From Cohnella laeviribosi DSM 21336 (GTDB lineage: Bacteria > Bacillota > Bacilli > Paenibacillales > Paenibacillaceae): 64,000 nt of DNA. This document shows, piece after piece, positions 1 to 64,000 of this stretch. The position numbers and the translations under genes were made by a program. Each line of letters begins with the position of its first letter. Position 1 is the first letter of the stretch. The stretch is taken from the NCBI RefSeq assembly GCF_000378425.1, contig NZ_KB899808.1, forward strand, positions 62,001 through 126,000. Reading direction: 5' to 3'. The notes under the pieces were generated by a model. That model did not search any database and was not told the DNA's origin. It saw only the letters and a program-made list of their open reading frames with translations.

Positions 1-310
1 CCCATCCGGCCGCTCCGGGCAGCCGGAACAGCTTGCGGGCGATCGGCTCGCCGAGAACGGCGATCCCGTGCAACAGGCCGGATGCCGCCAGCAATTCGGT
101 CAGGATAAGCGGGGGCAGCAGTCCGGGAAACACGGTTTGCCACCAAACTTCAAACCCGCCGAGCGAAGCGCGGAACGCTTCGCCGGGCGAGCGTACGATG
201 CTGACGACCAGCAGCAGCGCGCATGCGCCGAGCAGAACGGATACGAGAACGGAATTTTGGTTTTTGGCATTCGTCGGGCCGCTTGCCGGGCCCGATTCTT
301 TCCCGCTCAT
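1..310 (-). CDS. ylbJ: Sporulation integral membrane protein YlbJ, N-terminal part (cut by window edge)
   Basis: The reading frame opens at an ATG at 310 behind a clear GGGGAGGTGG ribosome binding site and runs off the left edge, so only about 103 residues are visible. The translation starts MSGKESGPASGPTNAK, followed by a hydrophobic segment (VLVSVLLGACALLLVVSIV, about residues 21-39) and then FEVWWQTVFPGLLPPLILTELL. That WW..VFP.LLP block is typical of YlbJ, a nucleoside-transporter-gate-like membrane protein needed for spore formation in Bacillus. It lies downstream of tmcAL on the same strand, as ylbJ lies near ylbM in B. subtilis. Family assignment is from remembered motifs. Confidence 0.85.
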   Translation of the reverse strand, partial: MSGKESGPASGPTNAKNQNSVLVSVLLGACALLLVVSIVRSPGEAFRASLGGFEVWWQTVFPGLLPPLILTELLAASGLLHGIAVLGEPIARKLFRLPGAAGW

Positions 311-560
311 GACGCCACCTCCCCGGAAACCGCAACTCCCCGCCGGCGGCCGCATGCGACGAGCGGAATCGCACGGTTGCGCGCCAAGCCGCTTGGGCGA
401 GGACAAGCGGTTTACATTACAATGTACGCGGCAGCCCGGGACGGTAGACCAGCATGCGGGAGGGTGTGCAACGAAGCGGGTTCAAGATCGAAGGGGAGGG
501 GAACGCGGGGCGGAAAGGGGATGCGATGACCGGAGAGGGCGTTCCTGCTTCTCCATGGCG

Positions 561-596
561 GGGCCGGTTAACCGGAAGCGGAGCCGGAACCGGCCC
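561..596 (-). other. GC-rich hairpin downstream of tmcAL
   Basis: A perfect 9-bp inverted repeat (GGGCCGGTT at 561-569 and AACCGGCCC at 588-596) lies about 30 bases past the tmcAL stop. The loop contains a further CCGGTT/AACCGG palindrome. No T-run follows on the minus strand, so it is not a classical intrinsic terminator; it may stabilise the mRNA end or separate tmcAL from ylbJ. I see no gene in the rest of the 318-base gap (311-628). Confidence 0.5.
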
Positions 597-628
597 TTAG
601 CGGCCGCGGGATGCAGGATGCGGCGGTT

Positions 629-1864
629 CTAAACGCGAACGGGAGGCCGCGTGTAGTCGCGCCAGGCGTCGGCGGGAGCGGGAGCATCGAAGGCGAGCGA
701 GTACAGGGCGGTCGCCTCGGCATCCAGGCGCAGATAGGGCCAGTCGCCTTCGGCGGCGCTTTGGATGACCGGCACGGCCGCCGTCTTCTTCATCCGGCGC
801 AAGAGCTCGCGGCCCTTCTCGCCGAATCCGAGGACCCGGATGTATTCGATGCCGGAGGCCAGCCGCTCCGGCGCCAGCTCGTCCTTGCGGTGGCCGAGCA
901 GGATGCGCAGCAGCATCCGCTGCAGCTTCGTGCGCGTGTACCGCTTCGTCTTGAGCGCCGCCAGCAGCGCTTCGACGCTGTATTCCGGCAGCGTCCTCAG
1001 GCTTTGCCGGATGCGGAATTCCAGTCCCTCCGTCACCTCGGCGAACGCGGCCAGATCCGCTTCTCGCGATTGCAGCAGACGATGCAGCAGCGGGCGCGCG
1101 AACGATTCCCAGGTAACGGGGGCTCTGCCCGCCGCCGCCTCCCTGGCCAAAATCTCCAGCGTGCTTGCGGGTACGTACGGCGCAAGCGCCGCAACCTCGG
1201 CCCGTTCCGACAGCAGTTTGCGCAGGGCGGTGGCGCTGGCGATCCGGCGGTCGGTAATCGTCGTCTGATTGTAGCCGGATTTTTCGCGGCGGATCGAAAA
1301 AGGCTCGATCGAACTGCCGAGACGCAGCAGCGCGAGCAGGTAGTGCAGGCCGAGCGTATGGTTCGGCTGGTCCAGCCGAAACCCGGCATCGACGGCCAGT
1401 CCCGCGTCGCTCAGGTACGAACGGACCGCCTCGCTGTAGGCGGACGGATAGGGCAATCCCGCTTTCAGCAGCCCGCTCAGGCGGCCGCTCAACGCTTGCG
1501 GCTCCTCCGCCAGCAGCCGGGCGATCCGCAACAGCGGCGCGAGCTCGCCGCTCTCGCTGCCGAAGCACAAGGCGTCCACTACGCCGGTCGCCTCCAGAAC
1601 GGCGACGGCGCCGTAAGCGAACCACTGCGCCGGCTGGGCGCTGTACGCGACAGGCAGCTCCAGCACGAGATCGCAGCCGGCGCGGAGCGCCATTTCGGTC
1701 CGCGCCCATTTGTCGGCGAGCGCAGGCTCGCCGCGCTGCAGAAAATGTCCGCTCATGACGGCGACGACCGCGTCCGCGCCCGTTATTTTTCGCGATTGTT
1801 GTATATGATAGAGATGACCGTTATGCAACGGATTATATTCGACGACGATGCCGACCGTCCTCAC
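629..1864 (-). CDS. tmcAL: tRNA(Met) cytidine acetate ligase TmcAL (YlbM)
   Basis: This 411-residue protein begins MRTVGIVVEYNPLHNGHLYH. The HNGH at residues 14-17 is the HxGH signature of the nucleotidyltransferase (cytidylyltransferase-like) fold. The family makes N4-acetylcytidine at the wobble base C34 of elongator tRNA-Met from acetate and ATP. The length matches B. subtilis YlbM (about 415 residues). The gene runs divergently from yceD across a 154-base gap and towards ylbJ, the usual ylb neighbourhood. The reverse reading frames opposite it are shadows. Confidence 0.93.
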   Translation of the reverse strand: MRTVGIVVEYNPLHNGHLYHIQQSRKITGADAVVAVMSGHFLQRGEPALADKWARTEMALRAGCDLVLELPVAYSAQPAQWFAYGAVAVLEATGVVDALCFGSESGELAPLLRIARLLAEEPQALSGRLSGLLKAGLPYPSAYSEAVRSYLSDAGLAVDAGFRLDQPNHTLGLHYLLALLRLGSSIEPFSIRREKSGYNQTTITDRRIASATALRKLLSERAEVAALAPYVPASTLEILAREAAAGRAPVTWESFARPLLHRLLQSREADLAAFAEVTEGLEFRIRQSLRTLPEYSVEALLAALKTKRYTRTKLQRMLLRILLGHRKDELAPERLASGIEYIRVLGFGEKGRELLRRMKKTAAVPVIQSAAEGDWPYLRLDAEATALYSLAFDAPAPADAWRDYTRPPVRV

Positions 1865-1960
1865 GAATTGCGCTCCTTTCGCCGGTTAAAACAGGTTGTT
1901 CGGGAATTTTCGGCCCGTTTTTCTCCATCATATCACGACGGGGCGCACAGGCACTAAATG

Positions 1961-1990
1961 TTGACAAAACCTTTACGGCACCGATATAAT
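1961..1990 (+). promoter_or_regulatory. SigA-type promoter of yceD-rpmF
   Basis: TTGACA at 1961-1966 and TATAAT at 1985-1990 are both perfect consensus hexamers with an 18-base spacer. They lie about 28 bases before the yceD start codon. One of the strongest promoters in the window, fitting a ribosomal protein operon. Confidence 0.9.
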
Positions 1991-2018
1991 AAATTTTGTT
2001 TGTTTGGAGTGATGGTGA

Positions 2019-2543
2019 ATGTTGCTGAACGTGCAAGAACTCGCGGCCCGCGGGGAGACTGTGAGGCTGAGCGAGTCCTTCGATGCGACAGAAGCGGTCA
2101 AAGAGGTGCGCGACGTCAAGCCGCTGGGGCCCCTCTCTGCGGAGCTTGTCGCCGAATACGCCGACGGTGTGATCGACGTATCGGGCCATCTCGCCTGCAA
2201 GCTGCAGCTCGCTTGTTCTCGTTGCCTCGAACCGATCGAATACGACTGTCAGGTTTCGTTTCAGGAAACATTCAAGATCGTTCCAAAAGAAGTGGCCGAA
2301 CGCGGAGAGCAGGACGACGAAGATTTCGTGCCTATTCACGGCGAACGCTTGGACCTTCGTCCGTATGTGGAGGAAGAACTGCTCCTGCATTTACCGTACG
2401 CCCTGCTGTGCCGCGAGGACTGCAAGGGATTGTGTCCGGAATGCGGGCAGAATTTGAACCGCGGCGAATGCGGGTGCAACAGGGAGAAAATCGATCCCCG
2501 GCTTATGGCGCTGAAGGATTGGTACGATGCCCGGCCGAACTGA
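2019..2543 (+). CDS. yceD: YceD/DUF177 family protein (YlbN), rpmF operon partner
   Basis: A 174-residue DUF177 protein starting at an ATG behind GGAGTGATGGTGA. Cysteine pairs are visible at CSRC in the middle and in a C-terminal cluster CREDC...CPECG...CGC, consistent with metal binding. YceD homologues sit next to rpmF almost everywhere and have been linked to 23S rRNA accumulation, but no enzymatic activity is established. The same arrangement here (68 bases before rpmF, sharing its promoter) supports the call. Confidence 0.9.
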   Translation: MLLNVQELAARGETVRLSESFDATEAVKEVRDVKPLGPLSAELVAEYADGVIDVSGHLACKLQLACSRCLEPIEYDCQVSFQETFKIVPKEVAERGEQDDEDFVPIHGERLDLRPYVEEELLLHLPYALLCREDCKGLCPECGQNLNRGECGCNREKIDPRLMALKDWYDARPN

Positions 2544-2611
2544 CTTTTTGACATGAAGATGAACGCCGACATAGGCAGTTGCGCGCTCGACTCGGATAAG
2601 GAGGTGGGAAC

Positions 2612-2785
2612 ATGGCAGTCCCTTTTGGTAAAACATCGAAATCCCGCAAGAACAAGCGTCGTACGCACTTCAAGCTGGTTGTCCCGGGCATGGTAAGATG
2701 CGAACAATGCGGCGAGCTGAAGCTTTCGCACCGCGTCTGCAAGGTGTGCGGCACGTACAAAGCTCGCGAAGTCATCAAGCAATAA
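2612..2785 (+). CDS. rpmF: 50S ribosomal protein L32
   Basis: A 57-residue basic protein starting [19 protein letters not shown], the hallmark of bacterial L32. CEQC and CKVC give the four-cysteine zinc ribbon seen in zinc-binding (C+) forms, so this copy should bind zinc. The start codon follows GGAGGTGGGAAC. It is followed at once by an intrinsic terminator and the fapR promoter, the standard Firmicute order rpmF-fapR. Confidence 0.97.
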
Positions 2786-2792
2786 TCGAAGT

Positions 2793-2831
2793 AACGCGCT
2801 CAGGGGTCATTGCTTCCCGGCGCGTTTTTCT
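2793..2831 (+). terminator. Intrinsic terminator after rpmF
   Basis: AACGCGC (2793-2799) pairs with GCGCGTT (2820-2826), and a T-rich tail TTTTTCTTT follows. The loop is long (20 bases). The -35 element of the fapR promoter lies inside this terminator. Confidence 0.7.
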
Positions 2832-2838
2832 TTATACT
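2810..2838 (+). promoter_or_regulatory. Promoter of the fapR lipid operon
   Basis: TTGCTT (2810-2815) and TATACT (2833-2838) are separated by 17 bases. The predicted start point near 2845 falls inside the FapR operator. The promoter overlaps the rpmF terminator, so the two units are packed back to back. Confidence 0.75.
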
Positions 2839-2842
2839 CTGC

Positions 2843-2861
2843 TTAGTACCAGGTATCAGTA
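2843..2861 (+). promoter_or_regulatory. FapR operator
   Basis: TTAGTACCAGGTATCAGTA closely matches the known FapR box (inverted TTAGTACC-type half-sites). It sits just downstream of the -10 box, over the predicted transcription start, as in B. subtilis. FapR bound here would block initiation until malonyl-CoA or malonyl-ACP releases it, so the operon controls its own lipid supply. Confidence 0.9.
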
Positions 2862-2885
2862 TGAACTTATAAGGCGGTGGCGGTC

Positions 2886-3491
2886 ATGGAACGACTTCCG
2901 AAACGTCAGCGCCAACAGCAGCTCAGCCGACTGCTGGAGGAGAATCCGTTCCTTACCGACCGGGAGCTGACCCGACTGCTCAAAGTGAGCATTCAGACGA
3001 TCCGGCTAGACCGGATGGAATTGAACATTCCCGAACTTCGGGAAAGGCTGAAAATGATGGCGGAACGATCCTACGACCCGGTTCGTTCGCTGCCACTGCA
3101 TGAAGTGATCGGCGACATCGTGGATTTGCAGCTCGACAAGAGCGGCATCTCCATCTTTGAAATCCGGGAGGAGCATGTGTTCTCCCGCAGCGGCATCGCC
3201 CGGGGACATCATGTTTTCGCGCAGGCCAATTCGCTGGCGGTGGCCGTGATCAACGATGAAATCGCTTTGACCGCTTCGGCGGACATCCGCTTCATCCGGC
3301 CGGTGCGGCTCGGAGAAAAATGCATTGCCAAAGCCTATGTGCGTTCGAGCGGCAATTCGAAAGGCAAAGGCAAGGTGGAAGTATTCACGTACGTAGGTGA
3401 AGAAATGGTATTCCAGGGGAATTTTGTTATCTATCGTTCTGCGGGTGCGCCGGAACGCGAAGGAGGAGGCGCTCATGAGGATCGCCGTTGA
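2886..3491 (+). CDS. fapR: Fatty acid biosynthesis transcriptional repressor FapR
   Basis: A 201-residue protein: a DeoR-like helix-turn-helix at about residues 8-48 (LTDRELTRLLKVSIQTIRLD), then a linker helix and a hot-dog domain with GHHVFAQANSLAVAVI, the malonyl-CoA pocket region. I chose the ATG at 2886, about 10 bases after AAGG(C)GG; an in-frame GTG at 2877 would overlap the ribosome binding site. The C-terminus is slightly longer than in B. subtilis (188 residues) and ends in a charged tail. Its last 17 bases overlap plsX. Autoregulation is expected from the operator just upstream. Confidence 0.95.
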   Translation: MERLPKRQRQQQLSRLLEENPFLTDRELTRLLKVSIQTIRLDRMELNIPELRERLKMMAERSYDPVRSLPLHEVIGDIVDLQLDKSGISIFEIREEHVFSRSGIARGHHVFAQANSLAVAVINDEIALTASADIRFIRPVRLGEKCIAKAYVRSSGNSKGKGKVEVFTYVGEEMVFQGNFVIYRSAGAPEREGGGAHEDRR

Positions 3492-4464
3492 CGCGATGGG
3501 CGGCGACCACTCGCCTCATGCCCAAGTGGAAGGGGCGCTGGCCGCAGCGGCCGAATGGCCGGATACGGAACTGATTCTCGTCGGAAGGGCCGATGCGATC
3601 GAGCCGCTGCTTGCCGGACGCAAGCCGGCCAACGTTTCCGTCGCCCCGGCGACCGAGGTGATCGGCGGAGAAGACGAGCCCGTGCGCGCGGTTCGCCGCA
3701 AGCCTGACTCCTCGATGGTCGTAGCCGGCAAAATGCTCAAGGAAGGCGCCGCGGACGCGATGATCTCTTCCGGCAACACCGGCGCGCTGATGGCGGTCGG
3801 ACTGCTCGTGCTCGGCCGGATGAACGGCATCGAGCGTCCGGGACTTGCGCCCATGCTGCCGACGGTGGACAAGACGGGCGTGCTCGCGCTCGATTTGGGC
3901 GCCAATATGGATGCGAAGCCGGAGCACTTGCTGCAGTACGCGCTGATGGGAAGCCTGTACCGGCAGAAGGTGCACGGCATGCCGAAACCTCGGGTCGGGC
4001 TGCTCAATGTCGGCACCGAGCCGGGCAAGGGCAACGAATTAACCAAAGCGGCCTTCGAGCTGCTTAGCGCTGCGCCGATCCATTTTATCGGCAACGTCGA
4101 ATCGCGCGACGTGCTGGCGCGCAACTGCGACGTGCTCGTTTGCGACGGCTTTTCGGGCAATATTTTGCTCAAAGCGATGGAAGGCGTCGGCGAGACGGTG
4201 TTCGAGGTGCTCAAGCAGGAGCTGTCCTCGTCGATCAAGTCGAAGCTGGCCGCTTGGATGCTGATGCCGAATTTCCGCAAAATGAAAAAGATGATGGATT
4301 ACAAAGAACACAACGGAGCGCCGTTGCTCGGCGTAAACGGCCTGATCGTCAAAAGCCACGGTTCCTCCGACGCCGTGGCGATGAAGCATGCGATCCGCCA
4401 AACCCGCACGGCCATTCGCAACGGACTTATTCCTGCATTGGCGGGAGAATTCGGCAGAAAGTGA
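3475..4464 (+). CDS. plsX: Phosphate acyltransferase PlsX
   Basis: A 329-residue protein starting MRIAVDAMGGDHSPHAQVEGAL, the conserved PlsX N-terminus. PlsX turns acyl-ACP into acyl-phosphate for PlsY, the first step of membrane phospholipid synthesis in Gram-positives. SSGNTGALMAVGLLVLGRM and the DGFSGNILLKAMEG motif are family hallmarks. The start follows AGGAGGAGGC and overlaps the end of fapR, which implies translational coupling in the FapR operon. Confidence 0.97.
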   Translation: MRIAVDAMGGDHSPHAQVEGALAAAAEWPDTELILVGRADAIEPLLAGRKPANVSVAPATEVIGGEDEPVRAVRRKPDSSMVVAGKMLKEGAADAMISSGNTGALMAVGLLVLGRMNGIERPGLAPMLPTVDKTGVLALDLGANMDAKPEHLLQYALMGSLYRQKVHGMPKPRVGLLNVGTEPGKGNELTKAAFELLSAAPIHFIGNVESRDVLARNCDVLVCDGFSGNILLKAMEGVGETVFEVLKQELSSSIKSKLAAWMLMPNFRKMKKMMDYKEHNGAPLLGVNGLIVKSHGSSDAVAMKHAIRQTRTAIRNGLIPALAGEFGRK

Positions 4465-4475
4465 GAGATTACAAA

Positions 4476-5462
4476 ATGAATGGATTTCCCGTTGGCATTC
4501 TGGGCACCGGCATGTACGCCCCGGAACGCCGTCTGACGAATCAAGAGCTCGAGACCATGGTCGAGACGAGCGACGAATGGATCGTAAGCCGCACGGGCAT
4601 TCGCGAGCGCCGGATCGCCGCCCCGGAGCAGGCGACGTCCGATCTCGCGTACGAAGCTTCGCTTAAGGCGCTGGCCGCCGCGGGCATTTCCGCCGATCAG
4701 CTCGATCTGATCATCGTGGCGACCATTACGCCGGACATGTTTTTTCCGTCCACGGCGTGCATCCTGCAGGAAAAGCTGGGCGCGAAAAAAGCGGCCGCTT
4801 TCGACCTGTCCGCCGCCTGCTCGGGATTTATTTACGGCCTGGCCAACGCGGCCGGTTTCATCGCGACCGGGGCTTACCAATATGCGCTGGTGGTCGGAGC
4901 GGATTGCCTGTCGCGGATTACGGATTATACCGACCGCAACACGTGCATCCTGTTCGGCGACGGCGCGGGAGCGGCCGTGCTGGGCCGGGTTCCGGAAGGC
5001 CGGGGCTTCCGGTCGTTCGAGCTGGGCGCCGACGGCAGCGGCGGCGAGCTGCTCAACATCCGCGGCGGCGGCTCGCGCCTGCCGGCGTCCGAGAAGACGA
5101 TCGCGGAACGGAATCATTATATCTATATGAACGGCCGCGAAGTGTTCAAGTTCGCGGTGCGCGTAATGGGCAACGCGGCGGAAGAGGCGCTGCGGAAGGC
5201 GGGCCTGGGCAAGGAAGACATCGATCTGCTCGTCCCGCACCAGGCGAATATCCGCATCATCCAGTCCGCGCTCGAACGCCTGAATTTGCCGGAGGACAAA
5301 TGCCTGATCAACGTCGACCGCTACGGCAACATGTCGGCGGCCTCGATCCCGGTGGCCCTGGCCGAAGCGGTGGAGGAAGGCCGCGTCCGCGAAGGCGACC
5401 GCCTCGTGCTGGTCGGCTTCGGAGGCGGGCTTACGTGGGGCGCATCGGTGCTCGTCTGGTAA
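4476..5462 (+). CDS. fabH: Beta-ketoacyl-ACP synthase III FabH
   Basis: A 328-residue KAS III that starts fatty acid chains by condensing an acyl-CoA primer with malonyl-ACP. The catalytic Cys115 lies in AACSGF, the His in VPHQANIRI and the Asn in YGNMSAAS, giving the full Cys-His-Asn triad. The start is 11 bases after plsX with only a weak ribosome binding site (GAGAG), so it may rely on coupling to plsX. In B. subtilis fabH is elsewhere; inside the plsX-fabD run is the arrangement of many Paenibacillaceae and Clostridia. Confidence 0.96.
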   Translation: MNGFPVGILGTGMYAPERRLTNQELETMVETSDEWIVSRTGIRERRIAAPEQATSDLAYEASLKALAAAGISADQLDLIIVATITPDMFFPSTACILQEKLGAKKAAAFDLSAACSGFIYGLANAAGFIATGAYQYALVVGADCLSRITDYTDRNTCILFGDGAGAAVLGRVPEGRGFRSFELGADGSGGELLNIRGGGSRLPASEKTIAERNHYIYMNGREVFKFAVRVMGNAAEEALRKAGLGKEDIDLLVPHQANIRIIQSALERLNLPEDKCLINVDRYGNMSAASIPVALAEAVEEGRVREGDRLVLVGFGGGLTWGASVLVW

Positions 5463-5511
5463 GCTTCATTCCCGGCAATAGACCCGGCATCTAACAGGAG
5501 GAATCGTCACG

Positions 5512-6441
5512 ATGGGCAAAATTGCGTTTGTATTTCCCGGCCAAGGGGCGCAGGCCGTAGGCATGGGGCGGGACGCGTACGAGCGGTTCGAAGCGTCGCG
5601 CGCCGTTTTTGACCGCGCGGATGAAGTGCTGGGCTTTTCGGTGTCCAAGCTTGCGTTCGAGGGGCCGGAAGAGGAGCTGAAATTGACGGCCAACACGCAG
5701 CCGGCGCTTTTGACAACCAGCGTCGCGCTGCTGGAGGCGTTCAAGGCGCGCGGCGTCAAGCCCGACTATGTCGCCGGGCACAGCCTCGGCGAATACAGCG
5801 CGCTGGTCGCGGCCGGGGTGTTGTCTTTCGACGACGCGGTTCGGCTCGTGCGGGCGCGCGGGCTGTTCATGGAGCAGGCCGTGCCCGGCGGACAAGGCGC
5901 GATGGCCGCGACGCTGGGGGCGGACCGCGACGCTCTGGATGCGCTCTGCCGCGACATCTCGGCTACGGTCGGACGCGTCGAGCTTGCCAACGTGAACTGC
6001 CCCGGGCAGATCGTCGTATCCGGAACGGCCGCCGGCGTGGCGGCCGTCGCGGAGCGGGGCAAAGAGGCCGGCGCGAAGCGGGTCGTGCCGCTCGAAGTGA
6101 GCGGGCCGTTCCACTCGTCGCTCATGCAGCCCGCCGCCGACAAGCTGGAGAAGGAACTGGCGGCCGCCGAATTCCGCGACGCCGCCGTGCCGGTTATCGC
6201 GAACGTAACGGCGCGTCCCGTCGCGTCGGGCGAAGAGTTTCGCCGCCTGCTCGTCCGGCAGGTCGTTTCGCCCGTCTTGTGGGAAGACAGCGTCCGTTAC
6301 TTGATCGGCGAGGGCGTCGACACGTTTGTCGAAATCGGCTCGGGCACGGTGCTTGCGGGCCTGATCAAAAAGATCGACAAGACCGTCAAGGTCGTGTCCG
6401 TCAACAGCGCGGATGCCGTAAGCGAAGCGGAAGCAGGCTGA
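5512..6441 (+). CDS. fabD: Malonyl-CoA:ACP transacylase FabD
   Basis: A 309-residue protein starting [19 protein letters not shown]. The active-site serine is Ser91 in GHSLGEYSA, and the NVTARPV segment is typical. It loads malonyl groups from CoA onto the acyl carrier protein. It follows fabH by about 50 bases, behind AGGAGGAATC. Confidence 0.97.
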
Positions 6442-6481
6442 TCCGAAGCTTGCGGAACACTGGAAAGGAGGCCGAAACGGC

Positions 6482-7234
6482 ATGGCGAAATGGGATTTAA
6501 CGGGAAAGGCGGCGCTGGTTACCGGCGCTTCCCGCGGCATCGGCCGCGCGATTGCCGTCGCGCTGGCGGAGGCGGGCGCGGACGTGGCCGTCAATTACTC
6601 CGGCAGCGAAGCCGCCGCCAGGGAGACGGTGCAGGCCATTGAAGCGCTCGGCCGCAAGGCGGTCATGATCAAGGCCGACGTCGGCAAAGCGGCGGAATTC
6701 GAGGATTTGGTCCAGAAGACGCTGGAAACGTTCGGGAAATTGGATATACTGGTGAATAATGCGGGGATTACCCGAGACAACCTAATCATGCGCATGAAGG
6801 AAGAAGATTTCGATGCCGTCATCGAGACGAACCTCAAGGGCGTTTTTAACGGCATCAAGGCGGTTACCCGCCCCATGATGAAGCAGCGCTCGGGACGGAT
6901 CATCAACATCTCCTCCGTCGTCGGCGTGCTCGGCAATGCCGGGCAGGCGAACTATGTGGCCGCCAAGGCGGGCGTCATCGGCCTGACCAAGTCCGCGGCA
7001 CGGGAACTGGCTTCCCGCGGCATTACCGTCAACGCGGTCGCGCCCGGCTATATCGAGACGGACATGACCGACAAGCTGCCGCAGGACGTGCGCGAAGGCA
7101 TTCTGAATCAGGTGCCGCTCGGCCGCATGGGCAAGCCGGAGGACGTCGCGCACGCGGTCGTCTATCTGGCGTCGGACGCCGCCTCGTACATGACCGGCCA
7201 GACGATCCATATCGACGGCGGCATGTACATGTAA
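6482..7234 (+). CDS. fabG: 3-oxoacyl-ACP reductase FabG
   Basis: A 250-residue short-chain dehydrogenase. [10 protein letters not shown] is the NADPH glycine motif, NNAGITRDN the conserved central segment, and S...YVAAK the catalytic Ser-Tyr-Lys. It reduces beta-ketoacyl-ACP in each elongation cycle. The start lies behind GGAAAGGAGG, 40 bases after fabD in the same operon. Confidence 0.97.
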
Positions 7235-7327
7235 GGGCGCCCGTCCGGAAGGCGGGCCGCTCAACCGGTTGCGCTATGGCTTTTTGTTGACGATTCACGT
7301 ATAATACCTTAAAGGGAGGTGAACCGG

Positions 7328-7561
7328 ATGTCCGATATACAGGAACGTGTGAAACGCATCGTGGTCGAACGCCTGGGCGTAGACGAGGCGGAAGTGACCG
7401 ACGACGCATCCTTCAAAGACGATTTGGGCGCTGATTCTCTCGACGTGGTTGAACTCGTGATGGAGCTCGAGGATGAATTCGACTTGGAGATCTCCGATGA
7501 GGATGCAGAAAAGATCACAACGGTGGGAGAAGTCGTGAATTACATAAAATCTCATTCGTAA
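7328..7561 (+). CDS. acpP: Acyl carrier protein
   Basis: A 77-residue acidic protein. Ser37 in GADSLD is the phosphopantetheine attachment site. I chose the ATG at 7328, which is 6 bases after the ribosome binding site AAAGGGAGGTGA; the in-frame GTG at 7319 lies inside that site. It lies between fabG and fabF, with a strong hairpin directly after it. Confidence 0.98.
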
Positions 7562-7573
7562 TGATCTGCCTAA

Positions 7574-7598
7574 AAGTCCCGTTCGTGGAACGGGACTT
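7574..7598 (+). other. Perfect 11-bp hairpin between acpP and fabF
   Basis: AAGTCCCGTTC (7574-7584) and GAACGGGACTT (7588-7598) form an uninterrupted 11-bp stem with a 3-base loop, 13 bases after the acpP stop. No T-run follows, so full termination is unlikely. It may protect the 3' end of a highly expressed acpP message from exonucleases or reduce readthrough into fabF. Confidence 0.75.
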
Positions 7599-7653
7599 CT
7601 CCACATCCAAGCGTCTTTTTGGCAATTCAGGTACCTGAAGAGGTGAACTTCTT

Positions 7654-8895
7654 TTGAAACAACGTGTCGTTGTGACCGGGATGGGAGTGCTGACTTCCCT
7701 CGGCGCCGATTTAAATACGTTTTGGAACAACCTTCTGGCCGGGAAATCCGGAGTCAGCCTGATCGAGGCGTTCGATACGGCCGACTATCCGACGAAAATC
7801 GCGGCTGAAGTCAAGAATTTTAACCCGGAGGATCACGGTATCGACAAGAAAGACGCTCGGAGAATGGACCGCTTCGTGCAATTCGCGATGGCAGCCAGTC
7901 TGTACGCGATCAAGGACGCGGACTTGCGGATCGGCGAGAATGCGGAAGCCGACCGGGTCGGCGTCAGCATCGGATCCGGTATCGGCGGACTTGCGACTTG
8001 GGAAGACCAGCATACGATTCTGATGGAAAAGGGCCCGCGGCGCGTCAGCCCGTTTTTTATCCCGATGATGATCGCCAACATGGCCAGCGGCCAGGTGTCG
8101 ATCGCGACCGGCGCCAAAGGTCCGAACACGACGGCCGTAACGGCTTGCGCGACCGGCACCCATTCGATCGGCGACTCGTTCAAGATGATCCAGCGGGGGG
8201 ACGCCGACGTGATGATTTGCGGCGGAGCCGAAGCGACCATCCGTCCGATCGCGATGGCGGGCTTCTCCAACATGCGGGCGATGAGCACCCGCAACGACGA
8301 GCCGGAGAAGGCCAGCCGGCCGTTCGATGCGGAGCGCGACGGGTTCGTGATGGGCGAAGGCGCGGGGGTCCTCGTTCTCGAATCGCTCGAGCATGCGAAG
8401 CGCCGCGGCGCCCGTATATATGCGGAAGTCATCGGTTACGGAATGAGCGGCGACGCTTACCACATCACCGATCCGGACCCGGACGGCGCGGCGCGCTGCA
8501 TGGCGCGCGCGCTCAAGGATGCGGGCATCGCTCCGGAAGCGGTCGGCTATATTAACGCGCACGGCACGTCCACGCCTGTCGGAGACAAATCCGAAACGAC
8601 GGCGATCAAGACGACGTTCGGAGACCATGCCTACAAGCTTGCGGTCAGCTCCACCAAGTCGATGACCGGCCATATGCTTGGCGCGGCCGGCGGCGTCGAA
8701 GCGGTCATTCTCGGACTCGCGCTGCGGGACGGCATGCTTCCGCCGACGATCAATCTCGAACATCCGGATCCCGCGTGCGATCTCGATTACGTGCCGAATG
8801 TGGCGCGCAAAGCGGATATCGAGATCGGACTGTCCAATTCCTTCGGCTTTGGCGGTCATAATGCAACCATTATTATGCGGAAATATGAAGCCTAA
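7654..8895 (+). CDS. fabF: Beta-ketoacyl-ACP synthase II FabF
   Basis: A 413-residue KAS II that elongates acyl-ACP. The catalytic Cys165 lies in TACATGTH, with the two histidines in [11 protein letters not shown] and GHMLGAAGG. Translation starts at a TTG behind AGAGGTGA; the N-terminus [17 protein letters not shown] matches the family, so the rare start is right. It is the last gene of the FapR operon and is followed by a strong terminator. Confidence 0.97.
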
Positions 8896-8910
8896 CGGCG
8901 CGAACGTGTG

Positions 8911-8940
8911 ACGCAGGCGGCGCGAGCCGCCTGCGTTTTT
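8911..8940 (+). terminator. Intrinsic terminator of the FapR lipid operon
   Basis: ACGCAGGCGGC (8911-8921) and GCCGCCTGCGT (8926-8936) form an 11-bp stem with a GCGA tetraloop, followed by a T-run. A second GC hairpin (CGCGCCCC 9000-9007 with GGGGCGCG 9018-9025) lies in the rnc leader. Confidence 0.93.
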
Positions 8941-9061
8941 AACGGTTCGGAAAGGATCGGATTTCGTCTCTTCTTTTCCGGATCGTTCCGCAGAACGGGC
9001 GCGCCCCCCGGCAGGACGGGGCGCGGCCGTTTCATTCCATACAGTCCGGGAGGTGCCCTGA

Positions 9062-9793
9062 ATGGACGAGAATTTTCGTCGTTTGCAAGAAAGGCTGAAT
9101 CTGCGGTTCCGCAATCCGGCGTTGCTGCGCCAGGCGTTTACCCATACGTCGTATGTCAACGAACAACGCGGAGCGCGCGTTCAGCATAACGAGCGGTTGG
9201 AATTTCTCGGAGACGCCGTGCTGCAGCTTACCGTATCGGAGAAGTTGTACCGGATGTATCCGGATCGGCCTGAGGGCGAATTAACCCGGCTCAGGGCAAG
9301 CATCGTATGCGAACCGTCGCTTGTCCGTTTTGCCGAGGCGCTCGATTTCGGGCAGGTCGTGCTGCTCGGCAAAGGGGAGGAGCAAACGGGCGGCCGTACG
9401 CGGCCGTCGCTCTTGGCGGATGCGTTCGAGGCGTTTGTCGGCGCGCTTTATTTGGATCAGGGGCTGGATGCGACCCGGGTGTTCCTGGAAGAGCACCTGT
9501 TTGTCCATCTGCCCAAGGACAGCGCTTCATCCCTCAAGGACCACAAAACGGAGCTGCAGGAAAAAATCCAGCAGATCAATTTGGGTCAGCTCGACTACCG
9601 CACCGTCGAGGAGAGAGGTCCCGCCCACGACCGCGAATTTGTCGTTGCCGTGTTTGTGGGAGACCGCCGTTTGGGCGAAGGCGCGGGCCGCTCCAAAAAA
9701 GAAGCGGAGCAGAAAGCCGCCGCCAAAGCGCTGCGTCTGCTGCAGGACGGCGGCATTCCCGGGCGGTTGAAAACCGGGGAACGCAGGAGGTGA
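9062..9793 (+). CDS. rnc: Ribonuclease III
   Basis: A 243-residue double-strand RNA endonuclease. HNERLEFLGDAVLQL is the RNase III signature with its catalytic acidic residues, and a second acidic cluster (DAFEAFVGALYLDQG) completes the metal site. The C-terminal 70 residues (DHKTELQEKIQQ to AAAKALRLL) form the dsRNA-binding domain. It processes rRNA precursors and scRNA. The start lies behind GGGAGGTG. It opens the conserved rnc-smc-ftsY set. Confidence 0.97.
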   Translation: MDENFRRLQERLNLRFRNPALLRQAFTHTSYVNEQRGARVQHNERLEFLGDAVLQLTVSEKLYRMYPDRPEGELTRLRASIVCEPSLVRFAEALDFGQVVLLGKGEEQTGGRTRPSLLADAFEAFVGALYLDQGLDATRVFLEEHLFVHLPKDSASSLKDHKTELQEKIQQINLGQLDYRTVEERGPAHDREFVVAVFVGDRRLGEGAGRSKKEAEQKAAAKALRLLQDGGIPGRLKTGERRR

Positions 9794-9804
9794 TCTGAAG
9801 GCCT

Positions 9805-12800
9805 ATGTTTTTGAAACGCATTGAGCTTGCCGGCTTCAAGTCGTTTGCGGACCGCCTCGAACTGGAATTCGGACGCGGGATTACGGCCGTCGTCGGACCG
9901 AACGGCAGCGGCAAGAGCAACATTTCCGACGGCATCCGCTGGGTGCTCGGGGAGCAAAGCGCCAAAAGCCTGCGCGGCGGCAACATGCAAGACATTATTT
10001 TTGCCGGGAGCGACAGCCGCAAAGCGGTGAATTTCGCCGAAGTGTCGCTGACGCTCGACAATTCGGACAAAGCGCTGCCGCTGGACTTCTCGGAAGTGAC
10101 GGTAACCCGGCGCGTCCACCGGAGCGGCGAAAGCGAATATTTGATCAACAAGCAGCCTTGCCGCCTCAAGGATATTACCGAACTGTTCATGGACACGGGG
10201 ATCGGCAAAGAAGCGTACTCGATCATCGGGCAGGGCCGCATCGAGGAGATTTTGAGCACCCGCTCGGAGGACCGGCGCGGCATCTTTGAGGAAGCGTCCG
10301 GAATCGTCAAATACAAAACGCGCAAAAAGGAAGCGCAGAAGAAGCTGGAAGATACGGAGGCCAACCTGCTGCGGATCAACGACCTCGTCGTCGAGCTGGA
10401 GGGCCAGGTGGAGCCGCTGCGCGTGCAATCCGAAAAGGCCGAAACGTACAAAGCGCTCAAAGAAGAGCTGAAGGCGAAGGAAATCGCCCTGTACGTCCAC
10501 CAGATCGAAACGACGCACAAAAGCTGGTCGGAAACGAACGAGCGGCTGACGAAGCTGAAGGAAGAAGAGCAGGCGCTGTCCGCCGAAGTGGCGCTTCACG
10601 ACGCGAAGCTGGAGGAAGACCGGCAGGCGCTCTACCTGCTGGAAGAGACGCTCGAAAAGCTGCAGGACGAGCTGCTGCATACAAGCGAAGAGACGGAAAA
10701 AAGCGAAGGCTACGTCGAGCTGCTCAAAGAGCGCCATGCGAACCTGCTGCGCAACCGGGAGACGCTTGAGCACAATTTGGCGCAGGCCGAGCAGCGGCTT
10801 GCGGAGACGGAAGCGGAGGGCGCCGCCTTGGCGCAGCGCCGCGATCAGCTTGAGGCGGAGCTTGCGCAGCTGCGGGAGCGTCTTGAGCGCGAAGAGACGA
10901 AGCTGGCGCTGGCGGACGGAAATTCCGAAGCCGAGGAACGGCTGAAAGCCGAGCTGTTCGAGACGATGAATGCGATGGCGCAGGCGCGCAACGACATCCG
11001 CTACCACGAGCAGCAACGCGAGGTGCTGGACAGGCGGCTTCAGCGGACGGCCGAAGAGCGGGCGAAGCTTGGCGAGCAACTCGCGCAGCTTGCGGCCCGC
11101 CGGGAGGAACTCGAAGCCCGGCTCGCCGACAGCGCCGCTTCCGTCGTGCGGGCGCGGGACCGGTACGTTGCGGAAGGCGCCAGAAGCTCCGAGCTTCAGC
11201 GCAAGCTGGAGGAAGCGCAGGCGGCGTTCCGCCGGGCCGAGCAAAGGCGCGAAGCGCTCGTGTCCCGCCGCGATACGATTAAGGAGATGCAGAACGATTA
11301 CGACGGCTTTCAGCACGGCGTCCGCGAAGTGCTCAAAGCGGCGAAACGCGGCCAACTGCACGGCGTGCACGGGGCGGTGGCCGAACTGATCGGCGTTCCG
11401 GCCCATCTGGAGACGGCGATCGAAACGGCGCTTGGCGGCGCGATGCAGAACATCGTCATGGAAAACGAAGCGACGTCGCGGGCGGCGATCGCCTATTTGA
11501 AGCAGCGCCAATCCGGCCGGGCGACGTTTTTGCCGCTCGACGTCATTCGTCCGCGCCAGCTCGGCGAAGGCGACCGGAGCGTCGCCCGGGAGACGGAAGG
11601 ATTTGTCGGCGTCGCTTCCGAACTCGTCAAGACGGAGCCGCGCTACGCGAATATTGTGGGCAGCCTGCTCGGCAACGTGCTGATTGCGCAGAAGCTGGAG
11701 CAGGCGAACCGGATCGCTGCCAAATTGCAATACCGCTACCGCATCGTCACGCTGGACGGCGATGTCGTCAATCCCGGCGGTTCGATGACCGGGGGAAGCC
11801 TGCAGAAAAAATCGTCGAGCCTGCTCGGACGGCAGCGCCAGCTCGAGGAACTGGAGCTTGAGATCGCCAAGGCGGAAAGCGACCGCATGAACGCGCGCAG
11901 CGAAGTGGACGATTTGAAAAAGGAGCTGTCGATCGTCGCGCAAAACATCGAGCAGCTGCGCGAACTGGGCGAGCGGGAGCGGATGAACGAGCAGAAGCTC
12001 GGCGCCGACCTCCGCCAACTGGAGCATGAGGAGAAGCAGCTCGCCCAGCAGCTGAACGTGCTCGAGGAGGAGGACGTAACGCTCAAAGCCGAAGCGGACC
12101 AGCAAAACGCCGCGCGCAGCGATGCCGAAGGCCGGCTGGCTGCCTTGACGGCGGAGGAAGCGAAGCTGACCGGGCAGATCCGCGAAGCCGAAGAGCTGCG
12201 CCGCCGCAGCCAGACGGAGAAGGAAGAACTGCAGACGGCGGTGACGGAGCTCAAGGTCGCGACGGCCCGGCTGGAGCAGGACCGCCAGGCGGTCGAGGAG
12301 CAGTTCGCGCGGCACCGCGCCGAATGGCAGCGGCTTGAGGCGGAGAAGAAGCAGCTTGCCGAAGCGCTGCGGCAAAACGCGGAAGAGACGGCCCGCACCG
12401 AGGAGGAGCAGGTCAAGCAGCGCGAACGGCTGAACGAGCTTCGGCTCGCCAAGCGCGAGTTTACCGAAGGCATCGAGTTCAAGCGGTCCGACCGCGCCGA
12501 GCGACTCCGTCAGCTTGAGCTGAAGGAAAACGAGATCAAGGAGCAGCGCACGCGGCTCAAACAGGTCGAGGACCAGATCCGGCAGACCGAGATCGCGGCG
12601 AACCGGATGGACGTCGAGCTGGAAAACCTGCTGAAGAAGCTGAGCGAGGAATACGAAATCGGCTTCGAATGGGCGAAGCAGAAATATCCCGTTCCCGAAG
12701 ACATCGCTGCGGCGCAAAGCGAAGTCCGGGACCTCAAGCGCCGCATTGCGTCGCTCGGCGACGTGAATATGGGCGCCATCGAGGAATACCGCCGCGTCAG

Positions 12801-13386
12801 CGAGCGCTATTCGTTCCTGTCCGCACAGAAGGAAGATCTGATCGAAGCGAAGACGAAGCTTCACGACATCATCCGCGAAATGGACGAGGAAATGTCGAAG
12901 CGGTTCCGGTCGACGTTCGAGGAGATCCGCAAGCACTTCGTCGTCGTGTTCTCCCGCCTGTTCGGCGGCGGGCGCGCCGATCTGATCATGAACGAACCGG
13001 ATCGCCCGCTCGAGACGGGCATCGATATCGTCGCCCAGCCGCCCGGCAAAAAACTGCAAAACCTGCAGCTGCTGTCCGGCGGAGAGCGGGCGCTGACCGC
13101 CATCGCGCTGCTGTTTGCGATTTTGAACGTCAAGCCGGTTCCGTTCTGCGTGCTTGACGAGGTCGAAGCCGCGCTCGACGAGGCGAACGTGGCCCGCTAT
13201 GCGCAATACATGCGGGAATTTTCCGAGGTGACGCAGTTTATCGTCGTGACGCACCGCAAAGGCACGATGGAGGAAGCGGACAGGTTGTACGGGGTGACGA
13301 TGGAGGAAGGCGGCGTATCCAAGCTTGTTTCCGTCCGGCTGGACGAGGACGAGGATTCGGTTGCGGCCGCGGTATCGCCGGCATGA
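9805..13386 (+). CDS. smc: Chromosome partition protein Smc
   Basis: A 1193-residue SMC ATPase, the normal length. Walker A is GPNGSGKSN (residues 31-39) in an N-terminal head. Two long coiled coils surround a hinge at about residues 510-670 (GVHGAVAELIGVP to DGDVVNPGGSMTGG). The C-terminal head carries the signature LSGGERAL and Walker B FCVLDEVEAALDEAN. With ScpAB it organises and segregates the chromosome. It starts 12 bases after rnc behind GGAGGTGA, so the two are co-transcribed. The very long open frame on the opposite strand is a codon-bias shadow. Confidence 0.98.
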   Translation: MFLKRIELAGFKSFADRLELEFGRGITAVVGPNGSGKSNISDGIRWVLGEQSAKSLRGGNMQDIIFAGSDSRKAVNFAEVSLTLDNSDKALPLDFSEVTVTRRVHRSGESEYLINKQPCRLKDITELFMDTGIGKEAYSIIGQGRIEEILSTRSEDRRGIFEEASGIVKYKTRKKEAQKKLEDTEANLLRINDLVVELEGQVEPLRVQSEKAETYKALKEELKAKEIALYVHQIETTHKSWSETNERLTKLKEEEQALSAEVALHDAKLEEDRQALYLLEETLEKLQDELLHTSEETEKSEGYVELLKERHANLLRNRETLEHNLAQAEQRLAETEAEGAALAQRRDQLEAELAQLRERLEREETKLALADGNSEAEERLKAELFETMNAMAQARNDIRYHEQQREVLDRRLQRTAEERAKLGEQLAQLAARREELEARLADSAASVVRARDRYVAEGARSSELQRKLEEAQAAFRRAEQRREALVSRRDTIKEMQNDYDGFQHGVREVLKAAKRGQLHGVHGAVAELIGVPAHLETAIETALGGAMQNIVMENEATSRAAIAYLKQRQSGRATFLPLDVIRPRQLGEGDRSVARETEGFVGVASELVKTEPRYANIVGSLLGNVLIAQKLEQANRIAAKLQYRYRIVTLDGDVVNPGGSMTGGSLQKKSSSLLGRQRQLEELELEIAKAESDRMNARSEVDDLKKELSIVAQNIEQLRELGERERMNEQKLGADLRQLEHEEKQLAQQLNVLEEEDVTLKAEADQQNAARSDAEGRLAALTAEEAKLTGQIREAEELRRRSQTEKEELQTAVTELKVATARLEQDRQAVEEQFARHRAEWQRLEAEKKQLAEALRQNAEETARTEEEQVKQRERLNELRLAKREFTEGIEFKRSDRAERLRQLELKENEIKEQRTRLKQVEDQIRQTEIAANRMDVELENLLKKLSEEYEIGFEWAKQKYPVPEDIAAAQSEVRDLKRRIASLGDVNMGAIEEYRRVSERYSFLSAQKEDLIEAKTKLHDIIREMDEEMSKRFRSTFEEIRKHFVVVFSRLFGGGRADLIMNEPDRPLETGIDIVAQPPGKKLQNLQLLSGGERALTAIALLFAILNVKPVPFCVLDEVEAALDEANVARYAQYMREFSEVTQFIVVTHRKGTMEEADRLYGVTMEEGGVSKLVSVRLDEDEDSVAAAVSPA

Positions 13387-13422
13387 TACGGATTGATTAA
13401 TCGGTTGGAGGCATAACGATCC

Positions 13423-14439
13423 ATGAGCTTTTTCAAAAGGTTGAAAGAAAGCATCTCGGCGAAAGCCGAGGCGGTGACGAACAAATTTCGCGAAGGTCTG
13501 GCCAAAACCCGCGACGCCTTCGTCGGGCAGGTGATGGATCTGTTCACCCGCCGCAGCAAAATCGACGAGGCCTTCTTCGAGGAGCTCGAGGAAATCCTCA
13601 TCGGGGCGGACGTCGGCGTGAACACCGTCATGGAGCTCATCGACGATCTGCGCGCGGAGGTCAAGAAACGCAAAATCGAGGAGGCTTCCCAGCTGAAGCC
13701 GATTTTGTCGGAGAAGCTGGTCGGCTTGCTGAAGAACGAAGGCGAGGAAGCCGAGCTCAGAATGAACCCGGACGGGATCACCGTCATTCTGTTCGTCGGC
13801 GTGAACGGCGTCGGAAAGACGACGACGATCGGGAAGCTGGCCTGGCGCTTCAAGCAGCAGGGCAAGTCGGTGCTGCTGGCGGCGGGGGATACGTTCCGGG
13901 CCGGCGCGATCGAGCAGCTCGAGGTATGGGGGCAGCGCGTCGGGGTTGAAGTCAGTCGGCAGCAGGCCGGATCGGACCCCGCGGCCGTCATTTACGACGC
14001 TGTCCATGCGGCCAAGCAGCGCGGCGTCGACGTGCTGCTGTGCGATACGGCGGGAAGACTGCAGAACAAGGCGAATCTGATGGAGGAGCTGGCGAAAATT
14101 CATCGCGTCATCCAGCGGGAAATCCCCGGCGCTCCGCACGAGACGCTGCTTGTGCTCGACGCGACGACCGGCCAAAACGCCCTGCAGCAAGCGAAGCTGT
14201 TCGGCGAGAAAAGCGGCGTCACCGGCCTCGTGCTGACGAAGCTCGACGGAACGGCGAAAGGCGGCATTGTGATCGCGATTCGCCAGGAGCTTTCGCTGCC
14301 GGTGAAGTTCGTCGGATTGGGCGAAAAGATGGACGACCTGCAGCAGTTCGACGCCGAGCAGTTCGTGCACGCGCTGTTTGCGGGATTGGCCGAGAACGAA
14401 GCGGCGGAGACGGACGCGAATGCGGAGCCGGGCGCTTGA
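13423..14439 (+). CDS. ftsY: Signal recognition particle receptor FtsY
   Basis: A 338-residue SRP-type GTPase. The N domain covers about residues 1-110. The G domain has GVNGVGKTT (from residue 126), DTAGRLQNK and TKLDGTAKGG. It docks the SRP-ribosome complex at the membrane. There is no long acidic A domain, as in other Firmicutes. In B. subtilis ylxM-ffh follow directly; here a strong terminator and about 19 kb of other genes come between. Confidence 0.97.
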   Translation: MSFFKRLKESISAKAEAVTNKFREGLAKTRDAFVGQVMDLFTRRSKIDEAFFEELEEILIGADVGVNTVMELIDDLRAEVKKRKIEEASQLKPILSEKLVGLLKNEGEEAELRMNPDGITVILFVGVNGVGKTTTIGKLAWRFKQQGKSVLLAAGDTFRAGAIEQLEVWGQRVGVEVSRQQAGSDPAAVIYDAVHAAKQRGVDVLLCDTAGRLQNKANLMEELAKIHRVIQREIPGAPHETLLVLDATTGQNALQQAKLFGEKSGVTGLVLTKLDGTAKGGIVIAIRQELSLPVKFVGLGEKMDDLQQFDAEQFVHALFAGLAENEAAETDANAEPGA

Positions 14440-14482
14440 CGGGCGCACCGTCCGCGAAGTCGGCGAACAAACCTGAAACGAT

Positions 14483-14528
14483 GCTATTTCCATGGTGTCC
14501 GGAAGGACGCTTGGGAATAGCTTTTTTT
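14483..14528 (+). terminator. Intrinsic terminator after ftsY
   Basis: GCTATTTCCA (14483-14492) pairs with TGGGAATAGC (14512-14521) with one G-U pair. An inner GTCC-GGAA-GGAC hairpin and a T7 tail complete it. It marks the left edge of the accessory block. Confidence 0.9.
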
Positions 14529-14551
14529 ATCAAAATAACCCCTCTTGTAAA

Positions 14552-14786
14552 ATGAACCGCGTGTCAATCGGACGCACATAAAGAGCAGCGCAAGATGCAA
14601 ATCCTCGAGGCGGCAGAACGGGTGTTCACTCGCAAGGGCTATGAGCCGGCGACCATAAAAGATATTGTGGAAGAGGCAAATATGAGCCGCGGCTGGATCT
14701 ATCTGTATTACCAGACCAAAGAGGAAATTTTCGAGGATTTAATGGAAAAGATCGATCAGGACCAGGCGAAGCAACGAACTGCGTAA
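14552..14786 (+). pseudogene. Broken TetR-family regulator remnant
   Basis: The frame from 14595 encodes MQILEAAERVFTRKGYEP followed by a TetR helix-turn-helix (TIKDIVEEANMSRGWIYLYY) and stops after 63 residues; full TetR regulators have about 190. The same frame continues upstream as HKEQRK, as expected for a TetR N-terminus, but no start codon exists before a stop at 14553. A plausible ATG at 14552 is in a different frame, so a frameshift near 14577 is likely. The ligand-binding domain is missing. Probably inactive. Confidence 0.7.
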
Positions 14787-14827
14787 AGAAACTGTCGCGT
14801 GTCACGGAGAAACCGTGATTTTATCCG

Positions 14828-15178
14828 TTGAAGAAATCGGGGTCCGGATATCGAACACTGCGGAGTAGGGCTTTTGTCCTCAGGTTTCTTATCGGCGGGC
14901 CTTTCTATGCTGCCATGGATTACAGAATGATTTGGCTTGGAGCTTTAATGGCTGTCGCGATCCATTTTATTCCTTTCTATTTCGTTCACGGAAAAACCAT
15001 GCCTTTTCTTTCCCTGGCTTTAATTCTAGTCGTCGGAGCCGGCTATGTCCGTCCGGATATTCCTTTCGCAGCGATCGGTTATCTTGACGCTTCGATCAAG
15101 ATTGCGTTCGGGATGAGGCTTCTGTTCTCGAAAAATGACGGTTATCGAGGAGTTCCTTACAAAATAATAATTGACTAG
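14828..15178 (+). pseudogene. N-terminally truncated membrane protein remnant (DUF6609-like)
   Basis: A 116-residue frame from a TTG at 14828 without a convincing ribosome binding site. It contains FLIGGPFYAAMDYRMIWLG, HFIPFYFVHGKTM and FPAAIGY-like segments, giving three or four hydrophobic helices. The pattern reminds me of a small family of Firmicute membrane proteins with an N-terminal half that is absent here; that family name is a weak recollection. Next to the broken tetR, it looks like decay of one former regulator-membrane protein locus. Its stop codon overlaps the -35 box of the marR promoter. Confidence 0.45.
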
Positions 15179-15214
15179 TAAGCAATCTGTGAGTAATATA
15201 TTTCGTATGCGAAA
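15171..15214 (+). promoter_or_regulatory. marR-MFS promoter with overlapping dyad
   Basis: TTGACT (15171-15176) and TAATAT (15194-15199) have a 17-base spacer. Right after the -10 box, TTTCGTATGCGAAA (15201-15214) is a dyad with 5-base arms at the expected transcription start, the right place for autorepression by the MarR protein. The promoter is seen directly; the operator role is inference. Confidence 0.75.
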
Positions 15215-15257
15215 AGTTTGTAAGCATATTATTTAGTGGTAAGGGGGTGGAAAGACG

Positions 15258-15713
15258 ATGGATCAGGAGGAGGATTTGCCGATCAGCAAGTTGTTCAGAT
15301 CGTTTCGCGAGGTAAACCAGGTCTTTCATCAAACGGTTTCGAAAACAGCGGAAGGGCTGGGCGTAACCCCGATTCAGTTTTTTGTCATGAAGACGCTGAA
15401 ACATCATCCGCGGGTTAGTTTGACCGAATTGGCGGAGCGCATTCATATCGGAAACAGCGCGACCAGCGGAATCGTGGACCGGCTGGTGAGATCAGGCATG
15501 GTGATGCGCGAACGGCTTGAGTCCGATCGTCGTTCCATCGCTTTAAAACTGACCCCGAAGGGAGAGGCATTTTTACAGCAGGCCAACGATAACGCGATGA
15601 AGCGCATGTCGCCGCTATCGGATTTGCCTGCGGACGTCGTCGACGAACTGATCCGGATTCACCAGTTGATTATCGAAAAATTACAGGAAGTGGAGAGAGG
15701 GAAAGATTTATGA
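15258..15713 (+). CDS. MarR-family transcriptional regulator
   Basis: A 151-residue winged-helix protein. The recognition helix region is LTELAERIHIGNSATSGIVDRLVRSG and the wing is RERLESDRRSIALKLTPKG, both classic MarR patterns. It starts at an ATG behind AAGGGGGTGG. It overlaps the MFS gene by ATGA, so it most likely represses that transporter and itself until a drug or phenolic ligand binds. The ligand cannot be told from sequence. Confidence 0.9.
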   Translation: MDQEEDLPISKLFRSFREVNQVFHQTVSKTAEGLGVTPIQFFVMKTLKHHPRVSLTELAERIHIGNSATSGIVDRLVRSGMVMRERLESDRRSIALKLTPKGEAFLQQANDNAMKRMSPLSDLPADVVDELIRIHQLIIEKLQEVERGKDL

Positions 15714-17218
15714 GTCAAGCTGCACCGAAAATTAAAAGAGCCCCGATTATGGTCGCTCTGATCATCGGAGCATTCGTAGCGATTTTGAACCAGACGCTGC
15801 TGAATGTGGCATTGCCCAAAATCATGGAAAGTCTGAGCATCTCTACGAATACGGCCCAATGGCTGATGACCGGCTTTATGCTGGTGAACGGCGTGCTGAT
15901 TCCGATCAGCGCTTATCTGATCGGGAAGTTCTCGACCAGACAGCTGTTTATCACCGCGATGGCGCTATTTACGCTCGGCACGCTGCTTTGCGCCGTGTCC
16001 GGCAACTTCGGTTTGCTGATGACCGGCCGCGTCGTGCAAGCTTTGGGAGCGGGCATTTTGATGCCTCTGATGACGGTCGTGACCTTGACGATTTTTCCGG
16101 TGGAAGAACGCGGAAAAGCGATGGGCGTTATGGGAATTGCGATGATTTTTGCGCCTGCTGTCGGTCCGACTTTGTCAGGGTGGATTGTTCAGCACTATGA
16201 CTGGAATGTGCTCTTCTACATGCTGCTTCCGCTTTCGGCTATCGCTTTGATATTCGGTATTTTTTTCATCAAAAATGTCGGCCAAAGGACGAACCCGAAA
16301 CTGGATACGCTGGGCGTCATTTTGTCTACGCTCGGGTTCGGAGGTCTGCTGTTCGGCTTCAGCGAAGCGGGGAACAGCGATGAGGGCTGGGGCAGCACGA
16401 CGGTTATCGTTTCGCTCGCAATCGGGGCGGTCACGCTGCTGCTGTTTGCCATCCGCGAGCTGAGAACAAGCGGGCCCGTGCTTGAATTCCGCGTGTTTAA
16501 ATACAACATGTTTTCGCTGACGACGGTCATTAACGTCATTGTGACCATGGCGATGTTTGCGGGGATGGTATTGACGCCGATCTATCTGCAGAACATTCTC
16601 GGTTTCACGCCGGTCAAATCCGGATTGCTGCTGCTGCCCGGAGCGATTGTGATGGGGCTGATGATGCCGGTAACCGGGGCCATCTTCGATAAAATCGGCG
16701 CCCGGTGGCTTGCGGTCATCGGACTTGCGATTACGGCCGCCGCCACCTGGGAATTCACCCGGCTGACCGTCGATACGACCTACACGCACTTGATCTGGGT
16801 GTACACGATCCGGATGTTCGGAATGGGCCTGTTGATGATGCCGATTCAGACGGCCGGTCTGAACCAACTGCCGCAACGGCTGAATGCGCACGGCTCGGCG
16901 ATGTCCCAGACGCTGCGCAACGTGGCCGGCGCTCTCGGTACCGCGCTGCTTGTTTCGATTATGTCCAACAAAACGAGGAGCGTGCTGACGGAAACGATCA
17001 TCTCCCAAGGCATCAAGCCGACGGATGCGGCCAAAATGCTCGACGCGACCCGGCATGCGACCGTAACGGGGATCAACCACGCCTTCCTGTACTCCTTCTG
17101 GTTTACGATCGCCGCCCTGGTGCTGGCGTTCTTCATTCAGAAGACGCGTCCGAGCGAGGAACAGGCCAAAGAAACGCAAACGGCCCAGCCCGCTGCGGCG
17201 TCTTCCGCCCAATCGTAA
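15710..17218 (+). CDS. DHA2-family MFS multidrug efflux transporter (EmrB/QacA type)
   Basis: A 502-residue membrane protein with about 14 hydrophobic segments. The first helix region has FVAILNQTLLNVALPKIM, and GRVVQALGAGILMPLM is the DHA2 motif C-like stretch in helix 5. The family exports drugs in exchange for protons. It is translationally coupled to marR (ATGA overlap) and closed by a strong terminator, so it is a self-contained two-gene unit. The substrate is unknown. Confidence 0.92.
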   Translation: MSQAAPKIKRAPIMVALIIGAFVAILNQTLLNVALPKIMESLSISTNTAQWLMTGFMLVNGVLIPISAYLIGKFSTRQLFITAMALFTLGTLLCAVSGNFGLLMTGRVVQALGAGILMPLMTVVTLTIFPVEERGKAMGVMGIAMIFAPAVGPTLSGWIVQHYDWNVLFYMLLPLSAIALIFGIFFIKNVGQRTNPKLDTLGVILSTLGFGGLLFGFSEAGNSDEGWGSTTVIVSLAIGAVTLLLFAIRELRTSGPVLEFRVFKYNMFSLTTVINVIVTMAMFAGMVLTPIYLQNILGFTPVKSGLLLLPGAIVMGLMMPVTGAIFDKIGARWLAVIGLAITAAATWEFTRLTVDTTYTHLIWVYTIRMFGMGLLMMPIQTAGLNQLPQRLNAHGSAMSQTLRNVAGALGTALLVSIMSNKTRSVLTETIISQGIKPTDAAKMLDATRHATVTGINHAFLYSFWFTIAALVLAFFIQKTRPSEEQAKETQTAQPAAASSAQS

Positions 17219-17241
17219 AGCGATATTCGGTTTTGAGCAGA

Positions 17242-17284
17242 CCGCTCTGCGGATCGCATTGGATCCGCCGGGCGGCTTTTTTAT
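17242..17284 (+). terminator. Intrinsic terminator of marR-MFS
   Basis: CCGCTC-T-GCGGATC (17242-17255) pairs with GATCCGC-C-GGGCGG (17262-17275), with one mismatch in the middle, followed by a T-run. The stretch from here to 17536 (about 250 bases) is strikingly AT-rich compared with its neighbours and holds the pucR promoter region. Confidence 0.9.
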
Positions 17285-17442
17285 TTAGCGGCCCTTTTTC
17301 CAAACGATTCGGCATAAATTTCTCATGGGCAGCAATCCGCTTGCCTATACGCATAAAAAACGTACGAATACCTAACATTTCATTGCGGTTTATTGGTTTT
17401 TCACAATAAGATTGGCATATTATTCTAAAAAAATTCTTTTAT

Positions 17443-17513
17443 ATGTAATATTATATTACATTAAGTATTGATAAAAATCTTATCCGACCATAAAATGTTA
17501 TTAATAGTAACAT
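17443..17513 (+). promoter_or_regulatory. pucR promoter flanked by two 19-bp dyads
   Basis: TTGATA (17468-17473) and TAAAAT (17491-17496) have a 17-base spacer. Upstream, ATGTAATATTATATTACAT (17443-17461) is a perfect palindrome with 9-base arms. Over the start point, ATGTTATTAATAGTAACAT (17495-17513) is a second dyad with 6-base arms. Their centres (17452 and 17504) are 52 bases apart, five helical turns, so proteins bound to both would face the same side. The B. subtilis PucR box (TTGGTTAA type) is only weakly matched near 17393. Confidence 0.75.
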
Positions 17514-17536
17514 AAAATAAAGGGCGGAGGGGTGTT

Positions 17537-19135
17537 ATGTATCTGACCGTCGAGCAGGCCTTATCCGTCTATCCGCTTACCGAAGCCAGGCTAGTCGCGG
17601 GCAAAGCCGGACGAAACCGGATTGTCAAATCCGTGAATGTCATGGACGCTCCGGATATCGCGAATTGGATCAAAGAAGGCGAAATGCTGTTTACGACCGC
17701 CTATTTGATCAAGGATCATCCGGAAGAAGCGGCGGATCTGATCGTCAAGCTCAACCGGCGCGGCTCGTCGGGGCTCGGGATCAAGCTGGGGCGGTTCTGG
17801 ACCTCCATTCCCGATCGGCTGATCGCCCAAGCCGACGAGCTCGGATTTCCGCTCATCGAGCTTCCCTACCCATTCACATTTTCGGATCAAATCAACGGCC
17901 TGTTCCATGCCGAGATGAAACGGAATACAAGCGTGCTGCAGGATGTGCTGGATAAGCAAATCAGGCTGATGCGCTTCGCGCTGCAGACGAACCCGGTCCG
18001 GCAGTTGTTCGACGCGGTGGCGGAAGTGATCGGAGAACCGGTTGCGGTCGTCGGGTCGCGCGGCCGAATCGTATACAATACGTCCGCAGTCCCGGATGCG
18101 GAACTGGTGCGGGAATGGCCGTGGCCGCTTCGTCCGATGCGGGTCAAAAGCGAGGGTTGGCAAGCGTTCTGCGTTCCGCTTCTGAAAAACGATCGCTGCA
18201 CGGGATACGTGCTGTTTTTTACTCCGCGCCAGGTTCTGTCCGCCGTCGAGGAGAGCTTGTACATTCAAGCCTCCGAGCTGCTTTCCTTCCATTTGAATTT
18301 CAATGGCGGGCCTGATTTCGAGGTTTCGTCCCGCAACCATTTTAGCCAACTGATCAAGCGCCATCTCCAAGACGGCCTTCCGGCCGAAATGCTGGCCGAA
18401 TATGCGGAGCGCCGGGAGATCGGGACATTCAAGCGCCCGTATCGCTGCGTGCTGACGGATGTCGCCGGGCCGGCGGACGAAGCGGCGCGAATCGAAACGC
18501 TTGAATGGCTGAAGGAAGAATACGTTCATCATCCCCGCCTGCAAGAGATGGAAGGGCTGCACGTTTTGATGGAAGAAGGGCTGCTGTCCCTGTTTCCGGT
18601 CTCCGACGGCGAGGGGGACGGCGCGCTGGCCGCGGCGTTGGAGGATTGCTTGTCCGATCTGAAGAAAGTTGCGCCGAAAGCGGCCGTCAGTTGCCGCAAG
18701 ATCGGACCGCAACAACTGGCGGAAGCGTTCGGGGAGTGCCGGGAGACGCTCCGCTTGTCCGGGGAATGGGGGAGCGCGGGGCGCGTGATGCGCTGCGAGA
18801 CGCTGGATTTGGCGTTTCTTTTCGAGCATGTGCCCAAAGAAAAAATGCGGATGTACTGCGACCGCATGCTGGGCGGTCTGATGGGCAAGGACCCGGAATA
18901 TGCCCAGGAAATGCTCCGGACGCTGGAGGCTTATCTGGACAACGACGGCCAACTCAACGAGACGGCCAAAAAGCTGTTCATTCACCGCAACACGGCGACA
19001 TATCGCATTGAAAAGCTGAGCGAACTGCTGGATGTCGATTTCAAAAAAATCAACGATTTGCTGCGGCTCAAAATGGCGTTTCTGTTCCGGCGGATGCTGA
19101 GCGCGGAGGACGGCCGGACGGAGCGGGCGCGTTGA
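17537..19135 (+). CDS. pucR: PucR-family transcriptional regulator of purine catabolism
   Basis: A 532-residue regulator, as long as B. subtilis PucR. The N-terminal PucR domain is at about residues 1-125 (VEQALSVYPLTEARLVAGKAG, NVMDAPDIANWIKEGEMLFT). The C-terminal helix-turn-helix is at about 468-520 (LNETAKKLFIHRNTATYRIEK). A GGDEF-like middle part is probable. It starts at an ATG behind GGCGGAGGGG. It opens the purine island and probably activates it when purines are the nitrogen source. The following genes on the same strand begin 26 bases later. Confidence 0.92.
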   Translation: MYLTVEQALSVYPLTEARLVAGKAGRNRIVKSVNVMDAPDIANWIKEGEMLFTTAYLIKDHPEEAADLIVKLNRRGSSGLGIKLGRFWTSIPDRLIAQADELGFPLIELPYPFTFSDQINGLFHAEMKRNTSVLQDVLDKQIRLMRFALQTNPVRQLFDAVAEVIGEPVAVVGSRGRIVYNTSAVPDAELVREWPWPLRPMRVKSEGWQAFCVPLLKNDRCTGYVLFFTPRQVLSAVEESLYIQASELLSFHLNFNGGPDFEVSSRNHFSQLIKRHLQDGLPAEMLAEYAERREIGTFKRPYRCVLTDVAGPADEAARIETLEWLKEEYVHHPRLQEMEGLHVLMEEGLLSLFPVSDGEGDGALAAALEDCLSDLKKVAPKAAVSCRKIGPQQLAEAFGECRETLRLSGEWGSAGRVMRCETLDLAFLFEHVPKEKMRMYCDRMLGGLMGKDPEYAQEMLRTLEAYLDNDGQLNETAKKLFIHRNTATYRIEKLSELLDVDFKKINDLLRLKMAFLFRRMLSAEDGRTERAR

Positions 19136-19161
19136 CGTTCCGATTCGAGGGGGAAAAGGGT

Positions 19162-20487
19162 ATGGCGAAGACGGTGTTTCGCAACGCAACGATTATGACG
19201 ATGAACGATAACAACGACGTAATATTCGGGGATGTGTTGGTGGACGGCAACCGCATCGCCGGAATCGGCCCGGACCTTGGGGCGGAAGCGGACCGCGTCA
19301 TCGAGGCTAGGGGCAAGGTGCTGCTGCCCGGATTCGTGCAGACGCACATTCATCTTTGCCAAACGCTGTTCCGCGGGCGGGCGGACGACCTCGCGCTGAT
19401 CGACTGGCTGCGCAAGCGGATTTGGCCGCTGGAAGCGGCGCATTCGGAGGAATCGGTCTACTATTCGGCGCTGCTCGGTCTGGGCGAGCTGATCCGGAGC
19501 GGGACGACGACCATCCTGGACATGGAAACGGTGCATCATACGGAATCCGCTTTTCACGCGATCCGGGAAAGCGGCATTCGCGCGATTTCCGGCAAGGTCA
19601 TGATGGACCATGGAACGGAAGTGCCTTTGCCGCTGCAGGAGGATACGGACCGCTCGTTGCGGGAAAGCGTGGATTTGCTGGAAAAATGGAACGGAGCGGC
19701 GAACGGCCGCATTCAATATGCGTTTTGTCCGCGTTTTGTCGTCTCCTGCACCGAACGGCTGCTTACCGAGGTGCGCGATTTGTCGGCGCAATACGGGGTG
19801 CGGGTGCATACGCACGCGTCCGAAAACCGCGAGGAGATCGCGCTGGTGGAAGCCGAGCGGGGAATGCGCAATGTCGTCTATCTCGATCACATCGGCCTTG
19901 CAAGGCCTAATCTGATTCTGGCGCACAGCATTTGGCTGGACGAGGAAGAGAAGCGGATTATCCGGGAGCGCGGCGTCAAAGTGACGCATTGTCCGGGCTC
20001 CAACCTGAAGCTGGCGTCCGGCATCGCCGAAGTTCCCGATCTGATGGAGCGCGGCATTCCGGTCGGGCTCGGCGCGGACGGGGCGCCTTGCAACAACAAC
20101 CTGGATATGTTTCAGGAAATGCGCCTTACGGCGTTTATTCAGAAAGTGCGGCACGGGCCGACCGTGATGGATGCCCGGACCGTCCTGCGGATGGCGACGA
20201 TGGGCGGCGCGGAGGTGCTGGGGCTTGCGAACGAGATCGGCAGCATCGAACCGGGCAAGCTCGCCGATTTGCAGCTTCTCGATCTGGAGGATTTTCATAC
20301 GTTCCCTTCTTACGATGCCGATTTGTTTTCCAGGGTGGTGTATGCGGCGACAAGAGGCGACGTGGACACGGTGATGATCGACGGGGAGATCGTGATGTCC
20401 GGCAAGCGCGTGATCACGATCGACCGGGAGGAGACGCTGAAAGGGGCGGACCGCTCGTTAAAAGCGCTGCTTGCGAGAATCGGGTAG
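19162..20487 (+). CDS. Metal-dependent amidohydrolase, purine-deaminase-like (Atz/Trz/SsnA family)
   Basis: A 441-residue amidohydrolase with a TIM barrel. Metal ligands are visible at THIH (H62, H64), HTHASE, LAHSIW and the aspartate in LGADGAPCNNN. The pattern resembles deaminases of SAH, MTA, 5'-deoxyadenosine and 8-oxoguanine. I chose the ATG at 19162 behind GAGGGGG; an in-frame TTG at 19132 overlaps pucR and lacks a site. In this island the likely substrate is an aminopurine (guanine, adenine derivative or oxidised guanine). A second, unrelated deaminase is encoded at 30248. Confidence 0.8.
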   Translation: MAKTVFRNATIMTMNDNNDVIFGDVLVDGNRIAGIGPDLGAEADRVIEARGKVLLPGFVQTHIHLCQTLFRGRADDLALIDWLRKRIWPLEAAHSEESVYYSALLGLGELIRSGTTTILDMETVHHTESAFHAIRESGIRAISGKVMMDHGTEVPLPLQEDTDRSLRESVDLLEKWNGAANGRIQYAFCPRFVVSCTERLLTEVRDLSAQYGVRVHTHASENREEIALVEAERGMRNVVYLDHIGLARPNLILAHSIWLDEEEKRIIRERGVKVTHCPGSNLKLASGIAEVPDLMERGIPVGLGADGAPCNNNLDMFQEMRLTAFIQKVRHGPTVMDARTVLRMATMGGAEVLGLANEIGSIEPGKLADLQLLDLEDFHTFPSYDADLFSRVVYAATRGDVDTVMIDGEIVMSGKRVITIDREETLKGADRSLKALLARIG

Positions 20488-20499
20488 GAGGCGAAAGAG

Positions 20500-21555
20500 A
20501 TGGACGGTTTCGAAATCTTGTCTTTCCTTCGGCGGAGCGGGGAGGCGGCCGTGCTGGCGACGGTTGTCGGCGTGGAAGGCCATGCGTACCGGAAACCCGG
20601 CGCGATGATGCTGCTTATGGCGGACGGCAATACGATCGGAAGCATCAGTCCCGGCTGCCTGGAAGCCGATCTTCGCGAGCGGGTTCCGGAACTGCTGCGA
20701 AGCGGGCGAAGCGAGCTTGTCGTTTACGACATGCGCCCGGAGGAGGATGCGATGTGGGGGGAGTCGGTCGGATGCGGCGGCGTCGCGCGCATTCTGCTGG
20801 AACCGGTCGAGGGGGAGCTCCGCGAAGCGCTGGCCAAGGCTGGCGAGCTAACTGACGCGGGCTATACGGTCCGCTTGAACCGATACAAGTCGAGCCGGGG
20901 GTTCCGGTACGAGACGGAGATATGCCGGGAAGCCGAGAGGGAGGATGCGCAGTCCCGGGAAGCTTCGCGCAAGGCGTCTCCTTACCATAGCGTGCGCTTT
21001 GAGCCGAGGCCCCGCCTTGTCCTGTTCGGCGCCGGGCCGGACGCGGAGCCGATCGTTCGTCTGGCCGAACGCATCGGTTTCCGGATCGCCGTCGCCGACT
21101 GGCGGCCTTCGCTCGTTACGGCGGAACGCTTTCCCCGCGCCGAGCTTGCGGTCGGTTCGGCCGCCGATATCGTATGCAGACTCGCGATCGGCAGGAGCGA
21201 CTACGCGATCGTTTGCGGCCATCAGATCCGCAGAGACCGTGAGATGCTGGAGCGGCTGCTGGCGATCGGTCCGGCTTATGTCGGGGTGATGGGATCGGCA
21301 AGCCGGATCCGGCATCTGTTCGAAGGGCTGCCCGTCCCGCCTTATGTCCATGCTCCGGTGGGGCTTGACATCGGCAGCGAAGGGGCGGAGGAGATTGCGG
21401 TCAGCGTCGCGGCGGAGCTGATTGCGGTTCGCAGGCGGCGCCGCCGGGCGGATGCGGGAGCGCTGCGGGCCGGAGGGCGGGAAGCGGCGGAATTGGCGTC
21501 CATGGATGATGAGGAGACGAAAGTTGTGTCGTCCCCTCTCGCTTGCGATTTGTGA
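20500..21555 (+). CDS. XdhC/CoxI-family molybdenum cofactor insertion factor (PucA-like)
   Basis: A 351-residue XdhC-type protein. The N-terminal domain has AVLATVVGVEGHAYRKPGAMML and GSISPGCLEADL. The C-terminal half is a Rossmann domain (LVLFGAGPDAEPIVRLAE, then GVMGSASRIRHL). The family inserts sulfurated molybdenum cofactor into xanthine dehydrogenase, here the enzyme encoded at 26541-30273. It closes the pucR run, 12 bases after the amidohydrolase. It corresponds to B. subtilis PucA. Confidence 0.88.
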   Translation: MDGFEILSFLRRSGEAAVLATVVGVEGHAYRKPGAMMLLMADGNTIGSISPGCLEADLRERVPELLRSGRSELVVYDMRPEEDAMWGESVGCGGVARILLEPVEGELREALAKAGELTDAGYTVRLNRYKSSRGFRYETEICREAEREDAQSREASRKASPYHSVRFEPRPRLVLFGAGPDAEPIVRLAERIGFRIAVADWRPSLVTAERFPRAELAVGSAADIVCRLAIGRSDYAIVCGHQIRRDREMLERLLAIGPAYVGVMGSASRIRHLFEGLPVPPYVHAPVGLDIGSEGAEEIAVSVAAELIAVRRRRRRADAGALRAGGREAAELASMDDEETKVVSSPLACDL

Positions 21556-21590
21556 TATGTTTATGTAATAAAGTATAACATAATTCATGT

Positions 21591-21628
21591 CGAACAGTGC
21601 ATCGCGCACAATGTTCGGGTCGTTTTTT
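21591..21628 (+). terminator. Probable terminator after xdhC
   Basis: CGAACA-GTGC (21591-21600) pairs with GCAC-AA-TGTTCG (21606-21617) with a 2-base bulge. A T6 run follows after five bases. The distance to the T-run makes it weaker than others in this window. Confidence 0.55.
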
Positions 21629-21643
21629 CATCATTTTCGCCAA

Positions 21644-21688
21644 TTAAATGTCATTTAAGTTGACTCATAAATAACGCGTACGTATATT
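21644..21688 (+). promoter_or_regulatory. Promoter of the transporter-xdh-uricase operon with adjacent palindrome
   Basis: TTGACT (21660-21665) and TATATT (21683-21688) have a 17-base spacer. Directly upstream of the -35 box lies TTAAATGTCATTTAA (21644-21658), a perfect palindrome with 7-base arms centred near -44, a typical activator position. This promoter should drive everything from the BMP lipoprotein to uraH. Confidence 0.78.
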
Positions 21689-21755
21689 GGAGTTACATCA
21701 ATGGCGAAAAGCTTCCATGAAGGCAAAAAAGAACAGAAAGTCGGGGAGGAAAAAG

Positions 21756-22901
21756 ATGAAAAGGATGAAGAGGTCATGGACGCTCGGTATCGTTTTGGTT
21801 TTCGCATGGGCTGCAGTGCTTTCCGCATGCGGCGGGAACAACGGAAAGCCGTCCGCTTCCGCGCCGGCAAGCGAATCGCCCTCGGCTTCCGCCGGAGCGC
21901 CGGGGATCGCCAAGCCGCGCGTCGCGTTCGTCTATATCGGCCCTCCGGGGGACGGCGGATGGACGTATCAGCACGATGAGGGAAGAAAGTATATGGAAAA
22001 AGAGCTCGGCATCCAGGCCGACACCGTCGAGAACGTGCCGGAAAGCGCGGACGCCGAACGGGTGATCGGCGAGCTGGCGCAAAATCACGACATCATTTTC
22101 ACGACCAGCTTCGGGTATATGGATCAAACGCTCAATGTGGCGAAGAAATTCCCGAACGTCAAGTTCGAGCACGTGGCCGGCTACAAGACGAACGACAACA
22201 TGGCGACGTACTTCGGCAAAAACTGGGAGGCCAGCTACTTAAGCGGCATCGCCGCCGGCAAAATGACGAAAAAGAACCTGATCGGCTACGTCGCGGCTTT
22301 CCCGATTCCGGAGCTGATTTACAACATCAACGCGTTTGCGCTCGGCGTCCAAAGCGTCAACAAAGACGCCAAAGTCAGCGTGGTCTGGTCGAACACCTGG
22401 TTCGATCCGACGGCCGAACGGAACGCCGCCGTAAGCCTGCTCGACAAGGGGGCCGACGTTCTGCTCGCCTACCAGGATTCCCCGGCTTCGCTGCAGGCCG
22501 CAGCTGAAAGGGGCGCCATGGCGGGGGGCAACGATTCCGATATGACGCGTTACGCTCCCGAAGCCTACCTGACCAACCCGGTTTGGAACTGGGGCCCGTA
22601 TTACGTGAAAAAGGTGAAGGCGCTGATGGAGGGGACGTGGACCAACGAGCCGTACCTCGGGTCGTTCCAGGACGGCATGGTGGATATCGCGCCGCTCGGT
22701 CCGAGCGTGCCGGACGACGTGAAGCAGCTTGTCAACGAAACGAAGGAGAAATTCGTGCGCGGCGAACTGAACGTCTTTACCGGACCGATCCTTGACCAGA
22801 GCGGAGCCGAGAAGGTCGCCGCCGGGCAGGCGCTGACCGACGCGGAAATATTGGAGATGAACTGGTTCGTCAAAGGCGTGGAAGGCACCATTCCCCAATA
22901 A
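21756..22901 (+). CDS. BMP-family ABC transporter substrate-binding lipoprotein
   Basis: A 381-residue lipoprotein. A short basic start and hydrophobic core end in LSAC with the lipidated Cys25, followed by a Ser/Ala-rich linker. The mature part has VAFVYIGPPGDGGWTYQHDEG and matches the basic membrane protein / PnrA family of nucleoside binders. The ATG at 21756 sits behind GGGGAGGA; the frame is open further upstream but without a better start. It is the receptor for the importer encoded by the next three genes; the island suggests a purine ligand. Confidence 0.9.
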   Translation: MKRMKRSWTLGIVLVFAWAAVLSACGGNNGKPSASAPASESPSASAGAPGIAKPRVAFVYIGPPGDGGWTYQHDEGRKYMEKELGIQADTVENVPESADAERVIGELAQNHDIIFTTSFGYMDQTLNVAKKFPNVKFEHVAGYKTNDNMATYFGKNWEASYLSGIAAGKMTKKNLIGYVAAFPIPELIYNINAFALGVQSVNKDAKVSVVWSNTWFDPTAERNAAVSLLDKGADVLLAYQDSPASLQAAAERGAMAGGNDSDMTRYAPEAYLTNPVWNWGPYYVKKVKALMEGTWTNEPYLGSFQDGMVDIAPLGPSVPDDVKQLVNETKEKFVRGELNVFTGPILDQSGAEKVAAGQALTDAEILEMNWFVKGVEGTIPQ

Positions 22902-22915
22902 AGGAGGAGGCGGCA

Positions 22916-24454
22916 ATGGCCGAAACGTACTCTCTGGAAATGAAGCGGATCGTCAAGCGGTTCGGAAGCGTGCTTGCAAGCGATCATGTCGATTTTGCCT
23001 GCAAGCCGGGGGAAATCCACGCGCTGCTCGGCGAAAACGGGGCCGGCAAGAGCACGATCATGTGCATGCTGTCCGGCGTCTACCGTCCGACCAGCGGCGA
23101 GATTTACATCCACGGGCAAAAGGTTCGGATCCGTTCCCCCAAAGAGGCGGCCCGGCTCGGGATCGGCATGGTGTTCCAGAACTTCCGGCTCGTTCAGACG
23201 CTTACGGCCGCGGAAAACATCGTGCTCGGCGAGAAAAGCGCCTTCTGGCGCGGGCCGAACTGGATGCGGCGCAAACAGGAGGAAATCGCGGCGATCGCGG
23301 AGCGCTTCGGCTTGGCCTTTCCCGTCGACCGCCCGATTTGGCAGCTGTCGGTCGGGGAGCAGCAGCGGGTGGAAATCGTCAAGACGCTGTACCGCGGGGC
23401 CGAATTCATCATTTTGGACGAACCGACTTCCGTCCTGACCCCCGGGGAAGCGGAGCAATTGTTCGCGACGCTCGCGCAGATGAAGGCCGAAGGCAAAACC
23501 GTCATTCTGACGACGCATAAGCTCAAAGAAGTGATGGCCGTCGCGGACCGGATTTCGGTCATGCGCAAGGGGCGCATGATGCAGACGATCGATCGGGCGG
23601 ACACGAACGAGAAAGCGCTGGCCCGCCTGATGGTCGGCAAAGACATCGCCCCTGTCGCCCGGCAGCGGGACCGGCGCCCGAGAGGCGACGTGCTGCTCGA
23701 CGTTCGGCATCTGGACGTATATGCCGAGCACGGGCGCAAAGCGCTTGACGATTTGAGCTTCCAGGTGCGGGCGGGCGAGATCGTGGGGGTCGCCGGCGTG
23801 GCCGGCAACGGGCAGAAGGAGCTGGCCGAGGTGCTCAGCGGTCTTCTTCCGTGGAAGAAAGGCAGCATCGTCTTTAACGGCAAGGAATTCAAAACCGCGT
23901 CCGTTCGCGCGGCGATCGAAGCCGGCATTTCGCATGTGCCGGAAAACCGGATGAAGAGCGGCCTTGCGGGCAGCCTGGGCGCCGTCGACAATCTGTTGGC
24001 CAAAACGTACCGGTCGCCTGAGCGCTCGAAGTACGGTTTCTTGCTTACAGGGAGCAACCGGAGGTGGTCTCAGCAACTGGTCGAGCGGTTCGACGTCAAA
24101 ACCCCAAGTCTCGATACGCCGGTCGGCCAGCTGTCCGGGGGCAACCAGCAGAAGCTGCTGCTTGCCCGCGAGATCGATCGGCAGCCGCTGCTGATGGTGG
24201 CCGTTCATCCGACGCAGGGGCTCGACGTCGGCGCGGCGGAAGGGGTGCACCGGTTGCTGAACGAGTTGCGCGGCGCCTCGAAAAGCGTGCTGCTCATTTC
24301 CGAGGACCTGGATGAAATCATGCAGCTCTCCGACCGGATTTTGGTCCTCTACAACGGACGCATCGCGGCAGAAATAGGCCGGGAAGAGGCGGACCGGGAA
24401 ACTATCGGGATGTATATGGCCGGGCTGCAGCGTGCGAAGGAGGAGGCGGTATGA
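22916..24454 (+). CDS. ABC transporter ATP-binding protein, tandem ATPase (nucleoside/sugar type)
   Basis: A 512-residue protein with two fused ATPase domains. Domain 1 has Walker A GENGAGKST (residues 39-47), signature LSVGEQQR and Walker B FIILDEPTS. Domain 2 has the degenerate Walker A GVAGNGQKE and signature LSGGNQQK, the asymmetric pattern of RbsA/YufO-type importers. It powers uptake through the two permeases that follow and overlaps the first by ATGA. It begins 14 bases after the lipoprotein gene behind AAAGGAGGAGG. Confidence 0.93.
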   Translation: MAETYSLEMKRIVKRFGSVLASDHVDFACKPGEIHALLGENGAGKSTIMCMLSGVYRPTSGEIYIHGQKVRIRSPKEAARLGIGMVFQNFRLVQTLTAAENIVLGEKSAFWRGPNWMRRKQEEIAAIAERFGLAFPVDRPIWQLSVGEQQRVEIVKTLYRGAEFIILDEPTSVLTPGEAEQLFATLAQMKAEGKTVILTTHKLKEVMAVADRISVMRKGRMMQTIDRADTNEKALARLMVGKDIAPVARQRDRRPRGDVLLDVRHLDVYAEHGRKALDDLSFQVRAGEIVGVAGVAGNGQKELAEVLSGLLPWKKGSIVFNGKEFKTASVRAAIEAGISHVPENRMKSGLAGSLGAVDNLLAKTYRSPERSKYGFLLTGSNRRWSQQLVERFDVKTPSLDTPVGQLSGGNQQKLLLAREIDRQPLLMVAVHPTQGLDVGAAEGVHRLLNELRGASKSVLLISEDLDEIMQLSDRILVLYNGRIAAEIGREEADRETIGMYMAGLQRAKEEAV

Positions 24455-25563
24455 GCGAACGTTCGGCCGCCGCCTTGATCGGCGAGCAGGAGACCCCGGC
24501 TGCAAAGGGGCGGTTTTCCTTCCGGCTTGAGATCGATCCGGCCCGCAAGGAAAGCCCGTGGTGGATGACGATCGTGTCGGTCGTCCTCGCCCTGCTGCTG
24601 TGCGCCGTCTTCATTGCCGCCAACGGCAAAAACCCGGTCGAGGTCTACGGGAAAATGCTAAGAGGCGCGTTCGGCAGCGAATTCGGCATTACGGAAACGC
24701 TGGTTAAAGCCATCCCGCTGCTGCTGTGCGGCCTGGGCGTATCGATCGCCTACCGGATATCCGTCTGGAACATCGGCGCGGAAGGGCAATTTGTCGCCGG
24801 CGCCATCGCCGCGACTGCGGTTACGATCTATTTTCCCGGCCTGCCGTTTTACGCGTCGATTCCGCTGATGATCGTCTTTGCGATCGCCGCGGGCGGAATC
24901 TGGGGAGCGTTGACGGCGATCCCGAAGACGTATTTTCAGGTCAACGAGCTCATTACCTCTTTGATGCTGAATTATGTGGCGTTGCTGGCGCTCGACTACG
25001 TCGTGTTCGATCCGTGGAGAGACCCGAAAGGGTTCAATTTTCCGGGAACGCCGATGTTCACCGAAGCGCAGACGCTGCCGGTTCTGGGCGACACCCGCCT
25101 TCACTTCGGCCTGGTGATCGCGCTTGCGGCCGTCGCTTTATACGCGTTCATGATTCGCTACACCCGCTGGGGCTACGAGCTGCGGCTGATCGGCGCGAAT
25201 CCCGAGGCGGCCAACCATGCGGGCATCAACCTCAAGCGGAACATCCTGATCGTCATGATCGTCAGCGGGGCGCTTGCGGGAATCGCGGGCATGAGCGAAG
25301 TGTCCGGCGTCGCGCACCGGCTGATGTACGGCATCTCGCCCGGCTACGGCTACACCGCCATTATCGTCGCCTGGATCGCCAAGCTGCATCCGCTCGGGCT
25401 CGTCGCCGCTTCCGTGCTGTTCGGCGGCCTGATCGTCGGCGGCTACAGCGTGCAGACGCTCGGCCTTCCGTCTTCGATTTCCACCATGCTGCAAGGCGCG
25501 ATTCTGTTCTTTCTGATCGCCGGCAACATGGCGGCCAAGTTCCGCTTGCGGCGCAACGGTTGA
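24451..25563 (+). CDS. ABC transporter permease (YufP-like)
   Basis: A 370-residue membrane protein with about 9-10 hydrophobic segments. Family signs include WNIGAEGQFVAGAIAA and GANPEAANHAGINLKRN, typical of the BPD_transp_2 permeases that pair with BMP receptors. It overlaps the ATPase gene by four bases and is followed by a second permease after 15 bases. The two permeases should form the heterodimeric channel. Confidence 0.92.
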   Translation: MSERSAAALIGEQETPAAKGRFSFRLEIDPARKESPWWMTIVSVVLALLLCAVFIAANGKNPVEVYGKMLRGAFGSEFGITETLVKAIPLLLCGLGVSIAYRISVWNIGAEGQFVAGAIAATAVTIYFPGLPFYASIPLMIVFAIAAGGIWGALTAIPKTYFQVNELITSLMLNYVALLALDYVVFDPWRDPKGFNFPGTPMFTEAQTLPVLGDTRLHFGLVIALAAVALYAFMIRYTRWGYELRLIGANPEAANHAGINLKRNILIVMIVSGALAGIAGMSEVSGVAHRLMYGISPGYGYTAIIVAWIAKLHPLGLVAASVLFGGLIVGGYSVQTLGLPSSISTMLQGAILFFLIAGNMAAKFRLRRNG

Positions 25564-25578
25564 AAGGGGCGTTCGGTC

Positions 25579-26508
25579 ATGGAATGGTTCATTCAATTGG
25601 CGGTCGCGGCCATCGCGTCCGGAACGCCGCTGCTCTTCGCCACGCTCGGCGGCATTTTGAACGAGCGGTCCGGCATAATCCAACTGGGCGCGGAGGGCAT
25701 CATGCTGATGGGAGCGGTCACCGCCTGCATGACGTACCTTCATACCGGCAGCTTTATCGCCTCGCTGCTTGCCGTCGCCGGCGTAGGCGCCGCGCTCGGG
25801 CTCCTGCACGCGTTCATGTGCGTGACGCTGCGTACGAACCAGGTCGTCAGCGGCCTTGCGATGACGCTGTTCGGGAGCGGGCTCAGCGCCTACCTGGGCA
25901 AATCCGTCGCCGGCACTCCGATTCCCGGTTCCGTGCCGAAGCTCGATTTGCCGTTTCTTGAGCCGCTGCCGGTGATCGGGGACATTTTCGCCCGTCTGGA
26001 CGTGCTGACCTGGTTCAGCTTCGCCCTTGTCATCGTTTTGCATCTGTTGATCCACCGGACTTCCTGGGGGCTGCATCTGCGGGCGATCGGCGACAATCCG
26101 GCTACGGCCGACGTCATGGGCATTCGCGTCCAGCTCTTGAAGTACGGCTATACCGTTGCGGGCTCGATGCTGATCGGGCTGGCCGGCGCGGATTTGCTGC
26201 TCGCGTATTCGCCGACCTGGATCGAAGGCATGACGGCCGGACGCGGCTGGATCGCGGTCGCGCTTATCATCTTTGCCCGGTGGAACCCGCTGCGCGCGCT
26301 GTTCTGCGCTTATTTCTTCGGCGTGATGGACACGATCGGCTTCAAAATTCAGCTCATCGGCAGCAGCATTCCTTCTTATTTTCTGAAAATGATTCCGTAT
26401 GTCGTCACGATTCTCGTGCTGATGTATTTGGGATGGCGAAACCGCAACAAGCCGACGGGCGCTCCCGAAGCGCTCGGCATTCCGTACATTCGGGAACAGC
26501 GTTTTTAA
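25579..26508 (+). CDS. ABC transporter permease (YufQ-like)
   Basis: A 309-residue membrane protein, the shorter partner of the permease pair. It shows LFATLGGILNERSGIIQLGAEG near the N-terminus and LRAIGDNPATADVMGI in the middle, both conserved in this family. The importer as a whole resembles the NupNOPQ guanosine transporter of B. subtilis, so a nucleoside or purine substrate is the natural guess. It ends 32 bases before the xanthine dehydrogenase genes. Confidence 0.92.
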   Translation: MEWFIQLAVAAIASGTPLLFATLGGILNERSGIIQLGAEGIMLMGAVTACMTYLHTGSFIASLLAVAGVGAALGLLHAFMCVTLRTNQVVSGLAMTLFGSGLSAYLGKSVAGTPIPGSVPKLDLPFLEPLPVIGDIFARLDVLTWFSFALVIVLHLLIHRTSWGLHLRAIGDNPATADVMGIRVQLLKYGYTVAGSMLIGLAGADLLLAYSPTWIEGMTAGRGWIAVALIIFARWNPLRALFCAYFFGVMDTIGFKIQLIGSSIPSYFLKMIPYVVTILVLMYLGWRNRNKPTGAPEALGIPYIREQRF

Positions 26509-26540
26509 ATCCATGAACGACTGGATGGGAGGGGACAAGG

Positions 26541-27473
26541 ATGGTTTTACGTCACGAGGAGATCCTTCAATCTCCCTCCGTTTGGCGGCCCCGGACGCCG
26601 GAGGAAGCGGTCGCGCGGAAGCGGGCGCTCGGCGCGGACGCGGTTTTCGCGGCCGGCGGCACGCTGCTTCGAACCCGGTGGGAGGCGGGGACGGAGGCGA
26701 TCCCCAGGCATTTGATCGATCTGGGCTCGATCGAAGGGCTGTCGGGCATCTGGCTGCAAGACGGCGATCTGGCGATCGGGGCGCTCACGGCGCTGGACGA
26801 TTGCCTGAACGATCCGCTTCTCGGACGGCACGCGCCGATCGTGGCGCAGGCCATCCGGACGATCGCCGGCTGGTCGGTGCGGAATGTGGCCACGATCGGC
26901 GGCAACATTGTTTCCCGTACCGGGGACTCGCTGCCGGCGCTGCTGGCGGCGGACGCTTCGCTCGTTTGGATCGGCGAGGACGGAGAGCGAACGGAGAAGC
27001 TGGCCGACTGGCTGTCCGAACCGATACCGGATCGCGCCCGCGTCCGCCTGCTTGCGCAAGTCCGGATCCCGCTGGGCGGGGACGATTCGATAGCGAACGC
27101 AAAGCGATTTTTCGCTTTCCATAAAGTCGGCCGCAGGGAGGCGTTTACGCCTTCGCTCGTTACCGTGGCGCTCTGCGGCAGCCTGGAGCCGGATGGCCGC
27201 CTAACCGGCATCCGGATTTCGGCGGGCGGAGGCCAGACCGTTCCGGCGCGGCTGAAGCGGGCGGAAGAGCTGCTGACGGGCCGCATGCCCGATCCGGATG
27301 CGCTTGGCGAGGTTTATGAACAAGTGGCCGCGGATTACGCGCCGGCGCCGGATCCGTTCGCGCCGGACATGTACCGCAAACTGACGGCAGCCAATTTGGT
27401 CGTCACCGAGCTGTGGAAGCTGACCGCGGCCGGCGAAGCTGCCGGAGGGAAGGAGGGGGCGCCATGCCGCTGA
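26541..27473 (+). CDS. Xanthine dehydrogenase FAD-binding subunit
   Basis: A 310-residue FAD subunit of the molybdenum hydroxylase family. The PP-loop-like VFAAGGTLLRTRWE and the NVATIGGNIVSRTGDSLPAL stretch bind the FAD; the C-terminal CO_deh_flav_C domain follows from about residue 185. It passes electrons from the iron-sulfur subunit to the final acceptor. It starts at an ATG behind GGGAGGGGAC. The last 10 bases overlap the molybdenum subunit gene. Corresponds to B. subtilis PucC. Confidence 0.92.
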   Translation: MVLRHEEILQSPSVWRPRTPEEAVARKRALGADAVFAAGGTLLRTRWEAGTEAIPRHLIDLGSIEGLSGIWLQDGDLAIGALTALDDCLNDPLLGRHAPIVAQAIRTIAGWSVRNVATIGGNIVSRTGDSLPALLAADASLVWIGEDGERTEKLADWLSEPIPDRARVRLLAQVRIPLGGDDSIANAKRFFAFHKVGRREAFTPSLVTVALCGSLEPDGRLTGIRISAGGGQTVPARLKRAEELLTGRMPDPDALGEVYEQVAADYAPAPDPFAPDMYRKLTAANLVVTELWKLTAAGEAAGGKEGAPCR

Positions 27474-29749
27474 ACCGGACGACAAGCGGCGACAGGTGGC
27501 GCGTCCGTCCCGACGGGCCGGACAAAGTGACCGGGCGCCTGCCGTATTTGACGGATTTGTCCTTGCCGGGCATGCTGCACGGCCGCGTGCTGAGAAGCCC
27601 TTATCCGCATGCGAGAATCGTATCGATCCGCACGGAGAAGGCCAAAGCGATTCCGGGCGTCTGCGCCGTGCTGACGAGCGCGGATGTTCCGGGCCTGAAC
27701 CGGTTCGGCATCGCAAGGCCCGACCAGCCGGTATTTTGCGAGGACCGGGTGCGTTTTATCGGCGACGCGGTCGCCGCCGTCGCGGCCGAAACCGAAGCAT
27801 TGGCGGCTTACGCCTTGACGCAGATCGAGGTCGACTACGAGCCGCTTCCCGTCGTGGACGATCCGGAGTCGGCGCTTTCTCCGGACAGTGTAAAACTGTT
27901 CGAGCACGGCAACGTGCTGCACCGGAGCGATTACGGCTGCGGGGACGTGGAAGCGGGCTTTGCGGCGTGCCGGCATATTGTGGAGGAAACCTATTCTACG
28001 CCCAGGCAGATGCACACGTACATGGAGACCGAAGGAGGCCTGTTCGTTCCCGAGCCGAACGGCCGGCTGACCGTGTACGCGCCGACCCAGCACGGGTTTA
28101 TGGACCGGATGCAGTTGGCTCGCATTCTGAATCGTCCGGAAGCGGATATTCGCGTCGTTTCCAGCCCGATCGGGGGCTCGTTCGGGGGGAAGGACGAATT
28201 GAACGTGCAGCCGTACGGCGCGCTGCTCGCGCTCGCCTGCGGCCGCCCGGTCAAGCTGCACAACTCCCGCTGGGAATCGGTGCGCGCGGGACTGAAGCGC
28301 CATCCGATGAAAATCACCATGAAGACCGGCACGGACGAACACGGCAGGCTGCTCGCCCACCAGGTGAGGATCGTTTCCGACGCGGGACCGTATTCGACGC
28401 TCAGCGCCGAGGTGCTGAATTTCGCCGTCGAGCATGTCATCGGGCCGTACCGTTTCGGCGCGGTCAAGGTGGAAAGCGTATCGGTGTTCACGAACAACGG
28501 GATGTCCGGCGAATTCCGCGGCTTCGGCGGCAATCAGGCCATCTTCGCCCTGGAAGGGCAAATGGACCGGCTCGCGGAGAAGCTCGGCATCGATCCGTGG
28601 ACGTTCCGGCTGATGAACATGCGGCAGCCCGGCGACCCGGGTCCGCTCGGCCAGCCGATCGCGCAGACGGACGGGGCGCGGCAAGTGTGGGAGGCGCTGG
28701 CGGATTGCCGCTTGTGGAAGGAGAAAGCGGCCGCCGGCAACCGCTCCGAAACGCGGCCGCCCTGGATCAAAACCGGGTACGGCGCCGCGCTGGTCATGCA
28801 CGGAGCGGGCCTGGGCGTCGGGATTCCCGATCCCGCCGGAGGACGCCTGACGCTGGCGGGCGACGGCAAGATCGAGGCGGCGTTCGGGTACGAGGAATTC
28901 GGCCAGGGGCTTATCGCCTCCTTGGAGCAAATGCTGATCGAACAGTTCGGCTTCGACGCGCAGGATTTGCGGATCGTCATCGGCGATACCGACGCCGTGC
29001 CGGACAGCGGTTCAAGCACCGCCTCCCGGGCGACCAGCATGATGTGGCAGGCGCTGAAGCGGCTGCATCCTCCGTTTGCAACGGCGTTGCGCAAGCAGGC
29101 CTCCCGCGCGCTCGGCGTCGGCATGGAGAAGCTTGTTCTCGGCCGCGGCGGCATTCGGGACGCCGAATCGGGGAGCCTGCTGATCTCCTACGGCGAACTC
29201 GCAAAGACGGCAAGCGAACCGATCGTCGCCGAGACGAAGTTTGCGTATCCGACTTCGCCCGTAGACCGCGTCGGGGCGCATTACCTGTACACGTATGCTT
29301 CGGTTGCGGTGAAGGTCGAGGTCAACACGCTTACCGGACGCGTCAAGCTCCTGGACCAGTTTCACGCGGTCGCCGCAGGTCCGGTCGTCAATCCGCAGGG
29401 CTATCTCGGCCAGATCGAAGGCGGCAGCGGCATGGCGCTCGGGTTCGCTTTGACGGAAGACGCCGTGATGGACAAAGGGATGTACCTGACCCGCAATCTG
29501 GACACGTACCTGATTCCGACGATCGCGGAGCTGAGCGGCGGATTCGAGGTGCTTCCGATCGAGGAACTGCCGGAAGGAGACAAGCACGGCCCGCGCGGAG
29601 TCGGCGAGATCGGTTCGGTCGGGCTCGCTCCGGCGATTGCGGCGGCGGTGCACGATGCGGTCGGCAAGCGGGTGAACAAGCTTCCGATCGACCCGGCGCT
29701 GCTTCTGGAGAAGCCCGTATTTTTGAACAAGGCGGTGGAATGGCGATGA
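27464..29749 (+). CDS. Xanthine dehydrogenase molybdenum-binding catalytic subunit
   Basis: A 761-residue catalytic subunit that hydroxylates hypoxanthine/xanthine to urate. It begins with the hammerhead domain (KVTGRLPYLTDLSLPGMLHG), then has GGSFGGKDE and EFRGFGGNQAIFALEGQMD, and ends with PRGVGEIG, where Glu715 is the predicted catalytic base. I chose the ATG at 27464 behind GGAGGGGGC; the open frame extends further upstream inside the FAD gene. Corresponds to B. subtilis PucD. Confidence 0.93.
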   Translation: MPLNRTTSGDRWRVRPDGPDKVTGRLPYLTDLSLPGMLHGRVLRSPYPHARIVSIRTEKAKAIPGVCAVLTSADVPGLNRFGIARPDQPVFCEDRVRFIGDAVAAVAAETEALAAYALTQIEVDYEPLPVVDDPESALSPDSVKLFEHGNVLHRSDYGCGDVEAGFAACRHIVEETYSTPRQMHTYMETEGGLFVPEPNGRLTVYAPTQHGFMDRMQLARILNRPEADIRVVSSPIGGSFGGKDELNVQPYGALLALACGRPVKLHNSRWESVRAGLKRHPMKITMKTGTDEHGRLLAHQVRIVSDAGPYSTLSAEVLNFAVEHVIGPYRFGAVKVESVSVFTNNGMSGEFRGFGGNQAIFALEGQMDRLAEKLGIDPWTFRLMNMRQPGDPGPLGQPIAQTDGARQVWEALADCRLWKEKAAAGNRSETRPPWIKTGYGAALVMHGAGLGVGIPDPAGGRLTLAGDGKIEAAFGYEEFGQGLIASLEQMLIEQFGFDAQDLRIVIGDTDAVPDSGSSTASRATSMMWQALKRLHPPFATALRKQASRALGVGMEKLVLGRGGIRDAESGSLLISYGELAKTASEPIVAETKFAYPTSPVDRVGAHYLYTYASVAVKVEVNTLTGRVKLLDQFHAVAAGPVVNPQGYLGQIEGGSGMALGFALTEDAVMDKGMYLTRNLDTYLIPTIAELSGGFEVLPIEELPEGDKHGPRGVGEIGSVGLAPAIAAAVHDAVGKRVNKLPIDPALLLEKPVFLNKAVEWR

Positions 29750-30273
29750 TCGATCCAAAGCTCGCAAGCGCGGCCGAGACGTTTACGCTGCAATGCGTAA
29801 TCAACAAGCGTCCGGTATCGGTTGACGTTCCGCCGGCGAAGCGGCTGCTTTGCATTTTGCGCGAAGATTTGCATTTGACCGGCACGAAGCGGTCCTGCGA
29901 CATCGGCCGCTGCGGCGCGTGCATGGTGCTGGTGGACGGCAAGCCGGTCAATTCCTGCCTGACGATGGCTTATCAATGCCAGGGCAAAAACATTACGACC
30001 ATCGAAGGCCTGGCTGCGGACGGCGCGCTGAATCGCGTTCAGAAGTGCTTTTTGGAGGAGGGAGGTTATCAGTGCGGTTACTGCACGCCGGGCATGATCG
30101 TGACGGTCACCGCGCTGCTGAACAAGAACCCGGAGCCTTCCATGGCCGAAATCGAAGAGGCGCTGTCCGGCAATCTGTGCCGCTGCACGGGATACGGCGG
30201 AATCATCCGTTCCGTGCTGAAGGCGGCGGAGCAAGGGGGGCGACGGCATGCGGGACGGCATGAGAGCGCGTGA
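29746..30273 (+). CDS. Xanthine dehydrogenase 2Fe-2S subunit
   Basis: A 175-residue electron transfer subunit with both clusters complete: C51, C56, C59 and C71 for the plant-ferredoxin type cluster, and C110, C113, C145 and C147 for the second. The ATG at 29746 has the best spacing from AAGGCGGTGG; an ATG at 29740 is too close to it. It overlaps the molybdenum subunit by 4 bases and guaD by 26 bases. Corresponds to B. subtilis PucE. Confidence 0.93.
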   Translation: MIDPKLASAAETFTLQCVINKRPVSVDVPPAKRLLCILREDLHLTGTKRSCDIGRCGACMVLVDGKPVNSCLTMAYQCQGKNITTIEGLAADGALNRVQKCFLEEGGYQCGYCTPGMIVTVTALLNKNPEPSMAEIEEALSGNLCRCTGYGGIIRSVLKAAEQGGRRHAGRHESA

Positions 30274-30781
30274 GCGAGACGGAAGAAGCGACAAGCCGAA
30301 CGATAAGGAATACCATCTGGCGTATTTGCGCCGAAGCGTCGAAATCTCGCAGAAAGCGAGACAAACGGGAAATACGCCGTTCGGGGCGTTGCTGGTCGGC
30401 AAAGACGGCCGTATTTTATGGGAGCAGGGCAACGTCGAGATGACGGAGCGCGACTGCACAGGGCATGCGGAAGCGGCGCTGATGCGGGTCGTTTCGAAGC
30501 GTTTTACCAAAGACGAGCTCTGGGATTGCACGCTTTATACGACGGCAGAGCCGTGCGCCATGTGCGCGGGGGCGATTTATTGGGGCAACGTCGGCCGCGT
30601 CGTATACGGGATTACGGAATCGCTGCTGGCGGAGCTTACGGGCGACGACGAGCGGAATCTGACGCTGGATCTGCCGTGCAGGGAAGTGTTCGCAAGAGGA
30701 AGGAAACCGATCGTGGTGATCGGGCCGTTTCCGGAAATCGAAGCCGAAGTCGTCGCGGTGCACGAGGGGTATTGGAAATGA
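30248..30781 (+). CDS. guaD: Guanine deaminase, cytidine-deaminase fold (GuaD-like)
   Basis: A 177-residue zinc deaminase. H73 and E75 in HAEAALM and C103, C106 in EPCAMC are the zinc ligands and proton shuttle. The fold is that of B. subtilis GuaD, which turns guanine into xanthine. The start at 30248 follows AAGGGGGGC; the first 20 residues are charged and longer than in B. subtilis, so the ATG at 30260 is an alternative. Placement right after xanthine dehydrogenase fits guanine-to-xanthine-to-urate flow. A tRNA or cytosine deaminase is less likely in this context. Confidence 0.85.
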   Translation: MRDGMRARERDGRSDKPNDKEYHLAYLRRSVEISQKARQTGNTPFGALLVGKDGRILWEQGNVEMTERDCTGHAEAALMRVVSKRFTKDELWDCTLYTTAEPCAMCAGAIYWGNVGRVVYGITESLLAELTGDDERNLTLDLPCREVFARGRKPIVVIGPFPEIEAEVVAVHEGYWK

Positions 30782-31326
30782 AGCCGACCGGGCAAAAAAT
30801 AACGCTGCAGTCGATTAACCGTATGGACCGCAGCGAGTTTGTCGAAGCATTAGGCGGGATTTTCGAGTGTTCCCCTTGGGTCGCCGAGGACGCATGGACG
30901 CTGCGTCCTTTCGCTTCCGTGCGGGAACTGCACGAAGCGATGATGGGGATCGTTCGCGGCGCTCCGCAGGACCGGATCGATTCGCTGCTGCTGGCCCATC
31001 CCGATCTCGGGACGCGGCTGGCCGTCAGCGGCTATTCCGCGGCGGAGCAGCAAAGCGCCGGTCTCAGCCGGCTGACGCAGGAGGAATACGAACGGTTCCA
31101 CGATTTGAACAAGCGGTATGTAGGCAAATTCGGATTCCCTTTTATCCTTGCCGTTCGCGGCAAAAGCAAGAGCGATATTCTCGCCGCCATGCAGGAGCGC
31201 ATCAGCCGCTCGGCCGCGGAAGAGCGCGAGCGGGCGCTGAGCGAAATCGGGCGGATTGCCGGCTTCCGCTTGGCGGATTTGATCCATAACGAAAACGATG
31301 AACCGGGGAGGACGGACCTATGCTGA
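30778..31326 (+). CDS. uraD: OHCU decarboxylase UraD
   Basis: A 182-residue helical protein with HPDLG (H74-L77), the catalytic histidine region of 2-oxo-4-hydroxy-4-carboxy-5-ureidoimidazoline decarboxylase, and FGFPFILAVRGKS near the C-terminus. It makes S-allantoin in the last step of urate breakdown. It overlaps guaD by ATGA and the uricase gene by 7 bases. In B. subtilis this domain is fused to uricase as PucL; here the two are separate genes in the same order. Confidence 0.93.
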   Translation: MKPTGQKITLQSINRMDRSEFVEALGGIFECSPWVAEDAWTLRPFASVRELHEAMMGIVRGAPQDRIDSLLLAHPDLGTRLAVSGYSAAEQQSAGLSRLTQEEYERFHDLNKRYVGKFGFPFILAVRGKSKSDILAAMQERISRSAAEERERALSEIGRIAGFRLADLIHNENDEPGRTDLC

Positions 31327-32273
31327 AACTGGCCAACGGACGAACGCTTTATTACGGAAAAGGAGACGTTTATAACTATCGCACCTATGCCGCGCCGCTT
31401 GCCGTCAAGCCTATCCCGGAATCTCCGTATTCCGGCGATGCGAACGTCATTTTCGCCCACAACATCACGTTCTCGGTCAGCGGGGAAGAGCTGCTTACTT
31501 CGTTTACCGAAGGGGACAATTCGCGCGTGGTCGCCACCGATTCGATGAAAAACTTCATTTTGCGGGAGACCGCGGGGTACGAAGGCAGCACGACGGAAGG
31601 GCTTCTCTTTTACATCAGCGAAAAGTTTTTGGCGAAATATGCGCATATGGAAGCGATCGAGCTGAGCGCACGCCGGATTCCGTTTCTGCCCCTCGAAGTG
31701 CGGGGAGAGAACGGATTCGTGCCGAGCGGGCTCGTCTACCGGCGCAGCCATAACGACCATGCCAGCGCCGCCATGTCGCTCGTGCGGACGGATGCGGGCT
31801 GCGAAATCCGGTCGCTGGAGTGCAGCCTGTCGGACCTGCAGCTGATCAAGGTGAGCGGCAGCTCGTTCTATGGCTTCGTCCGGGACGAATATACGACGCT
31901 TCCGGACAGCTACGACCGGCCTCTTTTCATTTTTCTCGACATTCATTGGCGTTATGCGGACGTAAACGACGCCCTGGACGCGACCAGAGGCAACTATGTC
32001 GCCGCCGAGCAAATCCGGGATTTGGCCCATCACGTTTTCCATGAAAAGAACTCGCCCTCGATCCAGTCCCTGATTTATCAGATCGGCCGCCGGATCTTGT
32101 CTCGCTTCCCGCAACTGGCCGAAGTGCGCTTCGAATCGAACAACCGCACGTGGGAGGCGGTTGTCGAGCCCAAGTCGGGCACGGAGCCCGGCGTCTTTAC
32201 GGAACCGCGTCCGCCGTTCGGCTTTCAGGGCTTCACGATGACGCGCGACGACCTGGCGGCGGGCGAAGCATGA
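31320..32273 (+). CDS. pucL: Urate oxidase (uricase)
   Basis: A 317-residue uricase of two T-fold domains. VATDSMKN holds the conserved active-site threonine, and GFVRDEYTTLPDSYDR is the second signature. It oxidises urate to 5-hydroxyisourate with oxygen and no cofactor. It is equivalent to the C-terminal part of B. subtilis PucL only. It overlaps uraD and, by ATGA, uraH, so the three enzymes of urate breakdown are translated together. Confidence 0.94.
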   Translation: MLKLANGRTLYYGKGDVYNYRTYAAPLAVKPIPESPYSGDANVIFAHNITFSVSGEELLTSFTEGDNSRVVATDSMKNFILRETAGYEGSTTEGLLFYISEKFLAKYAHMEAIELSARRIPFLPLEVRGENGFVPSGLVYRRSHNDHASAAMSLVRTDAGCEIRSLECSLSDLQLIKVSGSSFYGFVRDEYTTLPDSYDRPLFIFLDIHWRYADVNDALDATRGNYVAAEQIRDLAHHVFHEKNSPSIQSLIYQIGRRILSRFPQLAEVRFESNNRTWEAVVEPKSGTEPGVFTEPRPPFGFQGFTMTRDDLAAGEA

Positions 32274-32623
32274 GCGGCCGGCTGACGACGCATGTGCTGG
32301 ACGTATCCCAAGGCAAGCCGGCTGCGGGCATGCGCGTTCAGCTGTGGCGGCTGCGGCTCGCGGAAAAGGGAGCGCGCACCATGCTGCGGGAAGCCTTCAC
32401 CAACGAAGACGGACGGCTGGGCGAGCCTCTGCTGTCCGGCGACGAGATGGCGGCGGGCATTTACGAGCTGATGTTCGACGCCGCGGGGTATTTCCGCGGA
32501 ACGGCGGGCGAGGGCTTTCTCGAATGGATCCCGGTCCGGTTTGTCATCGGCGATCCGCAGGCCCATTACCACGTCCCGCTGCTGGTCGCCCCCGGCGGAT
32601 ACAGCACTTATCGGGGCAGTTGA
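32270..32623 (+). CDS. uraH: 5-hydroxyisourate hydrolase (transthyretin-like, PucM)
   Basis: A 117-residue protein starting LTTHVLDVSQGKPA after the first few residues, the family N-terminal motif with the catalytic His8. HYHVPLL gives the second histidine, and the chain ends in the diagnostic YRGS. It hydrolyses 5-hydroxyisourate to OHCU, the substrate of UraD. It is the last gene of the island; a tandem repeat begins 3 bases after its stop. Confidence 0.96.
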   Translation: MSGRLTTHVLDVSQGKPAAGMRVQLWRLRLAEKGARTMLREAFTNEDGRLGEPLLSGDEMAAGIYELMFDAAGYFRGTAGEGFLEWIPVRFVIGDPQAHYHVPLLVAPGGYSTYRGS

Positions 32624-32626
32624 CCT

Positions 32627-32724
32627 TATGGCGTTGACTTTAGGGCGTATACTCTACGGCGTAAACTTTGCGGCATAAACTCTATGGCGGTTTCTTTGAG
32701 GCACTGACTTTACGGCGTTGACCG
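32627..32724 (+). repeat. Seven tandem 14-bp repeats after uraH
   Basis: Seven head-to-tail units of exactly 14 bases run without a gap. They are TATGGCGTTGACTT, TAGGGCGTATACTC, TACGGCGTAAACTT, TGCGGCATAAACTC, TATGGCGGTTTCTT, TGAGGCACTGACTT and TACGGCGTTGACCG. The consensus is about TAYGGCGTWGACTT. The unit length is not a multiple of three and no gene covers it. It lies between the uraH stop and the operon terminator. Confidence 0.93.
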
Positions 32725-32753
32725 CGCGGCTGCATTGCGCTTTCGTTTTTGCG

Positions 32754-32800
32754 ACCAGTCTCAAGACCGGCCGTTTGGGCCCGGTTTTGAGGCTGGTTTT
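32754..32800 (+). terminator. Terminator of the purine island operon
   Basis: A 17-bp stem (32754-32770 with 32781-32797) with two wobble pairs. The outer ACCAG/CTGGT, middle CTCAA/TTGAG and inner ACCGG/CCGGT blocks are joined by T-G and G-T pairs. A 10-base loop and a short T-run complete it. It closes the operon that begins at 21660. Confidence 0.92.
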
Positions 32801-32857
32801 CGTTTCGGCGTCAATCGCCGTTTCCTCCATTATTTATCTTTTCCTTCCTTTTACTTA

Positions 32858-33123
32858 GGTATCCCCTACGCTCAGGAGACAGAGGGCATCAACGCCCCTT
32901 CATTTCCATATCCCCTTCATTCAGGATAGAGCGCATGATGACCGATCTGAACGAAAGGAATGCCGCATAAAAAGCGCTTCCGCATATCGTCCTGAACGAA
33001 GGGGATACCGCGTAAAAGGGAGCTGTCACGCATCGTCCTGAACGGAAGGGATACGGAATAAAAATGCGCTGCCGCACACGGTCCTGAGCGAAGGGGATAC
33101 CGTGTAAAAGGGAGCGCGAGCGC
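32858..33123. repeat. 46-bp direct repeat array with two inverted copies
   Basis: Four direct units start at 32941, 32986, 33032 and 33078; the last three are exactly 46 bases and the first 45. Each carries a TCCTGAACGAAGGGGATA-like core. Two inverted copies precede them: GGTATCCCCTACGCTCAGGA (32858-32877) matches 33082-33101 in reverse complement at 19 of 20 bases, and 32909-32926 matches 32990-33007 at 17 of 18. The set can fold as nested long hairpins. No gene covers it. The rest of the gap up to the ylxM promoter shows nothing recognisable. Confidence 0.9.
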
Positions 33124-33217
33124 GTACTTTGCAGGGGCCGTTCCGGGGAACGGCAGCGATCGGAATCCTGTTCGGAGGCCGCGGTCGAAAAGAGTTTTCG
33201 GTGTTAAGTCTTTTCGC

Positions 33218-33246
33218 TTGACATCGGCGGGAGAATTGCGTAACAT
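33218..33246 (+). promoter_or_regulatory. Promoter of ylxM-ffh
   Basis: TTGACA (33218-33223) and TAACAT (33241-33246) have a 17-base spacer, about 58 bases before the ylxM start. It restarts transcription of the SRP-ribosomal gene set after the purine island. Confidence 0.88.
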
Positions 33247-33303
33247 AGACTAAGTTGAATCGCTGTAAAGTGCTTTTCCTTGACAGGCGAGGGGTGAGCC
33301 TTT

Positions 33304-33732
33304 GTGCATGGGGAGAATGCGCTGGAGAAGACGAACCGCATGAACGTGCTGTTCGACTTCTACGGTCCGCTGCTGACGGAGAAGCAGCAGACCTTTCTGA
33401 AATGCTATTATCAAGACGACTACTCCCTCGGCGAGATTGCCGAAGATTTTGACATCAGTCGGCAAGCGGTGTACGAACACCTTAAGCGGGCGGAGCAGAT
33501 CCTGGAAGAATACGAAGCCAAGCTGTCCCTGACGGTCCGCCACGAGCGGCTGCAGCAGGGGCTCGACCGGCTGGAGCGGCAGATCGGCGAGCTTCCGGCG
33601 CAGTGGCGCAAGCCGCTTCTGGATACGGTAGCGATGCTGCGGTCGGCGGACAGCGGTTTGCCAATCGAAAATGCGAGCCCGGCTAACGGGGCAAATTCGG
33701 AGCGGAAGGAGGGGATCGGGCATGGCATTTGA
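33304..33732 (+). CDS. ylxM: UPF0122 DNA-binding protein YlxM
   Basis: A 142-residue helix-turn-helix protein. [20 protein letters not shown] and [30 protein letters not shown] are the family pattern (sigma-70 region 4-like HTH). YlxM homologues sit before ffh and interact with SRP in some streptococci; the Firmicute role is otherwise open. Translation starts at GTG behind GAGGGGTGAG. It overlaps ffh by 11 bases. The C-terminal 30 residues are longer than in B. subtilis. Confidence 0.93.
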
Positions 33733-35098
33733 AGGATTGACGACACGGCTGCAGAATGTGTTCGGCAAGCTGAGAGGCAAAGGCAAGCTGTCGGAGGACG
33801 ACGTTAACGAAGCGATGCGCGAAGTCAGGCTGGCCTTGCTCGAAGCCGACGTCAACTTTAAGGTCGTCAAGGATTTCATCGCGAAGGTGAAAGAGAAGGC
33901 GGTCGGGGCGGAGGTTCAAAAGAGCTTCACGCCGGGCATGGTCGTCGTCGACATCGTGCACAAAGAACTGATCGAGCTGATGGGCGGCACCCAGGCGAAG
34001 CTGGCAAAATCGAACAAGCCGCCGACCGTCGTTCTGATGGCCGGCTTGCAGGGCGCGGGGAAGACGACGCTCACCGCCAAGCTTGCGAAGCTGCTCCAAT
34101 CGCAGAATCACAAGCCGCTGCTCGTCGCGGGCGACATTTACCGTCCCGCCGCGATCAAACAGTTGGAAGTGCTGGCGGGACAGATCGGGGTGCCGGTGTT
34201 CTCGCTGGGCGACAAGGTCAGCCCGGTGGAGATCGCAAAGCAGGGCGTCCAGCATGCGAAAGAGCAGGGCAACGATTACGTGCTGATCGATACCGCCGGC
34301 CGCCTGCAGATCGACGAGGCGCTTATGGAGGAGATCAAGCAGATTCATGCGGCGGTCAAACCCGACGAGGTGCTGCTCGTCGTCGATGCGATGACGGGCC
34401 AGGAAGCGGTGAACGTGGCCAAAAGCTTCCACGAGCAGTTGGAGCTGACCGGCGTCGTGCTGACGAAGCTCGACGGCGATACGAGAGGCGGCGCGGCGCT
34501 GTCCGTCAAGGCCGTCACCGGCTGCCCCATCAAGTTCGCGTCGATGGGCGAGAAGATCGACCAGCTGGAGCCGTTTCACCCCGACCGGATGGCGTCGCGG
34601 ATTCTCGGCATGGGCGATATGCTGTCGCTGATCGAGAAGGCGCAGTCCAACATCGATGCCGAAAAAGCGAAAGAATTGGAACGCAAGATGCGGAACGCCG
34701 AGTTTACGTTCGAGGATTTCCTCGAGCAGATGGAGCAGGTCCGCAAGCTCGGCCCGCTTGACCAGCTTCTCGACATGCTGCCGGGCATGAACAAGCTGAA
34801 GAACATGCCCAACTTCAAAATCGACGAAAAGCAAATCGCGCGCACCGAGGCGATTGTCAAGTCGATGACGAAGGCGGAGAAGCAGAAACCGGAAATCATC
34901 AACTACAGCCGCCGCAAGCGGATCGCCGCGGGCAGCGGGACGTCGCTTGCCGAAGTGAACAAGCTGATCCGGCAGTTCGAGGAAATGAAGAAGATGATGA
35001 AGCAGTTTTCCGGCATGATGGGACCCAAAGGTCCCAAAGGCGGCCTGAAAGGCCTCAAAAACATGCTGGGCGGCAAAAACATGCGATTCCCGTTTTGA
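33722..35098 (+). CDS. ffh: Signal recognition particle protein Ffh
   Basis: A 458-residue SRP54. The NG domain has GLQGAGKTT (from residue 108), DTAGRLQID and [13 protein letters not shown]. The methionine-rich M domain from about residue 300 ends in [12 protein letters not shown] and a Gly-Lys-rich tail. It binds signal peptides at the ribosome with scRNA and docks to FtsY. The ATG at 33722 follows GGAAGGAGGGG. Its partner ftsY is about 19 kb upstream here instead of adjacent. Confidence 0.97.
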
Positions 35099-35135
35099 CG
35101 CGGAAGTGGATTTTGTTAAGGAGGTGAAAGTTGAA

Positions 35136-35408
35136 ATGGCAGTACGCATTCGTCTGAAACGCATCGGCGCTCATAAAGCTCCTTTCTATCGCGTGGTCGT
35201 GTCCGATTCCCGTTCCCCGCGCGACGGCCGCTTCATCGAGGAGATCGGGTACTACAACCCGGTCGCGCAACCCGCTGAAGTGAAAATCGACGAGGAAAAA
35301 GCGCTGAAATGGCTGCAAAACGGAGCGCAGGCTTCCGAGACGGTCCGCAATCTTCTTAGCCGTGCCGGCGTTCTGAAAAAATTCCACGAATCCAAGCTTC
35401 AGAAGTAA
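35136..35408 (+). CDS. rpsP: 30S ribosomal protein S16
   Basis: A 90-residue protein starting [24 protein letters not shown], the S16 N-terminus. The ATG at 35136 follows AAGGAGGTGAAAG. It lies between ffh and khpA as in B. subtilis. Confidence 0.98.
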
Positions 35409-35434
35409 CGTCGGATTCCCGGAGGGCATAGGCC

Positions 35435-35668
35435 ATGGAACAATTGATTCGGGTTATCGCCCGAGCGTTGGTGGATCATCCGGAAGACGTGCAGATTCAA
35501 GTCAAGGAGGACGCGCGCGGCCTGGTGTACGAGCTGTCCGTTCATCCAGACGATGTCGGCAAAGTCATCGGCAAGCAGGGGCGCATTGCGAAAGCGCTGC
35601 GCACTGTCGTCACTTCCGCTGCGGTCAAGGAGCGGAAGCGCGTCATCGTGGACATCAAATCGGAATAA
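35435..35668 (+). CDS. khpA: KH-domain RNA-binding protein KhpA (YlqC)
   Basis: A 77-residue single KH domain. VIGKQGRIAKALRTVV is the KH GXXG loop (GKQG) that contacts single-stranded RNA. KhpA pairs with KhpB in Gram-positives and affects cell division and RNA stability. It is followed by a terminator-like hairpin. The ylqD gene that comes next in B. subtilis is absent. Confidence 0.95.
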   Translation: MEQLIRVIARALVDHPEDVQIQVKEDARGLVYELSVHPDDVGKVIGKQGRIAKALRTVVTSAAVKERKRVIVDIKSE

Positions 35669-35681
35669 GGCAAAAAGGAAG

Positions 35682-35717
35682 GTCCGGGCTGCGTTTGGCA
35701 TGCCCGGACTTTTTTTG
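35682..35717 (+). terminator. Intrinsic terminator between khpA and rimM
   Basis: GTCCGGGC (35682-35689) pairs with GCCCGGAC (35702-35709), followed by a T7 run. Because rimM-trmD have no strong promoter of their own in the 58 bases that follow, this may be a partial terminator that lowers their expression relative to rpsP. Confidence 0.88.
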
Positions 35718-35775
35718 GCGAACCGAAAAGGGTAAAATGAGTCCGGAGTCTTGAACATAGAAGGAGGCTGCTTCC

Positions 35776-36303
35776 GTGACGGAAGAGCGTTTGCTTAACG
35801 TCGGCAAAATCGTCAATACTCACGGCATCCGAGGCGAAATCAAGGTGTGGCCGCATACGGATTTTCCGGATGTGCGCTTCCGTAACGGAAGCCGCTTGCT
35901 GCTGTGTCCGCCCGGGGCGGGAGCTGAAGCGGCGCTCGAAGTGGAAGTGCAGGGCGCCCGCGAGCACAAAAATCTGTTCATTCTGAAGCTGAAAGGCTAC
36001 GACAATATCAATCTCGTCGAGAAATACAAAGGATGGGAACTGAAGGTACGGGACGAGGACCGGGTCGAGCTCGGGGAAGGCGAGTACTACGTGCGCGACA
36101 TCGTCGGCGCCACCGTCGTCACCGAGGACGGCGAGAAATTGGGGATCATTACGGACGTGCTGTCGCCGGGGGCCAACGATGTTTGGGTCGTCAAACGGCC
36201 GAAAGGCGGCAACGTGCTGCTTCCCGTCATCGACGAGGTCGTGCTGGAAGTGGACGTTCCCGGGCGGACGGTCAAAGTTCATCTGATGGAAGGGCTGCTG
36301 TAG
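35776..36303 (+). CDS. rimM: Ribosome maturation factor RimM
   Basis: A 175-residue protein. The N-terminal beta-barrel has [25 protein letters not shown] and the C-terminal PRC-barrel has [20 protein letters not shown]. It assists 30S head assembly through S19. Translation begins at GTG behind AGAAGGAGG. The stop is one base before the trmD start. Confidence 0.96.
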
Positions 36304-36304
36304 C

Positions 36305-37192
36305 ATGCGGATCGACGTTTTGACGCTTTTTCCCGAAATGTTCGAGGGGGTCTTCGGCAGCAGCATTTTGGGAAAAGCGCGGGAGCGCGGCAAGGTGAAG
36401 TTGTCGACGGTCAACTTCCGCGATTTCGCGAACAACAAGCACAATACGGTGGACGATACGCCGTACGGCGGAGGCGGGGGGATGGTGCTCAAGCCCGAGC
36501 CGATTTTTGCCGCGGTCGAATCGGTGATCCGGTCCGCCCGGGTGGAGGAGCGGGAAGGAGCGGAAGCGGAGCCTGGCGGCGAAGAGCGCGCGGATCGGGA
36601 AGAGCGTGAGGAGCGGGAAGAGCCGCTCCGGGAGAGCGCACCCGGCGAGAAGGACGGACGGTTGAGCGTCGAGCCTTCCCGTTCGTCCCCGCGCATCATC
36701 CTCATGTGCCCGCAAGGGGAACCGCTGACGCAGGCCAAGGTCCGGGAACTGGCCGCCGAATCGCATCTCGTGTTTATTTGCGGCCACTATGAAGGCTTCG
36801 ACGAGCGCATTCGCGAGCATCTGGTCACGGACGAGCTGTCGATCGGCGATTATGTGCTGACCGGAGGCGAACTTCCGGCGATGGTCGTGATCGACGCGGT
36901 CGTCAGGCTTTTACCCGGCGTTCTCGGCAACGACCAGTCGGCGGCCCGCGACTCGTTCAGCGACGGGTTGCTCGAACACCCGCATTATACGCGGCCGCCC
37001 GAATTCCGCGGCTGGAAGGTGCCGGATGTGCTGCTTTCGGGCAATCACGCGGAAATCGACAAATGGCGGCGCCGGCAGTCGCTGCTTCGCACGGTCAAGC
37101 GCCGTCCGGACCTGCTTCGGAATGCGGAGCTGACCGAGCAGGAGCGCCGTTGGCTCGAAGAGGTGCAAAACGGGACGAATAACGAAATATAA
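36305..37192 (+). CDS. trmD: tRNA (guanine37-N1)-methyltransferase TrmD with a charged insertion
   Basis: A 295-residue SPOUT methyltransferase that makes m1G37 to prevent frameshifting. [47 protein letters not shown] and the knot segment [12 protein letters not shown] are all present. The family normally has about 240-250 residues. The excess is one Glu/Arg-rich insertion at about residues 80-127 ([24 protein letters not shown]), between the first domain strands and the [10 protein letters not shown] knot strand. The catalytic and SAM-binding parts are intact, so it should be active. Confidence 0.95.
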
Positions 37193-37194
37193 GG

Positions 37195-37223
37195 TTGTTT
37201 TTACCTGGCGGGTGTGATAAAAT
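37195..37223 (+). promoter_or_regulatory. Promoter of rplS
   Basis: TTGTTT (37195-37200) and TAAAAT (37218-37223) have a 17-base spacer, with a TGN extended -10. The 134-base transcribed leader before rplS has small hairpins and may correspond to a ribosomal protein leader, but I cannot identify it. Confidence 0.75.
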
Positions 37224-37363
37224 TTCAGATGTTGTGTATGCCGGATGCTCCGTTGTTCAAAACGGGCAATCGGCGAAAAATCGGACGGTCCTCTGCACGC
37301 CATGAAGCGGTCAACGGACTTGTGGAGCGGGTACGAACGTCTATGGTGGAAGGAGTGGTATCC

Positions 37364-37705
37364 ATGAATCTGATTCAAGAGATTACGCAAGAACAACTGC
37401 GCAAGGACATTCCGAACTTCCGTCCGGGCGACACGCTTAAAGTGTACGTCAAGGTTGTCGAAGGTTCCCGCGAACGTATCCAGCTGTTCGAAGGCGTTGT
37501 GATCAAACGCCGTGGCGGCGGCATCAGCGAAACGTTCACCGTGCGCAAAATTTCGTACGGCGTCGGCGTAGAACGCGCTTTCCCGCTGCATTCGCCCCGC
37601 ATCGAGAAGATCGAAGTGGCGCGCCGCGGCAAAGTCCGTCGTGCGAAGCTGTACTACCTGCGCAACCTGCGCGGCAAAGCTGCTCGTATCAAGGAAATTC
37701 GATAA
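37364..37705 (+). CDS. rplS: 50S ribosomal protein L19
   Basis: A 113-residue protein starting [23 protein letters not shown] and containing [25 protein letters not shown], the L19 signature. The ATG at 37364 follows GGAAGGAG; an in-frame ATG at 37343 is upstream of that site and unlikely. It lies at the 30S-50S interface. Confidence 0.97.
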
Positions 37706-37717
37706 GGCTAATCAAAA

Positions 37718-37751
37718 GGGGGGCTTGGCTTACGTTCAAGTCCTCCTTTTT
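37718..37751 (+). terminator. Intrinsic terminator after rplS
   Basis: GGGGGGCTTG (37718-37727) pairs with CAAGTCCTCC (37737-37746) through two G-U pairs, followed by a T5 run. Confidence 0.82.
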
Positions 37752-37824
37752 GCATTTCCCCTAAAATACGCGTTGACATCAGACGATTTCGAAAAAGACG
37801 GACTCGGGAAAGAGGCGAATCGAC

Positions 37825-38607
37825 ATGGATCAGTCGCGTGATTGGAAAAGTGGCGAAACGGCGGAGCAAGCCGGAACAAATGCGGGCACCGGAACGGGAG
37901 AACGCTTGGGAGCATCACACGCCTCATCCGGGCATGAGTCCGATGAAGCGGGCGGCATGCATGCCGTTGCCGGAAGCGCGGCGGCCGCGGGAAGCGGCAA
38001 AGCGCCCGGGACGGTCAAGCCGGCAGGCCCCCGCAAAAAGAGCGAGCTGGTGGAATGGATCAAGGCGCTGGCGATCGCGGCCATACTCGTGTTCGTCATC
38101 CGCTGGCTGCTCGTTTCTCCGTTCATCGTGGACGGCTCTTCGATGGAGCCGAACTTCTGGAACGGGGAGCGGATTATCGTCAATAAAATTTTGTACGACT
38201 TCCGCGCGCCGAAACGAGGCGAAGTCATCGTGTTTCATGTGCCCGAAGAAGGCCGGGATTATATCAAGCGGGTCATTGCGACGCCGGGAGACACGGTGAA
38301 AGTCGACGGAGACACCGTTTATGTGAACGGCGAAGCGATCGAGGAGCCTTACCTGAAGGAAGCGTACGAACGGGCTCATGCCGCAGGCGGCCTTTATAAT
38401 GAGAAAAGCTTCAACAGCGACTACCCGAATTCACAGTTCCAGGAGACGACGGTTCCGGAAGGCGAGCTGTTCGTGCTTGGCGACAACCGTCCGGACAGCA
38501 AGGACAGCCGGATGATCGGGTTCGTCAAAATGGACCGGGTGGTCGGGCGGGCCGAATTGATCTTTTGGCCGTTAAATAAAATAAAATATATCGGTCGCGG
38601 CTGGTAA
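37825..38607 (+). CDS. lepB: Signal peptidase I with long N-terminal extension
   Basis: A 260-residue S26 peptidase. Ser106 in SSMEP and Lys148 in DYIKRVIATPGD form the catalytic dyad; GDNRPDSKDSR is box E. A single transmembrane helix lies at about residues 79-97. The first 70 residues are Ala/Gly/Ser-rich and low in complexity, which is unusual since B. subtilis SipS has only about 20 cytosolic residues. The start ATG follows AAAGAGGCG. It cleaves signal peptides outside the membrane. Placement between rplS and rbgA is common in Paenibacillaceae. Confidence 0.93.
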   Translation: MDQSRDWKSGETAEQAGTNAGTGTGERLGASHASSGHESDEAGGMHAVAGSAAAAGSGKAPGTVKPAGPRKKSELVEWIKALAIAAILVFVIRWLLVSPFIVDGSSMEPNFWNGERIIVNKILYDFRAPKRGEVIVFHVPEEGRDYIKRVIATPGDTVKVDGDTVYVNGEAIEEPYLKEAYERAHAAGGLYNEKSFNSDYPNSQFQETTVPEGELFVLGDNRPDSKDSRMIGFVKMDRVVGRAELIFWPLNKIKYIGRGW

Positions 38608-38658
38608 GGACAAGCGCCTTGGTCCCTCTGCCGGACGGAAATCGCGGAGGGATGCAAT

Positions 38659-39525
38659 ATGACCATACAATGGTTTCCGGGCCACATGACCCGGGCCAAA
38701 CGGCAAATCGAAGAGAAGCTGAAGCTGATCGACGTCGTGTTCGAGCTGCTGGACGCACGCGTGCCCGAGTCGAGCCGCAACCCGATGATCGACGAGATCG
38801 TCGGGAGCAAGCCGCGCCTGCTTCTGCTCAACAAGGCCGACTTGGCGGATGCGGAGGCGACCGTGCGCTGGAGCGAGCACTTCCGCGCGCTCGGCCGCGA
38901 GGTGCTGGCCATCGACGCGAATACGGGAAGCGGCGTTCGGGACATCCCCGGCCGGGTCAAGGTCCTGCTGAAGGAGAAGATCGAGCGCCAAATCAGCAAG
39001 GGCATGCGTCCGAGGCCCGCCCGCGCGCTGATCGTAGGCATCCCCAACGTAGGGAAGTCGACGCTCATTAACCGCCTGGCGGGGAGAAACGCGGCGGTGA
39101 CGGGCGACCGCCCGGGCGTGACGAAAGGCCAGCAATGGATTCGCACCGGCGGGGATCTCGAATTGCTGGACACGCCGGGAATCTTATGGCCGAAGTTCGA
39201 GGATCCCGAGGTCGGATTCCGGCTTGCGGCGACGGGCGCGATCAAAGAGGAAATTTTGCCGATCGAGGAAGTGGCCTGCTTTACGCTTCGCTGGCTGACG
39301 AAGGCTTACCGCGAAGCGCTTGCGGAACGTTACGGACTGACGGAGCTTCCGGAGGATTTGCCCGATTTGGCGGCTGCCGCCGAAGTGCTGGAAGAGATCG
39401 GACGGCGGCGCGGATGCGTCGGAAGCGGCGGGCGAATCGACTACGAGAAGGCGTCCGGCGTGCTGCTGCGCGATTTGCGCTCCGGCAAGCTCGGCCGGAT
39501 CACGCTGGAAGCGCCGGTCCGATAA
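38659..39525 (+). CDS. rbgA: Ribosome biogenesis GTPase RbgA (YlqF)
   Basis: A 288-residue circularly permuted GTPase: the G4 motif LLNKADL comes before G1 GIPNVGKST and G3 DTPG. The start [21 protein letters not shown] is conserved in RbgA and required for 50S maturation. It follows lepB by 51 bases behind CGGAGGG. In B. subtilis rnhB is next; here xpt-pbuX lie between. Confidence 0.96.
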
Positions 39526-39578
39526 GGGCATTCGCACCCGCGGAACCTTGCCAAAATATCGAAACGGCGATTTTTCTC

Positions 39579-39607
39579 TTGAAACGATAAGAAAGAGTGT
39601 GTAGTAT
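39579..39607 (+). promoter_or_regulatory. Promoter of the riboswitch-xpt-pbuX transcript
   Basis: TTGAAA (39579-39584) and TAGTAT (39602-39607) have a 17-base spacer. The start point near 39614 would put the purine aptamer about 20 bases into the transcript. Confidence 0.78.
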
Positions 39608-39631
39608 AGTCATCGTACAATTGCATACGAG

Positions 39632-39700
39632 CTCATATAATTTTGGGAATATGGCCCATAAGTTTCTACCGGACGACCACTGTAATCGTCCGACTATGAG
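39632..39700 (+). ncRNA. Purine riboswitch aptamer, guanine class
   Basis: P1 is CTCATA (39632-39637) with TATGAG (39695-39700). The conserved three-way junction sequences TATAATTTTGG, GGAATATGGCCC and AAGTTTCTACC are present, and P3 is GGACGA/TCGTCC. The specificity base is C39694 (CCGACTATG), which selects guanine, hypoxanthine or xanthine; adenine switches have T there. It lies upstream of xpt, as in B. subtilis. The aptamer is about 98 bases from the terminator, longer than usual, with two extra small hairpins between (for example GGCACTT/AAGTGCC). Confidence 0.96.
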
Positions 39701-39797
39701 TGATAGCGAGTGCATTCCGGATTCCGTCCTTCAGCGAAACGGGGGACCGGTCCGGCGATGCTGGCACTTGAAGTGCCGCCATAAGGGATGAATCCCC

Positions 39798-39846
39798 GGG
39801 ACAAGCTTCACTTGAGAAACCGCTCAAGGAGCTTGTCCCTTTTTTT
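39798..39846 (+). terminator. Riboswitch terminator before xpt
   Basis: GGGACAAGCT (39798-39807) pairs with AGCTTGTCCC (39830-39839), with an inner TTGAG/CTCAA stem, followed by a T7 run. Ligand binding to the aptamer should favour this terminator and switch off xpt-pbuX when guanine is plentiful. Confidence 0.93.
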
Positions 39847-39866
39847 CATGCAGAAAGGGACGGTAG

Positions 39867-40478
39867 ATGGCGATGGAAGTGCTCTTGGAACGGATACGCC
39901 GAGAGGGATTGATTTTGTCCGATAAGGTGCTGAAAGTCGATTCGTTTCTGAATCACCAGGTGGATACGCAGCTTGCCTTGGAGATCGGACGCGAGTTCGG
40001 GCGAATCTTTGCGGACGAACCGGTAACGAAGGTGCTCACCATTGAAGCCAGCGGCATACAATTTGCGATGGCGACGGGGATCGCGCTGAACGTGCCGTTT
40101 ATTTATGCGAAAAAGAAAAAAGCCGTTACGCTCTCCGAAGAGGTGTATTCGGCGCAGGTGCATTCGTTCACCCGGGGGGAGACGTATCAGGTCAGCATTT
40201 CCCGAAAATATCTGGGCCCGGACGACCGGGTGCTGATCGTGGACGATTTTCTGGCGACGGGAGCGGCGCTTGCGGGGCTGGTCAAGATCGTCAGGGAATC
40301 CGGGGCGAAGCTGGCAGGCGTAGGCTGCGTGATCGAGAAAAGCTTCCAGGAAGGCCGACGTCTGCTGGAGGAGATGGACGTCAGGGTTCATTCGCTGGCA
40401 CGCATCGCTTCGATGTCGCCGGGCGAGATTCAGTTCATAGAAGAAAGCTCAATCCATCGCGTCAAGGAGACGGTATAG
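39867..40478 (+). CDS. xpt: Xanthine phosphoribosyltransferase
   Basis: A 203-residue type I PRTase. LSDKVLKVDSFLNHQVDTQL is the Xpt N-terminal pattern and VLIVDDFLATGAAL the PRPP loop. It converts xanthine to XMP for salvage. The ATG at 39867 follows AAAGGGACGG; an ATG six bases on is an alternative. It is separated by one base from pbuX and is controlled by the riboswitch upstream. Confidence 0.96.
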   Translation: MAMEVLLERIRREGLILSDKVLKVDSFLNHQVDTQLALEIGREFGRIFADEPVTKVLTIEASGIQFAMATGIALNVPFIYAKKKKAVTLSEEVYSAQVHSFTRGETYQVSISRKYLGPDDRVLIVDDFLATGAALAGLVKIVRESGAKLAGVGCVIEKSFQEGRRLLEEMDVRVHSLARIASMSPGEIQFIEESSIHRVKETV

Positions 40479-40479
40479 G

Positions 40480-41769
40480 ATGTTAACCAAAAAAAGAGTC
40501 TTTGCCTTAGGCTTCCAGCATGTGCTGGCGATGTACGCGGGGGCTGTCGTGGTGCCTCTGATCGTCGGGGGAGCGCTCCACTTGACCGCCGCCCAGATGG
40601 CTTATCTGATCGCCGCGGACTTGTTCACCTGCGGGATCGCCACGATTTTGCAGACGATGGGGACCAAATATTTCGGCAGCCGGCTTCCCGTCGTATTGGG
40701 CTGCACGTTTACCGCCGTCGGACCGATTATCGCCATTGCGTCGTCTTCGAACCTGGCTACCGTATACGGGGCCGTGATCTTATCCGGTTTATTCGTCGTG
40801 CTGGCCGCTCCTTTGTACGGGAAGATGTTAAGGTTCTTCCCCACGATTGTCATCGGCTCGGTCGTTACGATCATCGGGCTGTCGCTGATTCCCGTCGCGA
40901 TGAACAACGCGGCAGGCGGGCAGGGCAGCGCCGATTTCGGCGAGCCGCGCAATCTGCTGCTGGCCGTTGTCACGTTGATCGTCATTTTGGCCGTGAACCG
41001 TCTGTCCAAAGGGTTTATGCGGGCGATATCCGTACTGGTCGGCTTGGCGGCCGGTACGCTTGCCGGTTACTTCATGGGCGTCGTCAGCTTCTCGTCCGTC
41101 GGGGAAGCTTCCTGGGTCAGCATCGCGCAACCGTTCTACTTCGGCGTGCCCCAGATCAGCTTGACGGCCGTGATCACGATGATTCTCGTCAATATCGTCA
41201 GCATGGTGGAGTCGACGGGCGTTTATCTGGCGGTCGGCAAGGCGACGGATCAGAAGGTCGAACCGGCGCAGATCGTGAACGGTTTGCGCTCCGAAGGGCT
41301 TGCGATCACGCTGGGCGGGATCTTCAACGCGTTCCCTTACACGGCGTTTTCGCAAAATGTCGGCCTGATCTCGCTGACGAAGGTCAAATCCCGGGACGTT
41401 ATTTTTGCGGCCGGCGCGATCATGGTGGTCCTCGGCTTGCTGCCCAAGCTGGCCGCCTTGACGACCGTCATTCCCAATGCGGTGCTGGGCGGCGCCATGA
41501 TCGTCATGTTCGGCTCGGTCGCGGCTTCCGGCATCTCGATTCTGTCGCAGGTCGATCTGCGCAAGGACGGCAACCTGCTGATCGCCGCCTGCAGCATCGC
41601 GGTCGGCCTGGGCTCGGCGACGCTGCCGCAGATGTTCGACCAGCTGCCGGACTTCGCGAAGATGCTTCTGCAGAACGGCATCGTATCCGGCTCGCTGACG
41701 GCGATCGTGCTGAATCTGTTAATTTCGAGGCAAAGCGAGGCGGCCCCGGTCGTCCAGCAGCATTCATAA
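40480..41769 (+). CDS. pbuX: Xanthine permease PbuX (NCS2 family)
   Basis: A 429-residue membrane protein with about 12-14 helices. FQHVLAMYAGAVVVPLIVGGAL near the N-terminus and NVGLISLTKVKSRDV in the middle are NCS2 nucleobase transporter motifs. It imports xanthine by proton symport. Directly after xpt, both genes share the purine riboswitch. Confidence 0.95.
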   Translation: MLTKKRVFALGFQHVLAMYAGAVVVPLIVGGALHLTAAQMAYLIAADLFTCGIATILQTMGTKYFGSRLPVVLGCTFTAVGPIIAIASSSNLATVYGAVILSGLFVVLAAPLYGKMLRFFPTIVIGSVVTIIGLSLIPVAMNNAAGGQGSADFGEPRNLLLAVVTLIVILAVNRLSKGFMRAISVLVGLAAGTLAGYFMGVVSFSSVGEASWVSIAQPFYFGVPQISLTAVITMILVNIVSMVESTGVYLAVGKATDQKVEPAQIVNGLRSEGLAITLGGIFNAFPYTAFSQNVGLISLTKVKSRDVIFAAGAIMVVLGLLPKLAALTTVIPNAVLGGAMIVMFGSVAASGISILSQVDLRKDGNLLIAACSIAVGLGSATLPQMFDQLPDFAKMLLQNGIVSGSLTAIVLNLLISRQSEAAPVVQQHS

Positions 41770-41788
41770 GGCAATGGATTTTCAAGAG

Positions 41789-41837
41789 AAACGGCGCATC
41801 GTCCTTGACTTGAGCAAGGACGTTTGCGCCGTTTTCT
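41789..41837 (+). terminator. Terminator after pbuX
   Basis: AAACGGCGCA..GTCCTTG (from 41789) pairs with CAAGGAC..TGCGCCGTTT (to 41834), leaving a short bulge, with T-rich sequence after it. As it lies between convergent pbuX and the DUF2905 gene, it may serve both directions. Confidence 0.88.
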
Positions 41838-41856
41838 TCTTGTCGCCGGCCGGATT

Positions 41857-42075
41857 TCACTTGGACAGCCACCGGAACAGGTAGGCGATAAGAGAGAGCG
41901 CCGCGCTTAACAGAATGCAGGTCGCGAGCGGAAAGTAAAATTTGAAGTTCTCTTTCTCGACGACGATATCGCCGGGCAGACGGCCCAGGTGGATAAAACG
42001 GCCCAGCAGCATCCAAAGCAAACCGGCGACGATCAGCACGATGCCGGACCCGATCAGCAATTTGGCCATGTTCAT
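41857..42075 (-). CDS. DUF2905 family small membrane protein
   Basis: A 72-residue protein starting MNMAKLLIGSGIVLIVAGLL, with two transmembrane helices and the family centre GRLPGDIVVEKENFKFYFPL. Its function is unknown. The ATG at 42075 follows AGGTGATGG on the minus strand. It is convergent to pbuX and divergent from rnhB. In other Firmicutes DUF2905 genes sit next to ruvAB; here the place is unusual. Confidence 0.9.
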   Translation of the reverse strand: MNMAKLLIGSGIVLIVAGLLWMLLGRFIHLGRLPGDIVVEKENFKFYFPLATCILLSAALSLIAYLFRWLSK

Positions 42076-42087
42076 TTTTCCATCACC

Positions 42088-42123
42088 TACAATGATTGTA
42101 CCCGAACCGGAACGATTCGTTCC
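42088..42123. promoter_or_regulatory. Two adjacent perfect palindromes between DUF2905 and rnhB
   Basis: TACAATGATTGTA (42088-42100) has 6-base arms and GGAACGATTCGTTCC (42109-42123) has 7-base arms; both are perfect around one central base. They lie in the 151-base divergent region. The second resembles a LexA box but lacks the outer C/G and has five central bases instead of four, so I do not call it one. Confidence 0.55.
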
Positions 42124-42226
42124 ACTTGCCGTTTGGCCGGACGAAAAAAAAACTTGCCGAAAAAGGGCGGTTTCATGGACAATAGGGTCATCATGCGAAA
42201 TCATTTCCGGGAAGGCGGAATGCGTA

Positions 42227-42865
42227 GTGGAATCATCTGACCAAAAGCCGAACCGGCTTGAATTCGAAACAAAGCTTTGGGACGGGGGCCTCGTCGCCGT
42301 CGCCGGCGTGGACGAGGTGGGAAGAGGCTGCCTGTTCGGCGATGTCGTCGCGGCGGCGGTCGTCTTCCGTCCGGGAACCGTCCTGGAGGACATCAACGAT
42401 TCGAAGCAATTAAGCGAAAAGAAGCGGGAGCGGCTGTACGAGCTGATTTTGGCGGAAGCGGAGGCGTGGTCGGTCGCCCGCGTCGACGCCGCCACGATCG
42501 ACCGGATCAACATTCGCCAGGCTTCGCGGCTTGCGATGAAGCTGGCGGTCGAGGGGCTGTCCGTCACGCCCCAGCATCTGCTCGTCGATGCGGAAACGGT
42601 CGCCGTGGACATCCCGCAGACGGCCATCGTCAAGGGCGATGCGCGAAGCCAATCGATCGGCGCCGCGTCGATCGTGGCCAAGGTAACCCGCGACCGGCTT
42701 TGCCGCGAGGTTTGGGACGTCATGTATCCGGGGTACGGCATCGCCGCCAACAAAGGCTATGCGACGAAGGAGCACCGGGAAGCGCTGCTGGCGCTCGGGC
42801 CTACGCCATTGCACCGCCATTCGTTTTTGAGCGGGATTTTGTCGGTTCAGCAGGAACTGTTCTAA
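42227..42865 (+). CDS. rnhB: Ribonuclease HII
   Basis: A 212-residue RNase HII. VAGVDEVGRGCLFGDVVAAAVV holds the first catalytic Asp-Glu pair; LLVDAE and SIVAKVTRDR follow the family pattern. It removes ribonucleotides from DNA. The most likely start is the GTG at 42227, 7 bases after GAAGGCGGA; the frame is open further upstream without a better start. It precedes ylqG as in B. subtilis. Confidence 0.95.
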   Translation: MESSDQKPNRLEFETKLWDGGLVAVAGVDEVGRGCLFGDVVAAAVVFRPGTVLEDINDSKQLSEKKRERLYELILAEAEAWSVARVDAATIDRINIRQASRLAMKLAVEGLSVTPQHLLVDAETVAVDIPQTAIVKGDARSQSIGAASIVAKVTRDRLCREVWDVMYPGYGIAANKGYATKEHREALLALGPTPLHRHSFLSGILSVQQELF

Positions 42866-42952
42866 CTTGAATGGAGCGCGATTGCTGCCGATACATAAAT
42901 TGTGCGGGATTTTCGTCAGACAATCGGTTTTTTCTTGGAAAGGAGGCAGCGC

Positions 42953-44794
42953 ATGAATGCCAATATCGGCTCGTTGCTTCGGGCGATGATGGGCGAGGTT
43001 CAGCCGTCGGAAAGCGCCCGCGCGCTTGAATTGAGGATCGGCCAGATCGTCAGGGGCGTCCTCGTGGAAATGCTGGATGATGGCGAAGCCGTCCTTAACG
43101 TGAACGGGGTCAAAGTGCGGGCGCGGCTCGAGGCGGAGCTGCCGGTCGGCCGGGGGACGCTGCTGCAAGTCCAGCCCGAGTCCCAAAGCGGCCTCATCGT
43201 GCTGAAGCCGCTGGCGGAGGCGCCCGAAGCCGCTCCGAACGAAGTGGTGCGGGGCGCGCTGAAATCGTTCGGCCTGCCCGACGCGAAATGGGCGGAAGAT
43301 TTGGTCCGAGGGCTCAAGCGCGACGGCTACGCCCTCGACAAAGAGACCGCCGCCTGGTTCCGGCAGGCTCTTGAGGCAAAACCCGCGGGCGCCGGCGCCA
43401 AGGAATGGGCGAATGCCGCCGCCGTGGCGTTCCGGCGCGGCCTTGCGCCGACGGAGGCGACGATCGCTTCGCTGCGGCAGGCGCTGTTCGGGCCGCCGCT
43501 GCATGCGCAGCTGGCGGCGTTCGAGACGCAGCTGGCGGCGTTTGCGGCGGCGGCCAAGCCCGGCAGCGGACAGGCCGAGGCGGCCGGCCGGCTGCTCGGC
43601 CTGCTTGCGGAGGGCGCGGCTTTGCTGTCCGAAGGCGCCCGTCGGACGGCCGAGGACGCCATTGCGCAGCTGCCGCGGCAGCAGGCGGGCCCGGCGGGAG
43701 CCGCGGCCCAGGGGGCCGGCCCAAGCGCGGCGGAACGGCCCGCGGCATCCGGCTCCGGCGCTGTGCAGGCGCCGCTTTCGGCCGCTGCGGTTGCGCCGGA
43801 GGCTCAGCCGGCTGCCGGACAGAAGGCGATGCCGCAGCAGCCGATCCTCATGGTTAGCGGGGGCGGGGCGCGGGCGCAGGCGGCGCCGGGTGCGGGAACG
43901 GTCGCGGGCGCTCCCGGGCGTGTCCCGGCTTCCGGCGCGTCGGCGGGAGAGGAGCCGCAGCGGACCGCTTCTCCGGAAGCCCGGGACGCCGGAGCCGCCG
44001 GCAAGCCGGGCCGGGAAGCCGCCGCGCTTGCGGCCCGTCCTTTCGCAGCCCGGCCGGAGGCTTCGGAGCCGTGGATCGGCCGCTTCCTGCAGTGGCTCGG
44101 CGTCGGGCATGAGCGCCAGGCGCTGCTTCAGCCCGATGCGGGCCCGGCTGCGGCCGCTTTCGGAACGGAGCGGAGCGAAGAGTCCGGGGGCCAAGACGCG
44201 GCCAAAGTCCAAGAGACGCTGAAGGGCGCGCTGCTGGCGCTGGCGGGCCGGGACGATGTCCCCGCGCCGCTGCGCGAGGCGGCAAGCAGCCTGGCGCAGC
44301 AAATCGCCGGCCAGCAGCTGCTGCTCTCCCCCGAGCGGCAAAATACGGGGATGCTGAGCCATATGGTCTTTTTCGTCCCGCTCAAAGGCGAAGACGGCGA
44401 CACGACGGCGACGATCCACGTGCAGACGCGGCGCGGAAGACGCGGCGAATGGGATGCGGACAACTGCCGGCTGCTGTTCGACTTGAAGATGAAGCATTTG
44501 GGCGAGACGCTGGTCGACGTTTCGGTCGTGAACAAGATGGTGTCGCTCAAAATATGGAACGACCGTCCGTGGGTGGCCGACCTGATCGAATCGGCCAGAG
44601 ACGAAGCGCAGGAACGCCTGCTGTCGGCTGGATACCAGCTTTTGTCGCTCAAATCGGCATCCTTGCCGAAGCCGGCCCAGGGAGACGGCGAACCCGCTTC
44701 CGCCGAAGCGTTCCGGCGGCCCGGCGCCGCGGATGCGCCCGCACCGGACGCGTTCGCCGCGAAGCTTTACAGGGGAGTGGATTTTCGCGCATGA
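42953..44794 (+). CDS. ylqG: YlqG-like protein with FliK-type C-terminal domain
   Basis: A 613-residue protein of three parts. The N-terminal 110 residues (ARALELRIGQIVRGVLVEML, ARLEAELPVGRGTLLQVQPE) are globular. The middle, about residues 230-420, is extremely rich in Ala, Gly and Pro. The C-terminal 130 residues (FFVPLKGEDGDTTATIHVQT, LFDLKMKHLGETLVDVSVVN) resemble the flagellar hook-length control domain. Position between rnhB and the FlhB-like ylqH matches B. subtilis YlqG. A role in hook or export control is possible but unproven. Start ATG follows AAAGGAGGC. Confidence 0.75.
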   Translation: MNANIGSLLRAMMGEVQPSESARALELRIGQIVRGVLVEMLDDGEAVLNVNGVKVRARLEAELPVGRGTLLQVQPESQSGLIVLKPLAEAPEAAPNEVVRGALKSFGLPDAKWAEDLVRGLKRDGYALDKETAAWFRQALEAKPAGAGAKEWANAAAVAFRRGLAPTEATIASLRQALFGPPLHAQLAAFETQLAAFAAAAKPGSGQAEAAGRLLGLLAEGAALLSEGARRTAEDAIAQLPRQQAGPAGAAAQGAGPSAAERPAASGSGAVQAPLSAAAVAPEAQPAAGQKAMPQQPILMVSGGGARAQAAPGAGTVAGAPGRVPASGASAGEEPQRTASPEARDAGAAGKPGREAAALAARPFAARPEASEPWIGRFLQWLGVGHERQALLQPDAGPAAAAFGTERSEESGGQDAAKVQETLKGALLALAGRDDVPAPLREAASSLAQQIAGQQLLLSPERQNTGMLSHMVFFVPLKGEDGDTTATIHVQTRRGRRGEWDADNCRLLFDLKMKHLGETLVDVSVVNKMVSLKIWNDRPWVADLIESARDEAQERLLSAGYQLLSLKSASLPKPAQGDGEPASAEAFRRPGAADAPAPDAFAAKLYRGVDFRA

Positions 44795-45123
44795 ATGCCC
44801 AGGATCAACCTCCCAAGCAGCCGCAGCCGCGGACGATCACCAAGAAAGCGGTGGCGCTGAAATACGATCCGGAGCAAGCCCAGGCGCCTGTCGTGGTGGC
44901 GAAAGGGCAAGGGGTTCTCGCCGAGGAGATCTTGCGCCGGGCGAAAGAAGGCGGCGTGCCGGTGCAGGAGGACGCTTCGCTGGTGGAGGTCCTGTCGAAG
45001 CTCGACCTTCAGCAGGAAATTCCGCCGGAACTGTACCGGCTTGTCGCCGAGATTTTGAGCTTTGTCTACCGCACGGACCGGAAAGCCGGGCTGCAGGAAC
45101 GCAAAGCCGACATGTGGACGTGA
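44791..45123 (+). CDS. ylqH: YlqH, FlhB C-terminal-domain-like protein (EscU/YscU family)
   Basis: A 110-residue homologue of the cytosolic domain of FlhB. AVALKYDPEQAQAPVVVAKG matches the part just after the FlhB cleavage site, and EIPPELYRLVAEILSFVYRTD the end of the domain. It lacks the membrane part and the NPTH self-cleavage motif, so it is an FhlB-like stand-in that could bind FliK-type partners such as the YlqG protein encoded just before, with which it overlaps by ATGA. Confidence 0.85.
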   Translation: MNAQDQPPKQPQPRTITKKAVALKYDPEQAQAPVVVAKGQGVLAEEILRRAKEGGVPVQEDASLVEVLSKLDLQQEIPPELYRLVAEILSFVYRTDRKAGLQERKADMWT

Positions 45124-45136
45124 GGAGGCGTTGGCG

Positions 45137-45544
45137 ATGGACGAGACGAAAAAGACGGGCGGCGCCTCCCGTTCCGGCGGCTTCGACCGCCGAAAGCGCG
45201 CCGGGCGGGAAGCGGAAGAAGCCGCAGCCAAGTATTTGGCGGCGCAAGGATACGCCATCATCGAACGGAACTGGCGCTGCCGGACCGGAGAGATCGATCT
45301 GATCGCGGCGGACGGCGGCGTGCTCGTGTTCGTGGAAGTCCGGTCCAGACGCAATCCCTCCCGCTTCGGCTCCGCCGTCGAGGCGTTCTCTTCCGCGAAG
45401 CAAGCCCAGGTCCGCAGCGTCGCAAGCGTGTATCTAGCGATGTCGCGCCAGCAGGTCCGCCCCGTCCGCTTCGATGCGATCGCCGTCACGTTCGGCAGGG
45501 ACGGAAGCGTCAGCGAGCTTCGGCATATTCCGGGCGCTTTCTGA
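45137..45544 (+). CDS. yraN: UPF0102 protein YraN (endonuclease-like fold)
   Basis: A 135-residue protein with RKRAGREAEEAAAKYLAAQGY, then TGEIDLIAADGGVLVFVEVRSR, the restriction-endonuclease-like core E-x-D...E-x-K-type pattern of UPF0102. The exact role is unsettled; homologues are linked to DNA repair or recombination and lie near rnhB and comM/dprA, as here. The ATG at 45137 follows TGAGGAGGCG. Confidence 0.9.
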   Translation: MDETKKTGGASRSGGFDRRKRAGREAEEAAAKYLAAQGYAIIERNWRCRTGEIDLIAADGGVLVFVEVRSRRNPSRFGSAVEAFSSAKQAQVRSVASVYLAMSRQQVRPVRFDAIAVTFGRDGSVSELRHIPGAF

Positions 45545-45618
45545 GCGGGCAGAGGTGGTTGCGGCGTACAGACGGCGAAGCAGCCTTTGCGTAGGACGTC
45601 TGTGCAAGGTACCTGAGC

Positions 45619-45790
45619 AAAATGTGTCTACGCAATGGAACTGCATGCCAACACACGCAATGTCCTTCACGGAACATAACTGCTGCACAAAATGACTGCG
45701 CAATGCAACTGAGTAAAATGGCTACATAATGCTACTGCATTCAACAAATTGCCTACGTAATACAACTGTACGTCATACAGCTGCGCAGAT
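45619..45790. repeat. Degenerate AAAATG...AACTG intergenic repeats
   Basis: Units of about 23-26 bases recur at 45619, 45658, 45689, 45715 and 45746 with a loose consensus AAAATGNCTACGYAATGCAACTG, separated by a few bases. They lie in a 610-base gene-free gap between yraN and comM. Stops are frequent in all frames, so this is not a decayed gene that I can recognise. Confidence 0.6.
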
Positions 45791-45928
45791 GCTATGCAGG
45801 CCAAGGATGTTACGATGCATAACGGCGGCAAATGAATCGGAGCTTGCACCCGTCGTCTTCTTCACAGGCGATCTGATCCGTGTACTTCATATCTGTCTAC
45901 TTTCTTTGTCTTGCGGCAGGAGCTATCA

Positions 45929-46106
45929 TGGAAAAATTCCAATGACCGAAGGCGTTTCCCTCTGAGAAGCCGCTCTACATTGGATTTTTCCATTGAATTT
46001 GCGGGCTTGGGCGGAAAATTCCCTCAACATGGCGTTGTAGATTGGATGAAATCCAAGATAGGTGTAGAAGGCGCTGAAAACGAACCGGCACGTTGGAAAA
46101 AATCCA
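45929..46106. repeat. Four TGGA..TCCA dyad elements, regularly spaced
   Basis: Palindromic cores TGGAAAAATTCCA (45929), TGGATTTTTCCA (45981), TGGATGAAATCCA (46043) and TGGAAAAAATCCA (46094) are 52, 62 and 51 bases apart. A weaker GGAAAATTCC lies at 46013 between the second and third. The first and third spacers share GAAGGCG. They lie just beyond the 3' end of comM and no gene covers them. Confidence 0.75.
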
Positions 46107-46154
46107 GGATAGCCGCAAGCCGACCAACCCCCAACCGCAACCGGCATAAACTCT

Positions 46155-47729
46155 TTATTTGCCGTTCTGGCTCGTGAAGCCCGGCGGGTCGGAAGCCGGC
46201 TTGTCCAGGCAGCGGTACCGCACCGCTTCGGCGACATGCTCGGCTTCGATCCGTTCGCTTGCGGCCAAGTCGGCGATCGTGCGCGACATTTTGAGAATTC
46301 TGTCGTGCGCCCGGTGGCTAAGCCCGAGCCGGTCGTAGATGCCGGCCAGCAGCTTCTCGGCGTCGGGCGCCAAACGGGCGAATTCCGCCAGCTTTCTGCC
46401 CTGAAGCTCGCTGTTCCATCGGATCCCGCTGTTCCGGTAGCGGGCTTTTTGCCGTTCGATCGCCTCGGCCACCCGCTCCCGGGCCCAGGCGGACGTCCAT
46501 TCGCCGGAAGGGGCGCCCCGCCCCGACTGCCGGGGCATCTCCACCTGAAGGTCGATGCGGTCGACGAGCGGCCCCGACAGCCGCGACCGGTAGCGGGCGA
46601 CGGCCGCCGCCGAACAGGTGCAGACGCGGTCGCCGTCAAAGCCCCAATAACCGCAAGGACAGGGATTAAGCGAAACCGCCAGCAAAAAATCCGCCGGAAA
46701 AGCGGTTGAGCCCCGCGCCCGGCCGATCGTCACGCGGCGGTCTTCCAAAGGCTGCCTGAGAGCTTCCAGCGCGCCGCGGGTGAATTCCGGCAGCTCGTCC
46801 AGAAACAGGACGCCGTGATGCGCAAGCGTCACTTCTCCCGGCTTCGGCACCGTTCCGCCGCCGATCAGCCCGGCGACCGAGATCGAATGGTGAGGGGAGC
46901 GGAACGGGCGTCTGCGGATCAATCCCTGACGGCCGCCGAGCTTGCCGCAGACGCTATATATCTTCGTCACGGCGAGCGCTTCCTCGTCGTCCAGCGGCGG
47001 AAGCAGCGTGGGAAGGCGTCGGCACAGCATCGTTTTCCCCGTTCCGGGCGGCCCGACGACCAGAAGGTTGTGCTTCCCGGCCGCGGCGATAAGCAGCGCG
47101 CGCTTGCCGTGCGTTTGGCCGACTACGTCGGCCAGGTCGACATCGTTCGCGAATGCTTCCGTTGCCGCGGGTTCGCCTACGCTCTCCGGCGCGTCGCTGC
47201 AGGCGTTGCCGACGGACCCCGCGCCCCGGGGGCCTTGCTTCCATTCGCCCAGCGAAGCGATGCCGAGCACCTCGATGCCTTCGATCAGCCGCGCTTCGGC
47301 GACGCAGGCCCGGGGCACGATCACGCGGCGCAAGCCTTCGCGCCTTGCCCGCTCGACCATCGGCAGCACGCCCGGAACCGGCCGGACTTCGCCGCTGAGC
47401 GACAGCTCGCCGATGAGCAGAACGCCGTCGAGCCGTTCCTTCGGCAGTTGTCCGCTTGCGCTTAAAATGCCGGCGGCGATGGCCAGATCGTAAGCGCTCC
47501 CTTCCTTGCGCATATCGGCCGGCGCGAGGTTGACGGTGATCCGGTCGAGCGGAAAGGTCATGCCGCCGTTCTGGATGGCGGCGCGCACGCGCTCCACGGA
47601 TTCGCGGACGGCGGGATCGGGGAGCCCGACGATCGCGACCTGGGGCAACCCGGACGAAAGATTGACTTCGACTTCGATCAGGCGCCCTTCGACGCCGACG
47701 ACGCTTGCGCTGAGCATTTTCGCATACAT
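46155..47729 (-). CDS. comM: YifB/ComM family Mg-chelatase-like AAA+ ATPase
   Basis: A 524-residue protein. The N-terminal Lon-protease-like ChlI domain has VEVNLSSGLPQVAIVGLPDPAVRESVERVRAA. The AAA+ core has Walker A GPPGTGKTM and the segment GVLFLDELPEF. The C-terminal Mg_chelatase_C domain has a four-cysteine patch (CPCGYWG, CTCS). ComM is a branch-migration helicase in natural transformation of Gram-negatives; the role in Firmicutes is inferred. It runs opposite to its neighbours and is preceded by a notable leader hairpin. dprA lies about 3.4 kb away. Confidence 0.93.
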   Translation of the reverse strand: MYAKMLSASVVGVEGRLIEVEVNLSSGLPQVAIVGLPDPAVRESVERVRAAIQNGGMTFPLDRITVNLAPADMRKEGSAYDLAIAAGILSASGQLPKERLDGVLLIGELSLSGEVRPVPGVLPMVERARREGLRRVIVPRACVAEARLIEGIEVLGIASLGEWKQGPRGAGSVGNACSDAPESVGEPAATEAFANDVDLADVVGQTHGKRALLIAAAGKHNLLVVGPPGTGKTMLCRRLPTLLPPLDDEEALAVTKIYSVCGKLGGRQGLIRRRPFRSPHHSISVAGLIGGGTVPKPGEVTLAHHGVLFLDELPEFTRGALEALRQPLEDRRVTIGRARGSTAFPADFLLAVSLNPCPCGYWGFDGDRVCTCSAAAVARYRSRLSGPLVDRIDLQVEMPRQSGRGAPSGEWTSAWARERVAEAIERQKARYRNSGIRWNSELQGRKLAEFARLAPDAEKLLAGIYDRLGLSHRAHDRILKMSRTIADLAASERIEAEHVAEAVRYRCLDKPASDPPGFTSQNGK

Positions 47730-47732
47730 GAC

Positions 47733-47780
47733 AAAAAAGCACCCTCCTTCAAACGGTTGCGTTCGCGAAGAAAGGTGCTT
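47733..47780 (-). promoter_or_regulatory. Leader hairpin with U-tract directly before comM
   Basis: On the comM strand AAGCACCTTTCTTC (47780-47767) pairs with GAAGGAGGGTGCTT (47750-47737) over 14 uninterrupted positions, two of them G-U, around a 16-base loop. Six T follow (47738-47733), then GTC and the ATG. The right arm contains the ribosome binding site AAGGAGGG. The structure has the form of an intrinsic terminator and would also hide the ribosome binding site. Confidence 0.85.
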
Positions 47781-47810
47781 CCTTTTCGCCCTATAGGTTC
47801 GATTGCTATT

Positions 47811-47840
47811 AGTCTAGCGGTTCGCATGCGCGTTTGTCAA
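47811..47840 (-). promoter_or_regulatory. Promoter of comM
   Basis: On the minus strand TTGACA (47840-47835) and TAGACT (47816-47811) have an 18-base spacer. Transcription would start near 47804, giving a leader of about 75 bases that includes the whole hairpin before the start codon. Confidence 0.75.
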
Positions 47841-48023
47841 TGCCGCGGGCAGCCGCGGATTATATGCGGATCATATGCAATTTCGGACGGACGCAAGCAT
47901 GAATTCGGTTTTTTTGGAAATTCTATTATCGTTTCCTGTTGATTTGATCGAATCCTGAGATGAAACCATTGCCAAATGGAGCTAAAAAATTGATGAAAAA
48001 AAGAGGAACGCGCGGACAAATAG

Positions 48024-48032
48024 TGATACAAT
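48024..48032 (+). promoter_or_regulatory. Extended -10 promoter of sucCD
   Basis: TGATACAAT (48024-48032) is an extended -10 element about 75 bases before sucC. No good -35 box lies at the right distance. The rest of the 376-base comM-sucC gap is AT-rich with no gene I can see. Confidence 0.6.
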
Positions 48033-48105
48033 AATGGAGGTTTCGGTGCGATCGCAAGCGCCGATATGTTCTTCAGATGCGTGTTAAACGGGAGGATGCA
48101 GGATC

Positions 48106-49266
48106 ATGAATATTCATGAGTATCAAGGCAAGGAAGTCTTGAGACAGTACGGCGTCACCGTCCCTCGCGGCAAAGTCGCGTTCTCGGTTGACGAAGCGGT
48201 CAAAGCCGCCGAAGAACTGGGCACGCCGGTTACGGTCGTCAAAGCGCAAATCCATGCGGGCGGCCGCGGCAAGGCGGGCGGCGTCAAAGTGGCGAAAGGG
48301 CTCGACCAGGTTCGGGAATACGCGGAGCAGCTTCTCGGCAAAGTGCTGGTTACCCACCAGACCGGTCCGGAAGGCAAGGAAGTCAAACGCCTCCTGATCG
48401 AAGAAGGCTGCGACATTAAAAAAGAATATTACATCGGTCTCGTCGTGGACCGCAGCACCGGACGCATCGTGGTCATGGGATCGGAAGAAGGCGGCACGGA
48501 AATCGAAGAAGTCGCGGCCCGCTCGCCGGAGAAAATCATCAAGGAAGTCGTCGATCCGGCCGTCGGTCTGCAAACGTTCCAGGCGCGCAGGCTCGCTTAC
48601 GCCATCAACATTCCGAACGAGCTGGTCAACAAGGCGACCAAGTTCATTTTGGCGCTGTACAACGCATTCGTCGACAAGGATTGTTCGATTGCCGAGATCA
48701 ATCCGCTCGTCGTCACGGGCGACGGCAACGTCGTGGCGCTTGACGCGAAGCTGAACTTCGATTCCAACGCTCTGTTCCGCCACAAGGACATTTTGGAACT
48801 GCGCGATCTGGACGAAGAAGACGAAAAGGAAATTCAGGCGTCCAAATTCGATCTGTCCTACATCGCGCTGGACGGCAACATCGGCTGCATGGTCAACGGG
48901 GCCGGGCTGGCGATGGCGACGATGGACATCATCAAATATTACGGCGGGGAGCCGGCAAACTTCCTTGACGTCGGCGGCGGCGCGACGAAAGAGAAGGTTA
49001 CCGAAGCGTTCAAAATCATTTTGTCCGACAAGAACGTCAAAGGCATTTTCGTCAACATTTTCGGCGGCATCATGAAGTGCGACGTTATTGCGGAGGGCGT
49101 TGTGGCGGCGGCCCGCGAGCTCGGTCTGGACAAGCCGCTCGTCGTTCGCCTGGAAGGCACCAACGTTCAGCTGGGCAAGGAAATTTTGAACAACTCCGGG
49201 CTCAATATCGTAGCTGCGGATTCGATGGCCGACGGCGCGCAAAAAATCGTGTCGCTCGTGAAATGA
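48106..49266 (+). CDS. sucC: Succinyl-CoA synthetase beta subunit
   Basis: A 386-residue ATP-grasp subunit. [17 protein letters not shown] and [16 protein letters not shown] are the SucC N-terminal signatures; [13 protein letters not shown] and [16 protein letters not shown] the C-terminal ones. With SucD it makes ATP or GTP from succinyl-CoA in the citric acid cycle. Start ATG follows GGGAGGAT; sucD starts 31 bases after the stop. Confidence 0.98.
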
Positions 49267-49297
49267 CAAGGGAGAACGAACCGGGGAGTGTGAAGTC

Positions 49298-50224
49298 ATG
49301 AGTATTTTGATCGATAAAAACACCAAGGTGATCACCCAGGGCATTACGGGGGCGACGGGTCTGTTCCACGCCAAAGGAGCCTTGGATTACGGCACGCAAA
49401 TGGTCGGCGGCGTTACGCCGGGCAAGGGCGGACAAAAAGTCGACATTACGCTCGAAAACGGAAATACGGTATCGCTACCGATTTTCAACACGGTTAAGGA
49501 AGCGGTAGCCGCGACCGGCGCTACGGCGTCCGTCATCTACGTGGCGCCTCCGTTTGCGGCCGACGCCATCATGGAAGCGGTCGACGCGGAGCTCGACCTT
49601 GTCATCTGTATCACCGAAGGCATTCCGGTGCTGGATATGGTGAAGGTCAAACGCTACATGGAAGGCAAGAAAACGCGGCTGATCGGGCCGAACTGCCCGG
49701 GCGTCATTACGCCGGGAGAATGCAAAATCGGCATCATGCCGGGCTACATCCACAAGAAAGGCCATGTAGGCGTCGTGTCCCGTTCCGGCACGCTGACGTA
49801 CGAAGCGGTTCACCAGCTCACCAACCGCGGCATCGGCCAATCTTCCGCCGTCGGCATCGGCGGCGATCCGGTCAAAGGCTCCGAGTTCATCGACATTCTT
49901 CGCCTCTTTAACGAGGACCCGGACACCTACGCCGTCATCATGATCGGCGAGATCGGCGGTACGGCCGAAGAAGAAGCGGCCGAATGGATCAAGGCGAACA
50001 TGACGAAGCCGGTCGTCGGCTTCATCGGCGGCGCTACGGCGCCTCCCGGCAAGCGCATGGGTCATGCCGGCGCGATCATCTCCGGCGGCAAGGGCACGGC
50101 GGCCGAAAAGATCGCAAAGCTCGAGGAATGCGGCATCCGCGTCGCTCCGACGCCCGCCGAAATGGGCGCAACGCTGGTCAAAGTCCTCGAGGAACGCGGC
50201 CTGCTTGAGAAATGCAAAAGCTAA
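49298..50224 (+). CDS. sucD: Succinyl-CoA synthetase alpha subunit
   Basis: A 308-residue subunit. The CoA-binding Rossmann domain has [36 protein letters not shown] contains the histidine that is phosphorylated during catalysis. It follows sucC and is closed by a strong terminator. In B. subtilis sucCD also lie just before dprA-topA. Confidence 0.98.
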
Positions 50225-50273
50225 GCGTAAAATAAGAACCGTATCGCATTAACAACGGACAGCACGGACAGGC

Positions 50274-50322
50274 AAGCAGCCTTCCGCTCCCCCGCAACGG
50301 GGGGTGGAGGGCTGCTTTTTTT
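50274..50322 (+). terminator. Terminator of sucCD
   Basis: AGCAGCC..CC..CCCCC (from 50274) pairs with GGGGG..GG..GGGCTGCT (to 50315), followed by a T-run. It opens an 860-base gene-free gap (50225-51086) that carries the next three repeat families. Confidence 0.9.
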
Positions 50323-50479
50323 GCCTTATTGTCGGAGGAACGGTTCGGCTTTCTTTCGCTTGACCGGCCGCGCTGCCGTCTTCGCCTTCGCAACGGCAGT
50401 CTGCTCCTTTGCTGCAAGGAGGAGGGATAAAATTCCTTTTTGTCCGATCCCAGTCGACGTTTCCCAAACATGCCTGCAC

Positions 50480-50600
50480 GTACCGTTTTGTTCAAAGTGG
50501 TGGCATTGCTCATTTGTCCGTACCGTTTTCCGGTGGGCAAGCAGCATTCACGATTTGTACGAACCGTGTTCCGTCGGCTATGGCATATGCACCCGTTTGT
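50480..50600. repeat. Three degenerate 40-bp tandem units
   Basis: Units begin with GTACCGTTTT at 50480 and 50520 and GAACCGTGTT at 50561, a period of 40-41 bases, and each ends in a CATTTGTCC/CGATTTGTAC/CCGTTTGTA-like stretch. It lies in the gap after sucD and no gene covers it. Confidence 0.7.
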
Positions 50601-50783
50601 AAGTGCCTTTTGCGCAACTGCAACGCCCTTTTTGGGGAGAGAGGGCGATCGAAGTGCACCAAAAGCAACTGGGCTTCGCATGAGCGCCGAATTTCGCTGG
50701 AACGACCGCCTAAGTGCAGAAAAGGCAATTGCATTGGCGACAAAGCGGCGGCCGGGCTCTCGAATTGCTTTTGGGGCAACTGG
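50601..50783. repeat. Four 21-bp AAKTGC-N9-GCAAYTG elements, regularly spaced
   Basis: Elements of exactly 21 bases start at 50601, 50652, 50712 and 50763. Each has the form AAGTGC or AATTGC, seven to nine variable bases, then GCAACTG or GCAATTG, a partial dyad. Spacers are 30, 39 and 30 bases, so starts are 51, 60 and 51 apart. The spacer sequences differ. This is much like the spacing of the unrelated elements at 45929-46106. Confidence 0.78.
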
Positions 50784-50858
50784 AAAACGGCTTCGACCGT
50801 AAAAAATCAAAAAGCGGGTCGGCCTAGCCATCAAGCCGCAAGGAACCTTCCCGCAAAG

Positions 50859-51007
50859 AAATCCCGACATAAATCCCGACATAAATCCCGACATAAATCC
50901 CGACGTGAATCTCAAGCAAATCTCGATGTAAATCCTAATGTAATATGTAAATCCAATGCAAATCTAACGTGAATCCCAACGCGAAGCCCAACGGTAACCG
51001 CAACAAT
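50859..51007. repeat. 12-bp AAATCCCGACAT tandem array that decays
   Basis: Four near-perfect AAATCCCGACAT units (50859-50906) are followed by about eight increasingly divergent ones up to 51007, all keeping an AATCC..AACG-like pattern. One 6-base and one 1-base phase slip occur. On the minus strand it would read as repeated GFMS if translated, but no ribosome binding site supports that. Confidence 0.82.
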
Positions 51008-51086
51008 CAACCCCACGGAAGCGTTGGGCGTTCGGGCACTCTTCGGCGATATTAGTTTATCCTTATAATTGGAAGGAGCACGAAAC

Positions 51087-52232
51087 ATGCCATTGACGGA
51101 TCCTCACAGCGAAATCATTATCGCGATGCACGAAACGGCGGGAATCGGCTTTGAAAAGATCAGCCGCATTGTGGCGATGGGCGCGCACAGAGACGCGGAG
51201 CGCCGCAGGGAAGGGGATTGGCGCGAACTGGGCCTGAGAGCGGGCGAAGCCGCGGCGTTGACCGCCCGTTTGCGGCCGGAGGCGATGGAAGCCGCCATCC
51301 GGCGTAGGGAGCGGGCCGGACTTTCGGCCGTAACCGCGCTTGACGCCGGCTATCCGGCTATGCTGCGGCACACGTACAGGTTTCCGTGGGTTCTTTATTA
51401 CACCGGAGACATGGAGCTTCTGAAGCGCCCTTCGGTCGGCATGGTCGGGACGCGGACGGCGACTTCGTACGGCCGGCGCGCGGCCGAGGAACTGGCCGCA
51501 GGCTGCTCGGCGGGCGGACTGACCGTGGTGAGCGGCATGGCCAAAGGGATCGATACCTGCGCCCACCTCGGGGCGCTGACCGGACGGGCCGGGACGGTGG
51601 CGGTGCTCGGCGGACCGGCCGACAATCCGTATCCGCGGGAAAACCGCGCGCTGTACCGGCAAATCGCCGAACGGGGGCTCGTGCTGTCGGAAGTTCCCCC
51701 GGGCACGCCGATCGTTCCGGTGTTTTTCCCGCTGCGCAACCGGATTATCGCCGGCATTTCGCTCGGGGTCGTCGTCGTCGAAGCGGGCGAGGGCAGCGGC
51801 GCGCTGATTACGGCGGAACGGGCGATAGAAGCGTCCAGGGACGTTTTTGTCGTGCCCGGACCGATTACGTCGCCGCGCAGTCGGGGCGGCCTCAAGCTGC
51901 TCAGGGAAGCGTCCGCCAAGCCGGTGATCGACGCGAGCGACATTTTGGCGGAATACGAAAGGCAGCTTGACGAATACTGGGGAGGCCGCGGGGAAAACCG
52001 GACCGGACGCGAAGGATGCCGCGCGGAAGCGGCAGCGAAAACCGGCGAAGCCGCCGATCCGCTTCCGGAGGAGGCGGCGCTGTACGAACTGCTCCTCGAC
52101 GGCCCCAAGACGATCGACGAGCTGCTCGAGCGGAGCGCGGCGGATGCGGGACGGCTGTACAGCCTGCTGCTGTCCCTGGAGCTCAAAGGCAGGATCGAAA
52201 GCGGGCCGGGATCGGTCTACCGCGCGATTTAG
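51087..52232 (+). CDS. dprA: DNA processing protein DprA
   Basis: A 381-residue DprA. The Rossmann core has VGMVGTRTATSYGRRAAEELA, VVSGMAKGIDTCAHLGAL and FFPLRNRIIAGIS. A C-terminal winged helix (EEAALYELLLDGPKTIDELLER) follows a charged linker. It loads RecA on incoming single-stranded DNA during natural transformation. I chose the ATG at 51087, 8 bases after GGAAGGAG. It sits between sucD and topA as in B. subtilis, after the repeat-rich gap. Confidence 0.95.
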   Translation: MPLTDPHSEIIIAMHETAGIGFEKISRIVAMGAHRDAERRREGDWRELGLRAGEAAALTARLRPEAMEAAIRRRERAGLSAVTALDAGYPAMLRHTYRFPWVLYYTGDMELLKRPSVGMVGTRTATSYGRRAAEELAAGCSAGGLTVVSGMAKGIDTCAHLGALTGRAGTVAVLGGPADNPYPRENRALYRQIAERGLVLSEVPPGTPIVPVFFPLRNRIIAGISLGVVVVEAGEGSGALITAERAIEASRDVFVVPGPITSPRSRGGLKLLREASAKPVIDASDILAEYERQLDEYWGGRGENRTGREGCRAEAAAKTGEAADPLPEEAALYELLLDGPKTIDELLERSAADAGRLYSLLLSLELKGRIESGPGSVYRAI

Positions 52233-52521
52233 CCGTCCGGCGGACGGCGGTCCAAGGCAGGCAAGACGCCGAATTCGCTCCCAAATTTGACCGCGGCCTA
52301 CGGGATGATATACGATGTTTCCGAAGCATATGAACCGGAAGTCCCCGCCTGTCCGTCGCCGGCGCTTTGTTGCGAACATGGCGGAGAATGATTTATGCTA
52401 CAAGTTAAGCGCAAATTCACCAGCTTTCAGGTTCTGTATATACTATCCTTTGACCGGCCTCTTTTTCCATCGATCCGGCCGGATCCAAAGGACCCGTTGA
52501 CCGTTGAGAGGAGGAGTGGAC

Positions 52522-54618
52522 GTGGCAGACTCATTGGTCATCGTCGAGTCGCCGGCCAAAGCCAAGACGATTGGCAAATATCTGGGCAGCAAATACATTG
52601 TCAAAGCGTCCATGGGCCATATTCGGGATTTGCCGAAAAGTCAGATCGGCGTCGAAGTGAACAACGATTTTCAACCCAAGTATATAACGATTCGCGGAAA
52701 GGGCAGCGTCCTGAAGGAACTGAAGGAAGCGAGCAAAAAAGTCAAAAAAGTGTATCTCGCGGCCGACCCCGACCGGGAAGGCGAAGCGATCGCCTGGCAT
52801 CTTGCGCATTATTTGGAGCTGGACGAAAACGAAGCCTGCCGGGTCGTATTTAACGAAATTACGAAACAGGCGGTCAAGGACGCGTTCAAGTCGCCCCGGC
52901 CGATCAACATGGACCTTGTCAACGCCCAGCAGGCGCGGCGCGTTCTGGACCGGCTCGTCGGCTACAAGATCAGCCCGCTGCTGTGGAAAAAGGTCAAAAA
53001 AGGGCTCAGCGCCGGGCGCGTGCAGTCGGTCGCCGTCAAGCTGATTATCGACAGGGAAAACGAAATCAAGGCGTTCGTCCCGGAGGAGTACTGGAGCATT
53101 ACCGCCGGTTTGTCCAAGGACGGCGCTGTCTTCGAAGCCAAATTCCAGGCTCTGGACGGCGAGAAGAAGGAACTGCGCAGCGAAGCCGACGTCCAGGAGG
53201 TGCTGGCGAAGATCAAGGACGGCGCCTTCGTCGTCGGCGAAGCGAAGGAGAAGGAACGGCAGCGGCATCCGTCCCCTCCGTTCATCACCAGCTCGCTGCA
53301 GCAGGAAGCGGCCCGCAAGCTGAACTTCCGCGCCGCGAAGACGATGCAGATCGCCCAGCAGCTGTACGAGGGCGTCGATCTGGGCAAGGAAGGCACCGTG
53401 GGCTTGATTACGTACATGCGCACGGACTCGACGCGGATTTCCCCGGTCGCGCAGGAAGAGGCGAAGGCGTACATTCTGGGCAAGTTCGGCGAAGCGTATT
53501 ATCCGGAGACTCCGCGCGTCTACACGAAGAAAAACGCCAACGCCCAAGACGCGCACGAAGCGATCCGCCCGACCTCCGTCATGCGGGAACCGGAGCAGGT
53601 CAAGCCGTACTTGACGCGCGACCAGTATCGGTTGTACAAGCTCGTATGGGAACGCTTCGTCGCAAGCCAAATGGCGTCCGCCGTGCTGGACACGATGAAC
53701 GTCGATTTGCATAACGGGCCGGCAACCTTCCGGGCCGTCGGCACCAAGATGAAATTTCCCGGATTTATGAAGGTGTACGTCGAAGGCAACGACGACGGAA
53801 CGACGGAGGAGGACCGCCTTTTGCCGCCGCTTGCGGCTGGCGACAAGGTCGAAACGAAGTCGATCGAGCCGAAGCAGCATTTCACCCAGCCGCCGCCGCG
53901 CTATACCGAGGCCCGTCTCGTGCGGACGCTCGAAGAGCTCGGGATCGGACGCCCCTCCACGTACGCGCCGACGCTGGAGACGATCCAGAAACGCAATTAC
54001 GTCGCGATCGAGGACAAGAAGTTCGTGCCGACCGAGCTGGGTGAGCTTGTCATTCAGCTCATGGAGGAGTTTTTCCCCGAAATTCTCAACGTCGAGTTCA
54101 CGGCCCATATGGAGGACGATCTCGACCACGTCGAGGAAGGCAAGGAGAACTGGGTCGACGTCATCAGCGAATTTTACAAGTCGTTCGAAAAACGGTTGGA
54201 AGTCGCGGAGGACGAAATGAAGGAAGTGGAGATCCGCGACGAGCCGTCCGACGAAACATGCGACAAATGCGGAAGCCCCATGGTGTACAAGATGGGAAGG
54301 TTCGGCAAATTTCTTGCCTGCTCTGCGTTTCCGGAGTGCCGGAACACGAAGCCGATCGTCAAGGCGACCGGCGTCGCCTGCCCCAAATGCGGCAAAGGCC
54401 ATATCGTGGAGCGGCGCAGCAAGAAGGGGCGGCTGTTTTACGGCTGCGACCGCTATCCCGAGTGCGACTTCGTCTCCTGGGATAAGCCGGTGCCGAAGCC
54501 TTGTCCGAGCTGCGGCGGGCTGATGGTGGAGAAGCGCGCGAAGGGCAACGTGAACTGGCACTGCACGCAGTGCGCCCATAGCGAAGTCGCGCCGGAAGCG
54601 GAAGAGGCTGCGGAATAA
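52522..54618 (+). CDS. topA: DNA topoisomerase I
   Basis: A 698-residue type IA topoisomerase. The TOPRIM domain has [18 protein letters not shown] and [15 protein letters not shown]. The active-site tyrosine is in [12 protein letters not shown]. Three four-cysteine zinc ribbons end the chain ([27 protein letters not shown]). It relaxes negative supercoils. I chose the GTG at 52522; the upstream in-frame TTG at 52504 overlaps the ribosome binding site GAGAGGAGG. Confidence 0.97.
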
Positions 54619-54667
54619 GGACGCGGCGCTTCCGCTGCGCGCGGGAATTGGCAGGAGGGATACCGAT

Positions 54668-56002
54668 TTGAATACGAAAACGTCCGTGACGGTCATCGGC
54701 GCGGGACTTGCCGGCAGCGAAGCCGCCTGGCAAATCGCCGCCCAGGGCGTTCCCGTCACGTTATACGAGATGCGTCCCGGGAAGCGGACGCCGGCGCATC
54801 ATACCGGCCAGTTCGCGGAACTCGTTTGCAGCAACAGCTTGCGGGCCAACGGACTGACGAACGCGGTCGGCGTGCTTAAGGAAGAAATGCGGCGCCTCGA
54901 TTCGCTGATTCTGTCCGCCGCGGACCGGCACGCCGTGCCGGCCGGAGGCGCCCTGGCCGTCGACCGGGAAGGGTTCTCGGGCGAAGTGACGGAGCGGCTG
55001 CGCAATCATCCGCTCGTCACCGTCGTCGACCGGGAAGTGACGCGGATTCCGGAAGACGGCATCGTGGTCGTCGCCACCGGTCCGCTCACCTCGCCGGAGC
55101 TGTCGGAGCATATCCGGGAGCTGACGGGGGAAGAGTACTTTTATTTCTTCGACGCGGCTGCGCCGATCGTGGAGAAGGACTCGATCGACATGGACAAAGT
55201 CTTTCTCGCGTCCAGGTACGACAAGGGCGAAGCCGCCTATCTGAACTGCCCGATGAACGAGGAAGAGTTCGAGGCGTTTTACGAAGCCTTGATCACGGCG
55301 GAGACGGCCGAAGTCAAAGATTTCGAAAAGAACATGGTGTTCGAAGGCTGCATGCCGATCGAGGTGATGGCGGGGCGCGGCAAGCAGACGATGCTGTTCG
55401 GGCCGCTGAAGCCCGTCGGCCTAGTCGATCCGAGAACCGGCAAGCAGCCTTACGCCGTCGTGCAGCTCCGGCAGGACAACGCGGCCGGAACGCTGTTTAA
55501 TCTGGTCGGCTTTCAGACCCATCTCAAATGGGGGGAGCAGAAGCGGGTGTTTTCGCTCATCCCCGGGCTCGAGCATGCGGAATTTGTGCGCTACGGCGTG
55601 ATGCACCGCAATACGTTCCTCAATTCGCCGAAGCTGCTGCGTCCGACGTACCAGTTCAACAAGCGCGATTCGCTGTTTTTTGCCGGACAGATGACCGGCG
55701 TCGAAGGCTACGTGGAATCGGCGGCGTCCGGCCTTGTCGCGGGAATCAACGCGGGCAGGCTCGCGCGGGGGCTCGATCCGGTCGTGCCGCCGCCGCAGAC
55801 GGCGCTCGGCAGCATGTCGCACTATATCACGACGGCGGATTTCCGCCATTTTCAACCGATGAACGCGAATTTCGGCCTGTTCCCGCCGCTTGGGGAACGG
55901 GTGCGCAACAAAAAGGAAAAGAACGAGGCGATAGCCGCCAGAGCTTTGGAACAAATCGAAAGCTTCAAGTCGCTTCTTGCGGCAAGTGCCGCGGCGACTT
56001 GA
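54668..56002 (+). CDS. trmFO: Folate-dependent tRNA (uracil54-C5)-methyltransferase TrmFO
   Basis: A 444-residue FAD protein. [18 protein letters not shown] is the dinucleotide motif; [20 protein letters not shown] is a family hallmark. It makes m5U54 in tRNA using methylenetetrahydrofolate. Translation begins at TTG behind CAGGAGGGA. It follows topA as in B. subtilis. The recombinase gene codV/xerC that normally comes next is missing. Confidence 0.95.
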
Positions 56003-56118
56003 TTCGGCAGAGGCAGCGGGGATTGTGGGCCGCTGCTTTGCCGCGTTACCCGGGCTTCCGATGAAGCCCGCGCTGCGCGCTGCTTTGGCCCGCGACAAAA
56101 CGTAGGGAGGAAACGAAT

Positions 56119-56661
56119 ATGGACATGAGCTTTCACGCCACCACCATCTGCGCGGTGCGGCACAACGGCAAAGGCGCGATCGCCGGAGACGGGCAGGTCA
56201 CGTTCGGCAACAGCATGGTCATGAAGCACACGGCCAAAAAAGTCCGCCGGCTGTACCGCGGGCAGGTGCTGGCCGGTTTTGCCGGCTCGGTCGCCGATGC
56301 GATCACGCTGTTCGAGAAGTTCGAGGGCAAGCTCGAGGAGCATCACGGCAACCTGCAGCGGTCGGCGGTGGAACTGGCGAAGGACTGGCGTTCCGACCGG
56401 GTGCTGCGCAAGCTTGAGGCGATGATGATTGTCGTGGACAGCGGCGGGATGCTGCTTTTGTCCGGCAACGGCGAAGTGATCGAGCCTGACGACGGCATTC
56501 TCGCGATCGGTTCGGGCGGCAGCTTCGCGCTGGCGGCCGCCCGGGCGCTGAAGCGTTTCTCGCCGCAGCTCGAGGCGAAGGAGATCGCGCGCAACGCGCT
56601 GCAAATCGCATCGGAAATCTGCGTTTACACGAACGACAACCTGGTCGTCGAAGAAATTTGA
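56119..56661 (+). CDS. hslV: ATP-dependent protease proteolytic subunit HslV (ClpQ/CodW)
   Basis: A 180-residue proteasome-like peptidase. [24 protein letters not shown] is the conserved start of the mature enzyme. With the start at 56119 the chain begins [11 protein letters not shown]. subtilis ClpQ begins MSSFHATTI and uses its N-terminal serine; here that serine is residue 4, so either internal processing at Thr8/Thr9 or a start at the second Met (56125) would be needed. The ribosome binding site GGGAGG fits the first Met better. A hairpin (56006-56043) lies in the 116 bases after trmFO. Confidence 0.95.
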
Positions 56662-56684
56662 CAAACGAAAGCGAGGGCATCCGG

Positions 56685-58079
56685 ATGAATGGTCAATTGA
56701 CGCCCCGCCAAATCGTGGCGGAGCTTGACAAATACATCGTCGGGCAGAAGCAGGCGAAACGTTCCGTCGCGGTGGCGCTTCGCAACCGTTACCGCCGAAG
56801 CAAGCTTCCCGAATCGCTGCGCGACGAGATCGTGCCGAAGAACATCCTGATGATCGGCCCGACGGGCGTAGGCAAGACGGAAATCGCGCGCAGGCTGGCC
56901 AAACTCGTGCAGGCGCCGTTCGTCAAAGTCGAGGCGACGAAGTTCACGGAGGTCGGCTACGTCGGCCGCGACGTCGAATCGATGGTGCGCGATCTGGTGG
57001 AAACGGCGATCCGCATGGTCAAGGAAGAGCGGATGGAGAAGGTGAAGGACAAAGCGGAACAGGCCGCGAACGAACGGCTGGTGTCCTTGCTGGTGCCTTC
57101 GAACGCAAAGCCGAAGACGCAGCGCAACCCGTTCGAGATGCTGTTCGGCGGCGGAGCCTCGAACCCGCAGGAAGAGGCCGAGCCGCACGATCCGACGCTG
57201 GCGTCCAGGAGAGCCGAAGCGAGGGCGAAGCTTAAGTCCGGGGAGCTGGAAAACGAGCTGGTGGAAATCGAAGTGGAGGATTCGACGCCGTCGATGCTGG
57301 ACCTGTTCGCCGGAACCGGCCAGGATCAGATCGGCCAAAACATGCAGGAGATGTTCAGCCAGTTCCTGCCGAAGCGCCGCAAAAAGCGCAAGCTGACGGT
57401 CAAGGAAGCGCGCAAGGTGCTGATCGTGGAGGAAGCGAACAAGCTGATCGACATGGACGATGTGATCGCCGAATCCGTCGCCAGGGCGGAGCAGTCCGGC
57501 ATCATCTTCATCGACGAGATCGACAAAATCGCCAGCAACGGGCGCGGGCAAGGGCCCGACGTGTCGCGCGAAGGGGTTCAAAGGGATATTCTGCCGATCG
57601 TCGAAGGATCGACCGTCATGACCAAATACGGCCCCGTGAAGACGGACTACATTTTGTTCGTGGCTGCGGGCGCGTTCCATATCTCCAAGCCGTCCGATCT
57701 CATTCCCGAGCTTCAAGGCCGTTTTCCGATCCGCGTCGAGCTGTCCAGCCTCACCGACGAGGATTTCGTCCGCATTTTGACCGAACCGGAGAATGCGTTG
57801 ACGAAGCAGTATGCCGCGCTGCTTGAGACCGAAGGGATCAAGATTAACTTTACGCCGGAGGCGATCGCGGAACTGGCGCGGATGGCGCAGGAAGTTAACC
57901 GGAACACGGAGAACATCGGCGCCAGACGGCTGCATACGCTGCTCGAAAAGCTGCTGGAGGATTTGTCGTTCGAAGCTCCCGAGCTGTCGCTCGAGGAATT
58001 CTCGATTACACCGGAATATGTCAGAGAAAAACTGTCAACGATTGCAAGCAACAGGGATTTAAGTCAATATATTCTATAA
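56685..58079 (+). CDS. hslU: ATP-dependent protease ATPase subunit HslU (ClpY)
   Basis: A 464-residue AAA+ unfoldase. [21 protein letters not shown] starts the protein; Walker A is GPTGVGKTE, Walker [10 protein letters not shown]. The I domain lies between about residues 110 and 230. It feeds substrates to HslV. I chose the ATG at 56685 behind GAGGGC; an in-frame TTG at 56658 overlaps hslV but has no good site. It precedes codY as in B. subtilis. Confidence 0.96.
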
Positions 58080-58115
58080 TGCGTTGCTTGTCGTAATGTA
58101 GGAGGAAACAGAATC

Positions 58116-58883
58116 ATGACGTTGCTCGGAAAGACCCGCACGCTCAACACGCTGCTGCAGAAGGCGGCGGGCAAACCGCTTAATTTCCGCGAGATGGCGG
58201 AGGTGCTAGGAGAGACGCTGCAAGGCGGCGTGTTCGTCGTCAGCAGGCGGGGGAAAATCCTGGGGTCCTCCACGTCTCCGGATTTTCCGGATATTTGGCT
58301 GAAGCAGGAGGATTCGGACGAGCTGCGGTTTCCGAATGAGACGAACGAACGATTTTTGCGGATCGTCGAGACCGAATCCAACGTGTCCCCCTCGGAAGTG
58401 CTCGTTCCCGTCGAAGCCGCCTTTGCCGGACAAATTGTGACTATTGTCCCAATTATCGGGGGCGGCGACCGCTTGGGCACCCTCGTTTTGGTCCGGGAAA
58501 ACCGGCCGTTCGGCGACGACGACCTCATTTTGGCGGAATACGGATCGACAATTATCGGCATGGAGATCTTGCGCGAAAGGGCCGAGGAACGCGAGCTCGA
58601 AGCGCGCAGCAAAGCCGTCGTCACCATTGCGGTCAACTCGCTCTCGTTCAGCGAGCTGGAAGCCGTTGAGCATATTCTCGAAGAACTGGAAGGAAAAGAA
58701 GGTCTGCTCGTCGCCTCGAAAATCGCCGACCGGGCCGGCATTACGCGGTCTGTCATCGTCAACGCCTTGCGCAAGCTCGAAAGCGCCGGCGTCATCGACA
58801 CGCGCTCGCTCGGCATGAAAGGGACCTATATCCGCATCCTCAATCCCCGTTTGCAGGAAGAGCTGCTTTCCCGTAAAATTTAA
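58116..58883 (+). CDS. codY: Global transcriptional regulator CodY
   Basis: A 255-residue GTP- and branched-chain-amino-acid-sensing repressor. The N-terminal GAF domain has [31 protein letters not shown]-type sequence; the C-terminal winged helix has [21 protein letters not shown]. The start follows AGGAGGAAAC. It ends the hslVU-codY unit and lies just before the flagellar operon, which CodY represses in B. subtilis. Confidence 0.98.
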
Positions 58884-58895
58884 TCCGTTTTTTCG

Positions 58896-58954
58896 AAAAA
58901 AAGCCCCGAATTTTGGAATTGGCCCAACCATTTTCCTGAGATTAGGGCTTTTTT
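58896..58954 (+). terminator. Terminator after codY
   Basis: AAAAAAGCCC (about 58897-58906) pairs with GGGCTTTTTT (58945-58954) around a 38-base internal region that holds a short AATT/GGAATT pairing. It isolates codY from the fla/che operon. The following 170 bases should hold the flagellar promoter, but I found no convincing SigA or SigD pair. Confidence 0.75.
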
Positions 58955-59126
58955 CTTATTGTCACTTTCGGCTCTGTCGTAGATGATTGTTCTTAGAAAT
59001 TTTTAATTTGTCATCTCTTGGCATTATTTAGGAGAGGGGCAGAATTAATTGTCGAAATAAGCAGGAAAATGTTAGTTGACGTGGAATGATTAAAGATGAC
59101 AACCCAAGATGAAAGGTGGACGCATT

Positions 59127-59546
59127 ATGGATTTGCTTGGTGGCGTTTCGTTTCAGCGGCTCGAAGGAGCCGTCAAGGCCGCTTCCCTTAGGCAGCAGGT
59201 ACTGGCGAACAATATCGCCAATGTCGATACGCCCCATTTCAAAAGGTCCGACGTCGTATTCGAGGAACTGCTCGCGCGGGAGATGGGAACCAGTTCCTCT
59301 GCGGCTCAGGGCGTATCCGGCATTCGGACGGATCCGCGCCACATCCCGATCGGATCGTCCGGAACCGTTCCGTCCGCTCAGGTTGTCACGGATAACTCGA
59401 CGGTTATCACGAACAGCCTGAACAACGTGGACATCGACAAGGAAATGGCCATGCTCGCGGAGAACCAGCTCCGCTACAATTTGTTCGTTCAGCAAATCAG
59501 CCACGAAATTTCCATGTACAGAACCGCGATCAAAGGGCAAGTTTGA
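59127..59546 (+). CDS. flgB: Flagellar basal-body rod protein FlgB
   Basis: A 139-residue rod protein. LRQQVLANNIANVDTPHFKRSDV is the conserved flagellar rod signature, and the C-terminus LRYNLFVQQISHEISMYRTAIKG forms the coiled core. The ATG at 59127 follows AAAGGTGG. First gene of the fla/che operon, in the B. subtilis order. Confidence 0.96.
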   Translation: MDLLGGVSFQRLEGAVKAASLRQQVLANNIANVDTPHFKRSDVVFEELLAREMGTSSSAAQGVSGIRTDPRHIPIGSSGTVPSAQVVTDNSTVITNSLNNVDIDKEMAMLAENQLRYNLFVQQISHEISMYRTAIKGQV

Positions 59547-59575
59547 TTTCGTCCTGATTGAAGGAGGCATCGCGA

Positions 59576-60022
59576 ATGAAACTAGCGGGATTCGACATTA
59601 GCGCGTCCGCCCTGACCGCGCAGCGGTTGAGGATGGACGTCATCTCGTCCAATATCGCCAATGCCGAGACGACGCGCGCTTCGTATGTCAATGGGGAATT
59701 CGTCCCATACCGGCGCAAAATGGTCGTTGTGGAACCCAGCCAGACCAGCTTCAGCGACCTGTTGAACGACAAGCTTGGCGCGCTGAGCAGCCAAGGGGTC
59801 AAGGTGACGGCGATCGTCGAGGATCAGACCCCGTTCAAGCAGGTGTACAATCCTTCGCATCCGGACGCCGACGCCGACGGCATGGTCAAAATGCCGAACG
59901 TCGACATCCTGAAGGAAATGGTCGACATGATTTCCGCTACCCGCTCTTACGAGGCGAACGTCACCGCGCTCAACGCTTCCAAGGCGATGTTCACCAAGTC
60001 GCTGGAAATCGGCCGCGCCTAG
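59576..60022 (+). CDS. flgC: Flagellar basal-body rod protein FlgC
   Basis: A 148-residue rod protein. ALTAQRLRMDVISSNIANAETT and the C-terminal SATRSYEANVTALNASK are typical. The ATG at 59576 follows GAAGGAGGC. It builds the proximal rod with FlgB and FliE. Confidence 0.96.
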   Translation: MKLAGFDISASALTAQRLRMDVISSNIANAETTRASYVNGEFVPYRRKMVVVEPSQTSFSDLLNDKLGALSSQGVKVTAIVEDQTPFKQVYNPSHPDADADGMVKMPNVDILKEMVDMISATRSYEANVTALNASKAMFTKSLEIGRA

Positions 60023-60072
60023 TTTTCCTGGCGGCTTAAGGGATATCATCCGGTAGATTGGAGGAATCATTG

Positions 60073-60378
60073 ATGATTGAGAACCACTTGGTTTCATCCG
60101 TGGGACAGACGGTGTCCGGGATGGCCGCCGCAAGCAAAAAGACGACGCCGGCGGAGGCGACGGAGAGCTTCGCCTCTTTTTTGAAAACGGCTTTGGACAG
60201 CGTGGCCGCGCAGGAAAACAACGTACATAAGGTTAACGAAGCATTTATCATCGGCGAAGCGGATGTTAACGATGTGATGATCGCGGCGTCGAAAGCCTCG
60301 CTCAGTCTGGAACTGACCGCTCAAATCCGCAACAAAGTGATTGACGCCTACCAGGAAATCATGCGGATGTCGGTATAA
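60073..60378 (+). CDS. fliE: Flagellar hook-basal body complex protein FliE
   Basis: A 101-residue protein. SFASFLKTALDSVAAQENNV and GEADVNDVMIAASKASLSLEL match FliE, the adaptor between MS ring and rod. The ATG at 60073 follows TTGGAGGAATC. Confidence 0.95.
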   Translation: MIENHLVSSVGQTVSGMAAASKKTTPAEATESFASFLKTALDSVAAQENNVHKVNEAFIIGEADVNDVMIAASKASLSLELTAQIRNKVIDAYQEIMRMSV

Positions 60379-60422
60379 TCGCAGTCTTTCATCGCAGCAA
60401 AGCCAGCTAGTGAGGTGAAATC

Positions 60423-61994
60423 GTGAGCGAGAAGTTGGCCCGGCTCCGGGAAAGGTGGCTAGGCTTCTGGAACCAATACAGCAAGACGCAGAAATGGGTA
60501 TTGGCTTCGACGGCAGCCCTGTTAGTCATTACCATCATCATTTTGACCTACGTTTTTACCAGGACTGAATACGAGCTTGCGTTTCAAAATTTGGACAGCA
60601 CGGATGCGGCGGCCATTACCGAGTATCTGGATAGCAGCGGGATTCCGTACAAACTGGGCGACGGAGGGACAAGCATTTCCGTTCCGAGCGCCGACGCCGC
60701 CAAAGTCAAAATCGCCGTCGGCTCCCAAGGGCTTGTGCAGAACGGTTCGATGGGATTCGCCGAGATGAGCAAAACCTCCTCGATGATCGGCACGACCGAT
60801 CAGGAATTTCAAGTCAAGTACCGCAACGCCTTAAACGGGGAAATTCAGCAGCTGCTTCTCGGCATGGAAGGCATCCAAAAGGCGAAGGTGCTGGTCAATC
60901 TCCCGCAGGAGAGCGTATTTCTGAACGATGAGGAGCGGGAACGCGCTACCGCATCAGTCATGCTTACGTTCAAACCGGGCTTTCGGCCTTCCCAGGAAGA
61001 GATCGACAGCTACTTCAATTTGGTCAAGACGGCGGTGCCGAACCTGAGCGTCGAGGATATCACGATTACGAGCCAAAATGCGCAGCTGACGCCTTCTTCG
61101 GCGATCGGCGGCACCGGCAGGCTCAACGGAACGGCGCTCGATCAGCAGTTCGAAATTCAGCGCAAGTTCGAAAACGGCATCAAAAACAACATCCAGCAAT
61201 TCCTCGCCACGCTGGTGGGGACGGACAACATGGTCGTCAGCGTCGTCTCCTCGCTCAATTTCGACCAGAAGACGATGCAGGAGCAGCTGGTCAAGCCGCT
61301 GGACAACAACGACAACCGCGGCATCATCATCAGCGAATCGAGCACTTCCGAGACGTACCAGGGCACATCCGCCACGCCCGGCGGGGTGGCGGGAACCGGC
61401 GAGACCGACATTACGAACTATCCGTCGGGCGGCGCGTCCGGAGGCTCCACTTCGGAGAAAACGTCCACGACGACCAATTACGAGCCGAGCCGGGTGACGA
61501 CGAACACGACGTTCGCGCCTTTTCAGGTGAAGGATTTGTCGGTCAGCGTCGCGCTCGATTCCTCGAAAGTGACGCCGCAGACGGTTCAGGCCATCCAGCA
61601 AAAGCTCATCAACGATGTGCGCACGCTTCTTGCGGACTCCGGACAGGATCTGTCCCCGGAAGCGATGGCCAACCGGGTATCCGTCATCTCGCAGACGTTC
61701 GACACGACCGCCGATCAATCGTCCGGCATTTCGCCTTCGACGTACTGGCTGGCGGGACTTGGCGTGCTGGCGCTCGCGCTGCTCGGCGGAGGCGGCTACT
61801 ACATTTACCGCAGGCGCAAGGCCGCGCAGGAAGAAGAGGCGGCGCCGGAAGAGCTGCCGCGCGTGGAGCTTCCGACCATCGACATCGACAGCGTTTCGAA
61901 CGAAAATCAGGTTCGCAAGCAGCTGGAAGGACTGGCCAAGCGCAAACCGGACGAATTCGTCAATCTGCTCCGGACTTGGCTTGTGGATGAATAG
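60423..61994 (+). CDS. fliF: Flagellar MS-ring protein FliF
   Basis: A 523-residue ring protein with transmembrane helices at about residues 25-45 and 443-463. The periplasmic-side ring-building motifs include AEMSKTSSMIGTTDQEFQVKY-like sequence and KAKVLVNLPQESVF. The C-terminal ELPRVELPTIDIDS tail leads to the FliG-binding end. Translation starts at GTG behind AGTGAGGTGA. Confidence 0.96.
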   Translation: MSEKLARLRERWLGFWNQYSKTQKWVLASTAALLVITIIILTYVFTRTEYELAFQNLDSTDAAAITEYLDSSGIPYKLGDGGTSISVPSADAAKVKIAVGSQGLVQNGSMGFAEMSKTSSMIGTTDQEFQVKYRNALNGEIQQLLLGMEGIQKAKVLVNLPQESVFLNDEERERATASVMLTFKPGFRPSQEEIDSYFNLVKTAVPNLSVEDITITSQNAQLTPSSAIGGTGRLNGTALDQQFEIQRKFENGIKNNIQQFLATLVGTDNMVVSVVSSLNFDQKTMQEQLVKPLDNNDNRGIIISESSTSETYQGTSATPGGVAGTGETDITNYPSGGASGGSTSEKTSTTTNYEPSRVTTNTTFAPFQVKDLSVSVALDSSKVTPQTVQAIQQKLINDVRTLLADSGQDLSPEAMANRVSVISQTFDTTADQSSGISPSTYWLAGLGVLALALLGGGGYYIYRRRKAAQEEEAAPEELPRVELPTIDIDSVSNENQVRKQLEGLAKRKPDEFVNLLRTWLVDE

Positions 61995-62005
61995 AGGTGG
62001 CAGTT

Positions 62006-63022
62006 ATGGCTAAACCGGGTCAATATCAGTTAAGCGGACGACAGAAAGCGGCCATTCTGCTCATTACGCTCGGGCCGGAAGTGTCTGCTCAAGTATTCAA
62101 GCATTTGCGGGACGACGAAATCGAACAGCTGACGCTCGAGATTGCCAACGTCCGAAAAGTCGACGCCGCGGAGAAAGAGCAGATTTTGGCGGAATTCCAT
62201 CAGATCTGCCTCGCCCAGGAATACATCTCCCAAGGCGGTATCGCATACGCGAAAGAAATCTTGGAAAAGGCTCTGGGCTCGCAGAAAGCGACGGATATTC
62301 TCAATCGCCTGACGGCCACGCTGCAGGTGCGGCCGTTTGACTTCGCGCGCAAAGCCGAGCCCACGCAAATTTTGAACTTCATCCAGAACGAAAATCCGCA
62401 AACGATCGCGCTCGTGCTTTCGTACTTGCAACCCGACCAGTCATCGGCCGTGCTCTCGTCGCTGCCGCAGGACAAGCAGGCGGACGTCGCAAGGCGGATC
62501 GCGCTTATGGACAGCACCTCGCCAGAAGTGATCGCGCAAGTCGAACGCGTGCTCGAGCAGAAGCTGTCCGCGACCGTTACGCAGGATTATACGAACGCCG
62601 GCGGAATCGAAGCGATCGTGCAGATTTTGAACGGCGTCGACCGGGGAACGGAGCGCACCATTTTGGATGCGCTGGAAATTCAGGACCCCGAGCTTGCCGA
62701 AGAGATCAAGAAGCGCATGTTCGTATTCGAAGACATCGTCAATCTGGACAACCGCTCGATCCAGCGCATCATTCGCGACATCGAGAACGCCGACCTGCAG
62801 CTTGCGCTCAAGGTGGCCAGCGAAGAAGTGCGCGAAGCGATTTTCCGCAACATGTCCAAGCGGATGGCGGAAACGTTCAAGGAAGAAATGGAATATATGG
62901 GCCCGGTCCGGCTGCGGGACGTCGAAGAGGCACAGACGCGCATCGTAGCGACGATTCGCAGACTCGAAGAAGCGGGCGAAATCATCATCGCCCGCGGCGG
63001 AGGCGACGATATCATTGTCTAA
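62006..63022 (+). CDS. fliG: Flagellar motor switch protein FliG
   Basis: A 338-residue rotor protein. SGRQKAAILLITLGPEVSAQVFKHL is the N-terminal FliF-binding part, EHPQ-type sequence appears as IQNENPQTIALVLSYL, and the C-terminal torque helix has SIQRIIRDIENADLQLALK. The ATG at 62006 follows AGAGGTGG; the in-frame GTG at 61997 overlaps that site. Overlaps fliH by 8 bases. Confidence 0.97.
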   Translation: MAKPGQYQLSGRQKAAILLITLGPEVSAQVFKHLRDDEIEQLTLEIANVRKVDAAEKEQILAEFHQICLAQEYISQGGIAYAKEILEKALGSQKATDILNRLTATLQVRPFDFARKAEPTQILNFIQNENPQTIALVLSYLQPDQSSAVLSSLPQDKQADVARRIALMDSTSPEVIAQVERVLEQKLSATVTQDYTNAGGIEAIVQILNGVDRGTERTILDALEIQDPELAEEIKKRMFVFEDIVNLDNRSIQRIIRDIENADLQLALKVASEEVREAIFRNMSKRMAETFKEEMEYMGPVRLRDVEEAQTRIVATIRRLEEAGEIIIARGGGDDIIV

Positions 63023-63857
63023 TCTGATCAAGTCGACCCATGTCATTCCGTTGGAAGATTTGAAGCGGATCGAGCTGCTCCGCAAGGTGACAAAACCCCA
63101 AAATGTCTCCCATTCCGACAACGGCAACGAAGGAAATTCGGCGATTGATGTCGAAACACAGTCGTTGAAGGAACGAATCTTGCGGGATGCGGAGCAAACC
63201 GCCAACGAAATCATTCGCGAAGCCCGCGAGACGGCCGAACGGCTGCAGGCGGAAGCGCGCGAACAAGCGGAAGCCTGGTGGCGGCAGCGCCGTCAGGACG
63301 ACGAGCAGGAGGTCGCGCGGGCCCGCGAGTCGGGTTACGAGGCCGGCTACCGCCAGGGCTTGGAAGATGCCGAGCGCGCCATGCGCGAGCAATGGGAGAG
63401 CCGGCTTCAGGAAGCCGGCAGCATCGTCCGCCAGGCGTACGCGGCCAAAGAGAGCATTATCGAAGGCGCTGAACGGTTTCTGGTCGAACTGAGCTGCAAA
63501 ATTGCCGAAAAGGTATTGGCCAAACAGTTCGAACAGACGCCGGAGCTGACGATTGAACTGATCCGCAGAGCGCTGGCCCGGCGCAAGGAGCAGGGCGTGA
63601 TTACGCTGTGCGTGGCGCCCGCGCAGTTCGCGTTTGTCCAAGCCTCGAAAGACGAGCTCGCGATGCTGGTCGATTCCCAGGCCGAGCTGCAGATCGTCCC
63701 GGACGCGTCGGTCGGCGAAGGCGGCTGCGTCATCCGTTCGCCGTTCGGCAGCATTGACGCCCGGATCGACACGCAGATGGCGGCCATTCGGCAAGAGCTG
63801 CTCAGGGTAGCCGCTCACGCCGCAGAAGAGAGGGACGCCGATGAGCAGGACGCTTGA
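63015..63857 (+). CDS. fliH: Flagellar assembly protein FliH
   Basis: A 280-residue regulator of the export ATPase. The middle (EQTANEIIREARETAERLQA, AREQAEAWWRQRR) is a long charged helix with regular Ala spacing; the C-terminal 120 residues form the FliI-binding domain. Translation starts at a TTG inside the end of fliG, behind GGAGGCG. It overlaps fliI by 17 bases. Confidence 0.9.
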   Translation: MSNLIKSTHVIPLEDLKRIELLRKVTKPQNVSHSDNGNEGNSAIDVETQSLKERILRDAEQTANEIIREARETAERLQAEAREQAEAWWRQRRQDDEQEVARARESGYEAGYRQGLEDAERAMREQWESRLQEAGSIVRQAYAAKESIIEGAERFLVELSCKIAEKVLAKQFEQTPELTIELIRRALARRKEQGVITLCVAPAQFAFVQASKDELAMLVDSQAELQIVPDASVGEGGCVIRSPFGSIDARIDTQMAAIRQELLRVAAHAAEERDADEQDA

Positions 63858-64000
63858 CGTTTCCAAGTACGCGGAGGCGCTGCAGCATCTGGATCCCGTG
63901 CGGGTGAACGGAAGGGTGGCCCAGATCATCGGTCTTACGGTCGAGTCGGAAGGTCCCGATGCCGGGATCGGCGATGTGTGCATGATTCATCCGCTAAAAG
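63841..64000 (+). CDS. fliI: Flagellum-specific ATP synthase FliI, N-terminal part (cut by window edge)
   Basis: The last 160 bases start an ATG frame behind GAGAGGG that stays open to the edge: MSRTLDVSKYAEALQHLDPV, then RVNGRVAQIIGLTVESEGPD and GDVCMIHPL. This is the N-terminal beta-barrel of FliI, the export ATPase, in the expected place after fliH. Confidence 0.93.
   Translation, partial: MSRTLDVSKYAEALQHLDPVRVNGRVAQIIGLTVESEGPDAGIGDVCMIHPLK

Follow-up and report, generated by a model that had tools for sequence, protein, structure and literature searches.

Two intergenic gaps in a 64,000-nucleotide stretch of the Cohnella laeviribosi DSM 21336 genome (here called the window) each hold four dyads with the same short-long-short spacing. 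Do the two layouts have a common basis, and what might the dyads be for? We found that each gap carries a single copy of a dispersed intergenic element about 195 bp in length. The element consists of four palindromes, each about 17 to 21 bp long and arranged as F, F, R, R, with about 51 bp within each pair and 60 to 63 bp across the inversion (Table 1). Judging from sequence, we tentatively favor (probability about 0.42) an explanation in which a candidate dimeric DNA-binding protein recognizes the palindromes as double-stranded sites. Separations of 51 and 62 bp would correspond to about five and six helical turns; four dimers would then share one face of the helix, where they might form one rigid nucleoprotein complex, such as a loop or an architectural anchor. 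If the specificity of the protein changed, the letters of the dyads would change genome-wide while the geometry stayed.

Pfam searches of the flanking genes gave UPF0102/YraN, a ComM-type Mg-chelatase, SucC, SucD, and DprA, in agreement with the gene names (yraN, comM, sucD, and dprA) in an earlier note on this DNA. That note had placed the family A dyads of the sucD-dprA gap correctly, with their 51/60/51 spacing, but had read them as 21-bp units with an N9 spacer; the unit is AAKTGC-N7-GCAAYTG, of 20 bp. We found four exact matches to it in the window, compared with 0.02 expected from shuffles. An N8 spacer was rejected, as a search of the same genome with one mismatch gave 8 matches versus 18 in the backwards control, which is chance level. 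The family B dyads (TGGA..TCCA) of the yraN-comM gap lie 52/62/51 apart, as described. TGGA-N5-TCCA matched five times in the window, three times inside the family B element and twice elsewhere; 0.65 matches were expected, and none of 100 shuffles reached five. The note had called the two families unrelated, with completely different cores. Aligned by their centers, however, both read RTTG-N9-CAAY: the family A core is RTTG-C-N7-G-CAAY, often with GTG in place of TTG in one arm, and the family B core is RTTG-GA-N5-TC-CAAY. Because they have this in common, the dyads look like variants of one plan.

Table 1. Dyads and elements in the window, further arrays in the C. laeviribosi genome, and other palindromes found in the genus
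Feature	Position	Strand	Spacing or step (bp)	Basis or remark
Family A dyad 1, AAGTGC-N7-GCAACTG	50601..50620	+		Motif match and own-genome arrays
Family A dyad 2	50652..50671	+	51 past dyad 1	
Family A dyad 3	50712..50731	+	60 past dyad 2	
Family A dyad 4	50763..50782	+	51 past dyad 3	
Whole family A element, sucD-dprA gap	50598..50786 (approximate limits)	+		Alignment with copies at L002 to L006; own-genome BLAST
Family B dyad 1, ATGGAAAAATTCCAA	45928..45942	+		TGGA start 45929
Family B dyad 2, TTGGATTTTTCCAT	45980..45993	+		TGGA start 45981; loop shorter by one base
Family B dyad 3, TTGGATGAAATCCAA	46042..46056	+		TGGA start 46043
Family B dyad 4, TTGGAAAAAATCCAG	46093..46107	+		TGGA start 46094
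Whole family B element, yraN-comM gap	45922..46114 (approximate limits)	+		BLAST to L008; limits by analogy with G002
Family A array L002			51/61/50	
Family A array L003			51/61/51	One weak match at 1541 set aside
Family A arrays L004, L005			51/61/51 each	
Family A array L006			51/61	Fourth dyad not recognized
Family A array L019			51/61/50	
Family A array L144			51/61/51/61	Tandem
Family B relative L008			51/63/51	One weak match set aside
Family B relatives L135, L319			51/63/51 each	
Family B relatives L006, L140				Decayed
Other palindrome TAACCCG-N5-CGGGTTA			52	
Other palindrome AGTCTC-N4-GAGACT			51-52	
Other palindrome AACATGA..TTCACGTT			51-52	
Other palindrome GCTCA-N5-TGAGC			51	
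Other palindrome AAGCAA-N5-TTGCTT			51-53	
Other palindrome AGTCTC-N5-GAGACT			50, one 39	
Other palindrome TGAGT..ACTCA			52	

Both patterns occur elsewhere. Seven further family A arrays, with spacing near 51/61/51, are present in the C. laeviribosi genome (G000), TGGA dyads at 51/62/51 recur in another genome of the genus, G002, and other genera have them within 1 to 2 bp of that spacing. Because of this recurrence, the layout cannot be put down to chance. At L006 (1511-1840, contig C32 of G000), the family A array grades into degenerate family B-like dyads.

G002 is rich in copies. Searching it with a pattern of the two central dyads, set 62 bp apart, gave 76 forward and 77 reverse matches (the pattern is nearly palindromic); the backwards control and the other 36 genomes of the genus gave none. 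The exact TGGA-N5-TCCA pair at 61 to 63 bp occurs at 77 places. We collected 59 copies from 1.117 Mb of the 6.2-Mb genome (the DNA around listed copies and other stretches), choosing them for good inner dyads; inner conservation is therefore by construction, and the outer dyads are unselected. The F1-F2 distance was 51 bp in 55 of the 59 copies (52 and 53 in one each, two not found), and R1-R2 was 51 bp in 52 (otherwise 50, 50, 52, 52, 61, and 61, with one not found). That two of 59 copies have 61 bp, a shift of 10, argues for phased protein sites. So does the finding that stem letters of the unselected outer dyads were kept at 0.95 and 0.92, compared with 0.72 to 0.75 in the linkers and 0.33 to 0.34 outside (n = 59). 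The element spans about -58 to +135 around the core, with no conservation beyond. On contig C2 of G002, copies with at most one mismatch, counted by eye, seem denser near the inferred origin, mainly at 1.03 to 1.64 Mb.

We also scanned seven genomes for pairs at any spacing from 41 to 71 bp, without preselection. This gave 4 to 235 pairs per genome and none in the backwards control. All 75 pairs listed, out of 165 in G511 and G470 (another family of the order), were 51 (22 pairs), 52 (25), 61 (6), 62 (13), or 63 bp (9) apart; G511 contributed 50 of its 69 places and G470 25 of its 96, and many come from shared loci and cannot be counted as 75 separate events. The constant spacing with differing letters, in G002 and in these listed pairs, supports the phased-site explanation. 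Against it, none of the 75 pairs has a spacing one turn below 51 or one turn above 62 within the range of 41 to 71 bp.

Among 394 genomes of the family, 39 have the TGGA type at 61 to 63 bp; they represent 7 of 19 genera, and the control gave 1 genome. A draw of 392 genomes from the order gave 54 with this type, in 13 of 49 genera and three families (backwards control, 5 genomes with one match each). A repeat family of the genus, as had been suggested, is thus too narrow a description. Single matches to the TGGA pair may be chance, and the one in G004 looks so. We then compared 25 loci, one per genome, including loci of G002, G004, and G000. The spacing was 51/62/51 in 12 and within 1 to 2 bp of this in 7 more; in the remaining 6, at least one outer dyad was not recognized. 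G054 has three copies at 52/62/52 and a fourth locus at 53/63/52, and G114 has two, at 52/62/52 and 51/62/51. L333, L335, and L337, from three related genomes, are copies at the same position. They have three recognizable dyads and a degenerate but alike fourth, with F1-F2 of 52, 51, and 51 bp, and the neighboring DNA on both sides, beyond the upstream gene, aligns poorly. This retention of the element also favors phased sites. For L331/L340 and L336/L341, the flanking DNA aligns as well, so these two pairs are uninformative on retention.

All in all, the spacing (about 51, 62, and 51 bases) hardly changes between species while the letters of the palindromes drift. The earlier note had proposed a fixed plan in which only the sequence drifted, and this holds for the C. 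laeviribosi genome, for the genus, and for further families of the order; rather than varying freely among copies, distances of 51 to 52 and 61 to 63 bp recur. The two groups in the window appear to belong to a single kind of intergenic DNA element that is widespread and as yet has no name. We found no description of such elements in the titles and opening parts of abstracts that our literature search covered, and no exact F-62-R core in viral contigs.

Tandem palindromes with other letters, at a step of about 50 to 53 bp, were found in G004, G017, G020, G025, G033, and G034, and a second type was found in G002 (Table 1). The stretches scanned were 120 kb each of G017, G025, G033, and G034 and 20 kb each of G020 and G004, as well as G002. 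That other palindromes keep this step in six genomes of the genus and in G002 points to phased sites, although these are known here as head-to-tail arrays alone. Compared with whole turns, the spacings are 50 to 53 and 60 to 63 bp, with 61 replacing 51 in two copies; the one step of 39 is no whole number of turns and counts against phasing. Another five stretches yielded a single array, in G004. About 20 kb from each of fifteen other genomes of the genus (plus 40 kb for G010 and G021) gave no such array, a small sample that says little. In 1.92 Mb of DNA from the genus, 105 pairs of similar dyads were found, 29 of them at 51 to 52 bp and 31 at 101 to 104 bp, versus 21 pairs, 3 at 51 to 52 and 3 at 101 to 103 bp, in 1.34 Mb around 80 ComM loci, mostly from other phyla. 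The four Paenibacillus loci among these 80 had no dyad pairs near 51 or 62 bp. A stricter three-dyad scanner found nothing in 20 loci of the genus; it also found nothing in the window and so misses diverged copies. Homology of linkers between genomes with different dyads was too weak to rely on (5 of 55 comparisons at p ≤ 0.03, about 1.7 expected).

In G002, GC skew and gene strand both switch near 1.70 and 4.86 Mb, which we assumed to be the origin and terminus. In 57 of the 59 copies, the element is oriented along replication; orientation scores fall below 15 for two copies, of which one is an exception. With flanks classed relative to the element from the gene calls of a simple script, the leading copies comprise 34 ++, 14 convergent, 7 divergent, and 2 antisense, and both lagging copies are ++. 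All 14 convergent and all 7 divergent copies thus follow replication, a pattern not expected from transcription alone. In G002 stretches not picked for copies, gap length is 60% ++, 16% convergent, 19% divergent, and 5% -- relative to the leading strand, and the copies fill these classes roughly in proportion. As read by eye from listed copies, orientation agrees within contigs of G511 (six loci on C12, three on C1, and two each on C3 and C23) and is mixed in G295 (five versus four and one unclear, among ten listed of 35) and on contig C18 of G470 (two versus one). Replication polarity is therefore established in one genome only, G002.

The orientation and gap occupancy in G002 would be expected if the elements were REPIN-like, that is, if inverted palindromes formed hairpins where the DNA is single-stranded at the replication fork, and a transposase working in trans moved them, with the F-62-R pair as the mobile unit. 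Consistently with this, the G002 repeats are intergenic, high-copy doublets of inverted palindromes, as REPs and REPINs are; 77 exact cores occur in G002 and none in most relatives, and one copy (L165) is reduced to the F-62-R core. The absence of the TGGA type from 338 of the 392 genomes of the order, by exact pair search, is also easier to reconcile with a mobile element than with a core function. A passage in a review states that IS200/IS605 elements follow the direction of replication (PMC5371812), and the text seen of another paper describes REPIN palindromes as more conserved than their spacers (PMC3116915), as is the case here. Less in line with REPINs, the commonest spacings of SBW25 REP doublets are, according to the same text, 71 and 110, one per REP group (PMC3116915), whereas 51/62/51 is common to families of the order. 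The portion seen of a third paper places REPs mainly between unidirectional and convergent genes and gives them a GTAG or CGTC tag at one palindrome end (PMC3733652). No constant tag is apparent in the flanks CCTAtG, CTAgAg, and CGAAG, as read from the G002 consensus.

The search for a transposase gave little for this explanation. We found no match to PF01797 (Y1) in the array-bearing genomes G004, G020, G025, and G033, and no A- or B-type array at any of the 11 loci scanned among 18 listed Y1 matches, a scan that is telling for just four of these loci, those in G000 and G002, where the dyads are of the A or B type. (Beside a Y1 transposase locus of G008, L275 2696-3056, lie CRISPR-array-like direct repeats, AATTTCAATCCACGCAACC.) No consistent target-site duplication was present among the 59 G002 copies: flanking repeats of at least 4 were absent in 22, and the rest were at scattered offsets, the commonest offset pair occurring three times. 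Insertion of the IS200/IS605 type is not known to need such a duplication. The mixed orientation in G295 and on C18 of G470 also speaks against REPIN-like movement, which we regard as possible and as less probable than phased protein sites. Against a MITE made from the two ends of a DDE transposon, with two transposase sites per end, speak the lack of a consistent target-site duplication and the palindromic nature of the sites. Tn7-like or Mu-like ends do have two transposase sites each, which resembles the two inverted site pairs here, and L155 and L164 are modular copies with additional sites. Replication-biased orientation is likewise noted for Tn7 TnsE in the review passage (PMC5371812). 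We consider a MITE very unlikely.

The earlier note had also allowed for a structural element made of RNA. Every dyad could form a hairpin, so the element might be a structured RNA or 3'-untranslated region with four hairpins, and most G002 copies are co-oriented with neighboring genes. We found that RNAalifold reported a covariation of 0.0 on either strand for the 59 G002 copies, so that the compensatory changes proposed as a check were not seen there. The energies of the two strands were nearly equal (-13.5 and -14.7 kcal/mol), and nothing outside the dyads paired beyond two base pairs on the antisense strand. Rfam gave no relevant match at the gathering cutoff for the window and four G002 loci; at E values up to 0.5, 19 loci gave two subthreshold matches, both away from the element. 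(The window does contain a purine riboswitch aptamer, RF00167, at 39613-39716, with 72.5 bits.) Linker lengths are fixed as firmly as the dyads, and the convergent and divergent copies follow replication. An RNA element is therefore improbable, though a shade less so than a MITE.

Pairing within the dyads is less one-sided. Among recognized G002 dyads, none has TGGA/TCCA changed on both sides and still paired, and the loops of F1 and R2 do not covary (50 copies), which led us to reject long-range F1:R2 pairing. Together with the lack of RNAalifold covariation in G002, this argues for double-stranded sites. Between species, outer stem positions do covary (strand not distinguished), which an RNA would also predict. 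Stem position 3 was paired in 23 of 44 inner dyads (12.3 expected after shuffling) and in 21 of 38 outer ones (10.5 expected), with the effect of relatedness still included. This covariation fits a changing half-site as well as a hairpin or cruciform. In one element, L332, ACAGGA/TCCTGT stands next to ACTGGA/TCCAGT, a stem changed on both sides; this and the between-species covariation suit hairpins or cruciforms and count against phased sites. On the sense strand of G002, mismatches in the F1 stem were G.T in 41 cases and A.C in 5, whereas those in F2, R1, and R2 were A.C in 47, 43, and 24 and G.T in 0, 3, and 13. The idea that F and R wobble on opposite strands fails, because F2 behaves like R1 and R2 and F1 alone is G.T rich. 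No single strand wobble-pairs all four dyads; three of the four fit the antisense strand better, which agrees with an RNA and, under the phased-site explanation, leaves room for a single-stranded structure.

Among known systems, REPINs and BIMEs come close: they too consist of short palindromes between genes, arranged as inverted pairs and present in tens to hundreds of copies, with spacers less conserved than the palindromes and with several families in related genomes. The element differs from them in having four sites rather than two and in a spacing plan common to genera and families while the palindrome changes; no Y1/RAYT gene was found beside it at the loci scanned, and no constant tag tetranucleotide was apparent in the consensus flanks. 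BOX elements of Streptococcus pneumoniae are likewise modular intergenic repeats with a variable number of inner modules, but their modules are not known to be equally spaced palindromes as the sites here are. In multisite operators and resolvase res sites, palindromic sites for dimers are also spaced by about five turns, but each of these is a single locus next to its gene, unlike the 77 dispersed cores of G002.

Repeats are usually defined by their letters; here, distances are conserved and letters are not, and letter-based searches would show many unrelated families or nothing. The constant geometry permits a direct test of phased protein sites: which protein binds, and whether adding half a turn breaks binding. 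The polarity of 57 of 59 copies in one genome raises the question of whether it reflects a route of spread or a polar function. Going further, one could imagine a chromosome-organizing system of the whole order, with dispersed four-site loading platforms for a fast-evolving DNA-binding protein that keep 51/62/51 bp, have their recognition sequence replaced between lineages, and in at least one species lie nearly all along replication. We rate this wider proposal as unlikely.

Other repeats lie near both elements in the window. Directly upstream of the family B element, 45620-45790 holds imperfect units like AAATGnCTACGCAATGCAACTGCAT. Their half-sites resemble GCAACTG, the family A score finds no regular spacing among them, and the run may be an array that has decayed or one of a third type. 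At about 50860-50985, on the downstream side of the family A element, a tandem run of a short unit like CCCGACATAAAT decays towards dprA.
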